From assembly GCF_000287675.1 (NCBI RefSeq), contig NZ_ALJL01000016.1, positions 186,001-250,000 of the forward strand: DNA of 64,000 bases, written 5' to 3'. Positions within the stretch are counted from its first letter, which is position 1. Every line of letters begins with the position of its first letter. The DNA comes from Lachnoanaerobaculum sp. ICM7 (lineage in GTDB: Bacteria; Bacillota; Clostridia; Lachnospirales; Lachnospiraceae). The notes beneath the pieces are model-generated. The model was given only the letters and a program-made list of their open reading frames with translations. It made no database searches and was not told where the DNA came from. The position numbers and the translations under genes are program-made. Below are positions 1-64,000 of this stretch, in pieces.

Positions 1-223
1 AGTTTTCTTCAAGCTCCTTCAAGTCAAAAATCCACGGTTCCGCCAAATAGCAGCCTCCCAGATTAAGAAGTAGCCAACGATACTCTGACGGTATGAAAAC
101 ATAATTTGATTCAAACTTCTTTATATTATCTTCAGGCTCCGGTCGGATACCATTGGTGAACACACATGCTTCGTAAGCCGCCTTGATCCTGTCAAAGTGT
201 TTTTCTAAAACAAAATTACACAT
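1..223 (-). CDS. SUKH/SMI1-KNR4-like protein, C-terminus cut by window edge
   Basis: The reading frame opens with ATG at 223 after a GAGG ribosome site and runs off the window edge, giving 74 residues. The text has the SUKH-like pattern of a short helix, then a YRWLLLNLGGCYLAEPW stretch followed by an LKELEE helix. SUKH (SMI1/KNR4) proteins are often immunity proteins of bacterial toxin systems. No toxin is visible beside it. The family call is from pattern alone; the remainder of the gene is needed to be sure. Confidence 0.6.
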   Translation of the reverse strand, partial: MCNFVLEKHFDRIKAAYEACVFTNGIRPEPEDNIKKFESNYVFIPSEYRWLLLNLGGCYLAEPWIFDLKELEEN

Positions 224-239
224 TTTTACATACCTCTAC

Positions 240-1418
240 TCAATTTCTTGTCAGCAAGCACACCCCTTCCGCATGCCTCGTATGACAAAAGCAATCAAAC
301 ACCATCCCCTTCTCAAATCCATACCTCTGCCTTTTAAAGCTTTCCAAATCCCTCGCCAGTGTCTCAGGGTTACATGAAACATATACAACCTTCTTTGGCT
401 TTAACCTACCTATCGCAGCTATAAACTCCTCTGTAGAGCCTGTTCTTGGGGGATCTAAGATCACCACATCTATCTTCTCCCCTGCTGCTGCCAAATCGTT
501 TATAAAGTGTGTTGCATCTGCATTATAAAACTTCACATTCTTTATATTATTTATCTTGGCATTGGTGATTGCATCTTTGTGGGCATCTTTGTTAAGCTCA
601 ACAGATATAACTTCCTTTGCAGATTTTGAAGCTATAAGCCCGATAGTTCCTATTCCCGAATAAGCATCAAGAAGTATCTCATTGCCCTGCAAACCGGCAT
701 ACTCTATCGCTTGAGAGTACAGCTTTTCGGTTTGCTCTCTGTTTACCTGATAGAATGACTTCGGTGAGATTTTGAATGTAAGTCCACAGAGTTCATCTGT
801 GATATAGCCCTTGCCATACATCACTATTTCCCTGTCACCAAGTACCATACTGGTGTTTTTATTGTTTATATTTTGAACTATTGTGGTTATCTCGGGATGT
901 TCTCCTCTAAGTACCTTTATAAAGGCATTCTTATTTGGGAATATTACATTTGAGGTCACCAAAACCACCATGATCTGACCGCTTTTCTTTCCTACACGTA
1001 TCAGTACATGGCGCAAGAAGCCGAAGCCGCTGTCCTCGTCATATGCCTTTATTTTAAATGAAACACACATCTTTTTGATGGTCTGTATGATACTTCCCGC
1101 CTTCTCATCTTCAATCAGACAGTTTTTTGTATCCACCACTCTATGCGAGTTTTTTTCATAAGTTCCTGCAATGATTTTCTTGTTTTCAAAGCCGAAAACC
1201 GCACTTACTTTGTTCCTATAATGATAGGGATTGCTCATGGAGACAATCCCGTCAAATTTGCCATATTTTTTTATCAATGAATTTGCTGTGTCAAGTTTCT
1301 CCTTGACATGCTTATTATATGAACTGTTTATATAATCGCAGCCGCCACATTTTTTGGCGACTGCGCATTTTAGCTCCTTAGAAGCTTTTATATTTCTTTT
1401 GTTAATTCCTTCAGCCAT
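240..1418 (-). CDS. rlmD: 23S rRNA (uracil-C5)-methyltransferase, RlmD/RumA family
   Basis: This 392-residue SAM-dependent enzyme should methylate C5 of a 23S rRNA uridine. An N-terminal iron-sulfur cluster motif is visible (Cys18, Cys24, Cys27 in KKCGGCDYI, with a further Cys near residue 107 in TKNCLIEDE). The SAM-binding loop LLDAYSGIGTIGL, the DPPRTG motif and the catalytic Cys349 in VSCNPETLARD follow. It lacks the N-terminal TRAM domain of longer homologues, starting almost directly at the cluster. Its ATG lies inside the end of the upstream aminopeptidase gene (31-base overlap), which suggests translational coupling. The exact U1939 specificity is inferred from the family. Confidence 0.87.
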   Translation of the reverse strand: MAEGINKRNIKASKELKCAVAKKCGGCDYINSSYNKHVKEKLDTANSLIKKYGKFDGIVSMSNPYHYRNKVSAVFGFENKKIIAGTYEKNSHRVVDTKNCLIEDEKAGSIIQTIKKMCVSFKIKAYDEDSGFGFLRHVLIRVGKKSGQIMVVLVTSNVIFPNKNAFIKVLRGEHPEITTIVQNINNKNTSMVLGDREIVMYGKGYITDELCGLTFKISPKSFYQVNREQTEKLYSQAIEYAGLQGNEILLDAYSGIGTIGLIASKSAKEVISVELNKDAHKDAITNAKINNIKNVKFYNADATHFINDLAAAGEKIDVVILDPPRTGSTEEFIAAIGRLKPKKVVYVSCNPETLARDLESFKRQRYGFEKGMVFDCFCHTRHAEGVCLLTRN

Positions 1419-3166
1419 GCTTTCTCTTCTTCATTAAGTCCATAGGATATAGCCTCGTAGACTTCTCTCTGATATTTGTTATAAAATTCAATATCCTTCT
1501 TTGTCATCACTTCCACTAAGAGCGGCTCGCTGTCAATAGGTGCCATGGTAAGACTCTCAAATCCGAGGAAACCTTCCTGCTTTTCCACCACATTCATCAA
1601 AATTTCCATTCTGATACCATGCTTACCGCTTATATATACTCCCGGCTCATCACTCATTATCATACCCGGCTCAAACTCAAGATTTCTAAATAAATCTTTG
1701 TTTATCTTGTTTCTTATAGATGTTGGTGCCTCATGTACAGTATTTACAAAGCCAACACCATGTCCGGTGCCGTGATTATAATCAAGTCCATGCTCCCAAA
1801 GTGCTTCTCTTGCCTTTATATCAAGGCATAAACCTATAGCACCTCTCTTAAATGTAGTATTTAAAAGTCTAAGCATACCGATGGTTACCAAAGTATAATG
1901 AAGCTTCTCTTCATAGGTATTTTCTCCAAGAGAAATTGTTCTGGTTACATCTGTGGTACCGTCCTTATATGTAGCACCCGAGTCAAACAGATAAAGTCCC
2001 TTTGCTTCAAGTTTTTTTGCAGTCTCATACTCCGCTTCATAATGAACTATCGCACCGTTCTCTGCATATCCTGATATGGTTGGAAAGCTTAAATCAAGGA
2101 AGAGATTATCCTCTCTTCTTAAATTGTCAAGATAATCTGATGCGGTCTTTTCTGTGAGATTAGCACCGTTTTTCATCTGCTGCTTTATCCAATACATATA
2201 CTTAGCCATATATACACCGTCTCTGATATGAGATTTCTTCATATTTGAAACTTCAACATCATTTTTGATGTTTTTCAGATATGTCACAGGGCTTAATACA
2301 CTGTAAAGTTTATTTGCATTTTCTTTTTTGCTTATTGAAATAAATGTCTTATAGCTGACATCCGCCTCATCAAACATTATCTGCTTATTTTCGATATCTG
2401 CCACAGTTTCATCAAAACTGTCATATGGCTTTATATCTATTCCGTTACCTACCAGATATGTTCTTACCTCATCACTTAGCGCCTCTTCCTGAATAAATAA
2501 TGTAGCCTTGTCACTCTCAAGTATAAAATAAGACAGGAAAAGCGGATTGCATTTTATATCAAAGGCTCTAAGATTAGTTAGCCATGCAATATCGGATAAT
2601 GAAGATACTATCAAAAGATCTCTACCCTTCATCCTTTCTCTTACTTCACTAATCTTTTTTGCCGCTGATTTTCCGGCATACTTTTCTTCAAGTATAAACA
2701 CTTTTGTATGTGGCCTCTCCGGTCTGTCAGTCCAAACCTCATCGGTGATTTCTTTGCCGATTGCAAGCTTAACTCCGTTTTTTACAACCTTGTTTGCAAT
2801 GACCTTTCCTTCCGAGAAGCTTAGAAGTGAACCGTTAAATCCGAGTACTTCATCTTTTTTCATCTTTTCTTCCAAAAGTTCATCAAGATTAGCTACTCCC
2901 GGCTCTCCCATTTTCATAAGAGTTATTCCGCTGTCTTTGAGCTCACTTTCCGCCTGTAAAAAGTATCTTCCGTCTGTCCAAAGATAAGCTTCTTCCTTCA
3001 TTACAAGGAGTGTACCCGCACTTCCTGTAAAACCGCTTAAAAATCTCCTGCATTTGTCATATTCTGTAGGATATTCACTTTGATGTGCATCAGAAGAAGG
3101 GGATATCCATGCGTCTATCCCCTCTCTTTGCATTACTTTTCTTAAATCAACAATTGTCTGTTTCAT
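1388..3166 (-). CDS. Xaa-Pro aminopeptidase, M24B family (three-domain type)
   Basis: The product has 592 residues and is a cytosolic dimetal peptidase that removes N-terminal residues preceding proline. The first two thirds hold two creatinase-like N-terminal domains. The C-terminal pita-bread domain shows the metal ligands: Asp residues in FDSGATYKDGTTDVTRT, His in HGTGHGVG, Glu in MSDEPGVYISGKHGIRMEI and a final Glu after it. Length agrees with the large AMPP class of roughly 590-600 residues rather than with the 350-440 residue bacterial PepP/PepQ. It heads a two-gene unit with rlmD. Confidence 0.9.
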   Translation of the reverse strand: MKQTIVDLRKVMQREGIDAWISPSSDAHQSEYPTEYDKCRRFLSGFTGSAGTLLVMKEEAYLWTDGRYFLQAESELKDSGITLMKMGEPGVANLDELLEEKMKKDEVLGFNGSLLSFSEGKVIANKVVKNGVKLAIGKEITDEVWTDRPERPHTKVFILEEKYAGKSAAKKISEVRERMKGRDLLIVSSLSDIAWLTNLRAFDIKCNPLFLSYFILESDKATLFIQEEALSDEVRTYLVGNGIDIKPYDSFDETVADIENKQIMFDEADVSYKTFISISKKENANKLYSVLSPVTYLKNIKNDVEVSNMKKSHIRDGVYMAKYMYWIKQQMKNGANLTEKTASDYLDNLRREDNLFLDLSFPTISGYAENGAIVHYEAEYETAKKLEAKGLYLFDSGATYKDGTTDVTRTISLGENTYEEKLHYTLVTIGMLRLLNTTFKRGAIGLCLDIKAREALWEHGLDYNHGTGHGVGFVNTVHEAPTSIRNKINKDLFRNLEFEPGMIMSDEPGVYISGKHGIRMEILMNVVEKQEGFLGFESLTMAPIDSEPLLVEVMTKKDIEFYNKYQREVYEAISYGLNEEEKAWLKELTKEI

Positions 3167-3218
3167 AATGCTCCTTTTGTAAAAGCTCTGTATATTACAG
3201 AGCTTTTACTTATATATA

Positions 3219-4013
3219 TTAAGTATTTATAAAGCCAAATTTTGCCAATGCATTAAAGACTCCGTCATCCGCTATATTGTCGGTAACGTAGTCTGCATAT
3301 CCTTTTAACTCCTCTATTGAATTGCCCATGGCTATACCCAGACCGGATTCCTCTAATATCTCTTTATCATTCATAGAATCTCCGAATGAAACCGTATCTT
3401 TTAAATCGATATCAAAGTAATTACATAGGCGTTTTAGTCCTTCCGCCTTGCTTGCAACCTTTTCTACAACATCGGCTCCGAACATTCCGGCAAAGAGAGG
3501 CAGTTTCAAAGTAGGAAATTTCTTTTCTATATCCTTTGCACCTTCAACCGGTCCTATATAAGTCAATGTTCTTATAGGCAGGTCAAATAATTCTTCAGCC
3601 GGATAAAACTTTCTGAAATGTTGTCCCCATCTTTTAATATCATATGCATCAATTATATGCGGATTGAAAAAATAATCCTTATCTTCAAGGGTAAGCCCTA
3701 TAGAGCATTCCCTGCCTTCTACATATTTTGCCAGGCCTCTTAAAACATCCTTATCAAAGAAATGTTCAAAGATTTTTTCTTCTCCCACCTTTACCAAGGT
3801 ACCGTTAAGACCGATCACAGCATCAGGCTTTACTATATCAACGAATTGCCTGCTGTCACTATTTTCCGGGTTTCTACCTGTAGCAAGGACTATGATATGC
3901 CCTTGCTCTCTTAAGCTTTCTATAGCTAAAAGAGCTGATGGGGTTATCTTATAGTCTTTATGATTAAGCAATGTCATATCAATATCAAAACTGAAAATCT
4001 TTTTATTTTGCAT
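3219..4013 (-). CDS. Cof-type HAD-superfamily phosphatase
   Basis: A 264-residue HAD phosphatase of the Cof (IIB) subfamily, probably acting on sugar phosphates, nucleotides or flavin phosphates. Motif I is FSFDIDMTLLNH with nucleophile Asp near residue 9, motif II lies in VLATGRN, and motif IV is GDSMNDKEIL. The start overlaps the end of glgP by 11 bases, so the two are probably one transcript, which hints at a sugar-phosphate substrate. The substrate cannot be read from sequence. Confidence 0.85.
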   Translation of the reverse strand: MQNKKIFSFDIDMTLLNHKDYKITPSALLAIESLREQGHIIVLATGRNPENSDSRQFVDIVKPDAVIGLNGTLVKVGEEKIFEHFFDKDVLRGLAKYVEGRECSIGLTLEDKDYFFNPHIIDAYDIKRWGQHFRKFYPAEELFDLPIRTLTYIGPVEGAKDIEKKFPTLKLPLFAGMFGADVVEKVASKAEGLKRLCNYFDIDLKDTVSFGDSMNDKEILEESGLGIAMGNSIEELKGYADYVTDNIADDGVFNALAKFGFINT

Positions 4014-6459
4014 TATCCAACCTTAATTTACTCAAATGCCAAATATCTCTTACATATTCTTCTATAGTTCTGTCGGATGAGAACTTACCTACATTTGCAG
4101 TCTGAGTAAGTGCCATCTTTGCCCATCTCTTCTTATCTCTGTAAGCTCTGTCAACCTCTTCATGAGCCTTGGCATAACTTCTGAAATCCTTCAATATGAA
4201 ATATGTATCGGCTCTGTCATGACCGCTATTCTTTAAGAGTGAATCATAAATCTCTCTAAACTCCTCAGTGTTGTTTGGAGAATAGAATCCGTTTACAAGC
4301 TGCATAAGTACTGTTCTAATCTCACTGTCACTGTTAAAAATAACCATCGGATCATATTCATGATTCTTCTCATATGCAATAACTTCATCTGAAGAAAGTC
4401 CGAAGATAAATGCATTCTCATGACCTACTTCTTCAACTATCTCAACATTGGCACCGTCCATAGTTCCTATAGTAGGTGCACCGTTAAGCATAAACTTCAT
4501 ATTTCCGGTACCTGAAGCCTCTTTACTTGCAGTAGAAATCTGTTCACTGACATCAGCCGCAGCAAAGATTATTTCGGCATTTGATACCTTGTAATCCTCT
4601 ATGAATACAACCTTTATCTTATTATTTATACTCTTATCGTTATTGATAACATCAGCAACAGAGTTTATAAGCTTAATTGTCTGCTTTGCTCGTCTGTATC
4701 CTGCCGCCGCCTTGGCACCGAATATAAATGTTCTCGGATACATATCGAAATTATCATCATTTTTAAGCTTATTATAAAGATACATTACGTGTAAAATATT
4801 TAAAAGCTGACGCTTATACTCATGTAATCTCTTTACCTGTACATCAAAGATAGAATCGGGGTCTACATCTATACCGTTATGTTCCTTGATATACTTTACA
4901 AGCCTTAATTTATTTTGATACTTTATCTCCATAAACTCGGCCAAAGCTGTTTCATCATCCAAATAATCCTTAAGACCTGCCAAAAGCGGTAAATCAGTAA
5001 TAAACTTGTCTGTTCCAAGCTTCTTTGTAATCCAATCTGTTAAGAGAGGGTTTGCATGAGCAAGGAATCTTCTTTGAGTAATACCGTTAGTCTTATTGTT
5101 AAACTTATCAGGCATCATCTCGTAGAAGTCTTTCAGCTCCTGATTTTTTAAGATTTCTGTATGAAGTCTTGCAACACCGTTTACGGAAAATCCTGCTACA
5201 ATAGCCATATATGCCATTCTTACCTGTCCGTTATAAAGTATTGCCATGTTCTTTTCTTTTTCTGCAAAGTTGTGCGGATATCTTGCTCTTATCTGCTCTA
5301 CAAATCTTCTGTTTATCTCATCTACTATTTGATAAACTCTTGGAAGCAGTGATTTAAACAAGTCGATAGGCCACTTTTCAAGTGCTTCCGCCATTATTGT
5401 ATGGTTTGTATATGCCATACACTCTGTAGTTATCTTCCAGGCATCATCCCAGCTTAATCCTTCCTCATCTAAGAGGAGTCTCATAAGCTCAGGTATTGCT
5501 ACTGTAGGATGAGTATCGTTTAACTGGAATACCACCTTCTTCGGTAAATCATGTATATCGCTGTGATTTTCTTTAAACTTGTCAAGCGCTCTTTGAAGGC
5601 TGGCTGAAATAAAGAAATACTGCTGCTTTAATCTAAGTTCCTTACCTGCATAGTGATTATCATTTGGATAAAGTACCTCTACCAATGTCTTTGCAAGATT
5701 CTCCTGCTCAAGCGCTTTTTGATAATCTCCCTTATCAAACTGCTCAAGGCTGAAGTTTGTAATAGCCTCGGCATCCCAGATACGAAGTGAATTTACCATT
5801 CCGTTCTCATATCCGAGTACAGGCATATCATAAGGAATTGCTCTTACAGAACCGTAGTTTTCCTGTATGAACTTCTCCTTACCGTCTACATTCTCTACTC
5901 TAACATTTCCACCGAATTTTACAATATAAGAATATTCACTTCTCTTTATTTCAAAAGGATATCCGTTTTTGATCCAGTTATCCGGCACTTCCTTTTGATA
6001 TCCGTTCTCTATTTTTTGCTTAAACATACCGTAGCGGTATCTAATGCCGCAACCGTATGCAGGATAATTAAGAGTTGCAAGAGAATCAAGGAAGCATGCG
6101 GCAAGTCTTCCAAGACCGCCGTTTCCAAGAGCAGGGTCACTTTCCTGATCCTCTATATCTGTCAGGTCAAATCCCAGCTCATTTAAAACTTGTGCAACTT
6201 CTTTTCTTGCACCGAGATTTATTATATTGTTGCCGAGGGCCCTACCTATCAAAAACTCCATTGACAGATAGTATAGAATTTTTGCATCCTGAGCGTCATA
6301 AGCCTTATGTGTAGCTATCCACTCATCTATAATGGTATCTTTTATGGCGTAGGAAAGAGCATAGAAAACCTGCTCTTTACTCGCCTCATCTATAGTTTTT
6401 CTGTATAATACCTTTACATTATCCTCTATAGCTTTTTTTAATTCCTTAGCGTTCATCAT
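4003..6459 (-). CDS. glgP: Glycogen/starch/alpha-glucan phosphorylase
   Basis: At 818 residues this is a full-length GT35 phosphorylase that releases glucose 1-phosphate from alpha-1,4-glucan using pyridoxal phosphate. The N-terminal EFLIGRALGNN motif, the substrate region DPALGNGGLGRLAACF and the PLP-site motif EASGTGNMKFMLNGA, containing the cofactor lysine region, are all present. Its stop codon overlaps the following Cof-type phosphatase gene. No other glycogen genes (glgC, glgA, glgB) are in the window. Confidence 0.95.
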   Translation of the reverse strand: MMNAKELKKAIEDNVKVLYRKTIDEASKEQVFYALSYAIKDTIIDEWIATHKAYDAQDAKILYYLSMEFLIGRALGNNIINLGARKEVAQVLNELGFDLTDIEDQESDPALGNGGLGRLAACFLDSLATLNYPAYGCGIRYRYGMFKQKIENGYQKEVPDNWIKNGYPFEIKRSEYSYIVKFGGNVRVENVDGKEKFIQENYGSVRAIPYDMPVLGYENGMVNSLRIWDAEAITNFSLEQFDKGDYQKALEQENLAKTLVEVLYPNDNHYAGKELRLKQQYFFISASLQRALDKFKENHSDIHDLPKKVVFQLNDTHPTVAIPELMRLLLDEEGLSWDDAWKITTECMAYTNHTIMAEALEKWPIDLFKSLLPRVYQIVDEINRRFVEQIRARYPHNFAEKEKNMAILYNGQVRMAYMAIVAGFSVNGVARLHTEILKNQELKDFYEMMPDKFNNKTNGITQRRFLAHANPLLTDWITKKLGTDKFITDLPLLAGLKDYLDDETALAEFMEIKYQNKLRLVKYIKEHNGIDVDPDSIFDVQVKRLHEYKRQLLNILHVMYLYNKLKNDDNFDMYPRTFIFGAKAAAGYRRAKQTIKLINSVADVINNDKSINNKIKVVFIEDYKVSNAEIIFAAADVSEQISTASKEASGTGNMKFMLNGAPTIGTMDGANVEIVEEVGHENAFIFGLSSDEVIAYEKNHEYDPMVIFNSDSEIRTVLMQLVNGFYSPNNTEEFREIYDSLLKNSGHDRADTYFILKDFRSYAKAHEEVDRAYRDKKRWAKMALTQTANVGKFSSDRTIEEYVRDIWHLSKLRLDNAK

Positions 6460-6470
6460 CGTAAGTATAT

Positions 6471-9400
6471 CTAACCTTTCTTACTTACTCCAAGGGATGT
6501 ATTTTCTCCGTTCAAGTTCCAATCCTTAGTGTATCCCTCTACATTGTTATATACTATCTCATCTGCCAATGTGTCGTTCTTGATTACTGCTTCATTTTTC
6601 TTTATTATTTCAGCAATTCTCTCATTTCCTGTCTGTGAAAGCACGATATGATCAACTACCTCAAATCCCGCTTCCTTTCTCATTGTCTGAATTTTTGAAA
6701 TAAGCTCTCTTACAAAACCTTCTTCAATAAGTGCTTCATCAAGTCTTATATCAAGTACAACTGTAGTCTTATTGTCTGCCTCAGTTACAAAGTCATCATT
6801 CTTTGCAGTTTCGATAAGCAAATCTTCTCTTCCAAGGCTTACCTTTTCACCGTCAAAATCAAAGTCTACACTTCCGGTTTCATTCAAAGACTTCATAGCC
6901 GCATGTCCGTCAAGTGAAGCAAGTGCCTCTTTTATCTTACCTAAGAGTTTACCGTACTTAGGACCTACTGTCTTTAACTGTGGCTTAAATGAGTAGCTAA
7001 CAAATTCTTCAACATCATCCTTAAACTCTACAGCCTTGACATTTAACTCATCCTCTATAATCTCTACATAGAACGGATCAAGTACAGTCTCAGCCTTAAC
7101 ATACATATTTCCGATAGGCTGACGGTTCTTTATATTAGCTGAATTTCTTGCAGCTCTACCAAGTACTACTATGTCAAGTACTTCGTCCATGCTTATCTCA
7201 AGGTCATTGTCGATAAACTCTTCATTGACAGTCGGGAAGTCTGTCAAGTGGATACTTTCAGGAGCATTCTTATCTACGCTTCTTACAAGATTTTGATAGA
7301 TTTCTTCTGTCATAAAAGGTATCATAGGTGCAGCTATCTTTGAAAGAGTTATAAGAGCTGTGTAAAGTGTCATATAAGCATTTACCTTATCCTGCTCCAT
7401 TCCCTTTGCCCAGAATCTCTCTCTACATCTTCTAACATACCAGTTACTCATATCATCTGTGAAGCTTTGTAGTGCTCTTGCAGTCTCTGTTATCTTATAG
7501 TTATTTAAATAGTCATCAACTGTCTTTACCAATGTATTAAGCTTTGATAAAAGCCACTTATCCATTACACTAAGCTTGTCATACTCCAAGCTGTACTTTG
7601 TAGGGTCAAAGCTGTCGATATCTGCATAAAGCACATAGAATGCATATGTATTCCAAAGTGTACCGAGGAATTTTCTCTGTCCTTCCTCAACGGCCTTGTC
7701 ATGGAATCTGTTTGGAAGCCATGGTGCCGAATTCACATAGAAATACCATCTGATAGCATCTGCACCGAACTTGTTAAGTGCATCCATAGGATCTACGGCA
7801 TTTCCCTTTGACTTACTCATCTTTTGACCGTCTTCATCCTGTACATGTCCCATAACAATAACATTCTTGTACGGAGCCTTATTAAATATAAGTGTAGATA
7901 TGGCAAGAAGTGAATAGAACCAACCTCTTGTCTGGTCTACAGCCTCTGAAATAAAGTCGGCAGGGAACTGCGCCTCAAACTTCTCATGATTTTCAAAAGG
8001 ATAATGATGCTGTGCAAAAGGCATAGATCCTGAATCAAACCAAGCATCAAGTACTTCAGGAGTTCTTTTCATCTCCTTACCGCACTCCGGACAGGTGATT
8101 GTCACAGCGTCAATATAAGGTCTGTGAAGCTCTATATTGTCAGGACAATTCTTTGACATAGACTTTAACTCTTCAATACTTCCGATACTGTGCATATGTC
8201 CACATTCACAAATCCATACGTTAAGAGGTGTACCCCAATATCTGTTTCTTGATACTGCCCAGTCCTGAATATTCTCAAGCCAGTCACCAAATCTTCCCTT
8301 TCCGATACTCTCAGGGATCCAGTTAATTGTATTATTATTTCTTATTATGTCTTCTTTAACCGCAGTCATCTTGATATACCAAGACTCTCTTGCATAGTAG
8401 ATAAGCGGTGTATTACATCTCCAGCAGTGTGGATAGCTGTGCTCAAATACAGGTGCATCAAAGAGTTTTCCGTTCTCTTCAAGATCTTTTAATACCAGTT
8501 TATCGGCATCCTTTACGAATACGCCTTCCCACTTTGTTTCCTTTGTAAGATTACCCTGTGCATCTACAAGCTGAACAAAAGGAAGATCATAGTTTCTACC
8601 TATTCTTGAGTCGTCCTCACCGAATGCAGGTGCTATATGTACTATACCTGTACCGTCTGTAAGAGTAACATAGCTGTCACATACTACAAACCATGCTTTA
8701 CCCTTTACATTAAGTCCACTCCAAAGAGGCTCATACTCAATACCTTCAAGTTCCTTACCCTTGTAAGTTTCAAGTACAGTATAGTCCTCTTTTAAAACAG
8801 TTTCAACCAATGCACTTGCAAGAACATAGGTGTAATCGCCATGTTTTACCTTAACGTAGTCTTCTTCCGGATTTACACAGAGAGCCACATTACTTGGTAA
8901 TGTCCAAGGTGTTGTTGTCCATGCAAGGAAGTATACATCCTCATCCTTTTTCTTAAATCTTACTATTGCCGATCTTTCTTTTACATCCTTATAGCCTTGT
9001 GCTACCTCATGGCTGGAAAGCGGTGTTCCACACCTTGGACAGTACGGCACTACTTTAAATCCCTTATAAAGGAGTCCCTTATCCCAAATCTGCTTTAGAG
9101 CCCACCACTCAGACTCTATATATGAGTCATGATATGTAACATATGGATCATTCATATCAGCCCAAAAACCTATAACATCTGAGAATTCCTCCCACATGCC
9201 CTTATATTTCCAAACCGACTCTTTACATTTCTCTATAAAAGGTGCAACACCGTAGTTTTCTATCTGCTCTTTTCCGTTAATTCCAAGCTCTTTTTCAACT
9301 TCTATCTCTACAGGAAGTCCGTGGGTATCCCAACCTGCTTTTCTTGGAACCTTATAGCCCTTCATAGTTCTGTATCTTGGAATCATATCCTTGATAACTC

Positions 9401-9584
9401 TGGTTAAGGCATGTCCTATATGCGGCTTTCCGTTTGCTGTTGGCGGTCCGTCATAGAACATATATGTAGGAGCATCTTTTCTGTCTTCAATACTCTTCTC
9501 AAAAATATGGTTTTCACGCCAAAACTTTTCAACTTCTCTTTCTCTCTCTACAAATTTAAGGTCTGTAGGCACTTTCTTATACAT
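6471..9584 (-). CDS. ileS: Isoleucyl-tRNA synthetase, IleS2-like
   Basis: Class I tRNA synthetase charging tRNA-Ile. I place the start at ATG 9584, five bases after an AAGGA site; a longer open frame to 9662 would run through the T-box terminator. The product is 1037 residues, with HIGH at 55-58 and a KMSKS motif in DGQKMSKSKGNAVDP. The length, the eukaryote-like wording around the active site and no evident C-terminal zinc finger point to the IleS2 class rather than the roughly 920-residue IleS1. IleS2 enzymes are commonly less sensitive to mupirocin; that consequence is inference. Regulation is by the T-box leader upstream. Confidence 0.95.
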   Translation of the reverse strand: MYKKVPTDLKFVEREREVEKFWRENHIFEKSIEDRKDAPTYMFYDGPPTANGKPHIGHALTRVIKDMIPRYRTMKGYKVPRKAGWDTHGLPVEIEVEKELGINGKEQIENYGVAPFIEKCKESVWKYKGMWEEFSDVIGFWADMNDPYVTYHDSYIESEWWALKQIWDKGLLYKGFKVVPYCPRCGTPLSSHEVAQGYKDVKERSAIVRFKKKDEDVYFLAWTTTPWTLPSNVALCVNPEEDYVKVKHGDYTYVLASALVETVLKEDYTVLETYKGKELEGIEYEPLWSGLNVKGKAWFVVCDSYVTLTDGTGIVHIAPAFGEDDSRIGRNYDLPFVQLVDAQGNLTKETKWEGVFVKDADKLVLKDLEENGKLFDAPVFEHSYPHCWRCNTPLIYYARESWYIKMTAVKEDIIRNNNTINWIPESIGKGRFGDWLENIQDWAVSRNRYWGTPLNVWICECGHMHSIGSIEELKSMSKNCPDNIELHRPYIDAVTITCPECGKEMKRTPEVLDAWFDSGSMPFAQHHYPFENHEKFEAQFPADFISEAVDQTRGWFYSLLAISTLIFNKAPYKNVIVMGHVQDEDGQKMSKSKGNAVDPMDALNKFGADAIRWYFYVNSAPWLPNRFHDKAVEEGQRKFLGTLWNTYAFYVLYADIDSFDPTKYSLEYDKLSVMDKWLLSKLNTLVKTVDDYLNNYKITETARALQSFTDDMSNWYVRRCRERFWAKGMEQDKVNAYMTLYTALITLSKIAAPMIPFMTEEIYQNLVRSVDKNAPESIHLTDFPTVNEEFIDNDLEISMDEVLDIVVLGRAARNSANIKNRQPIGNMYVKAETVLDPFYVEIIEDELNVKAVEFKDDVEEFVSYSFKPQLKTVGPKYGKLLGKIKEALASLDGHAAMKSLNETGSVDFDFDGEKVSLGREDLLIETAKNDDFVTEADNKTTVVLDIRLDEALIEEGFVRELISKIQTMRKEAGFEVVDHIVLSQTGNERIAEIIKKNEAVIKNDTLADEIVYNNVEGYTKDWNLNGENTSLGVSKKG

Positions 9585-9612
9585 AAAAAATCCTTTCTTT
9601 GTAAGATGATTA

Positions 9613-9835
9613 TATAAAAAAAGCCTGCCCTGTAACAGGACAAGCCAAAACTTATATACCACCTTTACAACATACTATCATATGTGTTCCTATAACGGGG
9701 AAACCGGCACATCCTACTCTTAATTCAGATTGCAACTCAGGAGTGATTTTCATCCATCGCTCCGTATCGGTCTCACACCGTCACCGACTCGCTGAAACTT
9801 CTGCCAAGGATTACTCTCTCCGTCTTCGTTTTTAT
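9613..9835 (-). promoter_or_regulatory. T-box riboswitch leader of ileS
   Basis: Read on the minus strand, the leader shows an AUC (Ile) specifier codon (9745-9747) followed by an A in a loop near ACTCCTGAG, then the conserved CGGTTTCCCCGTTATAGG region, and a T-box core AAGGTGGTAT (9656-9665). UGGU in the core can pair with an ACCA tRNA end. A 10-bp terminator stem with a U run (9616-9646) sits just before the ribosome site. The core lacks the usual ACCGCG continuation. Uncharged tRNA-Ile should stabilise the antiterminator and turn on ileS. Confidence 0.85.
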
Positions 9836-9907
9836 TTTATAACCGGTTAATATTATAATCACTTGTATATATTATGTCAATGGCACAAAGGCTTTAAATA
9901 AGCTAAA

Positions 9908-10636
9908 TCAGAGTAATGGCACAATAAAATTAGTCCAGATATAACTTACCGGCATTGCTATGATCAAAGCAGGTATCATATCTCCTGTAGGGAAATCTTT
10001 AAGTCTTAACATTCGAAATCCTATAGCCAAAAGTATTATTCCGCCTACGGCCTTAAAGTCATCTATCATTACCGGTGTAGTATATGGAACAATCAGACCG
10101 CCACATATAAATAAAATAATATATAGAATAAACTGAGGTATTGCAATAAATGATACCACAGGACCAAGTAGACATGCAAAAATCATTGCTGTAAAGATAT
10201 CCAGTATTGCTTTAGCAATAAGTATTGTATGGTCACCGCTCATACCTGAGACCATTGCACCGTAAATACCGGTTCCTCCTGCACAAAACAATAATATAAT
10301 AGTAAGTAAAGTGCTGTCAAATTCCTCATCGGATATATCACTTTCCTTTTCCTTCATAAACTTGAAAATAATACTTTTCATACCCATTCCAAGCTTCGTT
10401 ACCAGATCACCAAAATGCATCAATATACCTATTATACTTCCTATTACTACAGCCAGTATAACTGCAGGCATATTTTTCATCAGTATGATACTTGAAATAC
10501 TGATGGCAAAAGCACAAGCTCCAAAGATCATATTGAGCTTTTCCTTAAAATCCAAGCTCATATGCTTTCCAAAAACAGTTCCGATAATTCCGCCAATAAA
10601 TACACATAAGCAATCGGTTATTATTCCTATCGGCAT
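9908..10636 (-). CDS. DUF554 family membrane protein
   Basis: The start is taken at ATG 10636 (MPIGIITD), preceded by a GAGGAG site; an open frame continues upstream but without a ribosome site. The 242-residue protein has about six or seven hydrophobic segments with many Gly residues and the ACAFAISISS and FCAGGTGIYGAM stretches typical of DUF554 (YdfK-like). Function is unknown in this family; a transporter role is a guess. It stands alone, with the ileS leader downstream. Confidence 0.8.
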   Translation of the reverse strand: MPIGIITDCLCVFIGGIIGTVFGKHMSLDFKEKLNMIFGACAFAISISSIILMKNMPAVILAVVIGSIIGILMHFGDLVTKLGMGMKSIIFKFMKEKESDISDEEFDSTLLTIILLFCAGGTGIYGAMVSGMSGDHTILIAKAILDIFTAMIFACLLGPVVSFIAIPQFILYIILFICGGLIVPYTTPVMIDDFKAVGGIILLAIGFRMLRLKDFPTGDMIPALIIAMPVSYIWTNFIVPLL

Positions 10637-10925
10637 ATTTATTCTCCTCTCAATTAATACTTTCATATCATAATCCATATATAAATATATGTCTAATTCA
10701 TTTATAAAACATTGTGACAGCATAGCTATGCATATTAGTTATATCATCCATTCCATTTTTTCTGAATAATAAACAGAAATTTTTGTCTAAAATCCGTGTT
10801 TTTGTAACCTAAATTTTTTATAAATATATTAGCTTTGTTTTTTATTTATTATTTCCTTTCTTTATATTTTTTTTATATTTTTTCCATATTATAGACACAA
10901 TTATTTTTTATATTATAAGAGCATT

Positions 10926-11050
10926 AGCGATGGCTAGTGCAGGTTTCAGAATTACTGGAACTACAAAGCTTTTTCATACTCATACCGGACAGTTTAACTG
11001 TCCGGCCCCCCTAAAAATGTTAAAACCACCTATTCCCAAGGTGGTTTTTT
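10926..11050 (+). ncRNA. Candidate small RNA with two 3' hairpins
   Basis: A promoter-like pair TAGACA (10892-10897) and TATAAG (10914-10919), 16 bases apart, precedes about 125 bases. This begins with a possible stem (GGTTTC pairing with GGAAC across AGAATTACT), then a near-perfect hairpin CCGGACAG/CTGTCCGG (10985-11005) and an intrinsic terminator AACCACC/GGTGGTT (11024-11046) followed by a T run. A 47-codon reading frame starts near 10930, but it runs through the terminator and has no clear ribosome site. It matches no RNA family I recognise. The rest of this gap (10637-10890, 11055-11136) is AT-rich without visible genes. Confidence 0.4.
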
Positions 11051-11136
11051 TATGTTTGAAGCATCAAATAAAGCTATTTTAATATACTAAATGCAGTAAA
11101 ATATTGAAAGTATTTTCACAATTCTAATGCTGCACT

Positions 11137-11173
11137 AAAAAAGAGGAGCTTAGATATCTAAACTCCCCTTTTT
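11137..11173 (-). terminator. Intrinsic terminator after rnfB
   Basis: GGGGAG and CTCCTC arms enclose the palindromic TTAGATATCTAA and are followed on the minus strand by six T. It lies ten bases past the rnfB stop and ends the rnf operon. Confidence 0.8.
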
Positions 11174-11182
11174 AAATCAATA

Positions 11183-11998
11183 TTATGCAGTCATTGCAAT
11201 TTTGCCGTCAACAACTTGAATAACCTTAGTTGGGCACTTTGCCGCACACTTTCCACAATTTGTACATTTGGAATAGTCTATGAGTGCTACATTTCCGTTC
11301 ATATGTATTGCGTCATCCTCACATGCCTTTACACACATTGTACATGCAATACAACCAACCTCACATACCTCTTTTACAGCTTTACCCTTATCCTGTGAAT
11401 TACACTGTACAAAAGTAAATGTCTCATACGGTACCAAGTCTATAAGCTTCTTAGGACAGGCTTCAACACATTTTCCACATGCTACACATTTCTCTCTGTC
11501 CACCAACGCAATACCGTCCACTATATGTATAGAATCAAATTCGCACACCTTTACACATGATCCGAATCCCATACATCCGTAGCTGCAGGCTTTACCGCCC
11601 TGTCCCGGTACGTTCATAGCTGAATTACAATCTGTAATACCGAAATATGTAAAGTTTTGTTTTGCCTTATCGCATGTTCCCTTACACTTTACAAATGCAA
11701 CCTGCTTTACAGACTCACCTGCACTCACACCCATTATCTCTGCGATAATATCTGCAACCGGCGCTCCTCCAACAGGACATTTATTTACAGGTGCTTCACC
11801 TGCCGCAATAGCCTTTGCAAGACCGTCACAACCGGGATATCCGCAACCACCGCAGTTGTTTCCGGGCAATGCATCTCTTACGGCTATTTCTTTTTCATCC
11901 ACTTCAACTTTAAACTTCTCACTGGCAACACCAAGTAGGAGACCAATAAGAATACCGACTATACCAACTACTGCCGCCGCAATAATTACTCCATTCAT
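11183..11998 (-). CDS. rnfB: Rnf electron transport complex subunit B
   Basis: RnfB accepts electrons from reduced ferredoxin for the membrane Rnf complex (ferredoxin:NAD+ oxidoreductase pumping Na+ or H+). The 271-residue protein has an N-terminal membrane anchor (residues 1-25), a CGGCGYPGCDGLA cluster motif with a later Cys, then several ferredoxin-type motifs: GSCVKVC, CVACGKCVEACP, CIACTMCVKAC and CTNCGKCAAKCP. An AGGAGG-like site precedes the ATG. It is the last gene of rnfCDGEAB, as usual in clostridia. Confidence 0.96.
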   Translation of the reverse strand: MNGVIIAAAVVGIVGILIGLLLGVASEKFKVEVDEKEIAVRDALPGNNCGGCGYPGCDGLAKAIAAGEAPVNKCPVGGAPVADIIAEIMGVSAGESVKQVAFVKCKGTCDKAKQNFTYFGITDCNSAMNVPGQGGKACSYGCMGFGSCVKVCEFDSIHIVDGIALVDREKCVACGKCVEACPKKLIDLVPYETFTFVQCNSQDKGKAVKEVCEVGCIACTMCVKACEDDAIHMNGNVALIDYSKCTNCGKCAAKCPTKVIQVVDGKIAMTA

Positions 11999-12009
11999 AT
12001 TCTTTCCTC

Positions 12010-12585
12010 CTAAATAAGTCCCGAGAATCCGGTAAAGGCAATTGCCATAAGACCTGCTGTAATAAGTACAATAGGCATACCTGATACTACATGAGGTATA
12101 TCATTATTTTCAATTTTCTCTCTGACACCTGAAAGCAATACTATCGCCAAAGCAAAACCGCTTGCAGTACCTACGCCGTATACAAGGCTTTGTGCAAAAT
12201 TGTATTCCTTTGCAACATTGTCAAGAGCAACACCCAAAACCGCACAGTTGGTTGTAATAAGAGGAAGGTATACACCTAGAGCCTCATAAAGTGAAGGCAT
12301 ATTTTTCTTTAATACCATCTCAACAAACTGTACCAAAGCCGCTATAACAAGAATAAATACAATTGTCTGTAAATACTCAAGTTTAAGCGGAATCAAAATA
12401 TGTGTATAAATAAGGCTGGCCGCCATACTTGAGAGAGTGATAACGAATATAACCGCTGCTCCCATACCTACAGAAGTCTCAGTCTTTTTTGATACACCGA
12501 GGAAAGGACAAAGTCCCAAAAATCTGCTAAGCACCACATTGTTTACCAGTGCCGCACTAATTAAAAGTAAAATCAGTTGAGTCAT
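12010..12585 (-). CDS. rnfA: Rnf electron transport complex subunit A
   Basis: A 191-residue integral membrane protein with six predicted spans, homologous to RnfE and NqrE. The conserved NNVVLSRFLGLCPFLGVSKK segment at residues 15-34 carries the Cys of the intramembrane iron site, and TNCAVLGVAL holds the second. Its start overlaps the rnfE stop in a TAATG arrangement, so translation is coupled. Confidence 0.96.
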   Translation of the reverse strand: MTQLILLLISAALVNNVVLSRFLGLCPFLGVSKKTETSVGMGAAVIFVITLSSMAASLIYTHILIPLKLEYLQTIVFILVIAALVQFVEMVLKKNMPSLYEALGVYLPLITTNCAVLGVALDNVAKEYNFAQSLVYGVGTASGFALAIVLLSGVREKIENNDIPHVVSGMPIVLITAGLMAIAFTGFSGLI

Positions 12586-13400
12586 TATTTACCCTCCCCT
12601 GCATTAGCTGCATTTTCCTTCTCAGTCTTTGCCTTAGCAAGAGCCTCTTCTTTCTTTCTCTTTGCCTCAAGTTCCTTTTCTTCTATATCCTTATCAATAG
12701 CATTGTGATTGTGTGCCTTACTTTCACCAAAGCATGCCGAACAGTTTCCGCCACAAGCTATATCGGATGACATACCTGTATTTGTTGCACTGGGTGCCTT
12801 AAAGTAATTTTGTAAAGCAGATAAAAGTGCAAGTACAAAGAACGCACCCGGAGCAAGTACAAGTATTGAAATAGTAAAATCGGTAGGTATTATCTGATTG
12901 TTGTTAGGTAAAGCAATAAGTCCCTTAAATATAGTTCCGGCACCGATAAGCTCTCTTACAAAAGCTATGCAGGAAAGTGAAAGCGTAAATCCGATTCCCA
13001 TTCCAATTCCGTCAAAGAAAGACGGAATTGCAGGATTCTTTGAAGCATAGCTCTCCGCTCTACCAAGAATAATACAGTTAACAACTATAAGCGGTATATA
13101 AATACCGAGTGATTTATAAAGTTCAGGTGTGTAACCCTGCATCAAAAGCTGTACCACCGTAACCAAAGATGCAACGATAACTATAAACGCAGGGATTCTT
13201 ACTCTGTCGGGAATTATATTTCTCATTGCAGAAATAATTAAATTTGAAAACATCAAAACGGCTGTTGTAGAAAGTCCCATACCAATAGCATTTACTACAG
13301 ATGTTGTAACCGCAAGTGTAGGACACATACCTAACATCAGAACAAAGGTAGGATTTTCTTTGAATATACCGTTATATAAACGCTCTAAACTCTTGTTCAT
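12585..13400 (-). CDS. rnfE: Rnf electron transport complex subunit E with Cys-rich tail
   Basis: The first 205 residues are the RnfE membrane core: ENPTFVLMLGMCPTLAVTTS and VVNCIILGRAESYA hold the intramembrane Cys pair with RnfA. Unlike standard RnfE of about 200-230 residues, it continues to 271 with a tail holding Cys216, Cys220 and Cys223 (CGGNCSAC), two nearby His, and then a charged Lys/Glu/Ala helix. The tail should be tested for metal binding. It lies between rnfG and rnfA, overlapping the latter by one base. Confidence 0.95.
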   Translation of the reverse strand: MNKSLERLYNGIFKENPTFVLMLGMCPTLAVTTSVVNAIGMGLSTTAVLMFSNLIISAMRNIIPDRVRIPAFIVIVASLVTVVQLLMQGYTPELYKSLGIYIPLIVVNCIILGRAESYASKNPAIPSFFDGIGMGIGFTLSLSCIAFVRELIGAGTIFKGLIALPNNNQIIPTDFTISILVLAPGAFFVLALLSALQNYFKAPSATNTGMSSDIACGGNCSACFGESKAHNHNAIDKDIEEKELEAKRKKEEALAKAKTEKENAANAGEGK

Positions 13401-13409
13401 ATTTCCTCC

Positions 13410-14021
13410 TTATTCCAATATTGAGTTAAAGTAAAGTGCCGCATTGACAGCATTGGTAACAGCTGTACTTGTGATGGTAGATCCGCTTATAGCCGATATC
13501 TCATCATCTGCACTTGCAGCACCCTTTACAAGCTTGAATTCTTTTGTGTTTTTATTTGCATACTGACCGTAGAAAGACTTTTCCGCCGCTCTCATACCAA
13601 GACCCGGTGTCTCTTCCAGTGTGAGGAATGTTATTCCGACCACAGTACCGTCAGACTTTATACCTACGGATATTTGTACTGTACCGTTATATCCGTCTTT
13701 TGATGTTGATGTTATAACTCTGCCTATATTGTTTCCGGACTCATCCTTTGCGGTAACAACCTCATCAATATTTGAATGTCCGAAGCCCTTACCTGCAATC
13801 TCATCTGCAGTTTCTGCAATCTTTGCCGTATCGGCCTCATTTTCTTCAAAGTCTTTGGCTTCCGGGAAAACAACAGCATAAGCTTCATTCTTTGCCGCTT
13901 TTGCCGCAGCCGCTATAGGAGCCTTTGTTATATCGTATACAAATCCCAGTACAAGGCCCGAAATAAGGGTTATAGCAAATAAAATAATCGCATCTTTTAC
14001 AAATCCTGATTGTTTTTTCAT
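13410..14021 (-). CDS. rnfG: Rnf electron transport complex subunit G
   Basis: A 203-residue protein with one N-terminal membrane span (residues 10-30) and an extracytoplasmic FMN-binding domain. The flavinylation signature SGSTITS lies at residues 179-185, where FMN is expected to be esterified to Thr. ETPGLGMRA is a second family motif. It overlaps rnfD by four bases (ATGA). Confidence 0.95.
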   Translation of the reverse strand: MKKQSGFVKDAIILFAITLISGLVLGFVYDITKAPIAAAAKAAKNEAYAVVFPEAKDFEENEADTAKIAETADEIAGKGFGHSNIDEVVTAKDESGNNIGRVITSTSKDGYNGTVQISVGIKSDGTVVGITFLTLEETPGLGMRAAEKSFYGQYANKNTKEFKLVKGAASADDEISAISGSTITSTAVTNAVNAALYFNSILE

Positions 14022-14977
14022 GCCTTCTTTGCCTCCCTTCCAAATGCCTTCGGCAATGTTGCCTTCTCTATAAGCGGAGCCACCACATTACCTATGATGA
14101 TAGCGTAGGAAACTCCCTCCGCATTGCCGCCGAATAATCTGAATAAACCTGTAAGTATACCTATAAATATCGCAAAATACACCTGTCCCATTTTTGTAAC
14201 AGGACTGCTTACATAATCTGTTGCCATAAAGAACGCACCGAATATAAGACCTCCGCTGAGCACATGGTATAAAACAGTTGTAGGATTATGATCACCGAAT
14301 AAGAATACAAATACAGCCACTGTCGCAATATATATAAGCGGTATTCTAAGAGAAATAACCTTTCTTACCACAAGATAAATTGCACCGATAAGTAAAGCGA
14401 TAGTTGAAACCTCTCCTATTGTTCCGGGTATCCTACCGAGAAAAATATTTACAAGATTATACTGCTCAAGTGCATCTGTAATTCCCTTTGCCTTTAAGAA
14501 AGCAAGAGGCGTAGGTGTAGATGATGAATCATATTTCATAGCCACAGAGCTGAAATTTGTCATACTTCCTGCAAATGATATAAGCATAAAGCATCTTGCA
14601 GCCAAAGCCGGGTTCATAAAGTTTTGTCCAAGTCCGCCGTAAAGCTGCTTTACAACAATTATTGCAAATACACCGCCAAGTATAGGCATCCAAACAGGAA
14701 TCTGAGGCGGCATATTAAGAGCCAATATAAGTCCGGTAACCACAGCGGAAAAATCTCCGATAGTTACAGGCTTATTCATTATTTTTTCGTATAAATATTC
14801 AGCAAGTACACATGCAAGAACTGTACATATAACCACGATAAGCGCAGATAAACCGAACTGGAAGCAACCGAATGCCAAAGTAGGTATCATTGCAATACAA
14901 ACATCCTTCATGATATTTGCTGTGGATGAATTATCCCTTACATGAGGAGATGATGAAACATTAAATTTGCCTGCCAT
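14018..14977 (-). CDS. rnfD: Rnf electron transport complex subunit D
   Basis: A 319-residue polytopic membrane subunit, related to NqrB. The covalent FMN site is seen in SSSTPTPLAF (Thr154/Thr156) and the quinone/flavin region in QNFMNPALAARCF. Its start touches the rnfC stop by one base. Confidence 0.96.
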   Translation of the reverse strand: MAGKFNVSSSPHVRDNSSTANIMKDVCIAMIPTLAFGCFQFGLSALIVVICTVLACVLAEYLYEKIMNKPVTIGDFSAVVTGLILALNMPPQIPVWMPILGGVFAIIVVKQLYGGLGQNFMNPALAARCFMLISFAGSMTNFSSVAMKYDSSSTPTPLAFLKAKGITDALEQYNLVNIFLGRIPGTIGEVSTIALLIGAIYLVVRKVISLRIPLIYIATVAVFVFLFGDHNPTTVLYHVLSGGLIFGAFFMATDYVSSPVTKMGQVYFAIFIGILTGLFRLFGGNAEGVSYAIIIGNVVAPLIEKATLPKAFGREAKKA

Positions 14978-16323
14978 TATTTCCCCTCCTTCTTTGCCGC
15001 TTCAGCTCTTCTCTTTGCTGCAACAGCCTGACGCATATATTTAAATCCTTGAGTAAGTGGTCTCTTTGCAGGACATACATAAGCACATGAGCCACATTCA
15101 ACACATTCCATACCGTTTAACTTTTCAAACCCTTCAGTATCGTCATTTAACGCCTTATCCATCATAAGAACAGGCACAAGATAGCTTGGACACACATCAA
15201 TGCATCTTCCACATTTGATACATGGTGTTTCAGGATTTTCCTCAACTTCATCTTCCACAAAAGTTGTAATTGAAGATGATGACTTGGTAACAGGAATATC
15301 AAGAGTAAACAAAGCCTGTCCCATCATAGGACCACCTGAAAGCACCTTTTTAGGCTCGGTCTTAAAACCTCCTGCCGCTTCAATAAGCTCCTGATAATTT
15401 GTACCGGTTCTTACTTTAAAGTTCTGTGGAGTAGTAACGGCATCACCTGTTATAGTTACAATCCTTCTGATTAGAGGTGTAGACTCGGCTACCGCATTAT
15501 ATATCGAAATGACCGTATCCGTATTGTCGACAATACAGCCTACATCTGCAGGCAAAAGACTTGAGTTTAGCTTTCTTCCTGTACAAGCAAAAATCAGTGA
15601 ACGCTCACCACCCTGCGGATACTTTGTATACAGCTCCACAACCTCTATTTTTGATTCGTTTTGTACAAGTTTTTTAATTTTTGCAATAGCTTCAGGTTTG
15701 TTATTTTCAATACCTATAATACCTTTTGCATTCGGGAAAAGCCTGAGTATAATCTTTAAGCCTTCTACCAGTTTTTCAGGTTCTTCCATCATAAGTCTGT
15801 AATCACTTGTAAGATAAGGCTCACATTCCGCACCGTTTACAATGATGTAATCAATCTCATTTTCGTTCTTTGGTGAAAGCTTCACATGCGTAGGGAAAGC
15901 GGCTCCTCCGAGTCCGACAATACCTGCATCTTTCACTATTTTTCTGATTTCATCTTTAGAAAGTTTTGTATAGTCTCTTTTTTTCCCAAAACCTTCTACG
16001 GCACGATATTCCTTATCATTCTCAATGATAATAGAATTTACCATTGAACCGTTTGCCACTCTTCTGGGTTCGATCTTTTTCACTTTTCCGGACACCGAGC
16101 TTACCACATTGGCTGATATGAATCCCCCCGCCTCTGCGATGATTTGTCCGACCAGCACTTCATCTCCGACAGCCACCAAGGGTTTTGCAGGTGCACCGAT
16201 ATGTTGGCTTAACGGGAACACCATTTCAACTCCATTTGGTTGTAGTACCGTTATCGGATGTTCCATTGAGAGTTCCTTGCCCTCATATGGATGTACACCA
16301 CCAATAAATGTAGCTAATCCCAT
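14977..16323 (-). CDS. rnfC: Rnf electron transport complex subunit C
   Basis: RnfC is the peripheral NAD(H)/FMN subunit. I start it at ATG 16323 (MGLATFIGGVHPYEGK) after a GAGGAG site; the open frame upstream has no ribosome site. The 448-residue protein has the Gly-rich GLGGAAFPTHVK and YPQGGERSLI nucleotide-binding motifs and two 4Fe-4S motifs near the C-terminus, CIKCGRCIDVCP and CVECGSCAYVCP. It is the first gene of the operon and follows a leader of about 200 bases. Confidence 0.96.
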   Translation of the reverse strand: MGLATFIGGVHPYEGKELSMEHPITVLQPNGVEMVFPLSQHIGAPAKPLVAVGDEVLVGQIIAEAGGFISANVVSSVSGKVKKIEPRRVANGSMVNSIIIENDKEYRAVEGFGKKRDYTKLSKDEIRKIVKDAGIVGLGGAAFPTHVKLSPKNENEIDYIIVNGAECEPYLTSDYRLMMEEPEKLVEGLKIILRLFPNAKGIIGIENNKPEAIAKIKKLVQNESKIEVVELYTKYPQGGERSLIFACTGRKLNSSLLPADVGCIVDNTDTVISIYNAVAESTPLIRRIVTITGDAVTTPQNFKVRTGTNYQELIEAAGGFKTEPKKVLSGGPMMGQALFTLDIPVTKSSSSITTFVEDEVEENPETPCIKCGRCIDVCPSYLVPVLMMDKALNDDTEGFEKLNGMECVECGSCAYVCPAKRPLTQGFKYMRQAVAAKRRAEAAKKEGK

Positions 16324-16413
16324 ATTTTTCTCCTCTTCTATCCGGGTAAACAAATGTAAGAAACCAGGCAGTAATTTGTGTAAAACAAGTCAAATCAATT
16401 GTCAATTTTCAGA

Positions 16414-16506
16414 TTATTTTAAAGCGATACATAATCTCCTGACGCACAAATAAACCAAGAAACCAAAGCAATTCTTAGTCTTTCGGTATACTGCCGTTTG
16501 AAGCAT
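16414..16506 (-). CDS. Possible 30-residue leader peptide in the rnf leader
   Basis: An ATG at 16506 follows a GGGTGG site and opens a 30-codon frame (MLQTAVYRKTKNCFG...) ending with TAA at 16414, 90 bases before rnfC. It lies wholly in the presumed 5' untranslated leader. It is basic and Cys/aromatic-rich, resembling no family I know. It could be an attenuation peptide or chance. Confidence 0.3.
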   Translation of the reverse strand: MLQTAVYRKTKNCFGFLVYLCVRRLCIALK

Positions 16507-16528
16507 TTTTCCACCCTTATTTTCTTTT

Positions 16529-16557
16529 ATTATACCATATTTGTACAAAGTTACAGA
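16529..16557 (-). promoter_or_regulatory. Promoter of rnfCDGEAB
   Basis: On the minus strand a perfect TATAAT at 16529-16534 is preceded by TGG, an extended -10, with only a weak -35. Transcription would begin near 16521, leaving a leader of about 200 bases before rnfC. The stretch 16558-16752 behind it is AT-rich and shows no gene. Confidence 0.6.
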
Positions 16558-16752
16558 CGATTTTCAAGAATTTATATTGTATTTTTTTGTATACATCCTT
16601 TTGCATTACGGAAAGCAAGGATTTTTTACAAATATTTATTAATAAAATTCTCTCTATCTCTGCATTAATATGTTACTTCCAGTCTATAATTTTATACAGA
16701 AAAATTCAATCTAAATAAAAATAATATAGCAAAAATATTTTTTTTGCCAAAT

Positions 16753-16789
16753 AAAAAAACTCCTACCAAATTCAGAATTCGGTAGGAGC
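16753..16789 (-). terminator. Intrinsic terminator after argS
   Basis: CTCCTACC (16760-16767) pairs with GGTAGGAG (16781-16788), followed on the minus strand by seven T. It lies just past the argS stop at 16795. Confidence 0.85.
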
Positions 16790-16794
16790 AAATG

Positions 16795-18564
16795 TTACAT
16801 TTTATCCGGTGCTTCTATTCCAAGCAAATTTATAGCGGACTCCAACAATTCTTTTGTAAGAAGAATTGTTGCAAGGTATCCTTTTTTCTTTTTCTCATCA
16901 GCCTCAGAAAGTATCTTTATTTCATGATAGAATGAGTTAAATGTATTTGAAACCGCATAAATATACTGACATATTTTATGTGGTGCAAGTTCATTCCATG
17001 CAGATTTCATAACTTCATTAAACTGCGACAATTCCATATAAAGCTTTTTATGTATATCTTCTACCGGAACACTCAAGTCATTAAGACTGACCTGCCTTGA
17101 ACCGCTTTCATAATACTTTTCAAGTATGGACTTTATTCTGACTATTGTATACAAAATATAAGGTCCGGTATTTCCTTCAAATGATATAAATCTGTCGATA
17201 TCAAATATATAATCCTTTGCAGCCTGATTGCTGAGATCTCCATATTTAATAGCCGCAAGTCCTACGATTTTGGCGGTATTTCTTGCTTCCACATCGGATA
17301 CGTCTCTTGATTCCTTTATCTTTGCAAATACTGCATCCTCAATATCCTTAATTACAGTCTCAAGACGAACCACACCGCCGTCTCTGGTCTTTAAAGGCTT
17401 TCCGTCTTTACCGTTTATTGTACCGAAACCTATATATTTAAGCTCGTGATTTGGAGGAACTATTCCTGCAATTCTTGATACTCTGAAAAACTGTGTATAG
17501 TGAAGTTCCTGTCTCTTATCCGCAATATAGATATATTCATCAGGTGAATAAAGCTTTTCTCTTTCCACCAAAGTACCGAGATCCGATGTGGCATAAAGTG
17601 CCGCACCGTCTGATTTTCTTATTATACAAGGCGGCAATTCCTTCTTATCGCCTTCCATAGCTATATCCACTACCAAGGCACCTTCAGAAATTCTTGCAAT
17701 TTTTCTGTCTTCCAGATCTTTAATCAAATCCGGTATATAAGGATCTGCATCAGACTCACCCTTCCAGAGATCAAAGTCTACCAAAAGTGAGCTGTAGTTT
17801 TTCTTTAAGTCTTCTACAGATACGTTAATTATATGCTTCCAAATCTCCCTATACGGTCTGTAACCTTTTTGAAGTTCCAAAGTAGCTTCCTGTGCTCTTT
17901 GCTTAAAATTATCATCAACCTTTGACTTTTTTGAAGCTGCAGGATATATTTCCTCCAAATCGTTTAAACCAAAAGGCGCTTCCTTTGGGTACTCTCCGTC
18001 ATAGTTTTCCTTAAAATAAACAAGCTCAGGTTTTCTCTCTCTAAGCTCTTCTATTATAAGCCCCATTTGAAGACCCCAGTCACCTAAGTGCACATCCGCA
18101 ATTACCTCATTACCGAAGAATCTTCCCATTCTTTTTAAGCTCTCACCGATTATAGCCGAACGTAAATGACCGATATGAAGCGGCTTAGCAACATTTGCAC
18201 CGCCGTAGTCGATTATTATTTTCTTTGCAGGATTATCAAGTTCTATACCATACTTCTGTGAGTTTGACATTTCTCTCACATACTTCTCTATAAAAGTATT
18301 GCTTATATTTATATTGATAAATCCCGGCATAATAGCCTCAATTTTTTCAAAGCTCTCACTTTCCTTTAGAATTTCAACAACCTCATTTGCTATATCAATA
18401 GGTTTTTTCTTATATTCCTTAGCTGCCGCCATTGCGCCGTTGCATTGATACTCACATAGGTCAGGTCTGTTTGAAATATTGGCCTTTCCGTACTTTTCAT
18501 CATATGACAATTTTGCAAATGCAGACTTAAGCTCATCGGAAATCAATTCAATAATTGTCTTCAT
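16795..18564 (-). CDS. argS: Arginyl-tRNA synthetase
   Basis: Class I synthetase of 589 residues charging tRNA-Arg. The HIGH-type signature is NVAKPLHIGHLRSAIIGE near residue 125, and the KMSKS region is degenerate (PLKTRDGG), as usual in bacterial ArgRS. The C-terminal DALR anticodon-binding domain covers about the last 120 residues. It sits between an efp terminator and its own terminator, so it is probably monocistronic. Confidence 0.95.
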   Translation of the reverse strand: MKTIIELISDELKSAFAKLSYDEKYGKANISNRPDLCEYQCNGAMAAAKEYKKKPIDIANEVVEILKESESFEKIEAIMPGFININISNTFIEKYVREMSNSQKYGIELDNPAKKIIIDYGGANVAKPLHIGHLRSAIIGESLKRMGRFFGNEVIADVHLGDWGLQMGLIIEELRERKPELVYFKENYDGEYPKEAPFGLNDLEEIYPAASKKSKVDDNFKQRAQEATLELQKGYRPYREIWKHIINVSVEDLKKNYSSLLVDFDLWKGESDADPYIPDLIKDLEDRKIARISEGALVVDIAMEGDKKELPPCIIRKSDGAALYATSDLGTLVEREKLYSPDEYIYIADKRQELHYTQFFRVSRIAGIVPPNHELKYIGFGTINGKDGKPLKTRDGGVVRLETVIKDIEDAVFAKIKESRDVSDVEARNTAKIVGLAAIKYGDLSNQAAKDYIFDIDRFISFEGNTGPYILYTIVRIKSILEKYYESGSRQVSLNDLSVPVEDIHKKLYMELSQFNEVMKSAWNELAPHKICQYIYAVSNTFNSFYHEIKILSEADEKKKKGYLATILLTKELLESAINLLGIEAPDKM

Positions 18565-18619
18565 ATATCTCCAGTCTGTATAATTTATTTTTATGCATTA
18601 TACTGTGCAACTCAACTAC

Positions 18620-18646
18620 AAAAAAGACGGTCAAGATGACCGTCAA
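18620..18646 (-). terminator. Intrinsic terminator after efp
   Basis: GACGGTC and GACCGTC arms around a five-base loop, followed by six T on the minus strand, 12 bases after the efp stop. Confidence 0.85.
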
Positions 18647-18658
18647 ACATTGAAAATT

Positions 18659-19219
18659 TTAAACTCTTGATAAATACTCACCTGTTCTTGTATCAATCTT
18701 AATCTTATCACCAAGATTTACAAACAATGGAACATAAACAACTGCACCTGTCTCCACTGTTGCCGGCTTTGTAGCGCCCTGTGCTGTATTTCCTGCAAAT
18801 CCCGGCTCTGTATCTGTAACCTCCAACTCTACAAATAAAGGTGGCTCTACAGAGAATACATTACCGTTGAATGAACATATCTTAACCATCTCATTCTCTT
18901 TTACGAACTTCAACGCATCTCCAACCTTGTCTGCATTAAGTGCGATCTGATCATATGTCTCAACATTCATAAAGTTGAACATATCTCCGTCTGCATATAA
19001 ATACTGCATATCGGCTCTGTCTATTCTTGCCTGTGGGAATTTCTCAGTAGGTCGGAAAGTTCTTTCAACAACGCTACCTGTAATTACATTCCTGATTTTT
19101 GTACGAACGAATGCAGCTCCCTTTCCCGGCTTAACATGCTGGAATTCAAGAATCTGAAAAACCTGTCCTTCCTCAATCTCCAATGTCAAACCATTTTTAA
19201 AATCACCTGCTGAAACCAT
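18659..19219 (-). CDS. efp: Elongation factor P
   Basis: A 186-residue EF-P, the usual length, which rescues ribosomes stalled at polyproline. The N-terminal KOW-like domain carries the tip loop VKPGKGAAF with Lys33 as the expected modified residue, and two OB domains follow, ending in the family motif [14 protein letters not shown] strong site (AGGAGG) precedes the ATG. No epmA/epmB or ymfI modification gene is in the window, so how Lys33 is modified is unknown. Confidence 0.96.
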
Positions 19220-19284
19220 TAATATTTCCTCCTAAAAACTTTCATGCGATACTTGAACTATTTTATAACAATTTTGATGTCAAA

Positions 19285-19722
19285 TCAAGACTTAGTTTGC
19301 TCTATTATGTACTCCATTGCAAGAGTATATCCGCTTAGCCCAAGTCCTGCTATTTGCCCTGTGCATACAGGCTGTGTAAGTGACTTATGCCTGAACTCTT
19401 CTCTTTCTGAAATATTTGATATATGTACCTCTACCTTAATACAATCAAGACTTTCAAGAGCATCTCTTATAGCTACACTTGTATGCGTAAATGCTGCAGG
19501 ATTTATAACTATTCCTGCAGGTTTTTCAAAATATGCCTCTTGAAGCTTGTCAACTATGGCACCCTCGTGATTACTCTGAAAGCATTCCACATCTACGCCA
19601 AGTTCTTTTGCCTTTTTATCAATCATTTTCAAAAGATAGCTGTAGTCCTTGTTTCCATAAACCTCCTTATTTCTTATTCCGAGGAAATTCATATTCACAC
19701 CGTTTATCACCAAAATTTTCAT
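19285..19722 (-). CDS. aroQ: Type II 3-dehydroquinate dehydratase
   Basis: A 145-residue type II dehydroquinase, third step of the shikimate pathway. Visible motifs are VINGVNMNFLGIR, the catalytic Tyr in NKEVYG, the catalytic His in NPAAFTHTS, and EVHISNISEREEFRHKS. Its start overlaps the aroE stop by four bases, so both are translated together. Confidence 0.95.
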   Translation of the reverse strand: MKILVINGVNMNFLGIRNKEVYGNKDYSYLLKMIDKKAKELGVDVECFQSNHEGAIVDKLQEAYFEKPAGIVINPAAFTHTSVAIRDALESLDCIKVEVHISNISEREEFRHKSLTQPVCTGQIAGLGLSGYTLAMEYIIEQTKS

Positions 19723-20588
19723 TGCATTCTCTCTCTAAGTTTCTCTGTCAACAATACTTTTACTTTTTCTATAGTATCTTTTTTCACTTTAATATTATTC
19801 CATATCTCAAAGCTTGCAACGCCTTGAAGAATAAGCATATCCAGACCGTTTATACAAATCTTTCCTTTTGATTTCATCTTCTTAATAAATGTAGTCTCAA
19901 AAGGCGTATAGATAAGATCGATACCCGAGTTGCATTTTTCATAAAATGCCTCTTCTTCTATTATACAATCTTCAACATTCGGATGCATACCTACATTCGT
20001 GGTCTGAAATACAAAATAATTATCCTTATCCAAAAGATTTATATTTGACTTCAAATCATCCAAAGAAATAACGGAAATATCTTTAATACCGACCTCCGCC
20101 CTCAGTTCCTTTGCCTTTGAAATATTTCTGTTTACAAGAGTAATTGATTTTACACCCTCTTCTATTGCCAGATAAAGTACAGCCTTTGCGGCACCTCCCG
20201 CACCCAAAATAATTATGTCCTTACCCTTTATACTGAGACTATTATTATAAAGGCTCATTCCAAGCCCGATAATATCCGTATTGTATCCCTTATAACCTTT
20301 TTCAGTCTTTATAAGAGTATTTATTGCACCTATTTTTTTAGCCCTTTCATCAATATCGCTAACTATATCAAGCATGTCCTTTTTATATGGAATAGTTACA
20401 TTAAAACCCTTAATATCCAATGCAAAAGCGCCTTTTATGGCCTCTTTGATATTTTCAGTCACATGAAATGCCGAATAGCTCATATCTATATTCATTTCTT
20501 TAGCCAAAGTATTTTGTAAAATCGGAGAAAGGCTGTGTGAAACGGGATTTCCTATGATGCCGTAAACTTTTGTATCAGCACTAATCAT
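19719..20588 (-). CDS. aroE: Shikimate dehydrogenase
   Basis: At 289 residues this NADP-dependent enzyme reduces 3-dehydroshikimate. The substrate pocket motif NPVSHSLSP is at about residue 12, the catalytic Lys is in NVTIPYKKD, and the Rossmann loop is GAGGAAKAVLYLA. It overlaps the yqeG gene by eight bases and aroQ by four, forming a compact shikimate-yqeG-nrdR unit. Confidence 0.95.
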   Translation of the reverse strand: MISADTKVYGIIGNPVSHSLSPILQNTLAKEMNIDMSYSAFHVTENIKEAIKGAFALDIKGFNVTIPYKKDMLDIVSDIDERAKKIGAINTLIKTEKGYKGYNTDIIGLGMSLYNNSLSIKGKDIIILGAGGAAKAVLYLAIEEGVKSITLVNRNISKAKELRAEVGIKDISVISLDDLKSNINLLDKDNYFVFQTTNVGMHPNVEDCIIEEEAFYEKCNSGIDLIYTPFETTFIKKMKSKGKICINGLDMLILQGVASFEIWNNIKVKKDTIEKVKVLLTEKLRERMQ

Positions 20589-21102
20589 TCTTTTTCACCT
20601 TATCTATCTTAATTTTATAAAAGAAAAGTACAATTCTTTCAAAGAACCTTTTTATGACTATCTGTATCTCTTCTTTCGGGCTTATCGGATCCACCAGAAC
20701 AGAGTAAACCCCTGCATTATTTGCTCCCCATATATCCGTAAAAATCTGATCTCCAACAAAAAAAGTCTGTTCTTTTTTTACATTCAAAGTATTTATTGCC
20801 TTTATATAGCCCTTTTTTGAAGGTTTGTCAGCCTTATATATATAAGGCGATCCGACCGCCTTTGCAAACGGTGAAACTCTTTTTTCTTTATTGTTTGAAA
20901 TAAGACAGGTCTTAAATCCTATTTCCCTAAGAGATTTAAAAAACTCAACATTTGACCTGTCAGCCTTTGTTCCATGAGTGGTCAAGGTATTGTCTATATC
21001 AAAAAGAACAGCTCTGAATCCCTTATTATAAAGCCCCCTATAGTCTATCTCATATATATCTTTCTTGTGTAAATCCGGAAAAAGTTTATTCATAAAAATC
21101 AT
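20581..21102 (-). CDS. YqeG family HAD-IIIA phosphatase
   Basis: A 173-residue HAD protein with motif I DIDNTLTTHG, a Lys motif in KPSKKGY and motif III GDQIFTDIWGAN. Bacillus YqeG sits in a ribosome/shikimate operon and dephosphorylates small substrates. Two starts are possible, ATG 21102 (overlapping the nrdR stop as ATGA) or ATG 21093 (MNKLFPDL); neither has a strong ribosome site, so coupling with nrdR decides for 21102. Confidence 0.88.
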   Translation of the reverse strand: MIFMNKLFPDLHKKDIYEIDYRGLYNKGFRAVLFDIDNTLTTHGTKADRSNVEFFKSLREIGFKTCLISNNKEKRVSPFAKAVGSPYIYKADKPSKKGYIKAINTLNVKKEQTFFVGDQIFTDIWGANNAGVYSVLVDPISPKEEIQIVIKRFFERIVLFFYKIKIDKVKKND

Positions 21103-21551
21103 TTCTTTAAAAGCTTTGATATCTCATCTACAAAAGTATTTACATCCTTAAACTCCCTGTATACAGATGCAAATCTTACATATGCAACCTCGTCCAGTTC
21201 CTTTAATTTTTCCATCACAAGCTCACCTATCTTTCTGGTAGGTATCTCACTGACTTCCATAGAATAGATTTGGTTTTCTATATCATCCACCGTTTTTCTT
21301 ATTACAACAGTGGAGACCGGTCTCTTATGACAACTTTGGATGATGCCATACTCTATCTTTGACCTGTCAAAGTTTTCTCTACTGTCATCCTTTTTAATTA
21401 CCATAAGAGGAATAGTCTCAAGTTTTTCATATGTGGTAAATCTCTTATTGCAGCTCTCACACTGCCTTCTTCTTCTTATTGAAGAATTGTCATCCGCAGG
21501 ACGAGAGTCAATAACCTTTGTATCCTGCGCCTGGCAAAAAGGGCATTTCAT
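21099..21551 (-). CDS. nrdR: Transcriptional repressor NrdR
   Basis: A 150-residue zinc-ATP-cone repressor of ribonucleotide reductase genes. The zinc ribbon is CPFCQAQDTKV with CESCNKRF, and IRRRRQCE follows the SR-box motif VIDSRPAD. The ATP-cone covers residues 49-139. No nrd gene or NrdR box is in the window, so its targets lie elsewhere. Confidence 0.96.
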   Translation of the reverse strand: MKCPFCQAQDTKVIDSRPADDNSSIRRRRQCESCNKRFTTYEKLETIPLMVIKKDDSRENFDRSKIEYGIIQSCHKRPVSTVVIRKTVDDIENQIYSMEVSEIPTRKIGELVMEKLKELDEVAYVRFASVYREFKDVNTFVDEISKLLKK

Positions 21552-21571
21552 AAGTTTATTCCTTATCCATA

Positions 21572-21967
21572 TTATAGTTCATTTATTTGTTCATCTTCAT
21601 TTTCATCAAAATAGTATGGAAGATTCTGATATTCATCACTGTCATCATAATCCAATGAATCACCATACTCTTCAATAAAATATTCAAAAGGATTACTGTT
21701 ATCACGATAGCTGCTGTAGTCGTTATCATATGAGGATAACAATCCTATTATTATTATAAATGCCGCAACAATTGAAAGTATAAAGCCCAGAATAGATAAA
21801 GCAAGTCCTATACCCGCCTTTACATCTATTCCATGTCCGTTCCTTGTCGACAAAACAAAAAGTACTATACCTACTATTCCAAGCGGAAGTCCGAAACACA
21901 TGCAACAAAGTACACAGCTCAGTATTCCGACAATAAGACATGCTATCGAATATTGTTCTTCGTTCAT
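21572..21967 (-). CDS. Small membrane protein, DUF4190-like
   Basis: A 131-residue protein with two long hydrophobic segments (about residues 8-40 and 48-80), a Cys cluster in CVLCCMC, and the loop RNGHGIDVKAGIGLALSILG typical of DUF4190-like proteins. The C-terminal 50 residues are highly acidic and Tyr/Asn-rich and probably face outward. Function unknown. Confidence 0.7.
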   Translation of the reverse strand: MNEEQYSIACLIVGILSCVLCCMCFGLPLGIVGIVLFVLSTRNGHGIDVKAGIGLALSILGFILSIVAAFIIIIGLLSSYDNDYSSYRDNSNPFEYFIEEYGDSLDYDDSDEYQNLPYYFDENEDEQINEL

Positions 21968-21977
21968 TTATCCTCCT

Positions 21978-23264
21978 TTAAATCATTTCATCCAAACATA
22001 TAGACCCGTAAGGTCTGATTTTCATCTTATAACTTGATCCTTTCCCAAGGAATTTATCCATATATGAAACATACTCATCACTGTAATTTTCAGGAACCAT
22101 CGCCATAATAACCCCTGCAAATCCTCCACCGTGAACCCTGGTTGCCCCAACATTCTTTTCTTTAAGGAATCTCTCGGATAAAGCCAGTGCCACTGTAATC
22201 CCCTGTTCATTCGGTGCGGCATTTGTATATACATTTTGAAGATATTTCCATGACGAGTTTCCGCTGTCTGTTATATTCTTTAAGAAAGAATCGAAATCAC
22301 TGCTCTTTAATGCTTTTATCTCATTATCGACTCTCTTATTCTCATCAAAGAAATGAATACTTCTAAGTACAGCTCTGTCACCTGCAAAAGCTCTTATTTT
22401 TGGAAGATTTTTATAAAATTCATTTTCATCCACTTCAGATAATGTAGACTTTCCGAAAAACTCCGCCACCTTTTTCATTTCTGCAGGTATTGAAGAATAG
22501 TCGGCTGAAAGATCTGCATGTCCTCTTCCTGTCTGTACGATTATAAGATCATGCTTTGCTCCCGCAAAGTCAAAATCAATCTCTTCAACCTTCGGTAAAT
22601 CGGGATTTGCAAAGTCTATGCTTATAAGCCCTCCATAAGCACAACACATCTGATCAAGCAGTCCGCTTGCCTTATCCCAATAATTGTTCTCCGCATATTT
22701 TCCGATATAGGCATAATCTGTTTTTGAAAGTTTTCCTTCATTAAATAAAGTATTTATTATTTGACAAATCAAAGTTTCAAATGCGGCTGAGGAACTTACC
22801 CCTGCACTTGAAATTACATTGCTTGTAATATAGGCATCGAAACCGCCGATACTTGCACCCCTTTGTTCAAATCCTGCCAGTATTCCCTTCAAAAGTTCTA
22901 TTGTACCTATCTTATCTGTTCCCGGCTCAATATCCTTTATATTCACTCTAAACTTCTGTGAAAACGACTCACTTATTATATTAACAAAGTCGGAGTCGTT
23001 TTTTGCCGCCGCCGCTACACAGTCAAGATTTATGCTTCCTCCAAGTACCTTGCCGTTGTTATGGTCCGTATGGTTTCCTGAAATCTCGGTTCTTCCGGGA
23101 GATGAAAACATTTTAACATCCTTTTCTCCAAATTCCTTTAAAAATCCATTTAAAACAGCTTCATATCTCTTTAAATTATCATCAACTCCGGATTTTCCGT
23201 AAAGTTCCTCTAATAACTTTTGACCTCTTTTCTCCAATACATCCCTTGCCTCAAGTAAATTCAT
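21978..23264 (-). CDS. galK: Galactokinase
   Basis: A GHMP kinase that phosphorylates galactose in the Leloir pathway. The start is set at ATG 23264, seven bases after GAGGGG; the ATG at 23300 has no ribosome site. The product is 428 residues, longer than the usual 390-ish. Motif 1 is SSPGRTEISGNHTDHNNG, the phosphate loop is GVSSSAAFET and motif 3 is RVHGGGFAGVIMAMV. No other gal genes are beside it. Confidence 0.9.
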   Translation of the reverse strand: MNLLEARDVLEKRGQKLLEELYGKSGVDDNLKRYEAVLNGFLKEFGEKDVKMFSSPGRTEISGNHTDHNNGKVLGGSINLDCVAAAAKNDSDFVNIISESFSQKFRVNIKDIEPGTDKIGTIELLKGILAGFEQRGASIGGFDAYITSNVISSAGVSSSAAFETLICQIINTLFNEGKLSKTDYAYIGKYAENNYWDKASGLLDQMCCAYGGLISIDFANPDLPKVEEIDFDFAGAKHDLIIVQTGRGHADLSADYSSIPAEMKKVAEFFGKSTLSEVDENEFYKNLPKIRAFAGDRAVLRSIHFFDENKRVDNEIKALKSSDFDSFLKNITDSGNSSWKYLQNVYTNAAPNEQGITVALALSERFLKEKNVGATRVHGGGFAGVIMAMVPENYSDEYVSYMDKFLGKGSSYKMKIRPYGSICLDEMI

Positions 23265-23345
23265 ATACCCCTCGCTTAATATTTTAATTAAAGCATACAT
23301 ATCGTTCTAATATCTATACATTATAAAGTAAGTTTATCATAAATC

Positions 23346-23378
23346 CAAAAAAAGTACACAATTTATTATTGTGTACTT
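23346..23378 (-). terminator. Intrinsic terminator after the DegV gene
   Basis: AAGTACACAAT pairs with ATTGTGTACTT and is followed on the minus strand by seven T. It separates the DegV gene from galK. Confidence 0.85.
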
Positions 23379-23393
23379 CAGTTTATTTTTGAC

Positions 23394-24236
23394 CTATCCG
23401 ATTGCAAGAACTATTCCGCCGTCACCTGCGTACAAAGTGGCAACTCCTGCACCGTTTACAACCTTAACATCCTTAAATTTATTGCTGTCACGGAAAAGCT
23501 TAGCTACACTCTCGCCTCTTTCTTCATTATTTATATGAGTAATGCATACAACCTTTTCAGATGTGTTTTCCCCCGCTTCAGATATAGCAAGCTCAACCAT
23601 TTTTGCTAAAGCTTTCTGCATACCCCTTTGCTGGTCTTTTTTTACTATCACACCGTCTACGGCACCCATAATAGGCTTGATATTTAAAGCTGAGGCTATA
23701 AATGCACTCACCGCCGAAAGCCTTCCGTTTTTTCTAAGTGTATCAAGAGACTCCAAAACAAAATATGTCTTCATCTCATCTCTAAGCTTAATCATTCTCT
23801 TTGAAATCTCTTCAAAGCTAAGACCTTCTTTACATAATTTATCAAGCTCAAGCATAAGTCTATACTGCCCTGCAGATGCCGACCTTGACGAAAGCACTAA
23901 AATATTCTTTTTTTCATATTCCTCTTCGTAAAGTTTCTTTCCGATCTCGGCACTCTGATAACTTCCGCTAAGATGCTCTGAAAGAGTAACGATAAATGCC
24001 ATATCCGTATCACATTCCAAGGCCTCTTTAAAAGCATCCGGTGACGGGCAGGCACTTTTTGGTCCTATTTTCGATTCGGCCATTCTCTTTATAAAGTCTT
24101 TTTGATCAAACTTCTCGTCATCTATAACCTGATAGTCCCCGATTTCAAGTGTAAGCGGAACAATTTTTATATTTTCATCCTTTTTTAGATTCTCATCCAA
24201 ATCCGTACAACTATCCCCAATTAATCTATATGTCAT
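23394..24236 (-). CDS. DegV family fatty-acid-binding protein
   Basis: The start is ATG 24236 (MTYRLIGDSCTDL), with GGAG eight bases before; a longer frame would need TTG. The 280-residue protein has the DegV pattern: GDSCTDLDENL at the N-terminus, TSxxSGSYQS-like LSEHLSGSYQSAE in the middle and LRKNGRLSAVSAF. DegV/FakB proteins bind fatty acids and present them to FakA kinase. FakA is not here. Confidence 0.9.
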   Translation of the reverse strand: MTYRLIGDSCTDLDENLKKDENIKIVPLTLEIGDYQVIDDEKFDQKDFIKRMAESKIGPKSACPSPDAFKEALECDTDMAFIVTLSEHLSGSYQSAEIGKKLYEEEYEKKNILVLSSRSASAGQYRLMLELDKLCKEGLSFEEISKRMIKLRDEMKTYFVLESLDTLRKNGRLSAVSAFIASALNIKPIMGAVDGVIVKKDQQRGMQKALAKMVELAISEAGENTSEKVVCITHINNEERGESVAKLFRDSNKFKDVKVVNGAGVATLYAGDGGIVLAIG

Positions 24237-24410
24237 ATTTTTCAACTCCGTTTAATGTAGTTTTTAAAACTACATCCATTATAGTAATATACTTATTATA
24301 AGTCAAGTATGCTGACATACTGATTATGAAAGTATTGATACATTTCTCATCTCACTCACCTATCGCTTCATTTATCTCCTGTAATGATGTATAAGGCATT
24401 TTTATATCTT

Positions 24411-24875
24411 CTATATTTTTTTGATAAATTCTCCATTTACAAGCTTATAAAGCATGCTATCATAAATAACTACCTCATCAAATGTTCTGTACATTATATA
24501 TATCGGTCTGTTATATGAATAATATATATGATATGCATAGTATTCTTTTAATATTGTTACATATGTATAACCATCTATAAAATAATATTCTGAAGTTAAT
24601 TTTTCATCTTCTCCGTAAATTATTACAGTACATCTTGACACTTTATTATTTGCATCTATATATTTTACTACTTCCCCATCCCAGCCTATTATGTCTTTAT
24701 TAACAACTGTTATCTCTTCATTTAAATAATCAGTTGAAAATTTTTTATAAAATCCATTTAGATCACTTTTTATATTATTGATATTTATTTTTTTATTAAA
24801 TGAGGAGCCCATACATCCTGATATTAATATACATAATACTAAAAATAACCCCGGAAATTTAATATTACTCTTCAT
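24411..24875 (-). CDS. Lipoprotein of unknown function
   Basis: The 154-residue product begins with a lipoprotein signal peptide with lipobox LISGC at residues 18-22. The rest is Tyr/Ile-rich with beta character and no motif I recognise. It marks the end of the accessory island. Its ribosome site (AAGGA, about 12 bases off) is weak. A gene fragment (24865-24960) runs into its start. Confidence 0.7.
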   Translation of the reverse strand: MKSNIKFPGLFLVLCILISGCMGSSFNKKININNIKSDLNGFYKKFSTDYLNEEITVVNKDIIGWDGEVVKYIDANNKVSRCTVIIYGEDEKLTSEYYFIDGYTYVTILKEYYAYHIYYSYNRPIYIMYRTFDEVVIYDSMLYKLVNGEFIKKI

Positions 24876-24960
24876 ATCGATCTCTATCCTTTATTATTTC
24901 CATGTCTTTGCCGACTTTAAGAAGGTTAATGCCTAGATTTACATCTCCGGCAAGGTTTGT
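24865..24960 (-). pseudogene. Orphan C-terminal fragment of a lost gene
   Basis: A 31-codon frame without start codon lies between a TAA and the next lipoprotein gene. It reads TNLAGDVNLGINLLKVGKDM followed by EIIKDRDRYEE and a stop, ending 11 bases inside the lipoprotein start. The clean ending and regular amphipathic character suggest the tail of a larger deleted protein. The parent family is not recognised. Confidence 0.4.
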
Positions 24961-25003
24961 TTAAGATAATTCTCAAATAATATCCCGAGTGATAATACTT
25001 ACA

Positions 25004-25105
25004 CTAAAATACATCAAATAATTTTCTAAAATATATTTTCCCATATTCTTTTATTACTTTTTCTTTTCCATTTCCGTAGTCATAGATAGCCATAATATAT
25101 TTCAT
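25004..25105 (-). CDS. Short 33-residue frame coupled to the WG-repeat gene
   Basis: ATG at 25105 overlaps the WG-repeat gene's stop as ATGA. The frame reads MKYIMAIYDYGNGKEKVIKE and ends after ...RKLFDVF. It shares the string IYDYGNGK with the broken gene at 34889-35127, so it may be a remnant of that family rather than a working gene. Confidence 0.35.
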   Translation of the reverse strand: MKYIMAIYDYGNGKEKVIKEYGKIYFRKLFDVF

Positions 25106-26367
25106 TTTATTCTAACTATGCCATAGTTCATATCTGTTCCATTCTTTATGTCAGCAACTATCATATATTCTCCATATATATCTTCTATGTAATCAAATAT
25201 TGGTTTTAATACTTCCTCTCCCTCTAAATTCAAAAGACCGTACTTTCTAATCTTCATACTTGAATCTGAGTAAATGTAGCCAATCATTGCTGAATGTTCT
25301 TTATAATATTTTGCTTTTGAAACAAAAAACAAGGAATTACCTCGAAAAATATTTTCTCCAGTCTTCCCTATAACAGATACTAAATCTTTTGTTACAAAGG
25401 CTTTTTCATCATGAAATTCACCAATAATTAAAGAAACTCCACTTATAGCACTGTATGAGTAAAAAGGAATCACAATGTCTCCCGTAGTATCTATGTAGGC
25501 CCATGCAATATAACCGTCATCCAAATAATTATTAATTGCAACAGCAGCAAGACCTTCACTAAAATTATGTGCATCATCATATTTGCACTCAATGACCTCT
25601 TTACCATTTTTGTCTATATAGCCCCATTTATCTTGCCTTTTTACAGCAGCAAAACCTTCATGTAAATCACTAATTTCATCATAAAAAGTATTTGTTACTA
25701 CAATTCCTTTATTGTTTATAAAAGTCCATTTATCCCCCTGCTTAACAGCTGCCAAGCCCTCATGAAAATCCATTACTTCATCATATTGAAAGTCTATTAC
25801 TATATTTTCATTTATATCTATAAACCCCCATTTATTATCCTTATCCATAACCGCAGCATAATTTTCATAAAATAAATGTACATCATAAAAATTAAAATCA
25901 ATAACCTGATTGAAGTTTTTATCTATGAATCCCCACAAACCCTTAAGCTTAACTGCTGATAAACCATCTTTAAAAGAATATATGTTTTCATAAGTTTTAT
26001 CCGATAACTTGTTACCTGCTTTGTCAACATAGAAAAAAGAAGAATTTTTATTCGCAATAAATACATTTTCTCTATCAAAATCAATATCATCAAAAAGCGG
26101 ATACTCATAGATATCTTTGGTACTTGCATCAATAATACAAACTTCTCCACTGTTCTTATAAAATTTAAATAAGTTCCCCTCTAAAAAACTTATATCTTTA
26201 TATAAACTTGGTTTGATTACCCACTCCCATTGAGTATTTGTTTTATTAATCAAATTTGATACCATAGTACTAGAAAATATTAGAAACAAAGCAAATATTA
26301 AAAGTGAGATTTTTTTTCTATTTAGTAAATAATTGTGCCTCTCCTTCCCTTCTGTCCTTATAATCAT
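25102..26367 (-). CDS. Membrane-anchored WG-repeat protein
   Basis: The 421-residue product has an N-terminal membrane segment (about residues 18-42) that may be an uncleaved signal anchor. From about residue 130 it has five or so WG repeats such as KGLWGFIDKNFNQVIDF, DNKWGFIDINENIVIDF and QDKWGYIDKNGKEVIECKYD, each about 24-40 residues. WG repeats form beta-structures in many surface proteins; the function here is unknown. GGGGG stands about 11 bases before the ATG. Confidence 0.85.
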   Translation of the reverse strand: MIIRTEGKERHNYLLNRKKISLLIFALFLIFSSTMVSNLINKTNTQWEWVIKPSLYKDISFLEGNLFKFYKNSGEVCIIDASTKDIYEYPLFDDIDFDRENVFIANKNSSFFYVDKAGNKLSDKTYENIYSFKDGLSAVKLKGLWGFIDKNFNQVIDFNFYDVHLFYENYAAVMDKDNKWGFIDINENIVIDFQYDEVMDFHEGLAAVKQGDKWTFINNKGIVVTNTFYDEISDLHEGFAAVKRQDKWGYIDKNGKEVIECKYDDAHNFSEGLAAVAINNYLDDGYIAWAYIDTTGDIVIPFYSYSAISGVSLIIGEFHDEKAFVTKDLVSVIGKTGENIFRGNSLFFVSKAKYYKEHSAMIGYIYSDSSMKIRKYGLLNLEGEEVLKPIFDYIEDIYGEYMIVADIKNGTDMNYGIVRIK

Positions 26368-26387
26368 ATTTAATATTACCCCCTTTG

Positions 26388-26747
26388 CTATTTATAAATA
26401 ACTCTTTCATCTACTATAGCCTTTACTCCCCCTTCATCATATATATTCTTAAGTTCTTTCAGTCTTGTATCACACTCACTGTCATCCTTTGCATAATAAC
26501 CTGCCACCGCCCAAATATCTTTTACATCACAATCTGTCGGTATATCCACCAAATATTTAATCTCATCTATACTGTTATATCCGGTCTCGTCCCTATTATA
26601 TCTCTTGCCTTTCCATATGATTTGGTTTGCATTTGCGTTTTTGCTTGTACTACACATCTCATAGAATCCTGTCAACACATTGACTACGCATACAATAAGT
26701 ATAAACCTAAGCAACCAATATATACGCTTTTTATACTCTAATTTCAT
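26388..26747 (-). CDS. Hypothetical membrane-anchored protein
   Basis: A 119-residue protein with one N-terminal membrane segment (residues 10-30) and a soluble tail holding IDEIKYLVDIPTDCDVKDIWAV-type helices. It has a GGAGAG site right before the ATG. It lies between two other unknown genes of the island and resembles no family I know. Confidence 0.6.
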   Translation of the reverse strand: MKLEYKKRIYWLLRFILIVCVVNVLTGFYEMCSTSKNANANQIIWKGKRYNRDETGYNSIDEIKYLVDIPTDCDVKDIWAVAGYYAKDDSECDTRLKELKNIYDEGGVKAIVDERVIYK

Positions 26748-26840
26748 CTATGTCTCTCCTAACCGTAAAAACTAGTCTATAAAAACTATTGCTCTCGGAC
26801 ATTCGTTCTTCACACTCTTATCTGCGTTCAGATGATATAA

Positions 26841-27236
26841 CTATACCCTTCTAAGCTTATTAAAATCCCTTACTTTATTTAGATTATCAAGGACATGTTC
26901 CTCATCATACATACCGATATCTTCCTCATTATCGCCAATATATGTCAAGATAATTGTCTCAACATTCTTAAAATATTCAAGGTCACTTACATCCTTAACA
27001 TGGTAATCATTAAAATTGATTGATAAGAAGTTCATATTCTTTAAATCCTTTTTCCAAATGATACCCTTGATAGGCTTCTCTCTTTTATATGCCAGAGACA
27101 TACGATTTTTACCCATAGTATCTCTTACAGCTCTGAGAAACTCCTCATCCTTAAAAAAAGCTATTCTGCTTACCACAATCATGCATATTATTGTAAATAT
27201 TCCCAAGTAAAATGATAATGTATAATTCATTTCCAT
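26841..27236 (-). CDS. Hypothetical protein with N-terminal membrane segment
   Basis: The 131-residue product has a membrane span at about residues 7-27 and a cytoplasmic or external tail rich in Asp/Asn. The stretch NFNDYHVKDVSDLEYFKNVE resembles a leucine-rich-repeat half, in which case it would be a relic of a longer repeat protein. Unrecognised otherwise. Confidence 0.5.
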   Translation of the reverse strand: MEMNYTLSFYLGIFTIICMIVVSRIAFFKDEEFLRAVRDTMGKNRMSLAYKREKPIKGIIWKKDLKNMNFLSINFNDYHVKDVSDLEYFKNVETIILTYIGDNEEDIGMYDEEHVLDNLNKVRDFNKLRRV

Positions 27237-27267
27237 ATTTTCTTTCCGTTAAACTTCTCTTGCAGAC

Positions 27268-27438
27268 TTACCATATTATTTTAAATGCTTCTACTATTTT
27301 TTCTACATACTTATTTACTACTGTAGCCTCATAATATATGTAGTTATCTAATTTATCAGAGTCATGTATATACCTTGCAATCTCAACTACCGAGGTACAT
27401 CCTGTAAGCAAACATACTATTAAACAAACTATAATAAT
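27268..27438 (-). pseudogene. Decayed lipoprotein gene lacking a start codon
   Basis: A 56-codon frame begins with lipoprotein signal IIIVCLIVCLLTGCTS behind a good GGAAGGAG site, but the start position is ATT (27436-27438) and no ATG, GTG or TTG precedes it before a stop. The word AGAATTAAAATTAT just upstream also begins a truncated copy at 27783-27809, which does have ATG. The first copy therefore probably lost its ATG by deletion. Rare ATT initiation cannot be excluded. Confidence 0.5.
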
Positions 27439-27582
27439 TTTAATTCTCCTTCCTGTTTAAAATCACGTACATTTCAGTTATTATTATATATTTATTTTAT
27501 AAATATTTTTGCAATATTTCAATATTTTTATATATTAAAAGAACCCCCATGCCTTTTCACATAGTGGCTCTAAATAATAGTA

Positions 27583-27777
27583 TTACTTTTCACTTTCTGT
27601 AGTCATAACATCATCTGGGTCTACATAGTCTGCCCAAAACGGATTGTCTACCCAAAGATAATATCCTCTGTTGCTGTCATCCATAGTGATCTGCCAAATC
27701 TCAGGTGAAAACATCATAAAGCTGATACCTATCTCATCCGTATCCTCATCATCCTTGGCAACAACCTGAAGGTACAT
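27583..27777 (-). pseudogene. Fragment of an unknown acidic protein
   Basis: A 64-residue frame (MYLQVVAKDDEDTDEIGISF...) ends in DPDDVMTTESEK. It is open upstream through NYGNIDF to a TAA, with no ribosome site at its ATG. Immediately upstream, a good GGAGG site and ATG 27809 start only MRIKIMVI before TAG, the stump of a lipoprotein leader. So the leader and this acidic body were probably joined by deletion. The family is unknown; an immunity-type protein is possible. Confidence 0.45.
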
Positions 27778-27782
27778 AAAAT

Positions 27783-27809
27783 CTATATTACCATAATTTT
27801 AATTCTCAT
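27783..27809 (-). pseudogene. Truncated lipoprotein leader stub
   Basis: ATG 27809 opens an eight-codon frame ending in TAG at 27783, with a GGAGG about 15 bases upstream. Its DNA matches the leader of the decayed lipoprotein gene at 27268-27438 over AGAATTAAAATTAT. This suggests two copies of one lipoprotein family in different states of decay. Confidence 0.4.
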
Positions 27810-27855
27810 TAATTCCTATTACCTCCTTCCCATTTCATTACGGCATTGCGAAACT

Positions 27856-28605
27856 TTACTTTTTTATATCATCCATCCTCAGATTATCACTACTTTCAAG
27901 AATAATATATGACCCTCCTGCATCTATCGGAACACTTATAATTAACCCTATCTTATTATCTGTAAAATAAAAATCATAATTATGAAGTTCATCACCAGAT
28001 ATCACATGATATTCCAAATAATGATCAAATAGTTCTCCCCATCCACTCTCATCTAAAGGAATATTTTCATCAAGCCCCTTTACTACTGTAAAATTATCTT
28101 TTTTAAATTTAACTCTCAATTTTTCTATGTCTATTACATCTTCCAATCCTATTACTTCACCCTTTATTAAATCTATATTTAAACAAAAGCAATCATAATT
28201 AGGTCTTCTCGCCTCTACTGTAGTAAAACCTTCATACTTAACACTGATATACTTATCATCATTATGAATAATTGTATAATTACTATTTGTTTTAAGCTTA
28301 TTATGTACATATGTATTATAATAAAGTCCCACTGATGTTAAAAAAATCAGTTTATTGATCCGCTCCTGCTTTTCAATGTCCGACATATCAGAAATACTAG
28401 GATATTCTATATGCATCTCCATATTAGTAGTGTTTAAAATAAATTTATCTTTTATTATCCTATATTTGGAAACACTATTAATAGCCTGTTCTTCTTTTGA
28501 TATATATGTATCTCTGTTTATATTGCCATTCTTACAAGATGTACTAACTATTATCACTAAAAATATCACAGTTATCTGTAGTAACCTACTCTTTAATCTT
28601 TTCAC
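27856..28605 (-). CDS. Lipoprotein with RsiV/DUF3298-like C-terminal domain
   Basis: The 249-residue product has a lipobox (STSC at residues 22-25) and then a domain with FCLNIDLIKGEVIGLEDVI and DFYFTDNKIGLIISVPID. This pattern (strand, turn, then a FYFTDNKIG strand) resembles the DUF3298/RsiV family, in which some members bind lysozyme. It overlaps the lytic-enzyme gene upstream by 20 bases, so both are made together. A role in protecting the cell from that enzyme is inference. Confidence 0.55.
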   Translation of the reverse strand: MKRLKSRLLQITVIFLVIIVSTSCKNGNINRDTYISKEEQAINSVSKYRIIKDKFILNTTNMEMHIEYPSISDMSDIEKQERINKLIFLTSVGLYYNTYVHNKLKTNSNYTIIHNDDKYISVKYEGFTTVEARRPNYDCFCLNIDLIKGEVIGLEDVIDIEKLRVKFKKDNFTVVKGLDENIPLDESGWGELFDHYLEYHVISGDELHNYDFYFTDNKIGLIISVPIDAGGSYIILESSDNLRMDDIKK

Positions 28606-29434
28606 AGCACTTTTTATAAGCCTTTTTCCTTTCGTCTAAGGCATTATCTCCTCCATTTACAATTTTTGTTACTTCTTCAACAGAAAAATCTGGATTTTCA
28701 TTTATCTTATTATTTATTTTTTTGAGTTTACTCCAATACCATCCTGCAGATTCCCATGGATAATTGTTTGACACATAACTACAACCTTGATTTAATATAT
28801 CATCATCACCTATATATTTTGCAAATTTATAATAGTCCTCTTTCCATGTTAATTGTATATATCCTGCTCCTCTGTATTTAGCACCATCATTTTCCTTAGC
28901 AGGACTTCCTGGAGCATTGTTTCCTTCTTTAAAATCTCTTGAGCTATAATATTCTTCAGGCGATGAATAATCCCTACCATACCTTTCCACTAAAATTTCT
29001 CCACAACCACTTTCAACACTACATTGAGCTAAAAAATGTCGTATACTATTGATATTGGTAATATCATATTCTGTCATTGCTGAATTTAATTTAAGAATTA
29101 TATTATCAGTAATCACATTTTCACTCCAACCTATATCTATTAAATTTTTCTTTGTAATTATATTTTTAATTTCTCCACAGATGCCATCACTTTTTACATA
29201 GTATGATTTTCCTTCCCATTCAATCTCACCTCTGGTAACCATAGCACCGTCTTTTCCAAGATAATAGCTATTTCCATTTGTTACTCTCATTTGAGATACA
29301 GCCAATTCCCCACTACTTCTTAAGTAATACCATTTTTTACTTGTTTTATCCTGTATCCATTCAGATTCTGCCATATTACCGCTGCTATAGAAATAATGAA
29401 TTTTTCCATCTACAGAACGCCAACCTGTTGACAT
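28586..29434 (-). CDS. Cell-wall-binding repeats plus GH19/lysozyme-like domain, 5'-truncated
   Basis: The 282-residue frame starts in the middle of cell-wall-binding repeats (GWRSVDGKIHYFYSSGNM, KKWYYLRSSGEL), which occupy about residues 1-85. The rest is a GH19-type lytic domain: FLAQCSVESGCGEILVERYG with the catalytic-Glu position (VESG), then YRGAGYIQLTWKEDYYKFA and WESAGWYWSKL. In-frame repeat sequence (DGKWYYFDGSGY) continues upstream of the ATG to a TAA, so the original signal peptide and N-terminus are gone. Export is doubtful unless restored by another start. Confidence 0.75.
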   Translation of the reverse strand: MSTGWRSVDGKIHYFYSSGNMAESEWIQDKTSKKWYYLRSSGELAVSQMRVTNGNSYYLGKDGAMVTRGEIEWEGKSYYVKSDGICGEIKNIITKKNLIDIGWSENVITDNIILKLNSAMTEYDITNINSIRHFLAQCSVESGCGEILVERYGRDYSSPEEYYSSRDFKEGNNAPGSPAKENDGAKYRGAGYIQLTWKEDYYKFAKYIGDDDILNQGCSYVSNNYPWESAGWYWSKLKKINNKINENPDFSVEEVTKIVNGGDNALDERKKAYKKCCEKIKE

Positions 29435-29865
29435 ATAACCACTACCGTCAAAATAGTACCACTTTCCATCATGTTATAAGCCTCATCATCTATTCCATAA
29501 CTTTGAAAGTCAAATCTGTGTATGATGACATCTTTTTCCACGTCTTCATTTTCTTCAAAAAACTCATAACTTGGGTTGGCATTTTTTATAATCTGTTTTA
29601 TAAGTCCGGTTGCCAGCCTTGTATCTTGGTCATTTCCATAAATTCCAAGATCTGTAAAAGTGAAGTTTACAGACATATCAAGACTTGTATAAATCTCATC
29701 AGGTCTTTTTCCTGAGAAATACTTAACCTCTACTATCTCGGGTAACATTGGAACAAAGTTTTCCGGTAACATGACACTTACTCTGTCATTAAAAAGCAGG
29801 GTTTTATTAAAATGAATTAACTCATTATTTATATATAAACCCTCATCTATACTGCCGAAAGTATC
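29410..29865 (-). pseudogene. Truncated gene fused out of frame to the lytic-enzyme tail
   Basis: An ATG at 29772 opens a 120-residue frame, but the same frame reads well upstream to 29865 (DTFGSIDEGLYINNELIHFN...) without a start codon. It carries LPENFVPMLPEIVEVKYFSG and NFTFTDLGIYGND. After ...DEAYNMMESG the frame runs into the cell-wall-binding repeats in the wrong frame. Its 25-base overlap with the lytic-enzyme frame might allow coupled translation. The family resembles proteins I recall beside contractile-injection genes, but this is not certain. Confidence 0.5.
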
Positions 29866-29945
29866 CCTCCTTTATATTTGAAGTGCCTCAACTATATGCT
29901 CATCATAATATTCCATAAGTTCTATTACCTCTTTTAGTAAATTGT

Positions 29946-30374
29946 TTAATTCTTTTGGATACTTACATCCCCGTCTGCATTTATTTCCACCATTTCGAAT
30001 TTAATTTTTACTTTCTTTCTTGCTGACATTATCAATAAATCAGATGAACTAAATGTCATGTTTTTGCCGGATGTACTCACCTTATTATCCGCTTTTAATT
30101 CTACTCCGTTATCTTTTATATACATTGTTTTACCGTCTTTTGTAACTATACCCTTTATTTCATTGAAAAAAACTGATATATTTTCACACTCTATGGCAAA
30201 TACATTTTTACTTTCATCCCTGTCTCCAAAATATACTTTTGCTTTTGCTCCTACTTCAGGTGTACAATACATGACGTTGCCTGTAACGGGTAGCCACTCA
30301 AGTCTATATCTTTTCTTTTCCAAACCGCTGTCCATGGAAAACTTTATAAATACATCCTCAGCTTTTACATCTAC
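29946..30374 (-). pseudogene. VgrG/baseplate-spike-like fragment
   Basis: A 129-residue frame starts at ATG 30335, but the reading continues upstream (VDVKAEDVFIKFS) to the end of the previous gene, with no ribosome site. The text (RYRLEWLPVTGNVMYCTPEVG, KAKVYFGDRDESKNVFAIEC, then repeats such as GKTMYIKDNGVELKADNKV) resembles the C-terminal half of VgrG or spike proteins. After the stop, another open stretch to 29872 (NNLLKEVIELMEYYDEHIV...) is a further fragment. The remainder of a contractile-injection apparatus is absent, so this is a relic. Confidence 0.5.
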
Positions 30375-30382
30375 ATATACAA

Positions 30383-31843
30383 TTATTGAACCGGATCCAC
30401 CGGTTTCATTACGACTTCTCCTGTATAATCTACAACAAGCATCGGATTTTTACCATCCTTATCAAATCTTGTTATACGTTGTTTATCTTCTCCTGCTATA
30501 TAACTATATTCATATAAAAAAACATAGTTATCACTACAAAATAATTGTGGTATGTAGGCACTTTCAGAATCCTTAATTCTACTGTATATCAATCTTATAG
30601 TGCCTGTGTTCATATCTGTAATAAAGAGCTTAGTTCTTTCTTCTTCATCCATAATTGACTCTCCATTAGATACACTATATAAAAAGTTGTCATTTACTTC
30701 ATAATTTTCTATATAAGCATCATAATCTATAGGATACCTTGGCGTATTGATTATTTCATAGTCAATATTTGAGCCGTCTTTCGCCTTTTCTATATCTTCT
30801 GCTTTTATCCTAAGCATCACATACATATGAACCATAAACTCTACTTTATCTTTTTCTTCTCTACTTACGCTTCCTGTATCGTTAAACTTAATTTTATCTA
30901 TATAATTCTTATCTCTGTACAAAAACTCCATAGGTTGGTAAAAGTATATATATCCGTTTAATACTCTGTAATAATTAGGATTTTCTCTAAATAAACCTAT
31001 ACTTACTAAATCATATTCCCCCATATCTCTGTCTTTCATTATATCCCACTTGTCTGAATTACTCCTTATTTTATCATCCAGATTTTTTGCCCATATATCA
31101 TAAGTCTCTACTATATTAGTTGTATTGTTACGATCCCAGCTTGAAGCTTCTTTATAATACTTAAATGTAGTCAGCTCTTTTTGCTTATATTTTACTTTAT
31201 TCCATCCAAGCAGATAATGATATGGGACATCTACTCCTATACCTGGCCCATAACTTGCCTCTCTTATTATACGCATGCTGTATTCATTAAATACAACACT
31301 GCCGACTCCTCCCAATCTTATTTGATCATAATAAATCTTAGATGAATAAATCTTTATACCATCTAAAGTATATTTACTAAGTATATCTCCATTAAATAAG
31401 TATATATACTTGCCATCTATATAGTTTCTGTCTCCCTCTCCATTAATTACAGGCTTTATCCCACCATTTATATTTTCCAATTGCTTTTTATCTATATCTC
31501 TACTCATCTTGCATATTCCGAATATATCTTTACAAAGGAAAAAGATATCCGAATTATTTTCCATAATTGAGCCTATATAATTTGAGCCTGAATATACCTC
31601 ATCTACTGCTTTGCCCTCATTATCCATATACATTAGTCTACCATGATACACAAAATATATACCGTCTTCCACCTGACATACATTACCCATACTCTTTACA
31701 GTAATATTTTTATTATCTGTAAAAAATTTTTTCCTAATAACCGCCGGATATTTGTCAGCAGGGATATACATAAAATCACATAATGAAAGAACAAAATATG
31801 CTATAGCAATTATACTTACACATATAATCCATTTCTTTTTCAT
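30383..31843 (-). CDS. Membrane-anchored propeller-like protein, paralogue 3
   Basis: Start ATG 31843 (MKKKWIICV) has GGAG nine bases before; an earlier ATG at 31858 is less likely. The 486-residue protein has an N-terminal membrane span and a large soluble part with repeated YF/Y-rich strands (GIYFVYHGRLMYMDNEGKAV) that suggest a beta-propeller (DUF5050-like). It is one of three tandem paralogues, the most divergent, and all end in a block like R.DRDGKNPMLVVDYTGEVVM. Function unknown. Confidence 0.7.
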   Translation of the reverse strand: MKKKWIICVSIIAIAYFVLSLCDFMYIPADKYPAVIRKKFFTDNKNITVKSMGNVCQVEDGIYFVYHGRLMYMDNEGKAVDEVYSGSNYIGSIMENNSDIFFLCKDIFGICKMSRDIDKKQLENINGGIKPVINGEGDRNYIDGKYIYLFNGDILSKYTLDGIKIYSSKIYYDQIRLGGVGSVVFNEYSMRIIREASYGPGIGVDVPYHYLLGWNKVKYKQKELTTFKYYKEASSWDRNNTTNIVETYDIWAKNLDDKIRSNSDKWDIMKDRDMGEYDLVSIGLFRENPNYYRVLNGYIYFYQPMEFLYRDKNYIDKIKFNDTGSVSREEKDKVEFMVHMYVMLRIKAEDIEKAKDGSNIDYEIINTPRYPIDYDAYIENYEVNDNFLYSVSNGESIMDEEERTKLFITDMNTGTIRLIYSRIKDSESAYIPQLFCSDNYVFLYEYSYIAGEDKQRITRFDKDGKNPMLVVDYTGEVVMKPVDPVQ

Positions 31844-31932
31844 ATTGAAAGTCTCCATTCCATCCGATTCTGTTGTTAATATAAATTGTGATGAAAAATT
31901 TTTTCAAAAAATAAATAAAAATTTCCATATAT

Positions 31933-33321
31933 TTATTGAACATGTTTCATAACAACTTCACCGTTTTCATCCATTACTAATACAGGGTTGCTTCCGTCAC
32001 GATTTATCCTTGTAATACATTGTTTTTCACCATAATCACCATACTCATATATGAATATGTATTTATCTGTAGCAAATATTTCAGATGAGTCATTCCCAAG
32101 GAAAAACCTCTTCTTTTTATAAACTTCCTTATTCAAGCCGGTGTCAACATCTATAGAATAAATATATAGATTTCTATATGCTTCTTTATCTGTATATTCA
32201 TCCTCATTTATTACATATACATTGTTTTTGTCAACAATAAATCTGCTCCAATCTCCCGATATATCCGGGCTTTCACTTACTCTCTCATAGTTTACATAAG
32301 TTTCATTAGAGCTGTTTTTTATTTCATCTATACTGATTCTAAATACCGCTTTTACATTAATTTGGTAGGTAAACTTCTCTCTGTTATTATCTTGTTCTTC
32401 CAACGTAATTTCTTCCGACTTTCTTTTATATTCCTTGTCCAGATAAGTGATTTTCTGGTTTCCATAAAGATAAATATATCCGTCTACCTCATCCGAAAAA
32501 TTCCAAACAGATAATTCTATACTCTGTAAGTCATAATTATCCGGATCTTTCCCATTTACTTGTCCATACATTCCTCCGCTTCTTACTTCTTTATCCACTT
32601 CTTTTGCCAAATCATCATATTCTATAACATTTTCTCTATTATATGAGTCCCATTCCTCCGGTTCTAAATAGTACCTTGAAAACTTTACCTCATGTAGAAG
32701 ATACTTTATCTTATTTACATCAAGTCTGTAATATTGCGGAACACTAAGAGCTATACGTTCATTTTGATACCATTTATAAAAAATGTAATCATCAAATATA
32801 GTATTACTTGTCGTAAAATCCAATGCCTCTTTATTGCTAAAAATCATCTTTCCACTGAAATCATATTTTCTTAATCCGTGTCTCACATTTAATGTATATA
32901 TATTTTCACCTTCCATATACATCTTGCCTGAATCATTGGCAATTTTTACTATTTCTCCATTTGAATTCACCTTATAAATACTCGCAATATCATCACATTC
33001 ACGCAAAAAAACAGTATTATCTTTTGCTAAAACACCCACAATTTCACTTGGTATTTTGCAGATTTCATTTATATTTCCATCAGAGTTTTCCATATACATA
33101 AGTCTGCCTTTATATACAAAATATATACCGTTTTCTGACTGCTCCACTTTACTGATTACTTTTACACCGTTTTTTCCATCCTGATTTGATTTATTTTTCT
33201 GTTTATATGTATCTGATGAGATATACATGGAGTCAATTTTAGGCAATGTGTAAAATATTAAAACAAATATAGGCAATACTATAGCAACCACTACTACCCA
33301 TGTGAATATTATTTTTCTCAT
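31933..33321 (-). CDS. Membrane-anchored propeller-like protein, paralogue 2
   Basis: The 462-residue product is close to the neighbour at 33326. Shared features are the N-terminal span (residues 5-27), ENGIYFVYKGRLMYMENSDG, VDTGLNKEVYKKKRFFLGN and the ending CITRINRDGSNPVLVMDEN. The gap to paralogue 1 is only four bases, so the pair came from a recent duplication and is one transcript. Confidence 0.7.
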   Translation of the reverse strand: MRKIIFTWVVVVAIVLPIFVLIFYTLPKIDSMYISSDTYKQKNKSNQDGKNGVKVISKVEQSENGIYFVYKGRLMYMENSDGNINEICKIPSEIVGVLAKDNTVFLRECDDIASIYKVNSNGEIVKIANDSGKMYMEGENIYTLNVRHGLRKYDFSGKMIFSNKEALDFTTSNTIFDDYIFYKWYQNERIALSVPQYYRLDVNKIKYLLHEVKFSRYYLEPEEWDSYNRENVIEYDDLAKEVDKEVRSGGMYGQVNGKDPDNYDLQSIELSVWNFSDEVDGYIYLYGNQKITYLDKEYKRKSEEITLEEQDNNREKFTYQINVKAVFRISIDEIKNSSNETYVNYERVSESPDISGDWSRFIVDKNNVYVINEDEYTDKEAYRNLYIYSIDVDTGLNKEVYKKKRFFLGNDSSEIFATDKYIFIYEYGDYGEKQCITRINRDGSNPVLVMDENGEVVMKHVQ

Positions 33322-33325
33322 AATT

Positions 33326-34744
33326 CTATTTCTCCAACGCTTGCATTACTACTTCACCGTTTTCATCCATTACCAATATAGGGTTGTTACCATCTCTGTC
33401 AATCCTTGTAATGCATTTCTTTACGCCATATTCACTACCTTCATAAATGAAAATATATTTATCTGTCACAAACATTTCACTGTAATAATTTCCGATAAAA
33501 AATCTTTCTTTTCTATAAATCTCCTTATATAAACCTGTATCAACATCCATAGAATACACATATATATTTCTATCCTCTTTGCTACTGTCAAAATATTCGT
33601 CTTCTTTTAATACATATGCATTCTTATTGTTAATAATAAATCCTCCCCAATTTTTATTCAGATCATAACATACCAATTCATAATTAATGTAAGTATCCTC
33701 AGAAGTATCTTTTATATCCTCTATATTAATTCTGCATAGTACTCTTGCTATGGTTGTATATGTTACTTTTTTTATTTTTTCACTTTCCCATCCTTCTTTA
33801 ATAACCGACATTTTTTCTTTATAATTCTTATCTCTATAAGTAACTCTCTGTTCTCCATAAAGATAAATATATCCATCTTGTACTTCTGAAAAAGACCAAG
33901 GAAGCAGCTCTACGCTTTGCAGTTCATAATCATCCAAATTTTTCTCAGTAGTATCATCAAATATTTCCCCTTCCCTTACTGTTTTATCCACTTCTTTAGC
34001 AACAGAATCATAGGGTATAACATCCTCTTTCCAATACGTATTTCCGGCTTCAGGTTGCATATAATATCTTGAAAGTTTTAATTTCCTTGTCTTATAATTT
34101 ATTTTGTTGGCATCAAAAAGATAATACTTAGGTATACTAACTTCTACACCATCATCACTAATATCAAAATTATATCTTATGAAAAAAATATAATTATCAA
34201 ATATCATTCCACTTGATATAAAACCGGATTTAACTTTATTTTCAAAAATTTTTCTTCCATTAAAATCATATTTTCTTAAACTGGGTTCTCCATCCAATAT
34301 ATATATATTTTCCCCTTCAATACTTGATGTTCCTGAAGCATCAAAAAGTTTTACTATTTTCCCACTTAAATCAACTTTATAAAAGCCATAATCATACTCA
34401 TCCCGTTTACGAAAAAAAACAGTATCATCTTTTACTATAATACCTATAATTCCACTTTGCAGTTTGCACATTTCTCTAACCTGCTCATTCGCTTCATCCA
34501 TATACATTAGTTTGTCTTTATATACAAAGTATATGCCGTTTGTCCCCTGCTTTACTTTTTCTTTTTCAGTTCCACCTGTCTTTTCATCCACGTCCCCAAT
34601 CTTTTCCTTCTGCCAATGCTTGTCTGCGGATATATACATAAAGTCGAATTTAGGCAATACAAAAAATATCAATACTGTTATAAAAATAATAATGAAAAAT
34701 AATGTGAATAATATTGACAACCTTAGCTTGTTTTTTTTCCTCAT
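33326..34744 (-). CDS. Membrane-anchored propeller-like protein, paralogue 1
   Basis: A 472-residue protein with a membrane span at residues 8-30 and the same propeller-like body and ending (CITRIDRDGNNPILVMDENG). It has a GGAG site and its ATG overlaps the TGA of a 32-codon frame upstream, so it may be coupled to that frame. First of the three tandem copies. Confidence 0.7.
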   Translation of the reverse strand: MRKKNKLRLSILFTLFFIIIFITVLIFFVLPKFDFMYISADKHWQKEKIGDVDEKTGGTEKEKVKQGTNGIYFVYKDKLMYMDEANEQVREMCKLQSGIIGIIVKDDTVFFRKRDEYDYGFYKVDLSGKIVKLFDASGTSSIEGENIYILDGEPSLRKYDFNGRKIFENKVKSGFISSGMIFDNYIFFIRYNFDISDDGVEVSIPKYYLFDANKINYKTRKLKLSRYYMQPEAGNTYWKEDVIPYDSVAKEVDKTVREGEIFDDTTEKNLDDYELQSVELLPWSFSEVQDGYIYLYGEQRVTYRDKNYKEKMSVIKEGWESEKIKKVTYTTIARVLCRINIEDIKDTSEDTYINYELVCYDLNKNWGGFIINNKNAYVLKEDEYFDSSKEDRNIYVYSMDVDTGLYKEIYRKERFFIGNYYSEMFVTDKYIFIYEGSEYGVKKCITRIDRDGNNPILVMDENGEVVMQALEK

Positions 34745-34839
34745 TTGTATATAATCTCCTTTTTCATAGCATCATACAATTTCTTCAAATGACTGGATAA
34801 ACTACACATAAACTTTAGTCTACTCTTTATCCGGACCAT
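34741..34839 (-). CDS. Possible 32-residue peptide coupled to paralogue 1
   Basis: ATG 34839 follows a GGAG site and encodes MVRIKSRLKFMCSLSSHLKK and a short tail. Its TGA overlaps the next gene's ATG (ATGA). Basic and amphipathic, it may be a leader peptide or just an accident. Confidence 0.3.
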   Translation of the reverse strand: MVRIKSRLKFMCSLSSHLKKLYDAMKKEIIYK

Positions 34840-34888
34840 AAGCTTCTCCTTATGACCAATCTTTATACTTGTCTTTAAATAAATCAAA

Positions 34889-35127
34889 TCAGCCTATTCT
34901 ATTAGTTGATATTTTTTTAATTTTTCCATTTCCGTAATCATATATAAACTTTCCCGGTCGACCTGTTCTGTCATGTCCAACTATGTCAAGTTCATTAATA
35001 TATATAATGCCTTCATCATTTCGCTTATTCATATATTCCCACACAGCTCTTTCATTTTACATATCTCTTCTTTTAATAATATATATTTTTCAGGTTCATC
35101 CTTTTTATGATCGTAGAGCTTGTACAT
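34889..35127 (-). pseudogene. Small gene broken by a frameshift
   Basis: Just after the leucine-rich-repeat gene, ATG 35127 encodes MYKLYDHKKDEPEKYILLKE and continues to ...EICKMKE before a shift near 35050. In the next frame the text resumes as ERAVWEYMNKRNDEGIIYIN, ending after ...IYDYGNGKIKKISTNRIG. Joined, the halves give about 81 residues with even composition. The tail word IYDYGNGK recurs at 25004-25105. A sequencing error rather than a mutation is possible. The family is not recognised. Confidence 0.5.
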
Positions 35128-35133
35128 AGTTTT

Positions 35134-36702
35134 CTAGTAAAATACAAGTTTAGGTGTCTTAATTCCATCGGTCTCAATCCAGTGATATTCACCCTTCAAT
35201 CTCTCAGGCAATTCAATCTCCTTTAATGAATAGCATTCTCTGATAGCGAATGAATCCAGATATTCTACATTTTCAGGTATTTTTATTTTAGTGAAAGAAC
35301 AATCTCCAAACGAGTATGCATATATTGCTTTTAAGCTGTCGGGTAAATCAATATTTTCTATCTTTGAACACCCGACAAATGTAAAATAATTAATTTCTTT
35401 CAATTTTATATCATCTTCAAAATCCACTTTTCTTAAATTTGAACATAGAAAAAATGCCTCTGAACAGATTATTTCTACACTTTTAGGAATATAAATCTCT
35501 TCAATATCCTTTCTATTTTCAAAAACCTGTTCAGCAATTAATCTGGTTCCTGCTTTAATATGTATTATTGAACTTCCATTATTATTTTCAGAAGCTAAAA
35601 GTATATTATCTACATACTTACATCCACATTCGTCAGGTTTTATATTATTTAGATACTTTGTATTCTCAAAACTGTACCCAGCAATACTTTCTATTCCTGA
35701 CGGTAAATTAATATCGTACAAGTCCTTGCAATTATTAAATGCTCCATTGCCAATTTCAATTATACTTTCAGGCAATTTAACTTCTTCCAAACCTGAATGA
35801 GAAAAGGCATTTATTCCGATTCTTTTCAGCCCTTCTTTAATATTTATCTTTTTCAATGCAATACAATTCTCAAAACAATTGTCTCCAATTTCAATTATTC
35901 CTTCAGGCAGTTCAATCTCTCTTAGCTTGGAATTATTTATAAATACAGCATTTGCAATTACCTTTGTAGAATCTTTAACTATGACAGTACTATTTAAACC
36001 TTTATTATATAAAAGCACTTTTCCAAGGTATACCGATCCATATTCATCAGCCATTCCGCTTTTTAAGAATTCTGTTCCCCAAAACGCATTTTCTTCTACT
36101 CTTTCAATTCCTTCTGACATTCTCACTGTAGATAAACTGCTGCAATTATAAAAGGCAGAGGCACCGACAATCTTTAAACTATCCGGTAAATATATGCTCT
36201 TTAGATTTATACAATCACTAAATGTTTTTTCTTTTATTTCAGTTATAGTATTGGGTAGCTGTACGTTTGTCAGAGAACTACATTCTGAAAATGCACCTTC
36301 CTCTATTACTCTAACATCATTAGGAATATCTATTTCTGTTAATGATTTACATTTTAAAAATGCACCATTTCGTATAACTTCTAATCTTTCAGGTAATTTG
36401 ATATCTTTTAAATTTGGGCAATTATAAAAAGCTCCCATTTCAATTTCTTTAATTCCGTCGGACAATGTAACCATCTCTAAATTCACGCAGTCTGCAAAAG
36501 CAAAAACTCCAATTTCACTCACGCCATACGGTATTTCCACTACTTTTAAATCTTCTTTTTTTTCAGTAATTCCACTTTTTATACCTATAAAAACATTGTC
36601 TTTAATTATTATCCTACACTTCCAATTAATAAATGTAAGATAAGCAATCCAAAGCACTAAAAAAAATAGTAATATGACTAAGTATTTTTTAATATTCTTC
36701 AT
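35134..36702 (-). CDS. BspA-type leucine-rich-repeat surface protein
   Basis: The 522-residue product has an N-terminal membrane anchor (residues 7-25) followed by about 15 to 18 copies of the roughly 23-residue LRR_5 repeat (for example EIGVFAFADCVNLEMVTLSD and EIGDNCFENCIALKKINI). Such BspA-like proteins occur in oral and gut bacteria and often bind host or bacterial surfaces. No sortase signal or repeat-domain anchor is seen, so the N-terminal span must anchor it. It is the upstream end of the accessory island. Confidence 0.85.
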   Translation of the reverse strand: MKNIKKYLVILLFFLVLWIAYLTFINWKCRIIIKDNVFIGIKSGITEKKEDLKVVEIPYGVSEIGVFAFADCVNLEMVTLSDGIKEIEMGAFYNCPNLKDIKLPERLEVIRNGAFLKCKSLTEIDIPNDVRVIEEGAFSECSSLTNVQLPNTITEIKEKTFSDCINLKSIYLPDSLKIVGASAFYNCSSLSTVRMSEGIERVEENAFWGTEFLKSGMADEYGSVYLGKVLLYNKGLNSTVIVKDSTKVIANAVFINNSKLREIELPEGIIEIGDNCFENCIALKKINIKEGLKRIGINAFSHSGLEEVKLPESIIEIGNGAFNNCKDLYDINLPSGIESIAGYSFENTKYLNNIKPDECGCKYVDNILLASENNNGSSIIHIKAGTRLIAEQVFENRKDIEEIYIPKSVEIICSEAFFLCSNLRKVDFEDDIKLKEINYFTFVGCSKIENIDLPDSLKAIYAYSFGDCSFTKIKIPENVEYLDSFAIRECYSLKEIELPERLKGEYHWIETDGIKTPKLVFY

Positions 36703-36960
36703 TTTTATCCCAATTTAAACTCTTTTATTCAGTTGCAACTTAAAATTAACCACGATTATATACTATAAATATTTTCTAAAATTTTTATATAAATGTCAAT
36801 ATAAAAATACATATTTTTATATTTGGTATAATTGTAATAACTATCATTTAGTGTTTTTTATAGAACAAGTGATTATTTTCATTTAATAAATATTATTATT
36901 GAAAGTCTAATTAACTACAAGCTCTCAAACCTTCTCCTACACCTCCTCTATAAATACCGC

Positions 36961-37017
36961 TTGCTATAATTAAAATTTATGCTAAAATCTATAGTATTGC
37001 TTAAGTTTTTTAAGCAA
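36961..37017 (+). promoter_or_regulatory. Promoter and operator-like palindrome of the Mop gene
   Basis: TTGCTA (36961-36966), a 16-base spacer and an extended -10 TGCTAAAAT (-10 hexamer 36983-36988) place the start near 36995. A perfect inverted repeat TTGCTTAA-N5-TTAAGCAA (36997-37017) covers the first transcribed bases, fitting an operator or a 5' mRNA hairpin. The rest of the gap (36703-36960) is AT-rich with no gene seen. Confidence 0.5.
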
Positions 37018-37045
37018 AATATTTTTGACCGGAGGTTTTTACACA

Positions 37046-37459
37046 ATGAAATTAAGTGCAAGAAATCAATTCAAAGGAATTGTAAAGAATGTTAATGAAG
37101 GTGCTGTTAACGGCATCGTTACTATTGAAGTAAACGGAGAGGCTGTTTCGGCTACTATTTCAGTTAATGCTATCAAGGAGCTCGGCTTAAAGGATGGAGC
37201 TGCCGCAATCGCTGTTATCAAAGCTACAGAGGTTATGGTTGCTACAGAGCTTCCAAAGATTTCTGCAAGAAACAAGTTCCAAGGTGTTGTAAAGAGCATT
37301 AATGAAGGTGCTGTTAATGACATCGTAGCTATTGAGACAAAGCTTGGTGTAGTTTCAGCCACAATTTCAAAGAATGCTGTAAAAGAGCTTGAACTTGCCG
37401 TAGGTAAAGAAGCTTATGCTGTCATCAAGGCTACTTCAGTAATGGTAGGCATTGAGTAA
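37046..37459 (+). CDS. Two-repeat molybdenum-pterin/molybdate-binding (Mop) protein
   Basis: Start ATG 37046 (MKLSARNQFKG) has GGAGG ten bases before; the ATG at 37025 has none. The 137-residue protein is two tandem Mop/TOBE domains (each begins with S-A-R-N-x-F-x-G-x-V-K and ends with A-V-I-K-A-T-x-V-M-V). Molbindins store molybdate or tungstate, here likely as a hexamer of repeats. No mod transport genes are nearby; it stands alone between terminators. Confidence 0.9.
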   Translation: MKLSARNQFKGIVKNVNEGAVNGIVTIEVNGEAVSATISVNAIKELGLKDGAAAIAVIKATEVMVATELPKISARNKFQGVVKSINEGAVNDIVAIETKLGVVSATISKNAVKELELAVGKEAYAVIKATSVMVGIE

Positions 37460-37465
37460 AATATT

Positions 37466-37516
37466 AAAAAGCCGGCACTTACGATTTTAAGTCGTTAAGT
37501 GTCGGCTGTTTTTATT
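37466..37516. terminator. Bidirectional terminator between the Mop gene and htpG
   Basis: GCCGGCACTTA (37471-37481) pairs with TTAAGTGTCGGC (37495-37506), flanked by an A run on the left and a T run on the right, serving the converging genes. Confidence 0.85.
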
Positions 37517-37519
37517 TTA

Positions 37520-39568
37520 TTATTTTAACTTAAGCATAAGCTCATTGCTTCTTTTTATAAATGCACTCATTCTCTCAGGTGAAAGCGGGCTATGTGATAT
37601 TGAAGCAAGATCATACAACTGTTCACAGATCATATCAAACAACTCTTCATGATTGTTTTCAAGAAGTTCCTTTACAAGCAGATGATTTGCATTGAGAACC
37701 AAAGTCTCACCCTCTCCTCCAAACATTGAAGGATCCATACCCATCATTCCGTACTGCTTCATCATCTCCTGCATTCTTCTGCTCTCTTCGGATATTGTAA
37801 TCACCGATGAAATCTCATCACTCTTTAAAAGCTGTACTGAAACTTTTAATCTGTCATTATGAAGAGCAGTCTTTACCTTTTTTGACAACTCATCATATGA
37901 AGCCTTTGTATCTTCAGCTACCTCCTCACTTCTCATATCATCCGTCATATCGGAATCTATTCTAAGGAATTTTACATCATCTCTTTTCATCTCAAGAGTT
38001 GAGATAAAAGGTACATCAATGCTGTGTGGCAATACTACAGCATCCTTTCCGGCAGACTTAAAGATATTTACATACTGGCTCTGCTCTTTTACATCATTTA
38101 CATAGAATATCTGAGTTTTTTCAACCTCTTTTTTCTCTTCAGAGTTCTCAATATTCTCATCTGCAGAAGTTTCAACCTTATCCTCGGAATTTTTACTTTC
38201 ATCAACAAGCTCGTTTAATGTAAGGTATTTATCATTTATATTTTTAAATAATATATAATCCTCTACCTTTTTACCGAACTTCTCATCTTTAAGATAACCG
38301 TACTTTATAAACGGAGCAATATCATCCCAATATTTCTCATACTTATCTCTCTCTGTCTTGCACATTCCTGAAAGCTTGTCTGCAACTTTCTTTGCAATAT
38401 ACTCTGAGATTTTTCTTACAGAACCGTCATTCTGTAATGCGGATCTTGAAACATTAAGCGGAATATCCGCACTGTCTATTACACCCTTTAACAGTAATAA
38501 GAACTCCGGAATAACCTCTTTTATATTATCTGCTATAAATACCTGATTATTGTAAAGCTTTATAGTTCCCTCTATAGAATCATACTCCGTGTTTATCTTA
38601 GGGAAGTATAAAATTCCTTTCAAGTTAAAAGGATAATCCATATTTAAATGAATCCAGAAGAGCGGTTCCTTATAATCCATAAAGACTTTTCTGTAGAAAT
38701 CGATATATTCTTCATCACTACACTCATTAGGATGCTTAGTCCAAAGCGGATGTATATCATTTATCGCTACAGGACGCTTTTTAATCTTTATCTTTTCCTT
38801 TGCAGGCTCTATTTCAACTTCTTCCTTAGTGCCGTCTTCTTTTTCTTTTTCCTCTGTCTTTGCAGGCTCAATTATAGTCTCTATTACGGTATCGCTCTCT
38901 AAAAGCTCATCCTTTTCTATGATTTCAGTCGCTTCCTCCGCATCTATATCCTTTAAGAATATCTCTACCGGCATAAATGAACAGTACTTGTTAAGTATTT
39001 CTCTTACTCTGAACTCGTTTGCAAATTCATGACAATTATCATTAAGGTATAATGTAATAGCAGTTCCTCTTGAAGCTCTGTTGCCTTCTCCCATCTCAAA
39101 CTCAAGACCGCCGTCACTTACCCAATGTATAGGCTTTGCACCTTCTTTGTATGAAAGAGTATCAATACTTACCTTATCCGCTACCATAAATGCGGAGTAA
39201 AATCCAAGACCGAAATGACCTATTATCTGCTCCTCATTTGTCTTATCCTTATATTTTTCTATAAAATCAACTGCACCTGAAAAGGCAATCTGATTTATAT
39301 ACTTTTCCACCTCTTCTTCAGTCATACCTATACCGTTATCTATAAAACGTATAAGTTTTTGTTTAGGGCTGACTTCCACATTTATCTTATATTCATCTCC
39401 TTCAGGCTTTGTAAACTCTCCTGCAAGGCTTAATTTTTTCAACTTTGTTATAGCATCTGTTGCATTTGAAATCAATTCTCTTACAAATATATCATGATCT
39501 GAATACAACCATTTCTTTATAATCGGAAATATGTTTTCACTGTTTATTGATAAGTTTCCCTTTTTCAT
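37520..39568 (-). CDS. htpG: Molecular chaperone HtpG (Hsp90)
   Basis: The 682-residue Hsp90 has the ATP-lid motifs ELISNATDAITKL, DNGIGMT, and GHFGLGFYSAFMVA, plus the middle-domain motif around LNVSRS. The product is about 50 residues longer than E. coli HtpG. Most of the extra is a charged linker (about residues 207-264) between the N and middle domains, rich in Glu/Lys, plus another acidic insert near residue 475-500. A CIRCE-like palindrome lies upstream of the promoter. Confidence 0.96.
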   Translation of the reverse strand: MKKGNLSINSENIFPIIKKWLYSDHDIFVRELISNATDAITKLKKLSLAGEFTKPEGDEYKINVEVSPKQKLIRFIDNGIGMTEEEVEKYINQIAFSGAVDFIEKYKDKTNEEQIIGHFGLGFYSAFMVADKVSIDTLSYKEGAKPIHWVSDGGLEFEMGEGNRASRGTAITLYLNDNCHEFANEFRVREILNKYCSFMPVEIFLKDIDAEEATEIIEKDELLESDTVIETIIEPAKTEEKEKEDGTKEEVEIEPAKEKIKIKKRPVAINDIHPLWTKHPNECSDEEYIDFYRKVFMDYKEPLFWIHLNMDYPFNLKGILYFPKINTEYDSIEGTIKLYNNQVFIADNIKEVIPEFLLLLKGVIDSADIPLNVSRSALQNDGSVRKISEYIAKKVADKLSGMCKTERDKYEKYWDDIAPFIKYGYLKDEKFGKKVEDYILFKNINDKYLTLNELVDESKNSEDKVETSADENIENSEEKKEVEKTQIFYVNDVKEQSQYVNIFKSAGKDAVVLPHSIDVPFISTLEMKRDDVKFLRIDSDMTDDMRSEEVAEDTKASYDELSKKVKTALHNDRLKVSVQLLKSDEISSVITISEESRRMQEMMKQYGMMGMDPSMFGGEGETLVLNANHLLVKELLENNHEELFDMICEQLYDLASISHSPLSPERMSAFIKRSNELMLKLK

Positions 39569-39620
39569 TTCATCACCTCTCTAATAAATTTGCAAATATA
39601 TTATTTGCTTTGCTATAACT

Positions 39621-39648
39621 ATTATAACCATGAAAATATAAAAGTCAA
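39621..39648 (-). promoter_or_regulatory. Promoter of htpG
   Basis: On the minus strand TTGACT (39643-39648) and TATAAT (39621-39626) stand 16 bases apart, about 50 bases from the htpG ATG. The CIRCE-like palindrome abuts the -35 box. Confidence 0.7.
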
Positions 39649-39655
39649 TAAAAAA

Positions 39656-39682
39656 TTGGCACTCACCTAATATGAGTGCCAA
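39656..39682. promoter_or_regulatory. CIRCE-like inverted repeat (possible HrcA operator) or terminator
   Basis: TTGGCACTC-N9-GAGTGCCAA (arms 39656-39664 and 39674-39682). This matches the HrcA operator CIRCE (TTAGCACTC-N9-GAGTGCTAA) in all but one base per arm, with the change compensated so the palindrome stays perfect. It lies between the hydrogenase stop and the htpG promoter. A run of six T follows on the minus strand, so it could also end the hydrogenase transcript, and it may do both. Confidence 0.65.
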
Positions 39683-39700
39683 CAATCTTTTTTATATGTA

Positions 39701-41224
39701 TTATTTAACCAACTTATCAAGCTCTTTTACAGATTCAGTCTCAATAGCAATACCATGTGTTGCCTTAGCCGCATACTGATTTACCGCACCTTGGGATTTC
39801 TTGATATTCTGCATTGTTCCCGGTCCTGCCACGCAGCCTCCCGGACATGCCATTCCCTCAAGAAGATATCCCGGATACTTTCCTGCTTTAGCCATTGTCA
39901 TCATCTTTTTGCAATCTGCAAGGCCTTCCGCATTCATTACCTTTACTTCTCTGTCAGGATACTGACTCTTAATAACTCCTACAACCGCCTTTGCAACTCC
40001 TCCGGATACCGCAAAGTTTCTTCCGTCTGTAGATGCATCGTTGACACCGTTCGGATCTTCTTCAAGGTTTTCAATATCTATATGTTTTGCATCAAATATT
40101 CCGGCCATCTCTTCAAATGTAAGCACAAAGTCCACTTCACTTCTTACCTCTGTCCACATAGCCTCAAGCTTCTTTGCGGAACATGGTCCGATAAATACCA
40201 CTTTTCCGTCCGGATGCTGTTTCTTTATAAGTCTTGCCGTAAGTGTCATAGGTGTAAGTGCCATTGATATACATTCAGCCTGATCCGGGAACACTTTCTT
40301 TGCCATCAATGACCACGAAGGACAACATGATGTACCCATAAAAGGTAATTTCTCAGGCACTTCATCAAGGAAGTCAAACGCCTCTTGTGTGGCACAAAGA
40401 TCGGCACCGATAGCAACCTCAAATACATCGGCAAATCCGAGCGCTTTCATTGCCGCACGAAGTTTTCCGGGAGTAACCTTAGGACCGAACTGACCTACGA
40501 AAGCAGGAGCAATAGCCGCATATACTCTGTCTCCAGACTGAATAGCTCTTATAGTCTGGAAGATCTGTGATTTATCTGAAATAGCACCGAACGGACAGTT
40601 TACAAGACACTGTCCACATGATACACATTTATCGTAGTCAATATCGGCTTTGCCGTTTTCATCTGAAGATATTGCATCCATACCGCATGAAGCCGCACAA
40701 GGTCTTGTCTGAATAATGATTGCATTATATGCACAAACATTTGCACATCTTCCACATTTGATGCATTTTTCCTGATTAATACTTGAGAATCCGCTCTCTT
40801 TATCTATCTTTACAGCACCTGTAGGACAAACCTCCGAACATGGATGTGCCAGGCATCCCTGGCAACCGTTAGTTACATATACTCTCTTTTCAACACAACC
40901 ATGGCATGCAAATTTAATTATATTGATTAACGGTGGTGTATAATATGTCTCCGCCTTATCCGCAAGTTCTATTCCCTCAGATAAGGGAGCATGATTAGCT
41001 GCACTTCTGTAAGGCAATCCCATAGCAAGTCTGAGTCTTTCACCTACTATAGCTCTTTCCAGGAAAACGTTGTTTCTGAAATTTCCCACTTCACCGGGAA
41101 TAATCTTATAAGGAAGCTCCTCTATTCTTTTATCTACCGGCCACTCTGTGTGATAAGCCATTCTGGCAACTTCTCTAAAGATTCTATGTCTTATTTCCTG
41201 AATTCTTGTTTCAACACCTCTCAC
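39701..41224 (-). CDS. [FeFe]-hydrogenase (group B type), ferredoxin-linked
   Basis: Start is GTG 41224 after a GGAGG site. The 507-residue protein has an N-terminal 4Fe-4S region (CHGCVEKRVYVTNGCQGC, CSEVCPTGA, CIKCGRCANVCA, CVSCGQCLVNCP) and a C-terminal H-cluster domain with the signatures TSCCPSW, FIGPCSAKKLE and EGMACPGGCVAGPG. The L2/L3 wording and the extra cysteine motifs match the group B1/B3 class rather than group A. It should oxidise or form H2 with ferredoxin. No maturases (hydE, hydF, hydG) are in the window. Confidence 0.9.
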   Translation of the reverse strand: MRGVETRIQEIRHRIFREVARMAYHTEWPVDKRIEELPYKIIPGEVGNFRNNVFLERAIVGERLRLAMGLPYRSAANHAPLSEGIELADKAETYYTPPLINIIKFACHGCVEKRVYVTNGCQGCLAHPCSEVCPTGAVKIDKESGFSSINQEKCIKCGRCANVCAYNAIIIQTRPCAASCGMDAISSDENGKADIDYDKCVSCGQCLVNCPFGAISDKSQIFQTIRAIQSGDRVYAAIAPAFVGQFGPKVTPGKLRAAMKALGFADVFEVAIGADLCATQEAFDFLDEVPEKLPFMGTSCCPSWSLMAKKVFPDQAECISMALTPMTLTARLIKKQHPDGKVVFIGPCSAKKLEAMWTEVRSEVDFVLTFEEMAGIFDAKHIDIENLEEDPNGVNDASTDGRNFAVSGGVAKAVVGVIKSQYPDREVKVMNAEGLADCKKMMTMAKAGKYPGYLLEGMACPGGCVAGPGTMQNIKKSQGAVNQYAAKATHGIAIETESVKELDKLVK

Positions 41225-41414
41225 AATTTTCCTCCACTAAAAAAATTTTCCGTTTATAGTGACAATAGTTTCAGTATTTCTAAAACCGTCTTCTATACTG
41301 AGCAATGATATAATACTATATTTAAAAAATAAAATAAAGGCATATTGTTATTTTTTTATCAATTTCTTGTTTTTTATAAGAAACATACAAAATTGCATTA
41401 AAAAAAGCGCAAAA

Positions 41415-41438
41415 ACGGCAGACTGTACAGCCTGCCGT
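41415..41438 (-). terminator. Intrinsic terminator after the Ser-rich surface protein
   Basis: ACGGCAG and CTGCCGT arms around GACTGTACAGC-type stem continuation, followed by a T run on the minus strand, 28 bases past the gene's stop at 41467. Confidence 0.8.
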
Positions 41439-41466
41439 AAAATGTCTTATTTAATTTAACTTAAGA

Positions 41467-42096
41467 TTAGTTCTCTTTCTTCTTTGTTGCAATTACAAAT
41501 GCGCCTGCTACAGTTGAAAGACCGAGTAATGCTGCATAAAGTCCCATTGCTGAAGCATCAGCTGTCTTAGGTACATTTAATTTTCCGCGCTTAGCTGCTG
41601 TCACATCACCCTTAGTAGAAACATTTGTGTTTCCTGCTGCAGGACCTACATTAGTTGCAGGAGCAGATGTGTTTGAAGGTGCAGGACCGTAGTTTGAAGC
41701 AGGAGTATTTGTAGGTACTGTTGTTGCAGTAACAGCTCTTGAACTTCCACTTCTTGATGAGCTGCTTGATGAACCGCCTCTAGATGAACCGCCTCTGCTG
41801 CTTGACGCTGTAGAGTTTGAATAAGTAGCTATAGATGGTGTTGCATTAGATGCTGTTGATCTTACTACAACTGTAGAAGTACCCGGTATAATAATCTTTG
41901 AAGGTGCCTTCTCTCCCTCTATTCCTATAATACGAGTTACGTTTCCCTCATTAATAACCTGTGCACTTGCAGCATCTGCAGGTTTTCCCGGAACAATTAT
42001 CTGTGAAGGTGCGGCAAAAGCAACTATACTACCTGAAACTAAACCTAAAGCCAATGTTAATGATAAAACTGTTTTTTTAATTATTGATAAATGCAT
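41467..42096 (-). CDS. Secreted Ser-rich cell-wall-anchored protein (VPKTA-type sorting signal)
   Basis: The 209-residue product has a signal peptide (residues 1-29, ending AFAAPS), a Ser/Gly/Arg low-complexity stretch (about 100-120) and a Thr/Pro/Asn-rich stalk. The C-terminus shows LNVPKTADAS, a hydrophobic span and KKKEN, the layout of a sortase substrate with VPKTA(D) in place of LPXTG. The gene is monocistronic. Function of the mature protein is unknown. Confidence 0.75.
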   Translation of the reverse strand: MHLSIIKKTVLSLTLALGLVSGSIVAFAAPSQIIVPGKPADAASAQVINEGNVTRIIGIEGEKAPSKIIIPGTSTVVVRSTASNATPSIATYSNSTASSSRGGSSRGGSSSSSSRSGSSRAVTATTVPTNTPASNYGPAPSNTSAPATNVGPAAGNTNVSTKGDVTAAKRGKLNVPKTADASAMGLYAALLGLSTVAGAFVIATKKKEN

Positions 42097-42194
42097 GATA
42101 TGATATCTCCTTTTTCATATAAGTTTCTTGATGAAGCTAATATATAACCTTATGAAAAAATTTTCAAGCACTTTAGTCAATATGTAAAACTATA

Positions 42195-42208
42195 GTAAGA
42201 TTTCTTAC
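42195..42208 (-). promoter_or_regulatory. Palindrome GTAAGA-TT-TCTTAC upstream of the surface protein
   Basis: A perfect 14-base palindrome about 100 bases upstream of the Ser-rich protein start, just past the EF-G-like stop, resembles a response-regulator or repressor site. No regulator is nearby. Confidence 0.35.
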
Positions 42209-42239
42209 AATTGAACATATTTTCTTAATAATATATTTA

Positions 42240-44342
42240 TTACTCTGTATCATTCTCAAGCTTACTTGCTCTTGCTTCCACTTCCTTCTTTTGGATATCT
42301 CCGGGTGTCTGCTCATATCTTGCAAATTCATAGCTGAATACACCCATACCTCCGGTCATTGAACGAAGCTCGGTATTGTATCCGAAAAGTTCCAACATAG
42401 GAACATCGGCTCTTATAAGCTGTTTTCCGTGATTGATTGACTCCATACCGAGAACCCTACCACGTCTCTTGTTAAGATCTCCCATAACATCACCTGTGAA
42501 TTTATCGGGAACTATTACACTTACTGTATAAATAGGCTCCAAGAGTACAGGAGCGGCCTTCATAAATCCGTCCTTGAATGCGATTGTGGCAGCCATCTTA
42601 AATGCCATTTCGGAAGAATCAACAGGGTGATATGAACCGTCCAAAAGTACTGCCTTTACACCTACTACAGGATATGCGGCCAAAGGTCCCTTAACACAAC
42701 ACTCAGCCACTCCTTTTTCAACTGCAGGGAAATAATTCTTAGGTACAGAACCTCCGAAAACAGTCTCTTCAAATACATATGGCTTCTCAAGATCTCCTGA
42801 AGGTTCAAAGCTCATCTTTACATCACCGAACTGACCGTGTCCACCTGATTGCTTCTTATATCTTCCGGCAGCCTCAACCTTTTGTCTGATAGTCTCTTTG
42901 AAAGCTACCTTAGGTCTTGAAAGTTCTATCTTTACTTTATATCTATCTAAAAGTTTGCTAACTACGATTTCAAGTTGTTGATCACCTATTCCGTAAATGA
43001 GAGTCTGTCTGTTTAAAGTATCATTCATATGCTTTAATGTCAAATCTTCTTCCATAAGCTTTGACAGACCTGATGAAAGTTTATCCTCTTCTCCCTTGTT
43101 TACTATCTTATATCTCATACATGTATATGGTGATGAGATTTTTGGTCCATGATAAAGGATAGGTGCATTCTTTAACGCAATAGTATCACCTGTAGTTGTT
43201 ACATTAAGCTTAGCCATAGCGCCGATATCACCGGCAACAAGCTCAGGTACTTCTATAGCGTTCTTTCCTCTGAGTACATAAATCTTTCCGGATTTCTCCT
43301 CTGTTTCCTTACCTACATTGTAGATTGCACTGTCAGGCTTCAGTGTACCTGTACAAATCTTAACTAATGAGTATTTTCCTATGAAAGGATCCACGATTGT
43401 CTTAAATACTCTTGCAGATAATGAAACCTCTTTATTATATTTTGCTGTAAAATGCTCACCGTTGCTTACGTCCACTCCCACACACTCTTTATAATCAGGT
43501 GACGGGAAATACTTTTCAATTGCCATCATAAGTGCCTTAAATCCCTGTGCGTCCACTCCTGAACCCATCATTACAGGCACAATATCTCCGTTGCAAATAT
43601 TTTCTTTGAGTGCTGTTGAAATTTCATCATCGCTGAATTCCTCACCTGAAAGATATCTTTCCATGTATTCTTCGCTTGTCTCGGCAACGGCCTCCATCAA
43701 GGCCTCTCTTGCAATCTTTAAGTTGGCTTCAACATAATCAGGTATCTCACACTCTACATAGTCTGAAAGGTTTGTAAATCTTCTACCCTTCATCTTCACA
43801 ACATTTACAAATCCCACGAACTTTTCATTTTCTCTGATCGGAAGATGGAAAGGTGCAACTTTTCTTCCGAAGCGTGTTTCAAGCTTCAAAAGCAATTCAC
43901 GATAGCTTGCCTTGTCATCGTCCATATTTGTTACAAAGAATATTCTCGGTAAACCGTATTCTTCGCACAACTCCCATGCTTTTACCGTACCCACTTCAAT
44001 TCCGGCCTTGCAATTGACTACAATAATGGCAGCGTCTGCAGCTGATACGGCTTCTTCCACCTCGCCTACAAAGTCGAAATATCCCGGAGTGTCCAAGAGA
44101 TTTATCTTTACACTTCCGGTATCTCCTTCATATTCTACCGGAACTAAAGATGTACTGATGGAAAAACCTCTTTTAATTTCTTCTTTGTCATAGTCGCTGA
44201 TGGTATTTCCGCTTGAAATACTTCCCATCTTTGAAATATTTCCTGCAACAAAGCTCATGGCCTCTGCCACTGTAGTCTTACCCGAGCCTCCATGGCCAAG
44301 CAGTACGACGTTACGAATCTGTTTAGTTTCATAAACCTTCAT
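42240..44342 (-). CDS. Elongation factor G-like GTPase (EF-G paralogue)
   Basis: The 700-residue protein has the EF-G architecture: G1 GHGGSGKTT (16-24), G3 DTPG (84-87), and later domains II-V (ending in the FGYNTELRSMTGGMGVF region). The G4 motif is TNMD (138-141) instead of NKMD, and the effector region is GFSIST. Such paralogues (EF-G-like, FusA2 type) lack a proven role in translocation. It has no rpsL/rpsG/tuf neighbours, supporting a paralogue rather than the main fusA. Confidence 0.9.
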   Translation of the reverse strand: MKVYETKQIRNVVLLGHGGSGKTTVAEAMSFVAGNISKMGSISSGNTISDYDKEEIKRGFSISTSLVPVEYEGDTGSVKINLLDTPGYFDFVGEVEEAVSAADAAIIVVNCKAGIEVGTVKAWELCEEYGLPRIFFVTNMDDDKASYRELLLKLETRFGRKVAPFHLPIRENEKFVGFVNVVKMKGRRFTNLSDYVECEIPDYVEANLKIAREALMEAVAETSEEYMERYLSGEEFSDDEISTALKENICNGDIVPVMMGSGVDAQGFKALMMAIEKYFPSPDYKECVGVDVSNGEHFTAKYNKEVSLSARVFKTIVDPFIGKYSLVKICTGTLKPDSAIYNVGKETEEKSGKIYVLRGKNAIEVPELVAGDIGAMAKLNVTTTGDTIALKNAPILYHGPKISSPYTCMRYKIVNKGEEDKLSSGLSKLMEEDLTLKHMNDTLNRQTLIYGIGDQQLEIVVSKLLDRYKVKIELSRPKVAFKETIRQKVEAAGRYKKQSGGHGQFGDVKMSFEPSGDLEKPYVFEETVFGGSVPKNYFPAVEKGVAECCVKGPLAAYPVVGVKAVLLDGSYHPVDSSEMAFKMAATIAFKDGFMKAAPVLLEPIYTVSVIVPDKFTGDVMGDLNKRRGRVLGMESINHGKQLIRADVPMLELFGYNTELRSMTGGMGVFSYEFARYEQTPGDIQKKEVEARASKLENDTE

Positions 44343-44551
44343 AAGAGTATCCCTCCTTTTTAGTCAATAGACTTTTCTGATAAAGATATTTTACTAAACA
44401 TACGATAAAATTTCAAGTTTTATATTCAATTTAGACAATGTAATTTACACTTTTATTATAGTTAAATCGTAATATATTTTTATAAAGTTTTTGTATAAAT
44501 AGACTGTTTTAGTAAAGATAAATAGTCATAATAAAGCCGTATTACTATGTC

Positions 44552-44569
44552 GCTTTAAATTATTAAAGC
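44552..44569 (+). promoter_or_regulatory. Palindrome upstream of tyrA-aroA
   Basis: GCTTTAA-ATTA-TTAAAGC is a perfect inverted repeat 78 bases before the tyrA start and may be an operator or 5' hairpin. The remaining intergenic stretch (44343-44551) is AT-rich; I see no gene or clear terminator. Confidence 0.35.
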
Positions 44570-44646
44570 AAAAGTAATTGACTAATGACACCAAATGTAC
44601 TAGACTTTTTATATTTAAAATTGACGTAATGTCGGAACGGAGAATT

Positions 44647-45738
44647 ATGCAATACAATAATATGGCTTTTATAGGCTTTGGACTTATAGCGGGATCGATT
44701 GCCAAAGCAATAAGAAAATACAGACCCGAATCAAGAATTTATGCCTATACAAACAACCGTTCCGAGCTGTTAAAAGGTAAAAGCGACGGGATTATAGACA
44801 TTATTCTTGAAGGTATAGACAATACTCTTTCAGACTGTGATATAGTGTTTTTATGTACTCCGGTAGAGTTCAATGATAAATATCTCAAAGATATAAAGCC
44901 TTATATAAGGAAGGATGCGATCATAACGGATGTGGGTTCTACAAAGTCCTCGATTCACAGTCTTGCAAAAGAACTTGAACTTGAGGATGTCTTTATAGGC
45001 GGACATCCTATGGCCGGTTCTGAAAAAACAGGATATGACGCTTCGGATGCACTCCTTTTGGAAAACGCTTATTATATGATCACTCCGTCTTCAAAAATAA
45101 ATGTCGAAAAATTAAAGGTATTTTCAGGAATAATCGAATCAATAAAGGCTATACCCTTTGTAATAGATTATCAAAAGCATGATAAAGTTGTTGCCACTAT
45201 AAGCCATTTACCTCATATTATTGCGGCTACACTTGTAAATCTGGTAAGTGAAAATGACTATGATGACGAAGTAATGAAAAGAGTTGCTGCAGGAGGATTT
45301 AAGGATATTACAAGAATAGCCTCGGCCTCTCCAATCATGTGGGAACAGATATGTATGCTTAATTCCGAGCCTATAAATATGATGCTTCGCAAATATATAG
45401 ATACTTTAGAGGATGTATACTCACATTTGTCTGCCAAGTCAAGTACATATATCAACAATATGTTTGCAAAATCCGGTGAGTATAGAAACTCTCTTGATAC
45501 AAACTCTCAGGGACTTATTATTTCAAAACATGATTTAAGCGTGCATATTCAGGATAAACCCGGAGCAATTTCCGTTATCTCCGCCATCCTGGCCGCAAAT
45601 TCTATAAGTATTAAAAATATCGGTATCAATCACAACAGAGAAAAGGGCGAAGGTGCATTAAATATTTCTTTCTATGATGCCGATTCCTGTGAAATGGCAG
45701 GCAAATTATTGAAGGAATATAATTATAAAATTATTTAA
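44647..45738 (+). CDS. tyrA: Prephenate dehydrogenase with ACT domain
   Basis: The start is ATG 44647 (MQYNNMAFIGFGLIAGS), just after GGAG; the frame opens further upstream without a ribosome site. The 363-residue enzyme makes 4-hydroxyphenylpyruvate from prephenate with NAD(P)+. The GFGLIAGSIAKA nucleotide loop lies at residues 10-21, and motif GGHPMAGSEKTG holds the conserved His. The last 75 residues form an ACT domain (VHIQDKPGAISVISAI), a likely tyrosine-sensing element. aroA follows after ten bases. Confidence 0.92.
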   Translation: MQYNNMAFIGFGLIAGSIAKAIRKYRPESRIYAYTNNRSELLKGKSDGIIDIILEGIDNTLSDCDIVFLCTPVEFNDKYLKDIKPYIRKDAIITDVGSTKSSIHSLAKELELEDVFIGGHPMAGSEKTGYDASDALLLENAYYMITPSSKINVEKLKVFSGIIESIKAIPFVIDYQKHDKVVATISHLPHIIAATLVNLVSENDYDDEVMKRVAAGGFKDITRIASASPIMWEQICMLNSEPINMMLRKYIDTLEDVYSHLSAKSSTYINNMFAKSGEYRNSLDTNSQGLIISKHDLSVHIQDKPGAISVISAILAANSISIKNIGINHNREKGEGALNISFYDADSCEMAGKLLKEYNYKII

Positions 45739-45748
45739 CGGAGGAAAT

Positions 45749-46999
45749 ATGATAAAAGGTAGATTAAGGGTTCCCGGCGATAAATCAATATCTCACAGAG
45801 CTGTAATGTTCGGAGCCATATCAAAGGGTATTACAAATATAAAAGGTTTTTTAACAGGTGCCGACTGTATCTCAACAATATCAATTTTTAAAAAAATTGG
45901 AATTGATATAGAAATACAAAATACTGCCGTTACAGTAAAGGGGAAGGGGCTTTACGGCCTAAGTAACCCGGGAGAAATACTTGACTGCGGCAACAGCGGT
46001 ACTACAACCAGACTTGTCAGCGGCATTTTATCCGCACAAAATTTCACTTCTGTCCTTACAGGTGACAAATCCATACAAAAAAGGCCTATGAACAGAATTA
46101 TAGCTCCTCTGACATTGATGGGAGCCGATATTAAAAGTAATAACGGTTTTGCACCTCTTACCATCACAGGAAGCTCACTTCACGGAATTGAATATAACTC
46201 TCATGTTGCAAGTGCGCAGGTAAAATCCGCCATACTTCTTGCAGGATTATATGCAGATTCTCCGACTACTGTGATTGAGCCTGCAAAATCAAGAGACCAT
46301 ACCGAATTGATGCTAAAAAAATTCGGTGCAGATTTATATACGACAAAAACTTCCGCTACAATAAATCCATGTAAGGAACTTTTTGCGACCGATATAGACG
46401 TTCCTTCCGATATATCATCAGCGGCATTTTTTATGGCTGCCGCCACTTTGGTTCCGGATTCCGAGCTTATACTTGAGAATGTAGGTATAAACCCTACAAG
46501 AGACGGTGTAATAAAAGTTTTAAAAGATATGGGTGCAAATATAGAAATAATCAATTCAAATGATGAGTTTGAGCCTGTAGCCGATATCAAAGTATCTTAT
46601 TCAAGGCTTCATGCAACTACTATAGGAGGAGATATTATACCGACTCTTATAGATGAACTGCCTTTACTTGCCGCCGTAGCTTCAATGGCCGAAGGTAAAA
46701 CGATTATAAAGGATGCTACAGAGCTTAAAGTAAAAGAATCCAACAGAATAAAGGTAATGTGTGAGGAACTTTCAAAACTCGGTGTAAATGTAGTTGAAAC
46801 CGAAGACGGTATGGAGATTGAGGGAACAAACAAGCTTTTGGGAAATGTCACCATATCTACTCATGACGATCACAGAATCGCAATGACATTTGCAATTCTC
46901 GGGCTTATTTCAGACGGTGAAATAAAACTTGATAATAAAAACTGTGTTGAAATATCATATCCGGGATTTTTTGACGATTTAAGAAAAGTAAATATTTAA
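45749..46999 (+). CDS. aroA: 5-enolpyruvylshikimate-3-phosphate synthase
   Basis: The 416-residue EPSP synthase makes the penultimate chorismate precursor from shikimate 3-phosphate and PEP. Motifs: LRVPGDKSISHRAVMFGAIS near the start, LDCGNSGTTTRL, the RPM loop, and KVKESNRIKVMCEEL. Residue Asp313-type motif IDELPLLAAVAS is present. It is translated with tyrA and ends at a strong terminator. Confidence 0.96.
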   Translation: MIKGRLRVPGDKSISHRAVMFGAISKGITNIKGFLTGADCISTISIFKKIGIDIEIQNTAVTVKGKGLYGLSNPGEILDCGNSGTTTRLVSGILSAQNFTSVLTGDKSIQKRPMNRIIAPLTLMGADIKSNNGFAPLTITGSSLHGIEYNSHVASAQVKSAILLAGLYADSPTTVIEPAKSRDHTELMLKKFGADLYTTKTSATINPCKELFATDIDVPSDISSAAFFMAAATLVPDSELILENVGINPTRDGVIKVLKDMGANIEIINSNDEFEPVADIKVSYSRLHATTIGGDIIPTLIDELPLLAAVASMAEGKTIIKDATELKVKESNRIKVMCEELSKLGVNVVETEDGMEIEGTNKLLGNVTISTHDDHRIAMTFAILGLISDGEIKLDNKNCVEISYPGFFDDLRKVNI

Positions 47000-47004
47000 A
47001 AAAA

Positions 47005-47046
47005 GCCGCCATCGATATATAGCTGTAAGTATATACCTGTGGCGGC
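47005..47046. terminator. Bidirectional terminator after aroA
   Basis: GCCGCCA (47005-47011) pairs with TGGCGGC (47040-47046), with A-rich and T-rich flanks. It serves aroA and the converging CAP-domain gene. Confidence 0.8.
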
Positions 47047-47051
47047 TTTTT

Positions 47052-47858
47052 TTATTTCTGATGTCCGAAAAGCATTGCTACATAATAAAATCCGTTGCTG
47101 TAATAATATCCGACTCCGGCATATATTGTAGATGCCGGCAGATTTTCTATAAACCCCTCACTTTGAAGCATAAGTTCATTATGCTTTGGTGAATTCTTAA
47201 ATGATGTAATCTTTATATCTGTAGATGAGGAATTGTCCATTGTCAATATCTCAGATACTCCGATATAATTATTCGTTATATTGTTCACAGTATAAAAAGC
47301 CTGTCCGTCAGGTCTGGTATGTGCAAACGATACCGCACTCTCCTTTGCTCTTTGCTGTGCCGCAGCCATAAGTTCACTGCTTATCACCATTTCAGGCAAT
47401 CCCTTGCTTTTTCTGTACTCATTTAACTTAATGAAAAGCTCCGCTCTTTCACCTGTATTCTCTCCTGTGATATGCATTGCCACATCAAGTCCTGCCTGTC
47501 CGGATTTTGTCATTACAATTCCGTTCTGCGTCCAGGCACCCTCTCCGTTTAAATCATATCCGTCAGGTGATTTGGTATTCCTTAGCATTGCACTTTGCGG
47601 AAAAGTGCTGTTTCTTCCGTCATTAAAGAAATAAGCTTTACCGTCCACCCACTGCCAGCCTGTTAAAGTATATCCCTTTGTATTGAAATAATACCAGTTT
47701 CCGTCGATATTTTTCCACTGTGATACGGGATATTTGTAATCATCCGTCAAATACCATGTCCCCTTTGAATCATGCTGCCAACTTCCTGCATACGAGACCA
47801 TGGAAAGTCCCATACTCATTGACAAAGCCGCCGCCAAAACAACTAATCTCTTCTTCAT
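47052..47858 (-). CDS. Secreted CAP-domain protein with cell-wall-binding repeats
   Basis: The 268-residue product has a signal peptide (1-24, cleaved after SYAG), two or three cell-wall-binding repeats (GTWYLTDDY, GNWYYFNTKGYTLTGWQWVDGKAYFF) and a C-terminal CAP/SCP domain (about 135-268) with LFIKLNEYRKSKGLPEMV and FAHTRPDG, the catalytic-like His position. It should sit on the cell surface. Role unknown; similar proteins occur in host-associated Lachnospiraceae. Confidence 0.85.
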   Translation of the reverse strand: MKKRLVVLAAALSMSMGLSMVSYAGSWQHDSKGTWYLTDDYKYPVSQWKNIDGNWYYFNTKGYTLTGWQWVDGKAYFFNDGRNSTFPQSAMLRNTKSPDGYDLNGEGAWTQNGIVMTKSGQAGLDVAMHITGENTGERAELFIKLNEYRKSKGLPEMVISSELMAAAQQRAKESAVSFAHTRPDGQAFYTVNNITNNYIGVSEILTMDNSSSTDIKITSFKNSPKHNELMLQSEGFIENLPASTIYAGVGYYYSNGFYYVAMLFGHQK

Positions 47859-48079
47859 TTTTTCTCCTACATCTCATCCGAAATCCATTAAAATATATAG
47901 TAATCAACACTGTAAAAATATATTTTACATATGTAAATTTCTTGGGTATAATACAAAAACAAGTATCTATATAACTTTTATACAATATAATTATATCAGA
48001 CACATCAGGCAATTCAAAGTGCCTGTTTGATTAAACCAAATGAAGTATATTGTAAGAAATAGACAATGGAGAAGAAAAT

Positions 48080-48562
48080 ATGAGTCAAGATAAATTTGAT
48101 TTGGAAGAGGCTCTAAAAAACCTTAACAGCGCCCCTTCATCACACAAGAAAACCGGTACAGTCAAAAAGAAAAATGCCGTAAAGATAGAACCCGACTACA
48201 GATATGAAGCATGCAACGACTCTTTCCCCTGTGCCAATTGCGGTAAGATGATAAATCCTGAGGGTGCAGGTACACATCACAGAAACCATTGCCCCTACTG
48301 CCTATCTTCCATTCATGTGGACAATGAACCCGGCGATAGGAAAAGCGATTGCAAAGGCATTATGGAGCCTATTTCTATCTGGGTTAAGGATAAGGGTGAA
48401 TGGGCAATAGTTCACAGATGTAAAAAATGCGGTAAGCTTAACACTAACAGAAGCGCCGCGGACGACAATCCTGTACTTTTGATGTCGATTGCCGTAAAAC
48501 CTTTGGCCTCACCGCCTTTCCCGCTTCATTTATTGAAAAATGCACTTGATAAACAAAAATAA
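48080..48562 (+). CDS. RNHCP-domain zinc-ribbon protein
   Basis: The 160-residue protein has a basic N-terminal half and a zinc-binding core with FPCANCGK, THHRNHCPYCLSSIHVD and HRCKKCGKLNTNR. The string RNHCP is the domain hallmark. Function unknown, possibly nucleic-acid binding. A palindrome (CAGGCA-N8-TGCCTG, 48007-48026) stands upstream. Confidence 0.88.
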   Translation: MSQDKFDLEEALKNLNSAPSSHKKTGTVKKKNAVKIEPDYRYEACNDSFPCANCGKMINPEGAGTHHRNHCPYCLSSIHVDNEPGDRKSDCKGIMEPISIWVKDKGEWAIVHRCKKCGKLNTNRSAADDNPVLLMSIAVKPLASPPFPLHLLKNALDKQK

Positions 48563-48564
48563 AG

Positions 48565-48599
48565 AGATGGCAAAGATCTTTTAAAGGTCTTTGCCATCT
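48565..48599. terminator. Bidirectional terminator between RNHCP gene and thrS
   Basis: AGATGGCAAAGA (48565-48576) pairs with TCTTTGCCATCT (48588-48599), followed by T-rich sequence on both sides. Confidence 0.85.
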
Positions 48600-48613
48600 T
48601 TTAAATTCACATT

Positions 48614-50569
48614 TTATTCAGTTACTTCTTCTTTTCTGATTTCTTTTGTTCTTATCTCTTTGCAGATCATATCGACGAAATCTGAAAGCTTTTTACTTCC
48701 CTCATCTCCTGCAAATCTGCTTCTTACAGATACGCTTCCTTCAGCTTCTTCCTTTTCACCTACTACAAGCATATATGGAAGTCTTGAAAGTCTTGCATCT
48801 CTTATCTTAAATCCTATCTTCTCCGTTCTGGTATCAACAGTAGCGTCAATACCGTTTCTCTTAAGTTCTTTCAAAACGGAGTTTGCATAGTCTGCATACT
48901 TGTCTGATATAGGAAGAATTCTTACCTGCTCAGGACATAACCATGTAGGGAACTTTCCCGCATATTTTTCTATAAGCCATGCAAGTGTTCTCTCATAGCA
49001 TCCAAGAGATGTTCTGTGTACAATATAAGGTCTTACCTTTGCACCGTTTTGGTCTATATAGTAAAGGTCAAAGTTTTCTGCAATAGCGGCATCGAGCTGA
49101 ATTGTGATCATTGTATCCTCTTTGCCGTAAACATTCTTTGCCTGAATATCAATCTTAGGTCCGTAGAATGCAGCCTCACCGTCAGCCTCTGTAAAAGGAA
49201 GTCCCTTTTCTACCAGAATATTTCTAAGTGCAGCCTGTGTTCCTTCCCAATACGCCTCATCTCCAAGGTATTTTTCCTTATTATTCTTATCCCACTTTGA
49301 AAGTCTGAATGTTACATCATCTCTAAGACCAAGTGTTTCAAGTACATATATTGCAAGGTTAAGACAGCTTTGAAGCTCTTCTTCAGCCTGATCCGGTCTT
49401 ATTACATTGTGACCTTCGGAAATAGTAAACTGTCTTACTCTTGTAAGTCCGTGCATTTCTCCCGAATCTTCATTTCTGAAAAGTGTTGAAGTCTCACCCA
49501 TACGATATGGAAGGTCTCTGTAGGATTTTTGAGTATTCTTGTATACATAGTACTGGAACGGACATGTCATAGGTCTGAGTGCAAGGATTTCTCCGTCATG
49601 CTGAGGATCTCCCAAAATAAACATACCGTCCTGATAGTGATCCCAGTGTCCTGAAATCTTATAAAGATCCGACTTTGCCATAAGAGGAGTCTTTGTTCTT
49701 ACATAGCCCCACTCATTGTCCTCAAGATCTTCAATCCATCTTTGAAGTTTCTGAATCATCTTTGTACCCTTCGGTAGCATAAGAGGGAGTCCCTGACCCA
49801 CTACATCTACAGTTGTAAAGAGTTCCATCTCTCTTCCAAGCTTGTTGTGATCTCTAAGCTTAATATCCTCAAGATGTTTTAAATGTGCCTCAAGCTCCTC
49901 TTTTGAATTATAAGCTGTAGCGTATATTCTTTGAAGCTTTGCCTTATTTGAATCTCCTCTCCAATATGCCATTGATGATGATATAAGTTTAAATGCCTTT
50001 ATATCCTTTGTTCTTTGAAGATGAGGTCCGGCACAAAGATCAGTGAAGTCTCCCTGCTTATAGAAAGATATCTTCTCACCCTCCGGTAAATCTTTTATAA
50101 GCTCTACCTTATAAGGCTCATTTTTTTCTTCCATAAACTTGATAGCTTCTTCTCTTGGAAGCTCAAATTTTTCTATACTAGCACCTTCTTTTATAATCTT
50201 TTTCATTTCGGCCTCAAGCTTGTCAAGATCTTCTCTTGAGAAAGGCTCATGATCAAAATCATAGTAAAATCCTTCCGCAATGCTTGGTCCGATAGCAAGC
50301 TTGGCATCCGGGAAAACTCTTTTTACAGCCTCTGCAAGTACATGTGATGCTGAATGTCTTATAACTGAAAGTCCTTCCTTATCCTTTAGTGTAATAAGAT
50401 TGAGCTCACAATCAGCTTCAAGTTCATCTCTTAAATCATGCATAACACCGTTTACTTCACCGGCAACCACATTTCTTGCCAAACCCTCACTGATGTCCTT
50501 AGCAATATCAATAATACTTTTTTTGCTCTCATATTCTTTTACTGAGCCGTCTTTTAATGTTATCTTCAT
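48614..50569 (-). CDS. thrS: Threonyl-tRNA synthetase
   Basis: The 651-residue class II synthetase has an N-terminal TGS domain (1-63), the editing domain with HSASHVLAEAV and the catalytic core (MTCPFQYYVYK, RMGETSTLFRNEDSGEMHGL), ending in the anticodon-binding domain. Zinc ligands are the Cys in MTCPFQ and the two His in later motifs. It is regulated by the T-box leader next to it. Confidence 0.96.
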   Translation of the reverse strand: MKITLKDGSVKEYESKKSIIDIAKDISEGLARNVVAGEVNGVMHDLRDELEADCELNLITLKDKEGLSVIRHSASHVLAEAVKRVFPDAKLAIGPSIAEGFYYDFDHEPFSREDLDKLEAEMKKIIKEGASIEKFELPREEAIKFMEEKNEPYKVELIKDLPEGEKISFYKQGDFTDLCAGPHLQRTKDIKAFKLISSSMAYWRGDSNKAKLQRIYATAYNSKEELEAHLKHLEDIKLRDHNKLGREMELFTTVDVVGQGLPLMLPKGTKMIQKLQRWIEDLEDNEWGYVRTKTPLMAKSDLYKISGHWDHYQDGMFILGDPQHDGEILALRPMTCPFQYYVYKNTQKSYRDLPYRMGETSTLFRNEDSGEMHGLTRVRQFTISEGHNVIRPDQAEEELQSCLNLAIYVLETLGLRDDVTFRLSKWDKNNKEKYLGDEAYWEGTQAALRNILVEKGLPFTEADGEAAFYGPKIDIQAKNVYGKEDTMITIQLDAAIAENFDLYYIDQNGAKVRPYIVHRTSLGCYERTLAWLIEKYAGKFPTWLCPEQVRILPISDKYADYANSVLKELKRNGIDATVDTRTEKIGFKIRDARLSRLPYMLVVGEKEEAEGSVSVRSRFAGDEGSKKLSDFVDMICKEIRTKEIRKEEVTE

Positions 50570-50589
50570 ATTTCCTCCATTTCCAATAA

Positions 50590-50815
50590 TAAAAAATCGC
50601 CCCTAAACTTTCGTTTAAGGGCGATTGACGCGGTTCCACCTTAATTCAGATATATAAATATACCCCTCATTTGATTATAACGTAATCAACGTGCTGTATT
50701 AAAGCCACTCCGAGACGGTCTTCACATATATTTCCATAAGTTGCTCTCAGCCTCCAACTCTCTCTGTAATTTCCAAATATGCTACTTTTCTCTTCTTCGT
50801 TTATGCACAATATAA
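50590..50815 (-). promoter_or_regulatory. T-box riboswitch leader of thrS
   Basis: The T-box sequence AAGGTGGAACCGCG is at 50629-50642 on the minus strand. A specifier codon ACC (Thr) is at 50717-50719 in GACCGTC followed by a stem. An intrinsic terminator (ATCGCCC...GGGCGAT, 50590-50625) lies 20 bases before the thrS start. Uncharged tRNA-Thr should prevent termination. Confidence 0.9.
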
Positions 50816-50871
50816 TATTACTTGATTTTACCTTTGTCAAGGTCTCAGTATATTTTATTTATAAATTTTAT

Positions 50872-52089
50872 TTATAAATTCTCCAAATAATTGAGCATAC
50901 CTTCTACGGCAACCTTGGCCTGAGCGACTGCATCAACTACAGTTTTTGAGCCGTGAACCACATCACCTGCAGCAAAAACACCTTCAACAGTTGTCATACA
51001 GTTTTCATCTACTATCAAAAGCCCTTTATCAGATGCTCTAAGTCCGTCTGTTGTAAGAACAAGCTTATTCTTAGGTCCGTTACTTACCGATATTATTGTG
51101 GAATCGGCATCTACATAGTCGAGTTCTTTTTCATAGTCGATTACATTGTCTTCTTCATCAAATATTGCAGTCTTAAATACAGGACCGTCATATGTAATGG
51201 CTTCAATCGCCTTACCGAAGATAAATTCTGCACCTTCGTATTTGGCAGCCTCCACCTCTACAGAGTTTGCTGCAACTCTTTTACTTCTGGCATAGAGCTT
51301 TACCGTTCTTGAACCTCTCCTAAGAGCTGTTCTTGCCACATCCATTGCGGCATTTCCCATACCGATTATAGCAACACTGTCTCCAAGCTTATGTCCGTCA
51401 GGATTTGCCAGATAATCCACACTGAAATGTACATTCGGCATACTCTCACCTGCAATACCAAGAGTCTTGGCTCTCCACACTCCGGTACCTACAAATACGG
51501 CCTTGTAACCGTCTCTGAAAAGATCCTTTATTTCCAAGGCCCCACCTACCGCAGTATTATTCCTTATCTTTATCCCCATTTTTTCCATCCTGTCATAGTA
51601 TCTTTGCATTAAAGACTTAGGCAATCTGAAATCAGGAATACCGTACTGAAGCACTCCACCTATTGTATTTTTTTCATCAAAAATAGTTACATCATAGCCT
51701 TCTTTTATCATCTTAATCGCTACAGTCATACCTGCAGGACCACCGCCTATGACTGCGACCATAACATTCTTTCTCGGCTTTTTAACAAATTCCATTCTGT
51801 CCAGATAGAAGTCCGATATAAACTTTTCTATATCGCAAAATCTTACCGGATTATTTTTTCTGTTCATTATACAATTGCCCAGGCACTGTGCTTCATGGTC
51901 ACAAACTATGGAGCAAACCAAAGATAAAGGATTGTTTTCAAAAAGAATTTCTCCGGCTTCCATTATCTTTCCTTCTTTAAAAAGTGATATAACCTGTGGT
52001 ATTGATGTTGTTATAGGACAATGACTGCTGCACAGCGGCTTTTTACATTGCAGACATTTATTGGCCTCATTTACTATATGTAATCCCAT
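50872..52089 (-). CDS. GltD-like NAD(P)H-dependent flavoprotein oxidoreductase
   Basis: The 405-residue protein is shorter than glutamate synthase small subunits (about 470). It has the N-terminal double 4Fe-4S region (CLQCKKPLCSSHCP, CSIVCDHEAQCLGNC), a FAD motif VAVIGGGPAGMTVAIKM and an NADPH motif VAIIGMGNAAMDVARTAL. It could be a GOGAT small subunit, an Nfn-like subunit or a ferredoxin-linked oxidoreductase. No partner gltB-like gene is adjacent. Confidence 0.8.
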   Translation of the reverse strand: MGLHIVNEANKCLQCKKPLCSSHCPITTSIPQVISLFKEGKIMEAGEILFENNPLSLVCSIVCDHEAQCLGNCIMNRKNNPVRFCDIEKFISDFYLDRMEFVKKPRKNVMVAVIGGGPAGMTVAIKMIKEGYDVTIFDEKNTIGGVLQYGIPDFRLPKSLMQRYYDRMEKMGIKIRNNTAVGGALEIKDLFRDGYKAVFVGTGVWRAKTLGIAGESMPNVHFSVDYLANPDGHKLGDSVAIIGMGNAAMDVARTALRRGSRTVKLYARSKRVAANSVEVEAAKYEGAEFIFGKAIEAITYDGPVFKTAIFDEEDNVIDYEKELDYVDADSTIISVSNGPKNKLVLTTDGLRASDKGLLIVDENCMTTVEGVFAAGDVVHGSKTVVDAVAQAKVAVEGMLNYLENL

Positions 52090-52202
52090 ATTTTACCTCT
52101 TACTTCCAACTAACTTAATATAAATCGGGTTAAGTTTACAGTGTAAATAAATATTTTTCAATAAAGTATCTGATAAAATACATTTAGATATTTTTTTGAC
52201 AA

Positions 52203-52235
52203 AAGCCTATAAATCTGTAACAGATTTATAGGCTT
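52203..52235 (-). terminator. Intrinsic terminator after the DtxR-family gene
   Basis: AAGCCTATAAATCTG and CAGATTTATAGGCTT form a long perfect stem, with a TTTTG run on the minus strand, just past the stop at 52244. Confidence 0.8.
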
Positions 52236-52243
52236 TACTTAAA

Positions 52244-52609
52244 TTACTTATCTTTAAAATATTCCTTAAAGCATTCAAATGTCTCTTCACTGATATAATG
52301 CTCTATTCTACATGCATCCTCTATTGCAGTTTCCTTGCTTACACCCATCTTTTGTAAAATCTCACCCAAAGCTATATGTCTTTCAAGTGTAGATTCTGCA
52401 ATCTCCAATCCCTTTTCAGTCAATGTGATATGTCCATCATCGTCCACTTCAATATATCCGTTTTCTCTGAACTTTTTCATTTGCTCACTTATTGTAGGTT
52501 TTGAATATCCCATCTCTCTTGCAATGTCAACTGCCCTTACCACGCCTGTCTTTTTCTTTAAACTTAAAATTGTCTCCAGATACATCTCGGCAGCTTCCTG
52601 TATAACCAT
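52244..52609 (-). CDS. DtxR/MntR-family metal-dependent repressor
   Basis: The 121-residue protein has a winged-helix domain (1-60, with the recognition helix GYSKPTISEQMKKF) and the dimerisation/metal-binding region (ETILSLKKKTG, HIALGEILQKMG, EDACRIEHYISEETF). It lacks the C-terminal SH3-like domain, as in MntR. Its likely metal is Fe or Mn, and its likely targets are the three palindromes near 55.2-55.4 kb. A separate terminator lies downstream. Confidence 0.85.
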   Translation of the reverse strand: MVIQEAAEMYLETILSLKKKTGVVRAVDIAREMGYSKPTISEQMKKFRENGYIEVDDDGHITLTEKGLEIAESTLERHIALGEILQKMGVSKETAIEDACRIEHYISEETFECFKEYFKDK

Positions 52610-52713
52610 AATTACCTCCTTCTTTATTGAATTCCCACTTACTGTTTATACTGATATTATACATAAAAATGTCACAATTATCAAATATTTGCAACTTTTT
52701 TGGTTATCTTTGT

Positions 52714-52740
52714 AAAAATCGGACATCAAAAGATGTCCGA
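52714..52740 (-). terminator. Intrinsic terminator after the P-type ATPase gene
   Basis: TCGGACATC (52719-52727) pairs with GATGTCCGA (52732-52740), followed by a TTTTT run on the minus strand. Confidence 0.85.
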
Positions 52741-52760
52741 ATATATTAAAATCATTTTTC

Positions 52761-54845
52761 TTAATTCTCCGGTAAGAGATTTGTCATACTTGAAAGTGAT
52801 ATACCTACAGTTGACAAATTGTGAAGCAGTGATGATGTTCCCGGAGCAAGTATTCCCAAAATACCAAGACCTATCAGAGAACCGTTAAATCCCATAATAA
52901 ATCTGAAGTTTGAGTGAACTCTTCTTGTAAGCTTATTTGAAAGTTCTTTTAATCTTACAAGATCATTTAAATCATCAGCTGATATACATACATCAGCTAT
53001 CTCTCTGGCAATTGCCGCACCTTCACTGATTGCAATACCGCAGTCTGCAGCCGATAATGCAGGTGAGTCGTTTATACCGTCACCGATCATTATTACGGTT
53101 CTGCCCTTTGCCTTTTCTTTCTCCACATAGCTTGCCTTATCCTCAGGCAATACTTCCGCATAGAATTTATCTACTCCTACCTCTTTTGCAATAGCTTCGG
53201 CCGTGTGGATATTATCTCCTGTCATCATAACTGTCTTTTTAATTCCGAGAGCTTTTAATTTCTTTAAAACATCTTTTGCTTCAGCTCTTAGAGGATCTGC
53301 AATCTCAATAATAGCTGCAAGTCTTCCTGCAATAGCCATAAACAGATGTGAATATCTGTGATCAAGCTCTGAAAGCTTTTTCTTAGCATCTTCACTAAGA
53401 AAAGCTTTTTCATCCTCAATTACAAAATGATAACTTCCTATTACAACTTTGTCACCTTCTATTTTACTTGCAATACCATGTGCAACTATATACTGCACCT
53501 CTGAATGCATCTCTTTATGACGAATCTTTCTTTCTTTAGCCTCTTTTACCACAGCATTTGCAATAGAGTGAGGATAGTGCTCCTCAAGACATGCAGCAAT
53601 CTTTAAGAGCTGATTCTCATCATCTCCGTCAATTCCGATAATTCTTTCTACCTTTGGGCAAGCATAAGTCAGAGTACCTGTCTTGTCAAATACTATAGTA
53701 TCCGCATTTGCAATTGCCTCCATGAACTTTCCACCCTTTACAGTGATTTTACTATTTCCGGCCTCTCTCATTGCAGAAAGTACCGCAAGAGGCATGGAAA
53801 GCTTCAATGCACATGAGAAATCCACCATAAGAACAGACAATGCTCTTGTTACATTTCTTGTAAACAGATATGTAAGTCCTGTTGCAAGTAATGAATAAGG
53901 TACAAGTCTGTCTGCAAGTCTGTTTGCCATATTTTCAGTATTTGATTTAAGCTTTTCACTCTCCTCAATCATAGATACGATTTTATCATATCTGCTCTGT
54001 CCTGTAGTAACAGTTACCTTTAACAGACATTCTCCCTCTTCTACTACTGTTCCTGCATAAACTCTTGATCCTGTTCTTTTTTCCACAGGAACGGATTCAC
54101 CTGTAAGAGATGCCTGATTTAACATAGCCTCACCACTTACCATCTCTCCGTCAACAGGCACTACATTTCCTGTATGTACTCTGATTATGTCACCTGACTG
54201 AATCTGTGAAATAGGAACCGAAACCTCGCCGTCATCTGTTACAAGCCATACCTTATCTACATTTAATGACATACTTCTCGCAAGGTCGTCTACAGACTTC
54301 TTATGTGTCCAGTCCTCAAGCTCATTACCTACACCAAGCAAAAGCATAAGTGAACCTGCTGTTGAGAAATTACCCTGTGCAATAGATATTCCTATTGAAA
54401 GTGCATCAAGCAAATCAACCTCAAACTTTAACTTAAACAAACACTTAAGTCCTTTATATATGTAAGGAGCAGCCTTAACAATTGTATAAATATTGTTGAT
54501 TATATTTGGGAAAAACATATTTCTCACGCCTGTAAACATGAGCATTCCCACCATCTTCTCCTGAAAATCTCTTGTTATCTGTCTTCCTGAAGTACTTGGC
54601 ATACTCTCAAGGAGCTTAGGATTATTATAATCAAATTTTTTAAGTTTATTTATAACTGCATCTCTTGTATTATCCTTATAATAAATAGCGACATCGCAGG
54701 TTCTTTCATATACAACGGCTTTTCTGATAAAATCAAAGCCTTCCAAATAATACTGAAGCAAATCCGCTTCTTTTACCGACATTCTTTTTTGAGCCATGCG
54801 CACACGCATTCTTCTGTTTGACTCATGCAAAATTCTACAATTCAC
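52761..54845 (-). CDS. P1B-type heavy-metal-transporting ATPase with SCA motif
   Basis: The 694-residue protein has the P-type ATPase core: TGES (248-251), phosphorylation motif DKTGT (387-391), MTGDN and GDGINDSPAL. The metal-selectivity motif in the transmembrane helix is DFSCALKLSMP (342-352) instead of CPC, SPC or CPx-H. The N-terminal HMA-like domain lacks CxxC. This SCA class has uncertain substrate; the neighbours (DtxR, Feo) suggest Fe or Mn export. It is preceded by the DUF6110 gene, probably in one operon. Confidence 0.85.
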   Translation of the reverse strand: MNCRILHESNRRMRVRMAQKRMSVKEADLLQYYLEGFDFIRKAVVYERTCDVAIYYKDNTRDAVINKLKKFDYNNPKLLESMPSTSGRQITRDFQEKMVGMLMFTGVRNMFFPNIINNIYTIVKAAPYIYKGLKCLFKLKFEVDLLDALSIGISIAQGNFSTAGSLMLLLGVGNELEDWTHKKSVDDLARSMSLNVDKVWLVTDDGEVSVPISQIQSGDIIRVHTGNVVPVDGEMVSGEAMLNQASLTGESVPVEKRTGSRVYAGTVVEEGECLLKVTVTTGQSRYDKIVSMIEESEKLKSNTENMANRLADRLVPYSLLATGLTYLFTRNVTRALSVLMVDFSCALKLSMPLAVLSAMREAGNSKITVKGGKFMEAIANADTIVFDKTGTLTYACPKVERIIGIDGDDENQLLKIAACLEEHYPHSIANAVVKEAKERKIRHKEMHSEVQYIVAHGIASKIEGDKVVIGSYHFVIEDEKAFLSEDAKKKLSELDHRYSHLFMAIAGRLAAIIEIADPLRAEAKDVLKKLKALGIKKTVMMTGDNIHTAEAIAKEVGVDKFYAEVLPEDKASYVEKEKAKGRTVIMIGDGINDSPALSAADCGIAISEGAAIAREIADVCISADDLNDLVRLKELSNKLTRRVHSNFRFIMGFNGSLIGLGILGILAPGTSSLLHNLSTVGISLSSMTNLLPEN

Positions 54846-54875
54846 TTTTTATCCCTCTACATCTTCTTATAACTT

Positions 54876-54898
54876 AAGGAAGAGTCAGACTCTTCCTT
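54876..54898 (-). terminator. Hairpin between the DUF6110 and ATPase genes
   Basis: AAGGAAGAG-N5-CTCTTCCTT is a perfect stem but followed by few T on the minus strand, so it may reduce rather than end transcription into the ATPase gene. Confidence 0.45.
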
Positions 54899-54931
54899 AT
54901 ACTAAAAACTTTATATTACTGATAAGAGAAA

Positions 54932-55198
54932 TTACTCTTCGATGTTACCTTCAGCTTCCTTTGCTGCACGCTCTTCGTTGATATCCTTAGCCTCTGCTAA
55001 AATATCACTTGCATTCTCCTGTACACATGAAACTGTATCCATTACACATTCCTTCATACGAAGCACTGCTGCTGTACCCTGTGCATATGCCTTCTTAGCA
55101 TCCTTGCTTGAAAGCAACTTAATTCCTGCTGTACCAAAGAGTGTACCTGCTGCAAACAAACCGAACTTCTTCCATCCAAAACCATTAAGTAAAAACAT
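54932..55198 (-). CDS. DUF6110 small membrane protein
   Basis: The 88-residue protein starts with a hydrophobic span (residues 5-30, with FGLFAAGTLFGTAGIKLL), then a helix with KECVMDTVSCVQENASDILAE and a Glu/Lys-rich tail. DUF6110 proteins commonly neighbour P1B ATPases of the SCA type; a metal-delivery or partner role is inference. Its ATG follows AGGAGG, and a DtxR-like palindrome overlaps its leader. Confidence 0.75.
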   Translation of the reverse strand: MFLLNGFGWKKFGLFAAGTLFGTAGIKLLSSKDAKKAYAQGTAAVLRMKECVMDTVSCVQENASDILAEAKDINEERAAKEAEGNIEE

Positions 55199-55213
55199 AT
55201 TAACCTCCTTAAG

Positions 55214-55229
55214 TTAGCTTTAACTAAAT
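55214..55229. promoter_or_regulatory. DtxR-like box 1, upstream of DUF6110
   Basis: GTTAG-CTTTAA-CTAAA, a near palindrome in the DUF6110-ATPase leader. It shares the GTTAG-N6-CTAA layout with two boxes upstream of feoA. Confidence 0.5.
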
Positions 55230-55358
55230 TTAACAATTATATTTTATAAAATTTATTACGGTAATAATATAGCATAAACTTAAATTCTTGTAAATAGAAA
55301 ATTTACCCCAAAACAAGGCTTTTCCACGTGAATATTGTATTTTATTAAATACTTTTTA

Positions 55359-55374
55359 GTTAGTTTTTGCTAAT
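55359..55374. promoter_or_regulatory. DtxR-like box 2, upstream of feoA
   Basis: GTTAG-TTTTTG-CTAAT, the same layout as boxes 1 and 3, about 130 bases before the first feoA gene. Confidence 0.5.
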
Positions 55375-55432
55375 ATTTGGCAAATTCAGTAAGTAAACTC
55401 TAACTTTTCCTTAAAAAAATCTTGCATTTAAT

Positions 55433-55448
55433 GTTAGTGTATGCTAAC
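55433..55448. promoter_or_regulatory. DtxR-like box 3 overlapping the feo promoter
   Basis: A perfect palindrome GTTAG-TGTATG-CTAAC. A TTGCAT (55422-55427) and TAACCT (55445-55450) pair, 17 bases apart, may be the feo promoter, so a repressor bound here would block polymerase. Confidence 0.6.
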
Positions 55449-55489
55449 CTATAGAATGTATTAGACATGTTTCATGAAAAGGAGGAGTT

Positions 55490-55702
55490 ATGATGCCATT
55501 ACTTATGGCTAACTTAGGTGAAGAATACACAATAAAGCAAATTGGAGGTCGTGAAAAAGATAAGACTTTTTTAGCAACCCTTGGCTTTGTTGTAGACGGC
55601 AAAATCACTGTTGTCAATGCTATGGCAGGAAACTTGATAGTTAATATCAAGGATTCAAGAGTAGCAATCAGCAAGGAATTGGCCTCAAAAATAATGATCT
55701 AA
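55490..55702 (+). CDS. feoA: FeoA-domain protein, first copy
   Basis: The 70-residue SH3-like FeoA has a GGAGG site just before its ATG-ATG. It reads MANLGEEYTIKQIGGREKDKTFLATLGFVVDG. It would interact with FeoB or regulate iron uptake. A second feoA follows after 113 bases. Confidence 0.85.
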   Translation: MMPLLMANLGEEYTIKQIGGREKDKTFLATLGFVVDGKITVVNAMAGNLIVNIKDSRVAISKELASKIMI

Positions 55703-55815
55703 GTTGCCTGACAATTTTAGGTAGTAGAATGTAAGCAGCTTATTTACATTCGCCAATGGAATTTCCATTGTATGTTTTCAGAAATCACTTATTATAATGC
55801 GGAAAGGAGAATGGA

Positions 55816-56040
55816 ATGGATACTTTAAGAGATGTAAAAATCGGTGAGACTGTTACTGTTGCCAGAGTTCATGGCGAAGGTCCTGTAAAGAGAAGAATCA
55901 TGGATATGGGTGTTACAAAAGGCACATCAATTCATGTTCGTAAGGTAGCTCCTCTTGGTGACCCTATCGAGGTTACAGTTAGAGGATACGAGCTTTCTAT
56001 TAGAAAAGAAGATGCGGAAAAAATTGAAATAAACAGATAA
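55816..56040 (+). CDS. feoA: FeoA-domain protein, second copy
   Basis: A 74-residue FeoA (GETVTVARVHGEGPVKRRIMD, IHVRKVAPLGDPIEVTVRGY). It is the one with the classic RRIMDMG and PIEV motifs, so it is closest to canonical FeoA. feoB starts nine bases later. Confidence 0.92.
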   Translation: MDTLRDVKIGETVTVARVHGEGPVKRRIMDMGVTKGTSIHVRKVAPLGDPIEVTVRGYELSIRKEDAEKIEINR

Positions 56041-56049
56041 GGAGCTAAT

Positions 56050-58179
56050 ATGGCAATCAGAATTGCGCTTACCGGAAATCCTAATACCGGTAAAACTACT
56101 TTATTTAATGCCTTGACAGGTTCAAACCAGACAGTTGGAAACTGGCCGGGTGTTACTGTTGAAAAGAAGGAAGGAAAGCTTAAAGGACATAAAGATGTTA
56201 TTATTACAGACCTTCCGGGTGTTTATTCTCTCTCTCCATATACATTGGAGGAAGTTGTAGCAAGAAACTATGTTCTCAATGAAAAGCCTGATGCGATACT
56301 TAATATCATTGACGGTACAAACCTTGAGAGAAACTTATATCTTACTTCACAGGTTACAGAGTTAGGTGTACCTGTTGTAATCGCGGTAAACATGCTCGAT
56401 GTACTTGAAAAGAGCGGAAACAAGCTTGACCTTGATAAGATGAGTGAAAAGCTTGGATGTCCTGTTGTGGAAATATCCGCACTTAAGGGTACAGGTGTTA
56501 TGGAAGCTGCAGAAAAAGCTATTGAAATAGCTAAGAGTCATACTCTTCCAAAGGAAAAGCATGAGTTTGATAAGAATGTAGAAGAAGCTATCAAAGATAT
56601 CATTGCTCTTCTTCCAAGCAGTGTACCTGAGCTTCAAAGAAGATGGTACGGTGTTAAGTTGTTCCAAAGAGATGACAAGGCTATGGAGCAGTTAAATCTT
56701 TCAGACAGCACATTGGCTGAAATTGAAAAGATTATAACAAAATGTGAAGATACTATGGATGATGAAGCCGAAAGTATTATTACATCTGAGAGATACAATT
56801 ATATCTCAACAGTTATTGCAAGTTTTTATAAGGTTAAAAATAAAGACTATGTAAGTCTTTCAGATAGGATTGATAAAATAGTTACAAACAGAATTTTGGG
56901 TCTTCCGATATTCGCAGCTATCATGTTTGTCGTTTATTATATTTCAATTACTACTGTAGGTACAACAATGACCGACTGGGTAAATGATGTTTTGGTTGCA
57001 GAAATTATTCAGCCCGGTGTTCAAGGTTTCCTTGAATCTGCCGGCGTTGCCGAGTGGCTTGTCGGTCTTATTGTAAACGGTATTATTGCCGGTGTAGGTG
57101 CCGTACTCGGATTCCTTCCTCAGATGCTTACACTCTTCTTCTTCCTCGCTTTCTTAGAGGGCTGTGGATATATGGCGAGAATTGCATTCGTTATGGACAG
57201 AGTATTCAGAAGATTCGGACTTTCAGGAAAGAGCTTTATTCCTATTCTTATAGGTACAGGTTGCGGTGTTCCGGGAATTATGGCTTCAAGAACTATTGAG
57301 AGTGAGCATGACAGAAGAATGACGATTATTACAACCACATTTATTCCATGTTCTGCAAAGCTTCCTGTTATAGCACTTATATCAGGTGCATTGTTTAATA
57401 ATGACGCGTGGGTTGCTTCATCAGCTTACTTTGTAGGTATTGCCGCTATTGTCGTCTCAGGTATCATGCTTAAGAAGACCAAGCTGTTTTCAGGCGATCC
57501 TTCACCGTTCGTTATAGAGCTTCCTGCATATCACCTTCCTACAGCAGGTTCAATCATCAGATCAATGGCTGAAAGAGGTTGGAGCTTCGTAAAGAAGGCA
57601 GGTACCGTTATTACACTTGCAACTATCCTTATATGGTTCCTCAGCTATTTCGGATTTGTAGACGGTTCATTTACATATCTTGCTGAAGATCAGATGGATC
57701 TATCGCTACTTGCACATATCGGTAATACTTTTGCTTGGATCTTTGCTCCTCTCGGATGGGGTACATGGAAGCCTGCAGTTGCAGCCATCACAGGACTTAT
57801 GGCAAAAGAGAATGTAGTAGGTACATTCGGTATTCTATACCATGTTTCCGATTTCAATAAGGATACCGGTGAGGGTATCTGGCAGCTTTTACGTGCCGAC
57901 TACACACCTCTTTCAGCATATTCATACCTTGTATTCAACCTTCTGTGTGCTCCTTGTATCGCAGCGATGAGTGCTATCAGAAGAGAGATGAGCAGTATAA
58001 AATGGTTCTGGACTGCTGTAGGATATCAATGTATTTTTGCATATATAGTAGCTATGATTATATATCAGGTAGGATCACTTGTAATTACAGGTAAGTTCGG
58101 TATCGGTACAATCTTCGGATTTATCGGAATCGCAGCTATTATTTACGGTCTTGTGCGCAAGCCTTCTGAAGAAAAATAA
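56050..58179 (+). CDS. feoB: Ferrous iron transporter FeoB
   Basis: The 709-residue protein has an N-terminal GTPase domain (G1 GNPNTGKTTLF at 9-19, G3 DLPGVYSLS, G4 VNMLD) and a membrane domain with gate motifs around LGFLPQMLTLF and GTGCGVPGIMASRTIE. It imports Fe2+. It is translated after two feoA genes and followed by a Cys-rich peptide gene. The likely repressor binds box 3. Confidence 0.97.
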   Translation: MAIRIALTGNPNTGKTTLFNALTGSNQTVGNWPGVTVEKKEGKLKGHKDVIITDLPGVYSLSPYTLEEVVARNYVLNEKPDAILNIIDGTNLERNLYLTSQVTELGVPVVIAVNMLDVLEKSGNKLDLDKMSEKLGCPVVEISALKGTGVMEAAEKAIEIAKSHTLPKEKHEFDKNVEEAIKDIIALLPSSVPELQRRWYGVKLFQRDDKAMEQLNLSDSTLAEIEKIITKCEDTMDDEAESIITSERYNYISTVIASFYKVKNKDYVSLSDRIDKIVTNRILGLPIFAAIMFVVYYISITTVGTTMTDWVNDVLVAEIIQPGVQGFLESAGVAEWLVGLIVNGIIAGVGAVLGFLPQMLTLFFFLAFLEGCGYMARIAFVMDRVFRRFGLSGKSFIPILIGTGCGVPGIMASRTIESEHDRRMTIITTTFIPCSAKLPVIALISGALFNNDAWVASSAYFVGIAAIVVSGIMLKKTKLFSGDPSPFVIELPAYHLPTAGSIIRSMAERGWSFVKKAGTVITLATILIWFLSYFGFVDGSFTYLAEDQMDLSLLAHIGNTFAWIFAPLGWGTWKPAVAAITGLMAKENVVGTFGILYHVSDFNKDTGEGIWQLLRADYTPLSAYSYLVFNLLCAPCIAAMSAIRREMSSIKWFWTAVGYQCIFAYIVAMIIYQVGSLVITGKFGIGTIFGFIGIAAIIYGLVRKPSEEK

Positions 58180-58231
58180 TATATTCTAAAAGCTTACGCA
58201 TAAATTGTTTTATTAAAGAAAGGAGATCATT

Positions 58232-58372
58232 ATGGCAGCAACAGTTGTTATTTCAGCTGCATTGGTCGGCGTAGTAGGTCTTATTATAAGATCAATTTAT
58301 AAAGATAAGAAAAACGGGAAGTCCTCTTGTGGTGGAGGATGTGGCGGTTGCTCAGGCAGCTGTCATACCTGA
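58232..58372 (+). CDS. FeoB-associated Cys-rich membrane peptide
   Basis: A 46-codon gene with AAGGAG before its ATG. It has one membrane span (residues 5-21), a basic patch, then a Cys-rich end SSCGGGCGGCSGSCHT. Such peptides follow feoB in many clostridia and are probably involved in handling iron. It ends the feo operon. Confidence 0.88.
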   Translation: MAATVVISAALVGVVGLIIRSIYKDKKNGKSSCGGGCGGCSGSCHT

Positions 58373-58400
58373 TTCTTTATTCAAATATTTGAATCCAATT

Positions 58401-58440
58401 AAAAGAAAGAGCCCCGGCATTTGCTAGGGCTCTTCTTTTA
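58401..58440. terminator. Bidirectional terminator of feo and the GTPase-NYN gene
   Basis: AAGAGCCC (58407-58414) pairs with GGGCTCTT (58427-58434), with A and T flanks. The stem covers the stop of the minus-strand GTPase gene at 58424. Confidence 0.8.
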
Positions 58441-61033
58441 TACCAAGTCTGATGTTTTCGATTTTCTCTTTTAACTCTCCCTCTAAAGAATCAAACAATC
58501 TGTTTGTGATTGAGGCTTTTTCTATATGTTCTTTTCTGAAAGCCTCTTTGGTATCCTCAAGATCCTTTAAAAACTCCCTTGCAGAGATAAGTATTGCCCC
58601 CTTACCTCTTATAATGATCTGCTCTATACCGTCTGATGTAGCTACAGTGACATCATATCTTTTTATCATTTCATGTGTTGTCTTTTCTATATACTGATCG
58701 GCTGTTTCAGCTGTCTTTGTATATACCACATATACACCCGAGAAATTCTGTACCTCCGTAGGATGATTTACAAGTCTGTAGGCATCAAATACTGCAATTA
58801 TTTCGTAATCCTTATAAGCCTTGTAATCTATCAAAAGCTCTATAAGTCTGTCTCTTGCCGCATCTATATTTATCTGTGCAAGTTCATTTAACGACTTTGA
58901 AGCAAAAATAATATTATATCCGTCAACCAGCAAGTAATGTTTCTTTTTTGCTCTTTCTTTATAAACATACTCTCTTTCAGGTGCCCTCTTTACAGGTGCA
59001 TCCCAGTCTCCTATTCTTGGAGTCACCTTACCGTATGTTCTTTCAAATATGGCCATAAGCTCTTCGCTGTCGGCTTTTGTGGCATCATAGGTGGAACGTA
59101 CTGTCTCTATTTTTTCCTCTTCTTTTACAAGCTCAAACTTCTTTAAAGGCAAATGCATATAGTTAAATACTTCACTCCATGGCACTATAAAGCTCTCACC
59201 ATGAGAACAAAATACGGAGTCCGGAGTATTCTTTGTATCAAACTCTGCAATATACGAACTGCTCTCTATAATCTTATCCGCATTATGGCATGGTAAAAAT
59301 CCTCTTAGACCGAAGCCTATCTGTCCAAGACCTTTTGTATATGATAAAAGCGTACTTCCATAGTTTTGTATATTGACGGTAGGCGCATATCCCGTCACTC
59401 TGAGAGTCTCTCCACCCTCATAGCTTATATCCTCTGCATTCATATTGTTTAAATCATTTAAAAGCCTACCAAGTGAAGTCATAGGTATGTTTATTTCAAA
59501 ATCATAGTACGGCTCCAATAAAATCGATTTGGCATACATCAATCCATGCCTTACAGCTCGGTTTACCGCTTCAAGGAAATCTCCGCCTTCGGTATGCTTT
59601 TCATGTGCTCTGCCTGCTACCAAGGTAAGCACCACATCAGTAAGCTCACTGCCTGTAAGTACACCTCTGAATTTTGAGGTCTCAACAATATTTCTTACCT
59701 GACTCTGATAATTTTTAGGAAGCTCATCATCAGACACTTCATTCACAAATACTATGCCGCTTCCTCGCTCTCCTTCACTGATAAGTATATGCACTTCGGC
59801 ATAATGCCTTAACGGTTCAAAGTGCCCTACACCCTCAATATATCCGGTTATAGTTTCCTTATAAATAATACCGCCGTCTATAAGATCGCAGTTTAACCCA
59901 AGTCTCTCACCGATAATATTTTTTATAAGATCTATCTGAACTTCTCCCATCAAGTTTACCTTAATTTTAGCAAGTTCTTCGTCATACTCCATTTTTATTT
60001 CAGGTATCTCGTCAAATATCTGTAAAAGTTTAGGATATATTTGATTTATACTTATATCATCCGGAAAAACCATATTGTAGCTTAAAACCGGTAACAGCTT
60101 TTGTACAGGTCTTTTTATATCTCCAAATGTATCTCCGGCATGAACTTTTGAAAGCCCTGTTACTGCAATAATATCACCCGCAATTCCTTTATCGATTGCA
60201 ATATATTTTTCACCGTCATAAGCTCTTATCTGATTTATCTTTTCATCAAATAGCGTATCCTTAACCTGTAAACTTCCACCAAGAAGTTTTATAAAGGAAA
60301 GTCTGTTTCCGTTTTCGTCATATTTTATCTTATATATTATTCCGGAAATTTCATCCGAATAAGTCTTTTCATGTACATACTCTTTTATTAGTTCAAGTAT
60401 TCCTTCTATATTTATAAGTTTAAGACCGGAACCGAATATTGTAGGAAATACTTTTGAATTCTCTATACAAAAGCTTATATCCGATTTTGTTATTTCTTCC
60501 CCTTCGATAAACTTTTCTATAAGATTCTCATCACAGGCTGCAACCTCTTCTAAAAGCATCTTATTTTCCTTTGAAAAATCCACTATATTTTTTGAAAGAG
60601 ATTTTTTAAGGCCTTCCAATATTTTGTCCTTGTCAAACTTGTCACTGTCTATTTTATTTACAAATATTACAGTAGGTATATTTGCTTCTCTTAATAATCT
60701 GAAAAGTGTATGTGAATGTGATTGTACGCCTTCACTTCCGCTGATTACCAAAATAGCCATATCAAGTATGGATATGGTCCTTTCCATTTCGGCACTGAAA
60801 TCCACATGTCCCGGGGTATCAATTATATTTATATCTATATCATCTATACTTGTTCTGGCAAGCTTTGAGAATATGGTTATTCCTCTTTTTCTTTCATATT
60901 CATCATTATCTAAAAAGCTGTCACCGAAATCCACTCTTCCTGTTTTTCTAAGCTTTCCTGTCTTGTAGAGTATCGCCTCTATCAATGTAGTTTTTCCGGC
61001 ATCTACATGTGCCAACACACCAACATTTATCAT
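58424..61033 (-). CDS. TetM-like ribosomal GTPase fused to a Rae1/YacP-type NYN nuclease
   Basis: The 869-residue protein begins with an EF-G/TetM-like GTPase: G1 AHVDAGKTT (8-16), RGITI (50-54), G3 DTPGH (72-76), G4 NKID (126-129), with the later domains through about residue 640 as in ribosomal protection proteins. Residues 699-850 form a NYN/PIN-like nuclease (YacP/Rae1 type) with acidic residues Asp704 (VDGYN), Asp750 (FDAY), Asp779 (TADQY) and Asp801 (TSDG). It probably binds the ribosome and could cut mRNA. Whether it gives tetracycline resistance is open. Confidence 0.85.
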   Translation of the reverse strand: MINVGVLAHVDAGKTTLIEAILYKTGKLRKTGRVDFGDSFLDNDEYERKRGITIFSKLARTSIDDIDINIIDTPGHVDFSAEMERTISILDMAILVISGSEGVQSHSHTLFRLLREANIPTVIFVNKIDSDKFDKDKILEGLKKSLSKNIVDFSKENKMLLEEVAACDENLIEKFIEGEEITKSDISFCIENSKVFPTIFGSGLKLINIEGILELIKEYVHEKTYSDEISGIIYKIKYDENGNRLSFIKLLGGSLQVKDTLFDEKINQIRAYDGEKYIAIDKGIAGDIIAVTGLSKVHAGDTFGDIKRPVQKLLPVLSYNMVFPDDISINQIYPKLLQIFDEIPEIKMEYDEELAKIKVNLMGEVQIDLIKNIIGERLGLNCDLIDGGIIYKETITGYIEGVGHFEPLRHYAEVHILISEGERGSGIVFVNEVSDDELPKNYQSQVRNIVETSKFRGVLTGSELTDVVLTLVAGRAHEKHTEGGDFLEAVNRAVRHGLMYAKSILLEPYYDFEINIPMTSLGRLLNDLNNMNAEDISYEGGETLRVTGYAPTVNIQNYGSTLLSYTKGLGQIGFGLRGFLPCHNADKIIESSSYIAEFDTKNTPDSVFCSHGESFIVPWSEVFNYMHLPLKKFELVKEEEKIETVRSTYDATKADSEELMAIFERTYGKVTPRIGDWDAPVKRAPEREYVYKERAKKKHYLLVDGYNIIFASKSLNELAQINIDAARDRLIELLIDYKAYKDYEIIAVFDAYRLVNHPTEVQNFSGVYVVYTKTAETADQYIEKTTHEMIKRYDVTVATSDGIEQIIIRGKGAILISAREFLKDLEDTKEAFRKEHIEKASITNRLFDSLEGELKEKIENIRLGIKEEP

Positions 61034-61042
61034 GGACTTAAC

Positions 61043-61510
61043 CTATGTCAATGCGGCAAAACTTACAGGCACAAATTTTTCCAGCTCCTTTGGATCCATC
61101 TCAACCTGATAACCGATTTTACCTGCACTGAATATAATATTTTCATAATTCAAAGCTGTTGAATCAACTACAGTGGTAAATCTCTTTTTCATACCTATCG
61201 GAGAACAACCCCCATGTATATATCCTGTAAGAGGCAATAAATCCTTTGACTTCAACATTTCTATAGATTTTTCACCTACAGCTTTTGCCGCCTCCTTTAA
61301 GTTAAGCTCCTCTGCCACCGGTATTACAAATACATAGTTTGCCTTACTCTTTCCAACTGTTACCAATGTCTTAAAAACCGTTCTCTCATCCTGATTTAAG
61401 AGATTTGCAACTTCTACACCATTTGTAGCCGGAGTATCTATATACGAATAATGATTATACTTTATCTTCTTTTGATCCAAAAGTCTCATTACATTTGTTT
61501 TCTCATCCAT
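61043..61510 (-). CDS. ybaK: YbaK-type Cys-tRNA(Pro)/tRNA deacylase
   Basis: The 155-residue YbaK/EbsC protein hydrolyses mischarged Cys-tRNA(Pro). It has the conserved Lys in VFKTLVTVGKS, the GGCSPIGMKK motif and the AGKIGYQVEMDPKEL end. It lies nine bases upstream of the GTPase-NYN gene, so both may be one transcript with radA. Confidence 0.9.
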   Translation of the reverse strand: MDEKTNVMRLLDQKKIKYNHYSYIDTPATNGVEVANLLNQDERTVFKTLVTVGKSKANYVFVIPVAEELNLKEAAKAVGEKSIEMLKSKDLLPLTGYIHGGCSPIGMKKRFTTVVDSTALNYENIIFSAGKIGYQVEMDPKELEKFVPVSFAALT

Positions 61511-61534
61511 TTTTTCTCTTTCCTTTAACTTTTA

Positions 61535-62899
61535 TCAATTTAAAAGTGAGACCGCTTCATTTATATTTCTTACACCTATAAGCTTTATATTTCCCTTAAA
61601 TGAAATCTTCTCAAGGCATACCATCGGTAAAATACAAATCTCAAATCCAAGCTTCATAGCCTCTCTAATCCTAATCTCAGGCATACTTACAGCTCTTACT
61701 TCGCCTGATAGTCCCACCTCTCCGAATATTACCGTCTTTTCATCTATTGTCCTGTTTTTCATACTTGAGATAAGCGACATAATAATTGACAAATCCAGTG
61801 CAGGCTCATTTATTCTAAGTCCACCCGCAATATTTATATATGCATCATATCTGCTCATTGCAAGTGCACATCTTTTTTCTATGACCGCCATCAAAAGATT
61901 TATTCTGTTCACATCTGTTCCGGTAGAAGTTCTCCTAGGTAGTCCGAATGCTGTAGGAACTACCAAAGCTTGTACTTCTACCAGTATCGGTCTTGTACCC
62001 TCCATTAAACATGCTACGGCCGCTCCTGTAGCATTCTGCGGTCTGCCGGATAGCATAAACTCTGAAGGATTTTTCACTTCTATAAGTCCCACCTGCTGCA
62101 TTTCAAATACACCTATCTCATTTGTAGATCCGAATCTGTTCTTGACAGCACGCAGTATTCTGTATGAAGCAAACCTGTCACCTTCAAAGTAAAGCACTGT
62201 ATCTACCATATGCTCAAGCACTCTCGGACCTGCAACCTGTCCTTCTTTTGTTACATGTCCGACTATAAATATGGCAATATTATTTTCCTTTGCCACCTGC
62301 ATTAATAGATTTGTGGATTCTCTTACCTGACTTACACTTCCCGGAGCCGACGCCACCTCTTCATTAAACATAGTCTGTATAGAGTCTATGACTACCACAT
62401 CCGGCTTTTCACTCAGCACGGTTTCTTTTATTATATTGAGATTGGTCTCACACAGAAAACTTAAATTTCCTGTGATTTCTCCCACTCTCTTTGCTCTCAT
62501 CTTTATCTGCTTTAAACTCTCCTCACCTGAGATATAAAGCACTGTTCTGTTATCATCCGATATATTCTTACAAACCTGAAGCAATAATGTGGACTTTCCA
62601 ATTCCCGGATCTCCACCTACCAAAACAAGTGAACCTCTTACCACTCCACCGCCAAGTACTCTGTCAAGTTCCTCAAAACCTGTCTTAAACCTGTCTTCAT
62701 CTTCCAGCTGTATTTCAGAAAGCTTAGCAGGCTTTTTATATGTATTTGCAGATATTCCTCTGCTTACCGTCTTTGTCTTTGCCACCGGCTCTTCCACAAG
62801 ACTGTTCCATGCCTTACACATAGGGCATTGTCCCAACCACTTTGGTGACTCATATCCACATTCTTTACAAAAGAATGCACTGGACTTTGCTTTTGCCAT
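61535..62899 (-). CDS. radA: DNA repair protein RadA
   Basis: The start is ATG 62899 (MAKAKSSAFFCKECG) with AGAAAGG before; an upstream ATG at 62953 has no ribosome site. The 454-residue protein has a zinc finger (CKECGYESPKWLGQCPMC), Walker A GGDPGIGKST, the RadA-specific KNRFGSTNEIGVFEM and a Lon-like C-terminal domain. It works in branch migration of recombination intermediates. Confidence 0.95.
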   Translation of the reverse strand: MAKAKSSAFFCKECGYESPKWLGQCPMCKAWNSLVEEPVAKTKTVSRGISANTYKKPAKLSEIQLEDEDRFKTGFEELDRVLGGGVVRGSLVLVGGDPGIGKSTLLLQVCKNISDDNRTVLYISGEESLKQIKMRAKRVGEITGNLSFLCETNLNIIKETVLSEKPDVVVIDSIQTMFNEEVASAPGSVSQVRESTNLLMQVAKENNIAIFIVGHVTKEGQVAGPRVLEHMVDTVLYFEGDRFASYRILRAVKNRFGSTNEIGVFEMQQVGLIEVKNPSEFMLSGRPQNATGAAVACLMEGTRPILVEVQALVVPTAFGLPRRTSTGTDVNRINLLMAVIEKRCALAMSRYDAYINIAGGLRINEPALDLSIIMSLISSMKNRTIDEKTVIFGEVGLSGEVRAVSMPEIRIREAMKLGFEICILPMVCLEKISFKGNIKLIGVRNINEAVSLLN

Positions 62900-62953
62900 A
62901 AAAACCTTTCTATTTAAAATGGGCATATCCGGCTTAGCGGTATGCCCATGCAA

Positions 62954-63364
62954 CTATCTTTTTTTGATTAAAACCTTTGATCCGTTCTCACTTAGCTCAA
63001 CACTAAATATAAGCTTACCTGATAGATTGGTCTTCATGCCTCCGATACTTACATCATCGACATAAACCTCATATTCTGTATCTTCTTCCAAACCAATAGT
63101 TATTTGAGTATCCCCAAAACCGTATATATTAAATGTAGTTAAATTTGGGGTGGTTTCAAATTCCATTACTGTACTACCCGGAACCGATTCATACACAAAA
63201 GCCGAATTTCTTTCAAGCTTTGTTATCTCCTTAAATGTCTTTACCTTATATACGTCCCCCTCATGTGCAAAATCTTCTACTTTTGATTTTGTACCAAGAA
63301 TATAATTTCCAAAACTAAGTTTACCATCCGCCTCTTTGCAAATCAGACTCTCTACTACAGGCAT
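62954..63364 (-). CDS. Conserved Lachnospiraceae-type small protein (often named endosialidase)
   Basis: The 136-residue protein starts MPVVESLICKEADGKLSFGN and continues with AHEGDVYKVKTFKEITKLER and FVYESVPGS. I recall homologues in Lachnospiraceae carrying the name endosialidase, but no catalytic motif of a sialidase is visible, so the name is not supported by what I see. It has no signal peptide. It precedes radA. Confidence 0.65.
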   Translation of the reverse strand: MPVVESLICKEADGKLSFGNYILGTKSKVEDFAHEGDVYKVKTFKEITKLERNSAFVYESVPGSTVMEFETTPNLTTFNIYGFGDTQITIGLEEDTEYEVYVDDVSIGGMKTNLSGKLIFSVELSENGSKVLIKKR

Positions 63365-63452
63365 ATAAACCTCCTACCAAGCTATGTTTTTGTAGAAATA
63401 GTATACAACATTTGGAAAGTTCAAACAAGTATATTATTGAGAATTGATAGAT

Positions 63453-63484
63453 ATAAAAAAGCACCTAAAATACTTTAAGTGCTT
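63453..63484 (-). terminator. Intrinsic terminator after the 115-residue gene
   Basis: AAGCACTTAAA and TTTAGGTGCTT form an 11-bp stem followed by six T on the minus strand, 20 bases past the stop at 63503. Confidence 0.75.
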
Positions 63485-63502
63485 TATCTAATATAACTAG
63501 TT

Positions 63503-63850
63503 TTAACCTTGCGCAATTTTATTTATCTGGGACTCAGGCAATATAGAATTTCTCAGAAAAGTAGGATGACATCTTAAGATATCATTCGCTTCTTTTAATA
63601 TATCACCTCTTACACTTACATACTCACATTCACCCAAATCCAAAGTTCCATCTTCTCTTAAATAAGTTTCTATAAAACGATACTCATTTAACCCTGAGCA
63701 TATTGCAGTATCTATTAAAACTTTACCGACTCTGCATGGAGATACTGTAATAGATTTTAAACATTTTGATATCTGAGTTTCATAGTCTAACAAAGTAATA
63801 ATATAGTCAATTCCATCTTGTCGCAAATCATTTATCAAATACTGTTTCAT
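63503..63850 (-). CDS. Hypothetical protein, cytoplasmic
   Basis: The start is ATG 63850 (MKQYLINDLRQDG) with GGAGG seven bases before; an earlier ATG at 63871 lies upstream of that site. The 115-residue protein has an N-terminal alpha/beta layout and CLKSITVSPCRVGKVLIDTA with no known motif. It follows the partial gene at the window's end. Confidence 0.6.
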   Translation of the reverse strand: MKQYLINDLRQDGIDYIITLLDYETQISKCLKSITVSPCRVGKVLIDTAICSGLNEYRFIETYLREDGTLDLGECEYVSVRGDILKEANDILRCHPTFLRNSILPESQINKIAQG

Positions 63851-63892
63851 TAAAATACCTCCTCTTCTCAATTTTATGTTCTATGAATTAAG

Positions 63893-64000
63893 TTAGAATA
63901 GTATATAATATTTATTTATAATTTGCAACCCCTCATTAAGCCAATCATGAGCAGTCTTAATATCCGTTATGACATGTGTATCTGCTGAATCCTCAGACCA
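63893..64000 (-). CDS. C-terminal end of a gene cut by the window edge
   Basis: A 35-residue frame (WSEDSADTHVITDIKTAHDW...) enters from the edge and ends with TAA at 63893. It has even composition, so it is probably real. The family cannot be told from this piece. Confidence 0.45.
   Translation of the reverse strand, partial: WSEDSADTHVITDIKTAHDWLNEGLQIINKYYILF

Follow-up and report, generated by a model that had tools for sequence, protein, structure and literature searches.

On the minus strand of the window (the whole stretch of 64,000 nucleotides analysed here), positions 58424..61033 encode a protein of 869 amino acids in which an EF2-family translational GTPase precedes an NYN_YacP (Rae1) nuclease, as shown by the open reading frame and its Pfam matches. 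The first-pass annotation had read the frame and its two halves in the same way, and we add only the strand, on which all features described below also lie. The GTPase part comprises a G domain (residues 2-220, 60374..61030; Pfam GTP_EFTU, E 4.9e-50, and conservation), domain II (residues 229-303, 60125..60349; EF-G_D2), domain IV (residues 389-501, 59531..59869; EFG_IV) and domain V (residues 505-584, 59282..59521; EFG_C). With its G1 (HVDAGKTT), G3 (DTPGH, with the catalytic histidine) and G4 (NKID) motifs all intact, as had been claimed, it has the full set of characters of an EF2-family translational GTPase. EFG_III gave no Pfam match at E 0.001 in the fusion protein; despite this, the protein model aligns with EF-G across residues 1-594. 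The Pfam search proposed at the outset thus returns the EF-G domains other than EFG_III, together with NYN_YacP. Domain IV bears two signatures, GHFEPLRHYAEVH (residues 403-415, 59789..59827) and, in loop III, GRAHEKHTEGGDF (residues 474-486, 59576..59614), and alignment delimits a C-terminal extension of the GTPase (SVFCxHG ... YMH; residues 585-630, 59144..59281).

The extension is followed by a linker (residues 631-697, 58943..59143) that is mostly disordered in the AlphaFold2 model, with pLDDT below 50 at residues 634-655 and 668-696 and a predicted helix at residues 653-667. This helix includes the motif ELMAIFERTY (residues 658-667, 59033..59062); its pattern, scored by a regular expression that misses 36 of the 115 genes, occurs in the other 79 and in none of 2300 shuffled linkers. 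The whole-protein model has a pTM of 0.45, and because the linker amounts to 60-odd disordered residues, the model does not fix the geometry between the GTPase and the nuclease.

The nuclease domain (residues 701-862, 58448..58933) matches NYN_YacP with an E-value of 2.4e-45 (154.9 bits, against a cut-off of 24.6). Its nearest solved structure by sequence is B. subtilis Rae1/YacP 5mq9 (E 2.4e-20), which is also its nearest fold, with Z 20.1 and an rmsd of 1.8 across 135 residues; the first unrelated entry after it has Z 8.8. The four active-site acids, D704 (58922-58924), D750 (58784-58786), D779 (58694-58696) and D801 (58631-58633), are conserved in all 122 distinct fused genes with an NYN match of at least 130 residues; the first-pass annotation had listed four acidic residues and had named their loss as grounds for abandoning its reading, and all four are in place. 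Pfam score, active-site acids and Rae1 fold concur in placing the domain in NYN_YacP. The B. subtilis protein (PDB 5mq8, 5mq9), described as cleaving mRNA in the ribosomal A site (PMC6613710, PMC12320835), shares the NYN fold and the four acids and is 38% identical to the window nuclease over 135 aligned residues; however, it consists of one domain of roughly 180 residues and its gene comes after rlmB, whereas the window nuclease forms the C-terminal part of an 869-residue protein whose gene lies elsewhere.

Upstream of the fusion gene, at a distance of 9 bp, lies a gene for a YbaK-like aminoacyl-tRNA editing protein (61043..61510; Pfam tRNA_edit), and 24 bp beyond it one for a RadA-like ATPase (61535..62953; Pfam KaiC/AAA_25 and a zinc ribbon); from a reading of their sequences we take these same-strand neighbours to be ybaK and radA, the names originally proposed. 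Their spacing suggests that the three genes are co-transcribed. Among 20 fused loci no neighbourhood is conserved beyond the genus. The first-pass annotation also saw no obvious mobile element, and indeed no mobile-element gene adjoins the fusion gene, as judged from its immediate neighbours. A mobile or phage gene was considered more broadly and rejected, two checks having given chromosomal-type or contaminant contexts. In the 'Bacteriophage sp.' record MT835514 the fusion sits between genes reading as rsmH and gltX, so this record looks like a bacterial contig. A 252-kb plasmid of Agathobacter rectalis, which carries a fused gene, is a true exception to an always chromosomal location.

Fused and stand-alone Rae1 across genomes

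Of the 80 named loci that the genome scan retained, 79 show the architecture and the last is truncated by the end of its contig; Clostridia are named among the carriers. Whole-gene dN/dS values are 0.046 and 0.075 against two congeners; the GTPase alone gives 0.036-0.083 and the NYN part 0.056-0.064, so purifying selection acts on both halves. Recurrence across many genomes and the low dN/dS show that the fusion is not a chance event; an assembly artefact is likewise ruled out by the many independent assemblies that share it.

We surveyed three overlapping samples, in which fused status was scored by open-frame length, with the GTPase confirmed throughout the first two, and in which counts are not corrected for species relatedness. 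NYN_YacP occurs in 85 of 98 relatives, within the fusion in 58, stand-alone in 27 and not at all in 13; 56 of the fused genes are in one frame and two (G047, G096) have a frame break, which in G047 falls in the linker. The phylum sample (n=159) holds 12 fused genomes, each with the GTPase, 77 with the nuclease alone and 70 in which no match exceeds the cut-off. Of 150 genomes from the organism's own family, 137 carry NYN_YacP: in frames of at least 690 aa in 125, alone in 7 and in frames of intermediate length in 5 (G047, G288, G291, G265 and G329; the short frames of G288 and G291 are consistent with a cut at a contig end). Neither form is found in the other 13, so the fusion is dispensable. 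Within these samples no genome that carries a complete fusion also has a complete Rae1 standing alone. Second NYN fragments comprise a relic (G079, see below), contig-end fragments (G272, G355), two pieces of one frame (G320) and a stretch of 139 aa at a contig end (G044).

The rlmB locus provides the counterpart to these counts. Stand-alone yacP directly follows rlmB in 13 of 19 loci, and the C. difficile annotation places it likewise. All 31 fused genomes examined have rlmB, and in none of the 30 whose rlmB surroundings could be read is there a yacP match beside it; in 15 of these a sigma-factor gene begins 12-60 bp after rlmB. One further fused genome (G079) retains between rlmB and the sigma-factor gene a fragment of the yacP start (30 residues, 73% identity), within a gap of 273 bp that is too short for an intact yacP. 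A search for a second relic, in the 253 bp rlmB-sigma gap of G092 (L125), gave no yacP-like reading. Replacement of stand-alone Rae1 by the fusion in this lineage is thus well supported, and the link to Rae1 first drawn from the window alone is much strengthened.

The history of the fusion is less straightforward. In the GTPase tree, a quick tree with SH-aLRT branch support and no bootstrap, the fused GTPases form one clade (SH-aLRT 98) with a single nested NYN-less member, encoded on a Ligilactobacillus salivarius plasmid; this member suggests that the GTPase may also be useful without the nuclease. The fused NYN domains do not form one group in their own tree, which requires five changes, at least two of them forced by well-supported branches; a single fused group appears in 0% of 200 bootstrap trees from only 171 columns, and one fused domain (L177) pairs with a stand-alone one (L017). 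The GTPase tree supports a single fusion event, whereas the short NYN-domain tree speaks against it.

Tet proteins followed by a YacP-like NYN domain have already been reported from ten clostridial species (Atkinson 2015, BMC Genomics 16:78, PMC4342817), where the NYN is presented as an acquired domain and a possible resistance mechanism. The window protein is of this type, with the same domain order within Clostridiales, the likeness being one of architecture. The novelty implied by the first-pass annotation is thus unsupported, since the architecture was known. What differs from that account is that the fusion is widespread and stands where Rae1 is missing; the new element here is the evidence that it serves as the Rae1 of these bacteria.

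The GTPase half, Tet proteins and EF-G

The best NCBIfam model for the fusion protein is tet_protect, with 385 bits where the cut-off is 775; tet_protect_M_W gives 270 against 1100 and the EF-G model TIGR00484 gives 240.7 against 659.4. As a positive control, L096, a Tet-type protein from a fused genome, reaches 832 and 1247 with the two Tet models. In the GTPase tree the eight Tet rows fall on one side of a branch with SH-aLRT 99 and the fused rows elsewhere, so the clade of the window GTPase is separate from resistance-type Tet. Plasmid Tet(M) is about 30% identical across 90% of the GTPase part, and the EF-G-like domain plan is common to Tet(M)/Tet(O) and the window protein. TetM 3j9y aligns with the window model at Z 27.0 (rmsd 8.4 over 592 residues), and the top structural matches are elongation factor G (8p2g, Z 32.7), from which the window protein differs in scoring below the EF-G cut-off and in the tip of domain IV. 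Separate EF-G-like genes are present elsewhere in the same genome.

Domain IV, which enters the A site in EF-G and in TetM (for TetM, PMC8161019, PMC4750697), also sets the fusion apart from Tet(M)/Tet(O). Among 115 distinct fused genes, H404 is found in 115 and H410 in 114, position 410 being F in 9/9 resistance-type Tet; K479 and H480, in 110 and 114 of the 115, occupy positions that are P (7/9) and V (8/9) in resistance-type Tet. The window protein therefore lacks the loop III Pro-509 that is placed in the drug site in TetM (PMC8161019), K479-H480 replacing P509-V510. Further differences are the nuclease and the C-terminal extension (residues 585-630), which is common to fused and unfused members and absent from the aligned Tet rows.

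Proposed role and competing readings

We consider it likely, at roughly 65%, that the gene is this lineage's Rae1 (YacP) in fused form, acting as a GTPase-delivered endonuclease for the A-site mRNA of paused ribosomes. The EF-G/Tet-like part would recognise ribosomes whose A site is paused or empty, bind the factor site and place domain IV in the A site, so that the NYN nuclease on its flexible linker would be brought to the exposed mRNA codon. After cleavage of this mRNA by the nuclease, GTP hydrolysis would free the factor, and the truncated message would be left for trans-translation and decay. The proposed delivery by the GTPase is in keeping with the anatomy of the protein and with the co-occurrence of unfused GTPases and stand-alone Rae1. 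A more elaborate version can be offered only tentatively, at slightly below even odds: that of a dedicated factor, mislabelled as tetracycline resistance, which took over from Rae1 and carries its own endonuclease into the paused A site, where, ahead of cleavage, the decoding centre would be read or cleared by the conserved His, Lys and Arg residues of the domain IV tip (H404, R409, H410, K479, H480).

Alternatively, the fusion might serve no purpose beyond the joint expression of its two halves, with the NYN domain doing the ordinary Rae1 job through its own ribosome binding while the GTPase performs a separate translation job, e.g. back-translocation or the clearing of stalled ribosomes. Such an arrangement would suit the long, mostly disordered linker of the model and the nested member that has lost its NYN. 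In the 98-relative sample, moreover, 18 genomes have a stand-alone NYN without such a GTPase, so the nuclease does not generally need it. We nevertheless regard joint expression as unlikely, in view of the co-presence of a stand-alone NYN in 9 of the 10 genomes with an unfused sister GTPase in that sample, the maintenance of the whole fusion over much of a family and the conservation of the linker helix motif in 79/115 genes. Still further down the scale is a growth-arrest or stress factor whose nuclease targets A-site tRNA or decoding-centre 16S rRNA. A GTPase of this type would put the nuclease near both, and rRNA RNase activity is mentioned by Atkinson 2015 (PMC4342817); however, the nearest relative by sequence and fold is Rae1, a reported A-site mRNA cutter, and inspection of the locus showed no toxin-antitoxin partner.

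A drug response had also been floated in the first-pass annotation, and ribosomal protection against tetracycline or another A-site drug, with the RNase adding to resistance, does find some echo in the data: tet_protect is the best NCBIfam model, the alignment shows loop III and its Tet(M) counterpart to be equally long, and one fused protein is named TetM/TetW/TetO/TetS family in RefSeq. The altered loop III letters alone do not decide against a Tet role, because a Tet(M) variant with alanine in place of each of S508, P509 and V510 stays active (PMC4750697). Drug protection is nonetheless improbable, only marginally less so than a tRNA or rRNA target, as the protein falls far below Tet cut-offs that the control passes, its GTPase belongs to a clade apart from Tet, the fusion is near-universal in the family and 10 of the 58 fused genomes hold an additional Tet-type protein (by score and length, one of them checked against the cut-offs). 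On the same grounds an acquired resistance gene was rejected as the main reading.

If the GTPase-delivered Rae1 reading is true, a single bacterial polypeptide would constitute a GTP-driven, no-go-type mRNA cutter in which the recruitment and timing of an A-site nuclease become directly testable, and the lack of stand-alone Rae1 in many genomes of the family would be explained. RelE and SmrB are ribosome-linked mRNA cutters that feed rescue, as is proposed for the fusion, but their folds are unrelated to it and they have no GTPase part. RelE is described in this capacity in PMC12320835. The reading would also correct an annotation: since the fusion appears to have replaced a separate Rae1, the tetracycline-resistance label that one RefSeq record gives to this near-universal family gene is probably wrong, and such naming could inflate resistome counts.

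The fused protein and its predicted fold

Encoded at 58424-61033 on the minus strand, the fusion is a single frame of 869 residues in which Pfam recognizes a G domain, EF-G domains II, IV and V, and a C-terminal NYN_YacP domain; the union of a TetM-family GTPase with a Rae1-like nuclease, as proposed in the first-pass annotation, is thus confirmed. Domain III of the GTPase is not recognized by Pfam at E 0.001; despite this, residues 1-594 of the AlphaFold2 model of the whole fusion (pLDDT 73.7, pTM 0.45) align with EF-G (8p2g, Z 32.7), and comparison of the model with ribosome-bound TetM (3j9y) gives Z 27.0 and an rmsd of 8.4 over 592 residues. The nuclease half, modelled separately (pLDDT 81.5), matches Bacillus subtilis Rae1 with Z 20.1 and an rmsd of 1.8 across 135 residues; the highest-scoring unrelated row stands at Z 8.8. 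The architecture was already reported in Atkinson 2015 (PMC4342817), and the fusion itself is therefore known; among later open-licence papers, we found no other that by its listing treats it. The architecture is thus known yet uncharacterised, and what is new is evidence that a large bacterial group has the fusion as its functional Rae1 and not as a resistance gene.

One Rae1-type nuclease per genome

We compared three overlapping samples of genomes. NYN_YacP is present in 85 of 98 relatives and absent in 13; it belongs to the fusion in 58 (56 as a single frame, whereas a frame break interrupts it in G047 and G096) and stands alone in 27, in frames of about 170-215 residues. The GTPase-part profile (A2) matches at the same place in all 58 fused relatives. 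Within the window's own family, sampled as 150 genomes each at least 90% complete, 137 have NYN: in frames of at least 690 residues in 125, alone in 7 and intermediate in 5. A phylum-wide draw of 159 gave 12 fused genomes (GTPase confirmed in all 12), 77 with the nuclease alone and 70 with no match over the cut-off. In no genome of the three samples were a complete fusion and a complete stand-alone Rae1 found together, contig-end NYN fragments in three genomes (G044, G272, G355) being possible exceptions; the single NYN match in the window's own genome is the fusion. Thirteen of the 150 family genomes, among them G009, G038 and G055, are without any NYN_YacP match at this completeness, and the function is therefore dispensable there or otherwise met.

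In 13 of the 19 loci with a stand-alone gene, this gene, yacP, comes directly after rlmB, the order being cysS, RNase III-like gene, rlmB, yacP, sigma-factor gene, and the annotation of C. difficile shows the same rlmB-yacP arrangement. Although rlmB was found in all 31 fused genomes searched, none of the 30 loci read has a yacP match beside it; three weak matches in fused genomes (E 4e-4 to 6e-3) fall within rlmB or the RNase III gene. The sigma gene follows rlmB at 12-60 bp in 15 of these 30 loci and at 253 bp in one; it was not seen there in 14 (one of which stops about 420 bp past rlmB), and in the window's genome an unrelated dehydrogenase-like gene comes after rlmB. In one fusion carrier, G079, the first 30 yacP codons remain (73% identity) where 273 bp separate rlmB from the sigma gene, a gap that by our own reading of the sequence may also hold the last ten codons in a different frame. 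This remnant (L080:5310-5417) is a decayed copy of a gene made redundant by the fusion.

Named carriers among the 80 kept loci include Clostridium, Desulfosporosinus, Fusibacter, Anaerovorax and Intestinimonas records. In a 'Bacteriophage sp.' record (L236, MT835514.1) the fusion is flanked by genes reading as rsmH and gltX, and the record therefore resembles a bacterial contig. Twelve C. difficile plasmid records match NYN; the one inspected (L235, NZ_CP149721), a circular 96.6-kb 'plasmid', carries gltX-cysS-rlmB-yacP-sigH-tuf-rplK, chromosomal in kind, and points to either an assembly issue or an unusual replicon.

Phylogeny and conservation of the two halves

In the GTPase tree (80 rows, a quick method with SH-aLRT supports and no bootstrap), the fused GTPases form one clade (98), within which one NYN-less member, from a Ligilactobacillus salivarius plasmid, is nested. 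Nine unfused GTPases of 645-675 residues, one of them split, constitute the sister clade (99), and a tenth branches outside; eight resistance-type Tet rows are separate (99). Members of the window's own family pair with Dorea phocaeensis and Butyrivibrio in this tree, by which the family is probably Lachnospiraceae. In the NYN tree, built on 171 columns, the fused domains do not come together (5 changes; a single group in 0% of 200 bootstrap trees), so that repeated fusion or domain exchange may have occurred. The nested L. salivarius member (L134:4521-6911, NZ_CP090412; 644 residues) adjoins rpsN (S14) and a small 'putative metal homeostasis protein' on the other strand, neighbours that perhaps indicate a link to zinc-poor ribosomes. 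Two other unfused Tet-like GTPases (L148 and L149, from G117 and G159; scoring about 468 bits against the profile) join Tet with weak support (83), are a good match to none of the tested groups and possibly represent another uncharacterised subfamily.

G13, K14, T15, D72 and H76 are found in 114 of 115 distinct fused genes (one is gapped there), N126 in 114, and K127 and D129 in all 115. Each of the 122 distinct fused genes compared over the nuclease keeps its four acids, D704, D750, D779 and D801, and 121 of them have E783. Against genome G001, for which dS is near saturation, the GTPase part has a dN/dS of 0.083 and the NYN part one of 0.064; against G003 the respective values are 0.036 and 0.056, with 0.19 for the linker, over few sites. 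The linker (631-697) is predicted to be mostly disordered, with one helix at 653-667 in the AlphaFold2 model. A helix motif between GTPase and nuclease (window 59033-59062, minus strand; E-L-x-x-I-F-x-R-T-Y type) recurs in 79 of 115 fused genes versus 0 of 2300 shuffled linkers and is possibly a docking element.

Proposed action and alternatives

Published work describes B. subtilis Rae1 as an endonuclease that acts on A-site mRNA (PMC6613710 and PMC12320835); an efp mutant is suppressed when Rae1 is lost (PMC6613710), which links the enzyme to paused ribosomes. According to PMC8161019, TetM-type GTPases occupy the same ribosomal place, where their domain IV lies in the A site, and require GTP hydrolysis for departure. 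By analogy with both, the fusion would bind a paused ribosome, cut the A-site mRNA, and then hydrolyse GTP and depart, a cycle to which we assign a probability of roughly 65%. Action of the nuclease on some other RNA target appears the least probable reading, the closest structural match being Rae1, reported to cut A-site mRNA. Stand-alone NYN occurs in nine of the ten genomes with an unfused sister-type GTPase (the exception, G070, is 77% complete), a pairing that fits a Rosetta-stone argument for a shared pathway; counter to it, 18 genomes have stand-alone NYN without such a GTPase, as might be expected if the halves did two separate jobs and were joined for expression, which we consider rather unlikely.

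Drug protection, an option raised at first pass, is improbable and fares poorly against the NCBI resistance-type models: the fusion scores 385 with tet_protect (cut-off 775) and 270 with tet_protect_M_W (cut-off 1100), far below both. Ten of the 58 fused genomes have a separate Tet-type protein by score and length, one being checked against the cut-offs; that of G040, also a fusion carrier, reaches 832 and 1247, respectively. RefSeq labels the Agathobacter rectalis fusion a TetM/TetW/TetO/TetS family protein and the Monoglobus fusion a translation factor GTPase family protein. In domain IV, the 115 distinct fused genes keep H404 (115), H410 (114), K479 (110) and H480 (114), and resistance-type Tet rows have F at 410 (9/9), P at 479 (7/9) and V at 480 (8/9). 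Positions 479-480 align with TetM Pro-509/Val-510, at a loop tip that PMC8161019 places in the drug site; triple-alanine loop mutants of Tet(M) are still active (PMC4750697), so that, judged by the difference at 479-480 alone, the fusion may still release the drug. Taken as a whole, the fusion gene is probably not a resistance gene.

A 136-residue protein with no Pfam family is encoded at 62954-63364 of the window (minus strand), abutting a RadA-like gene on the same strand.
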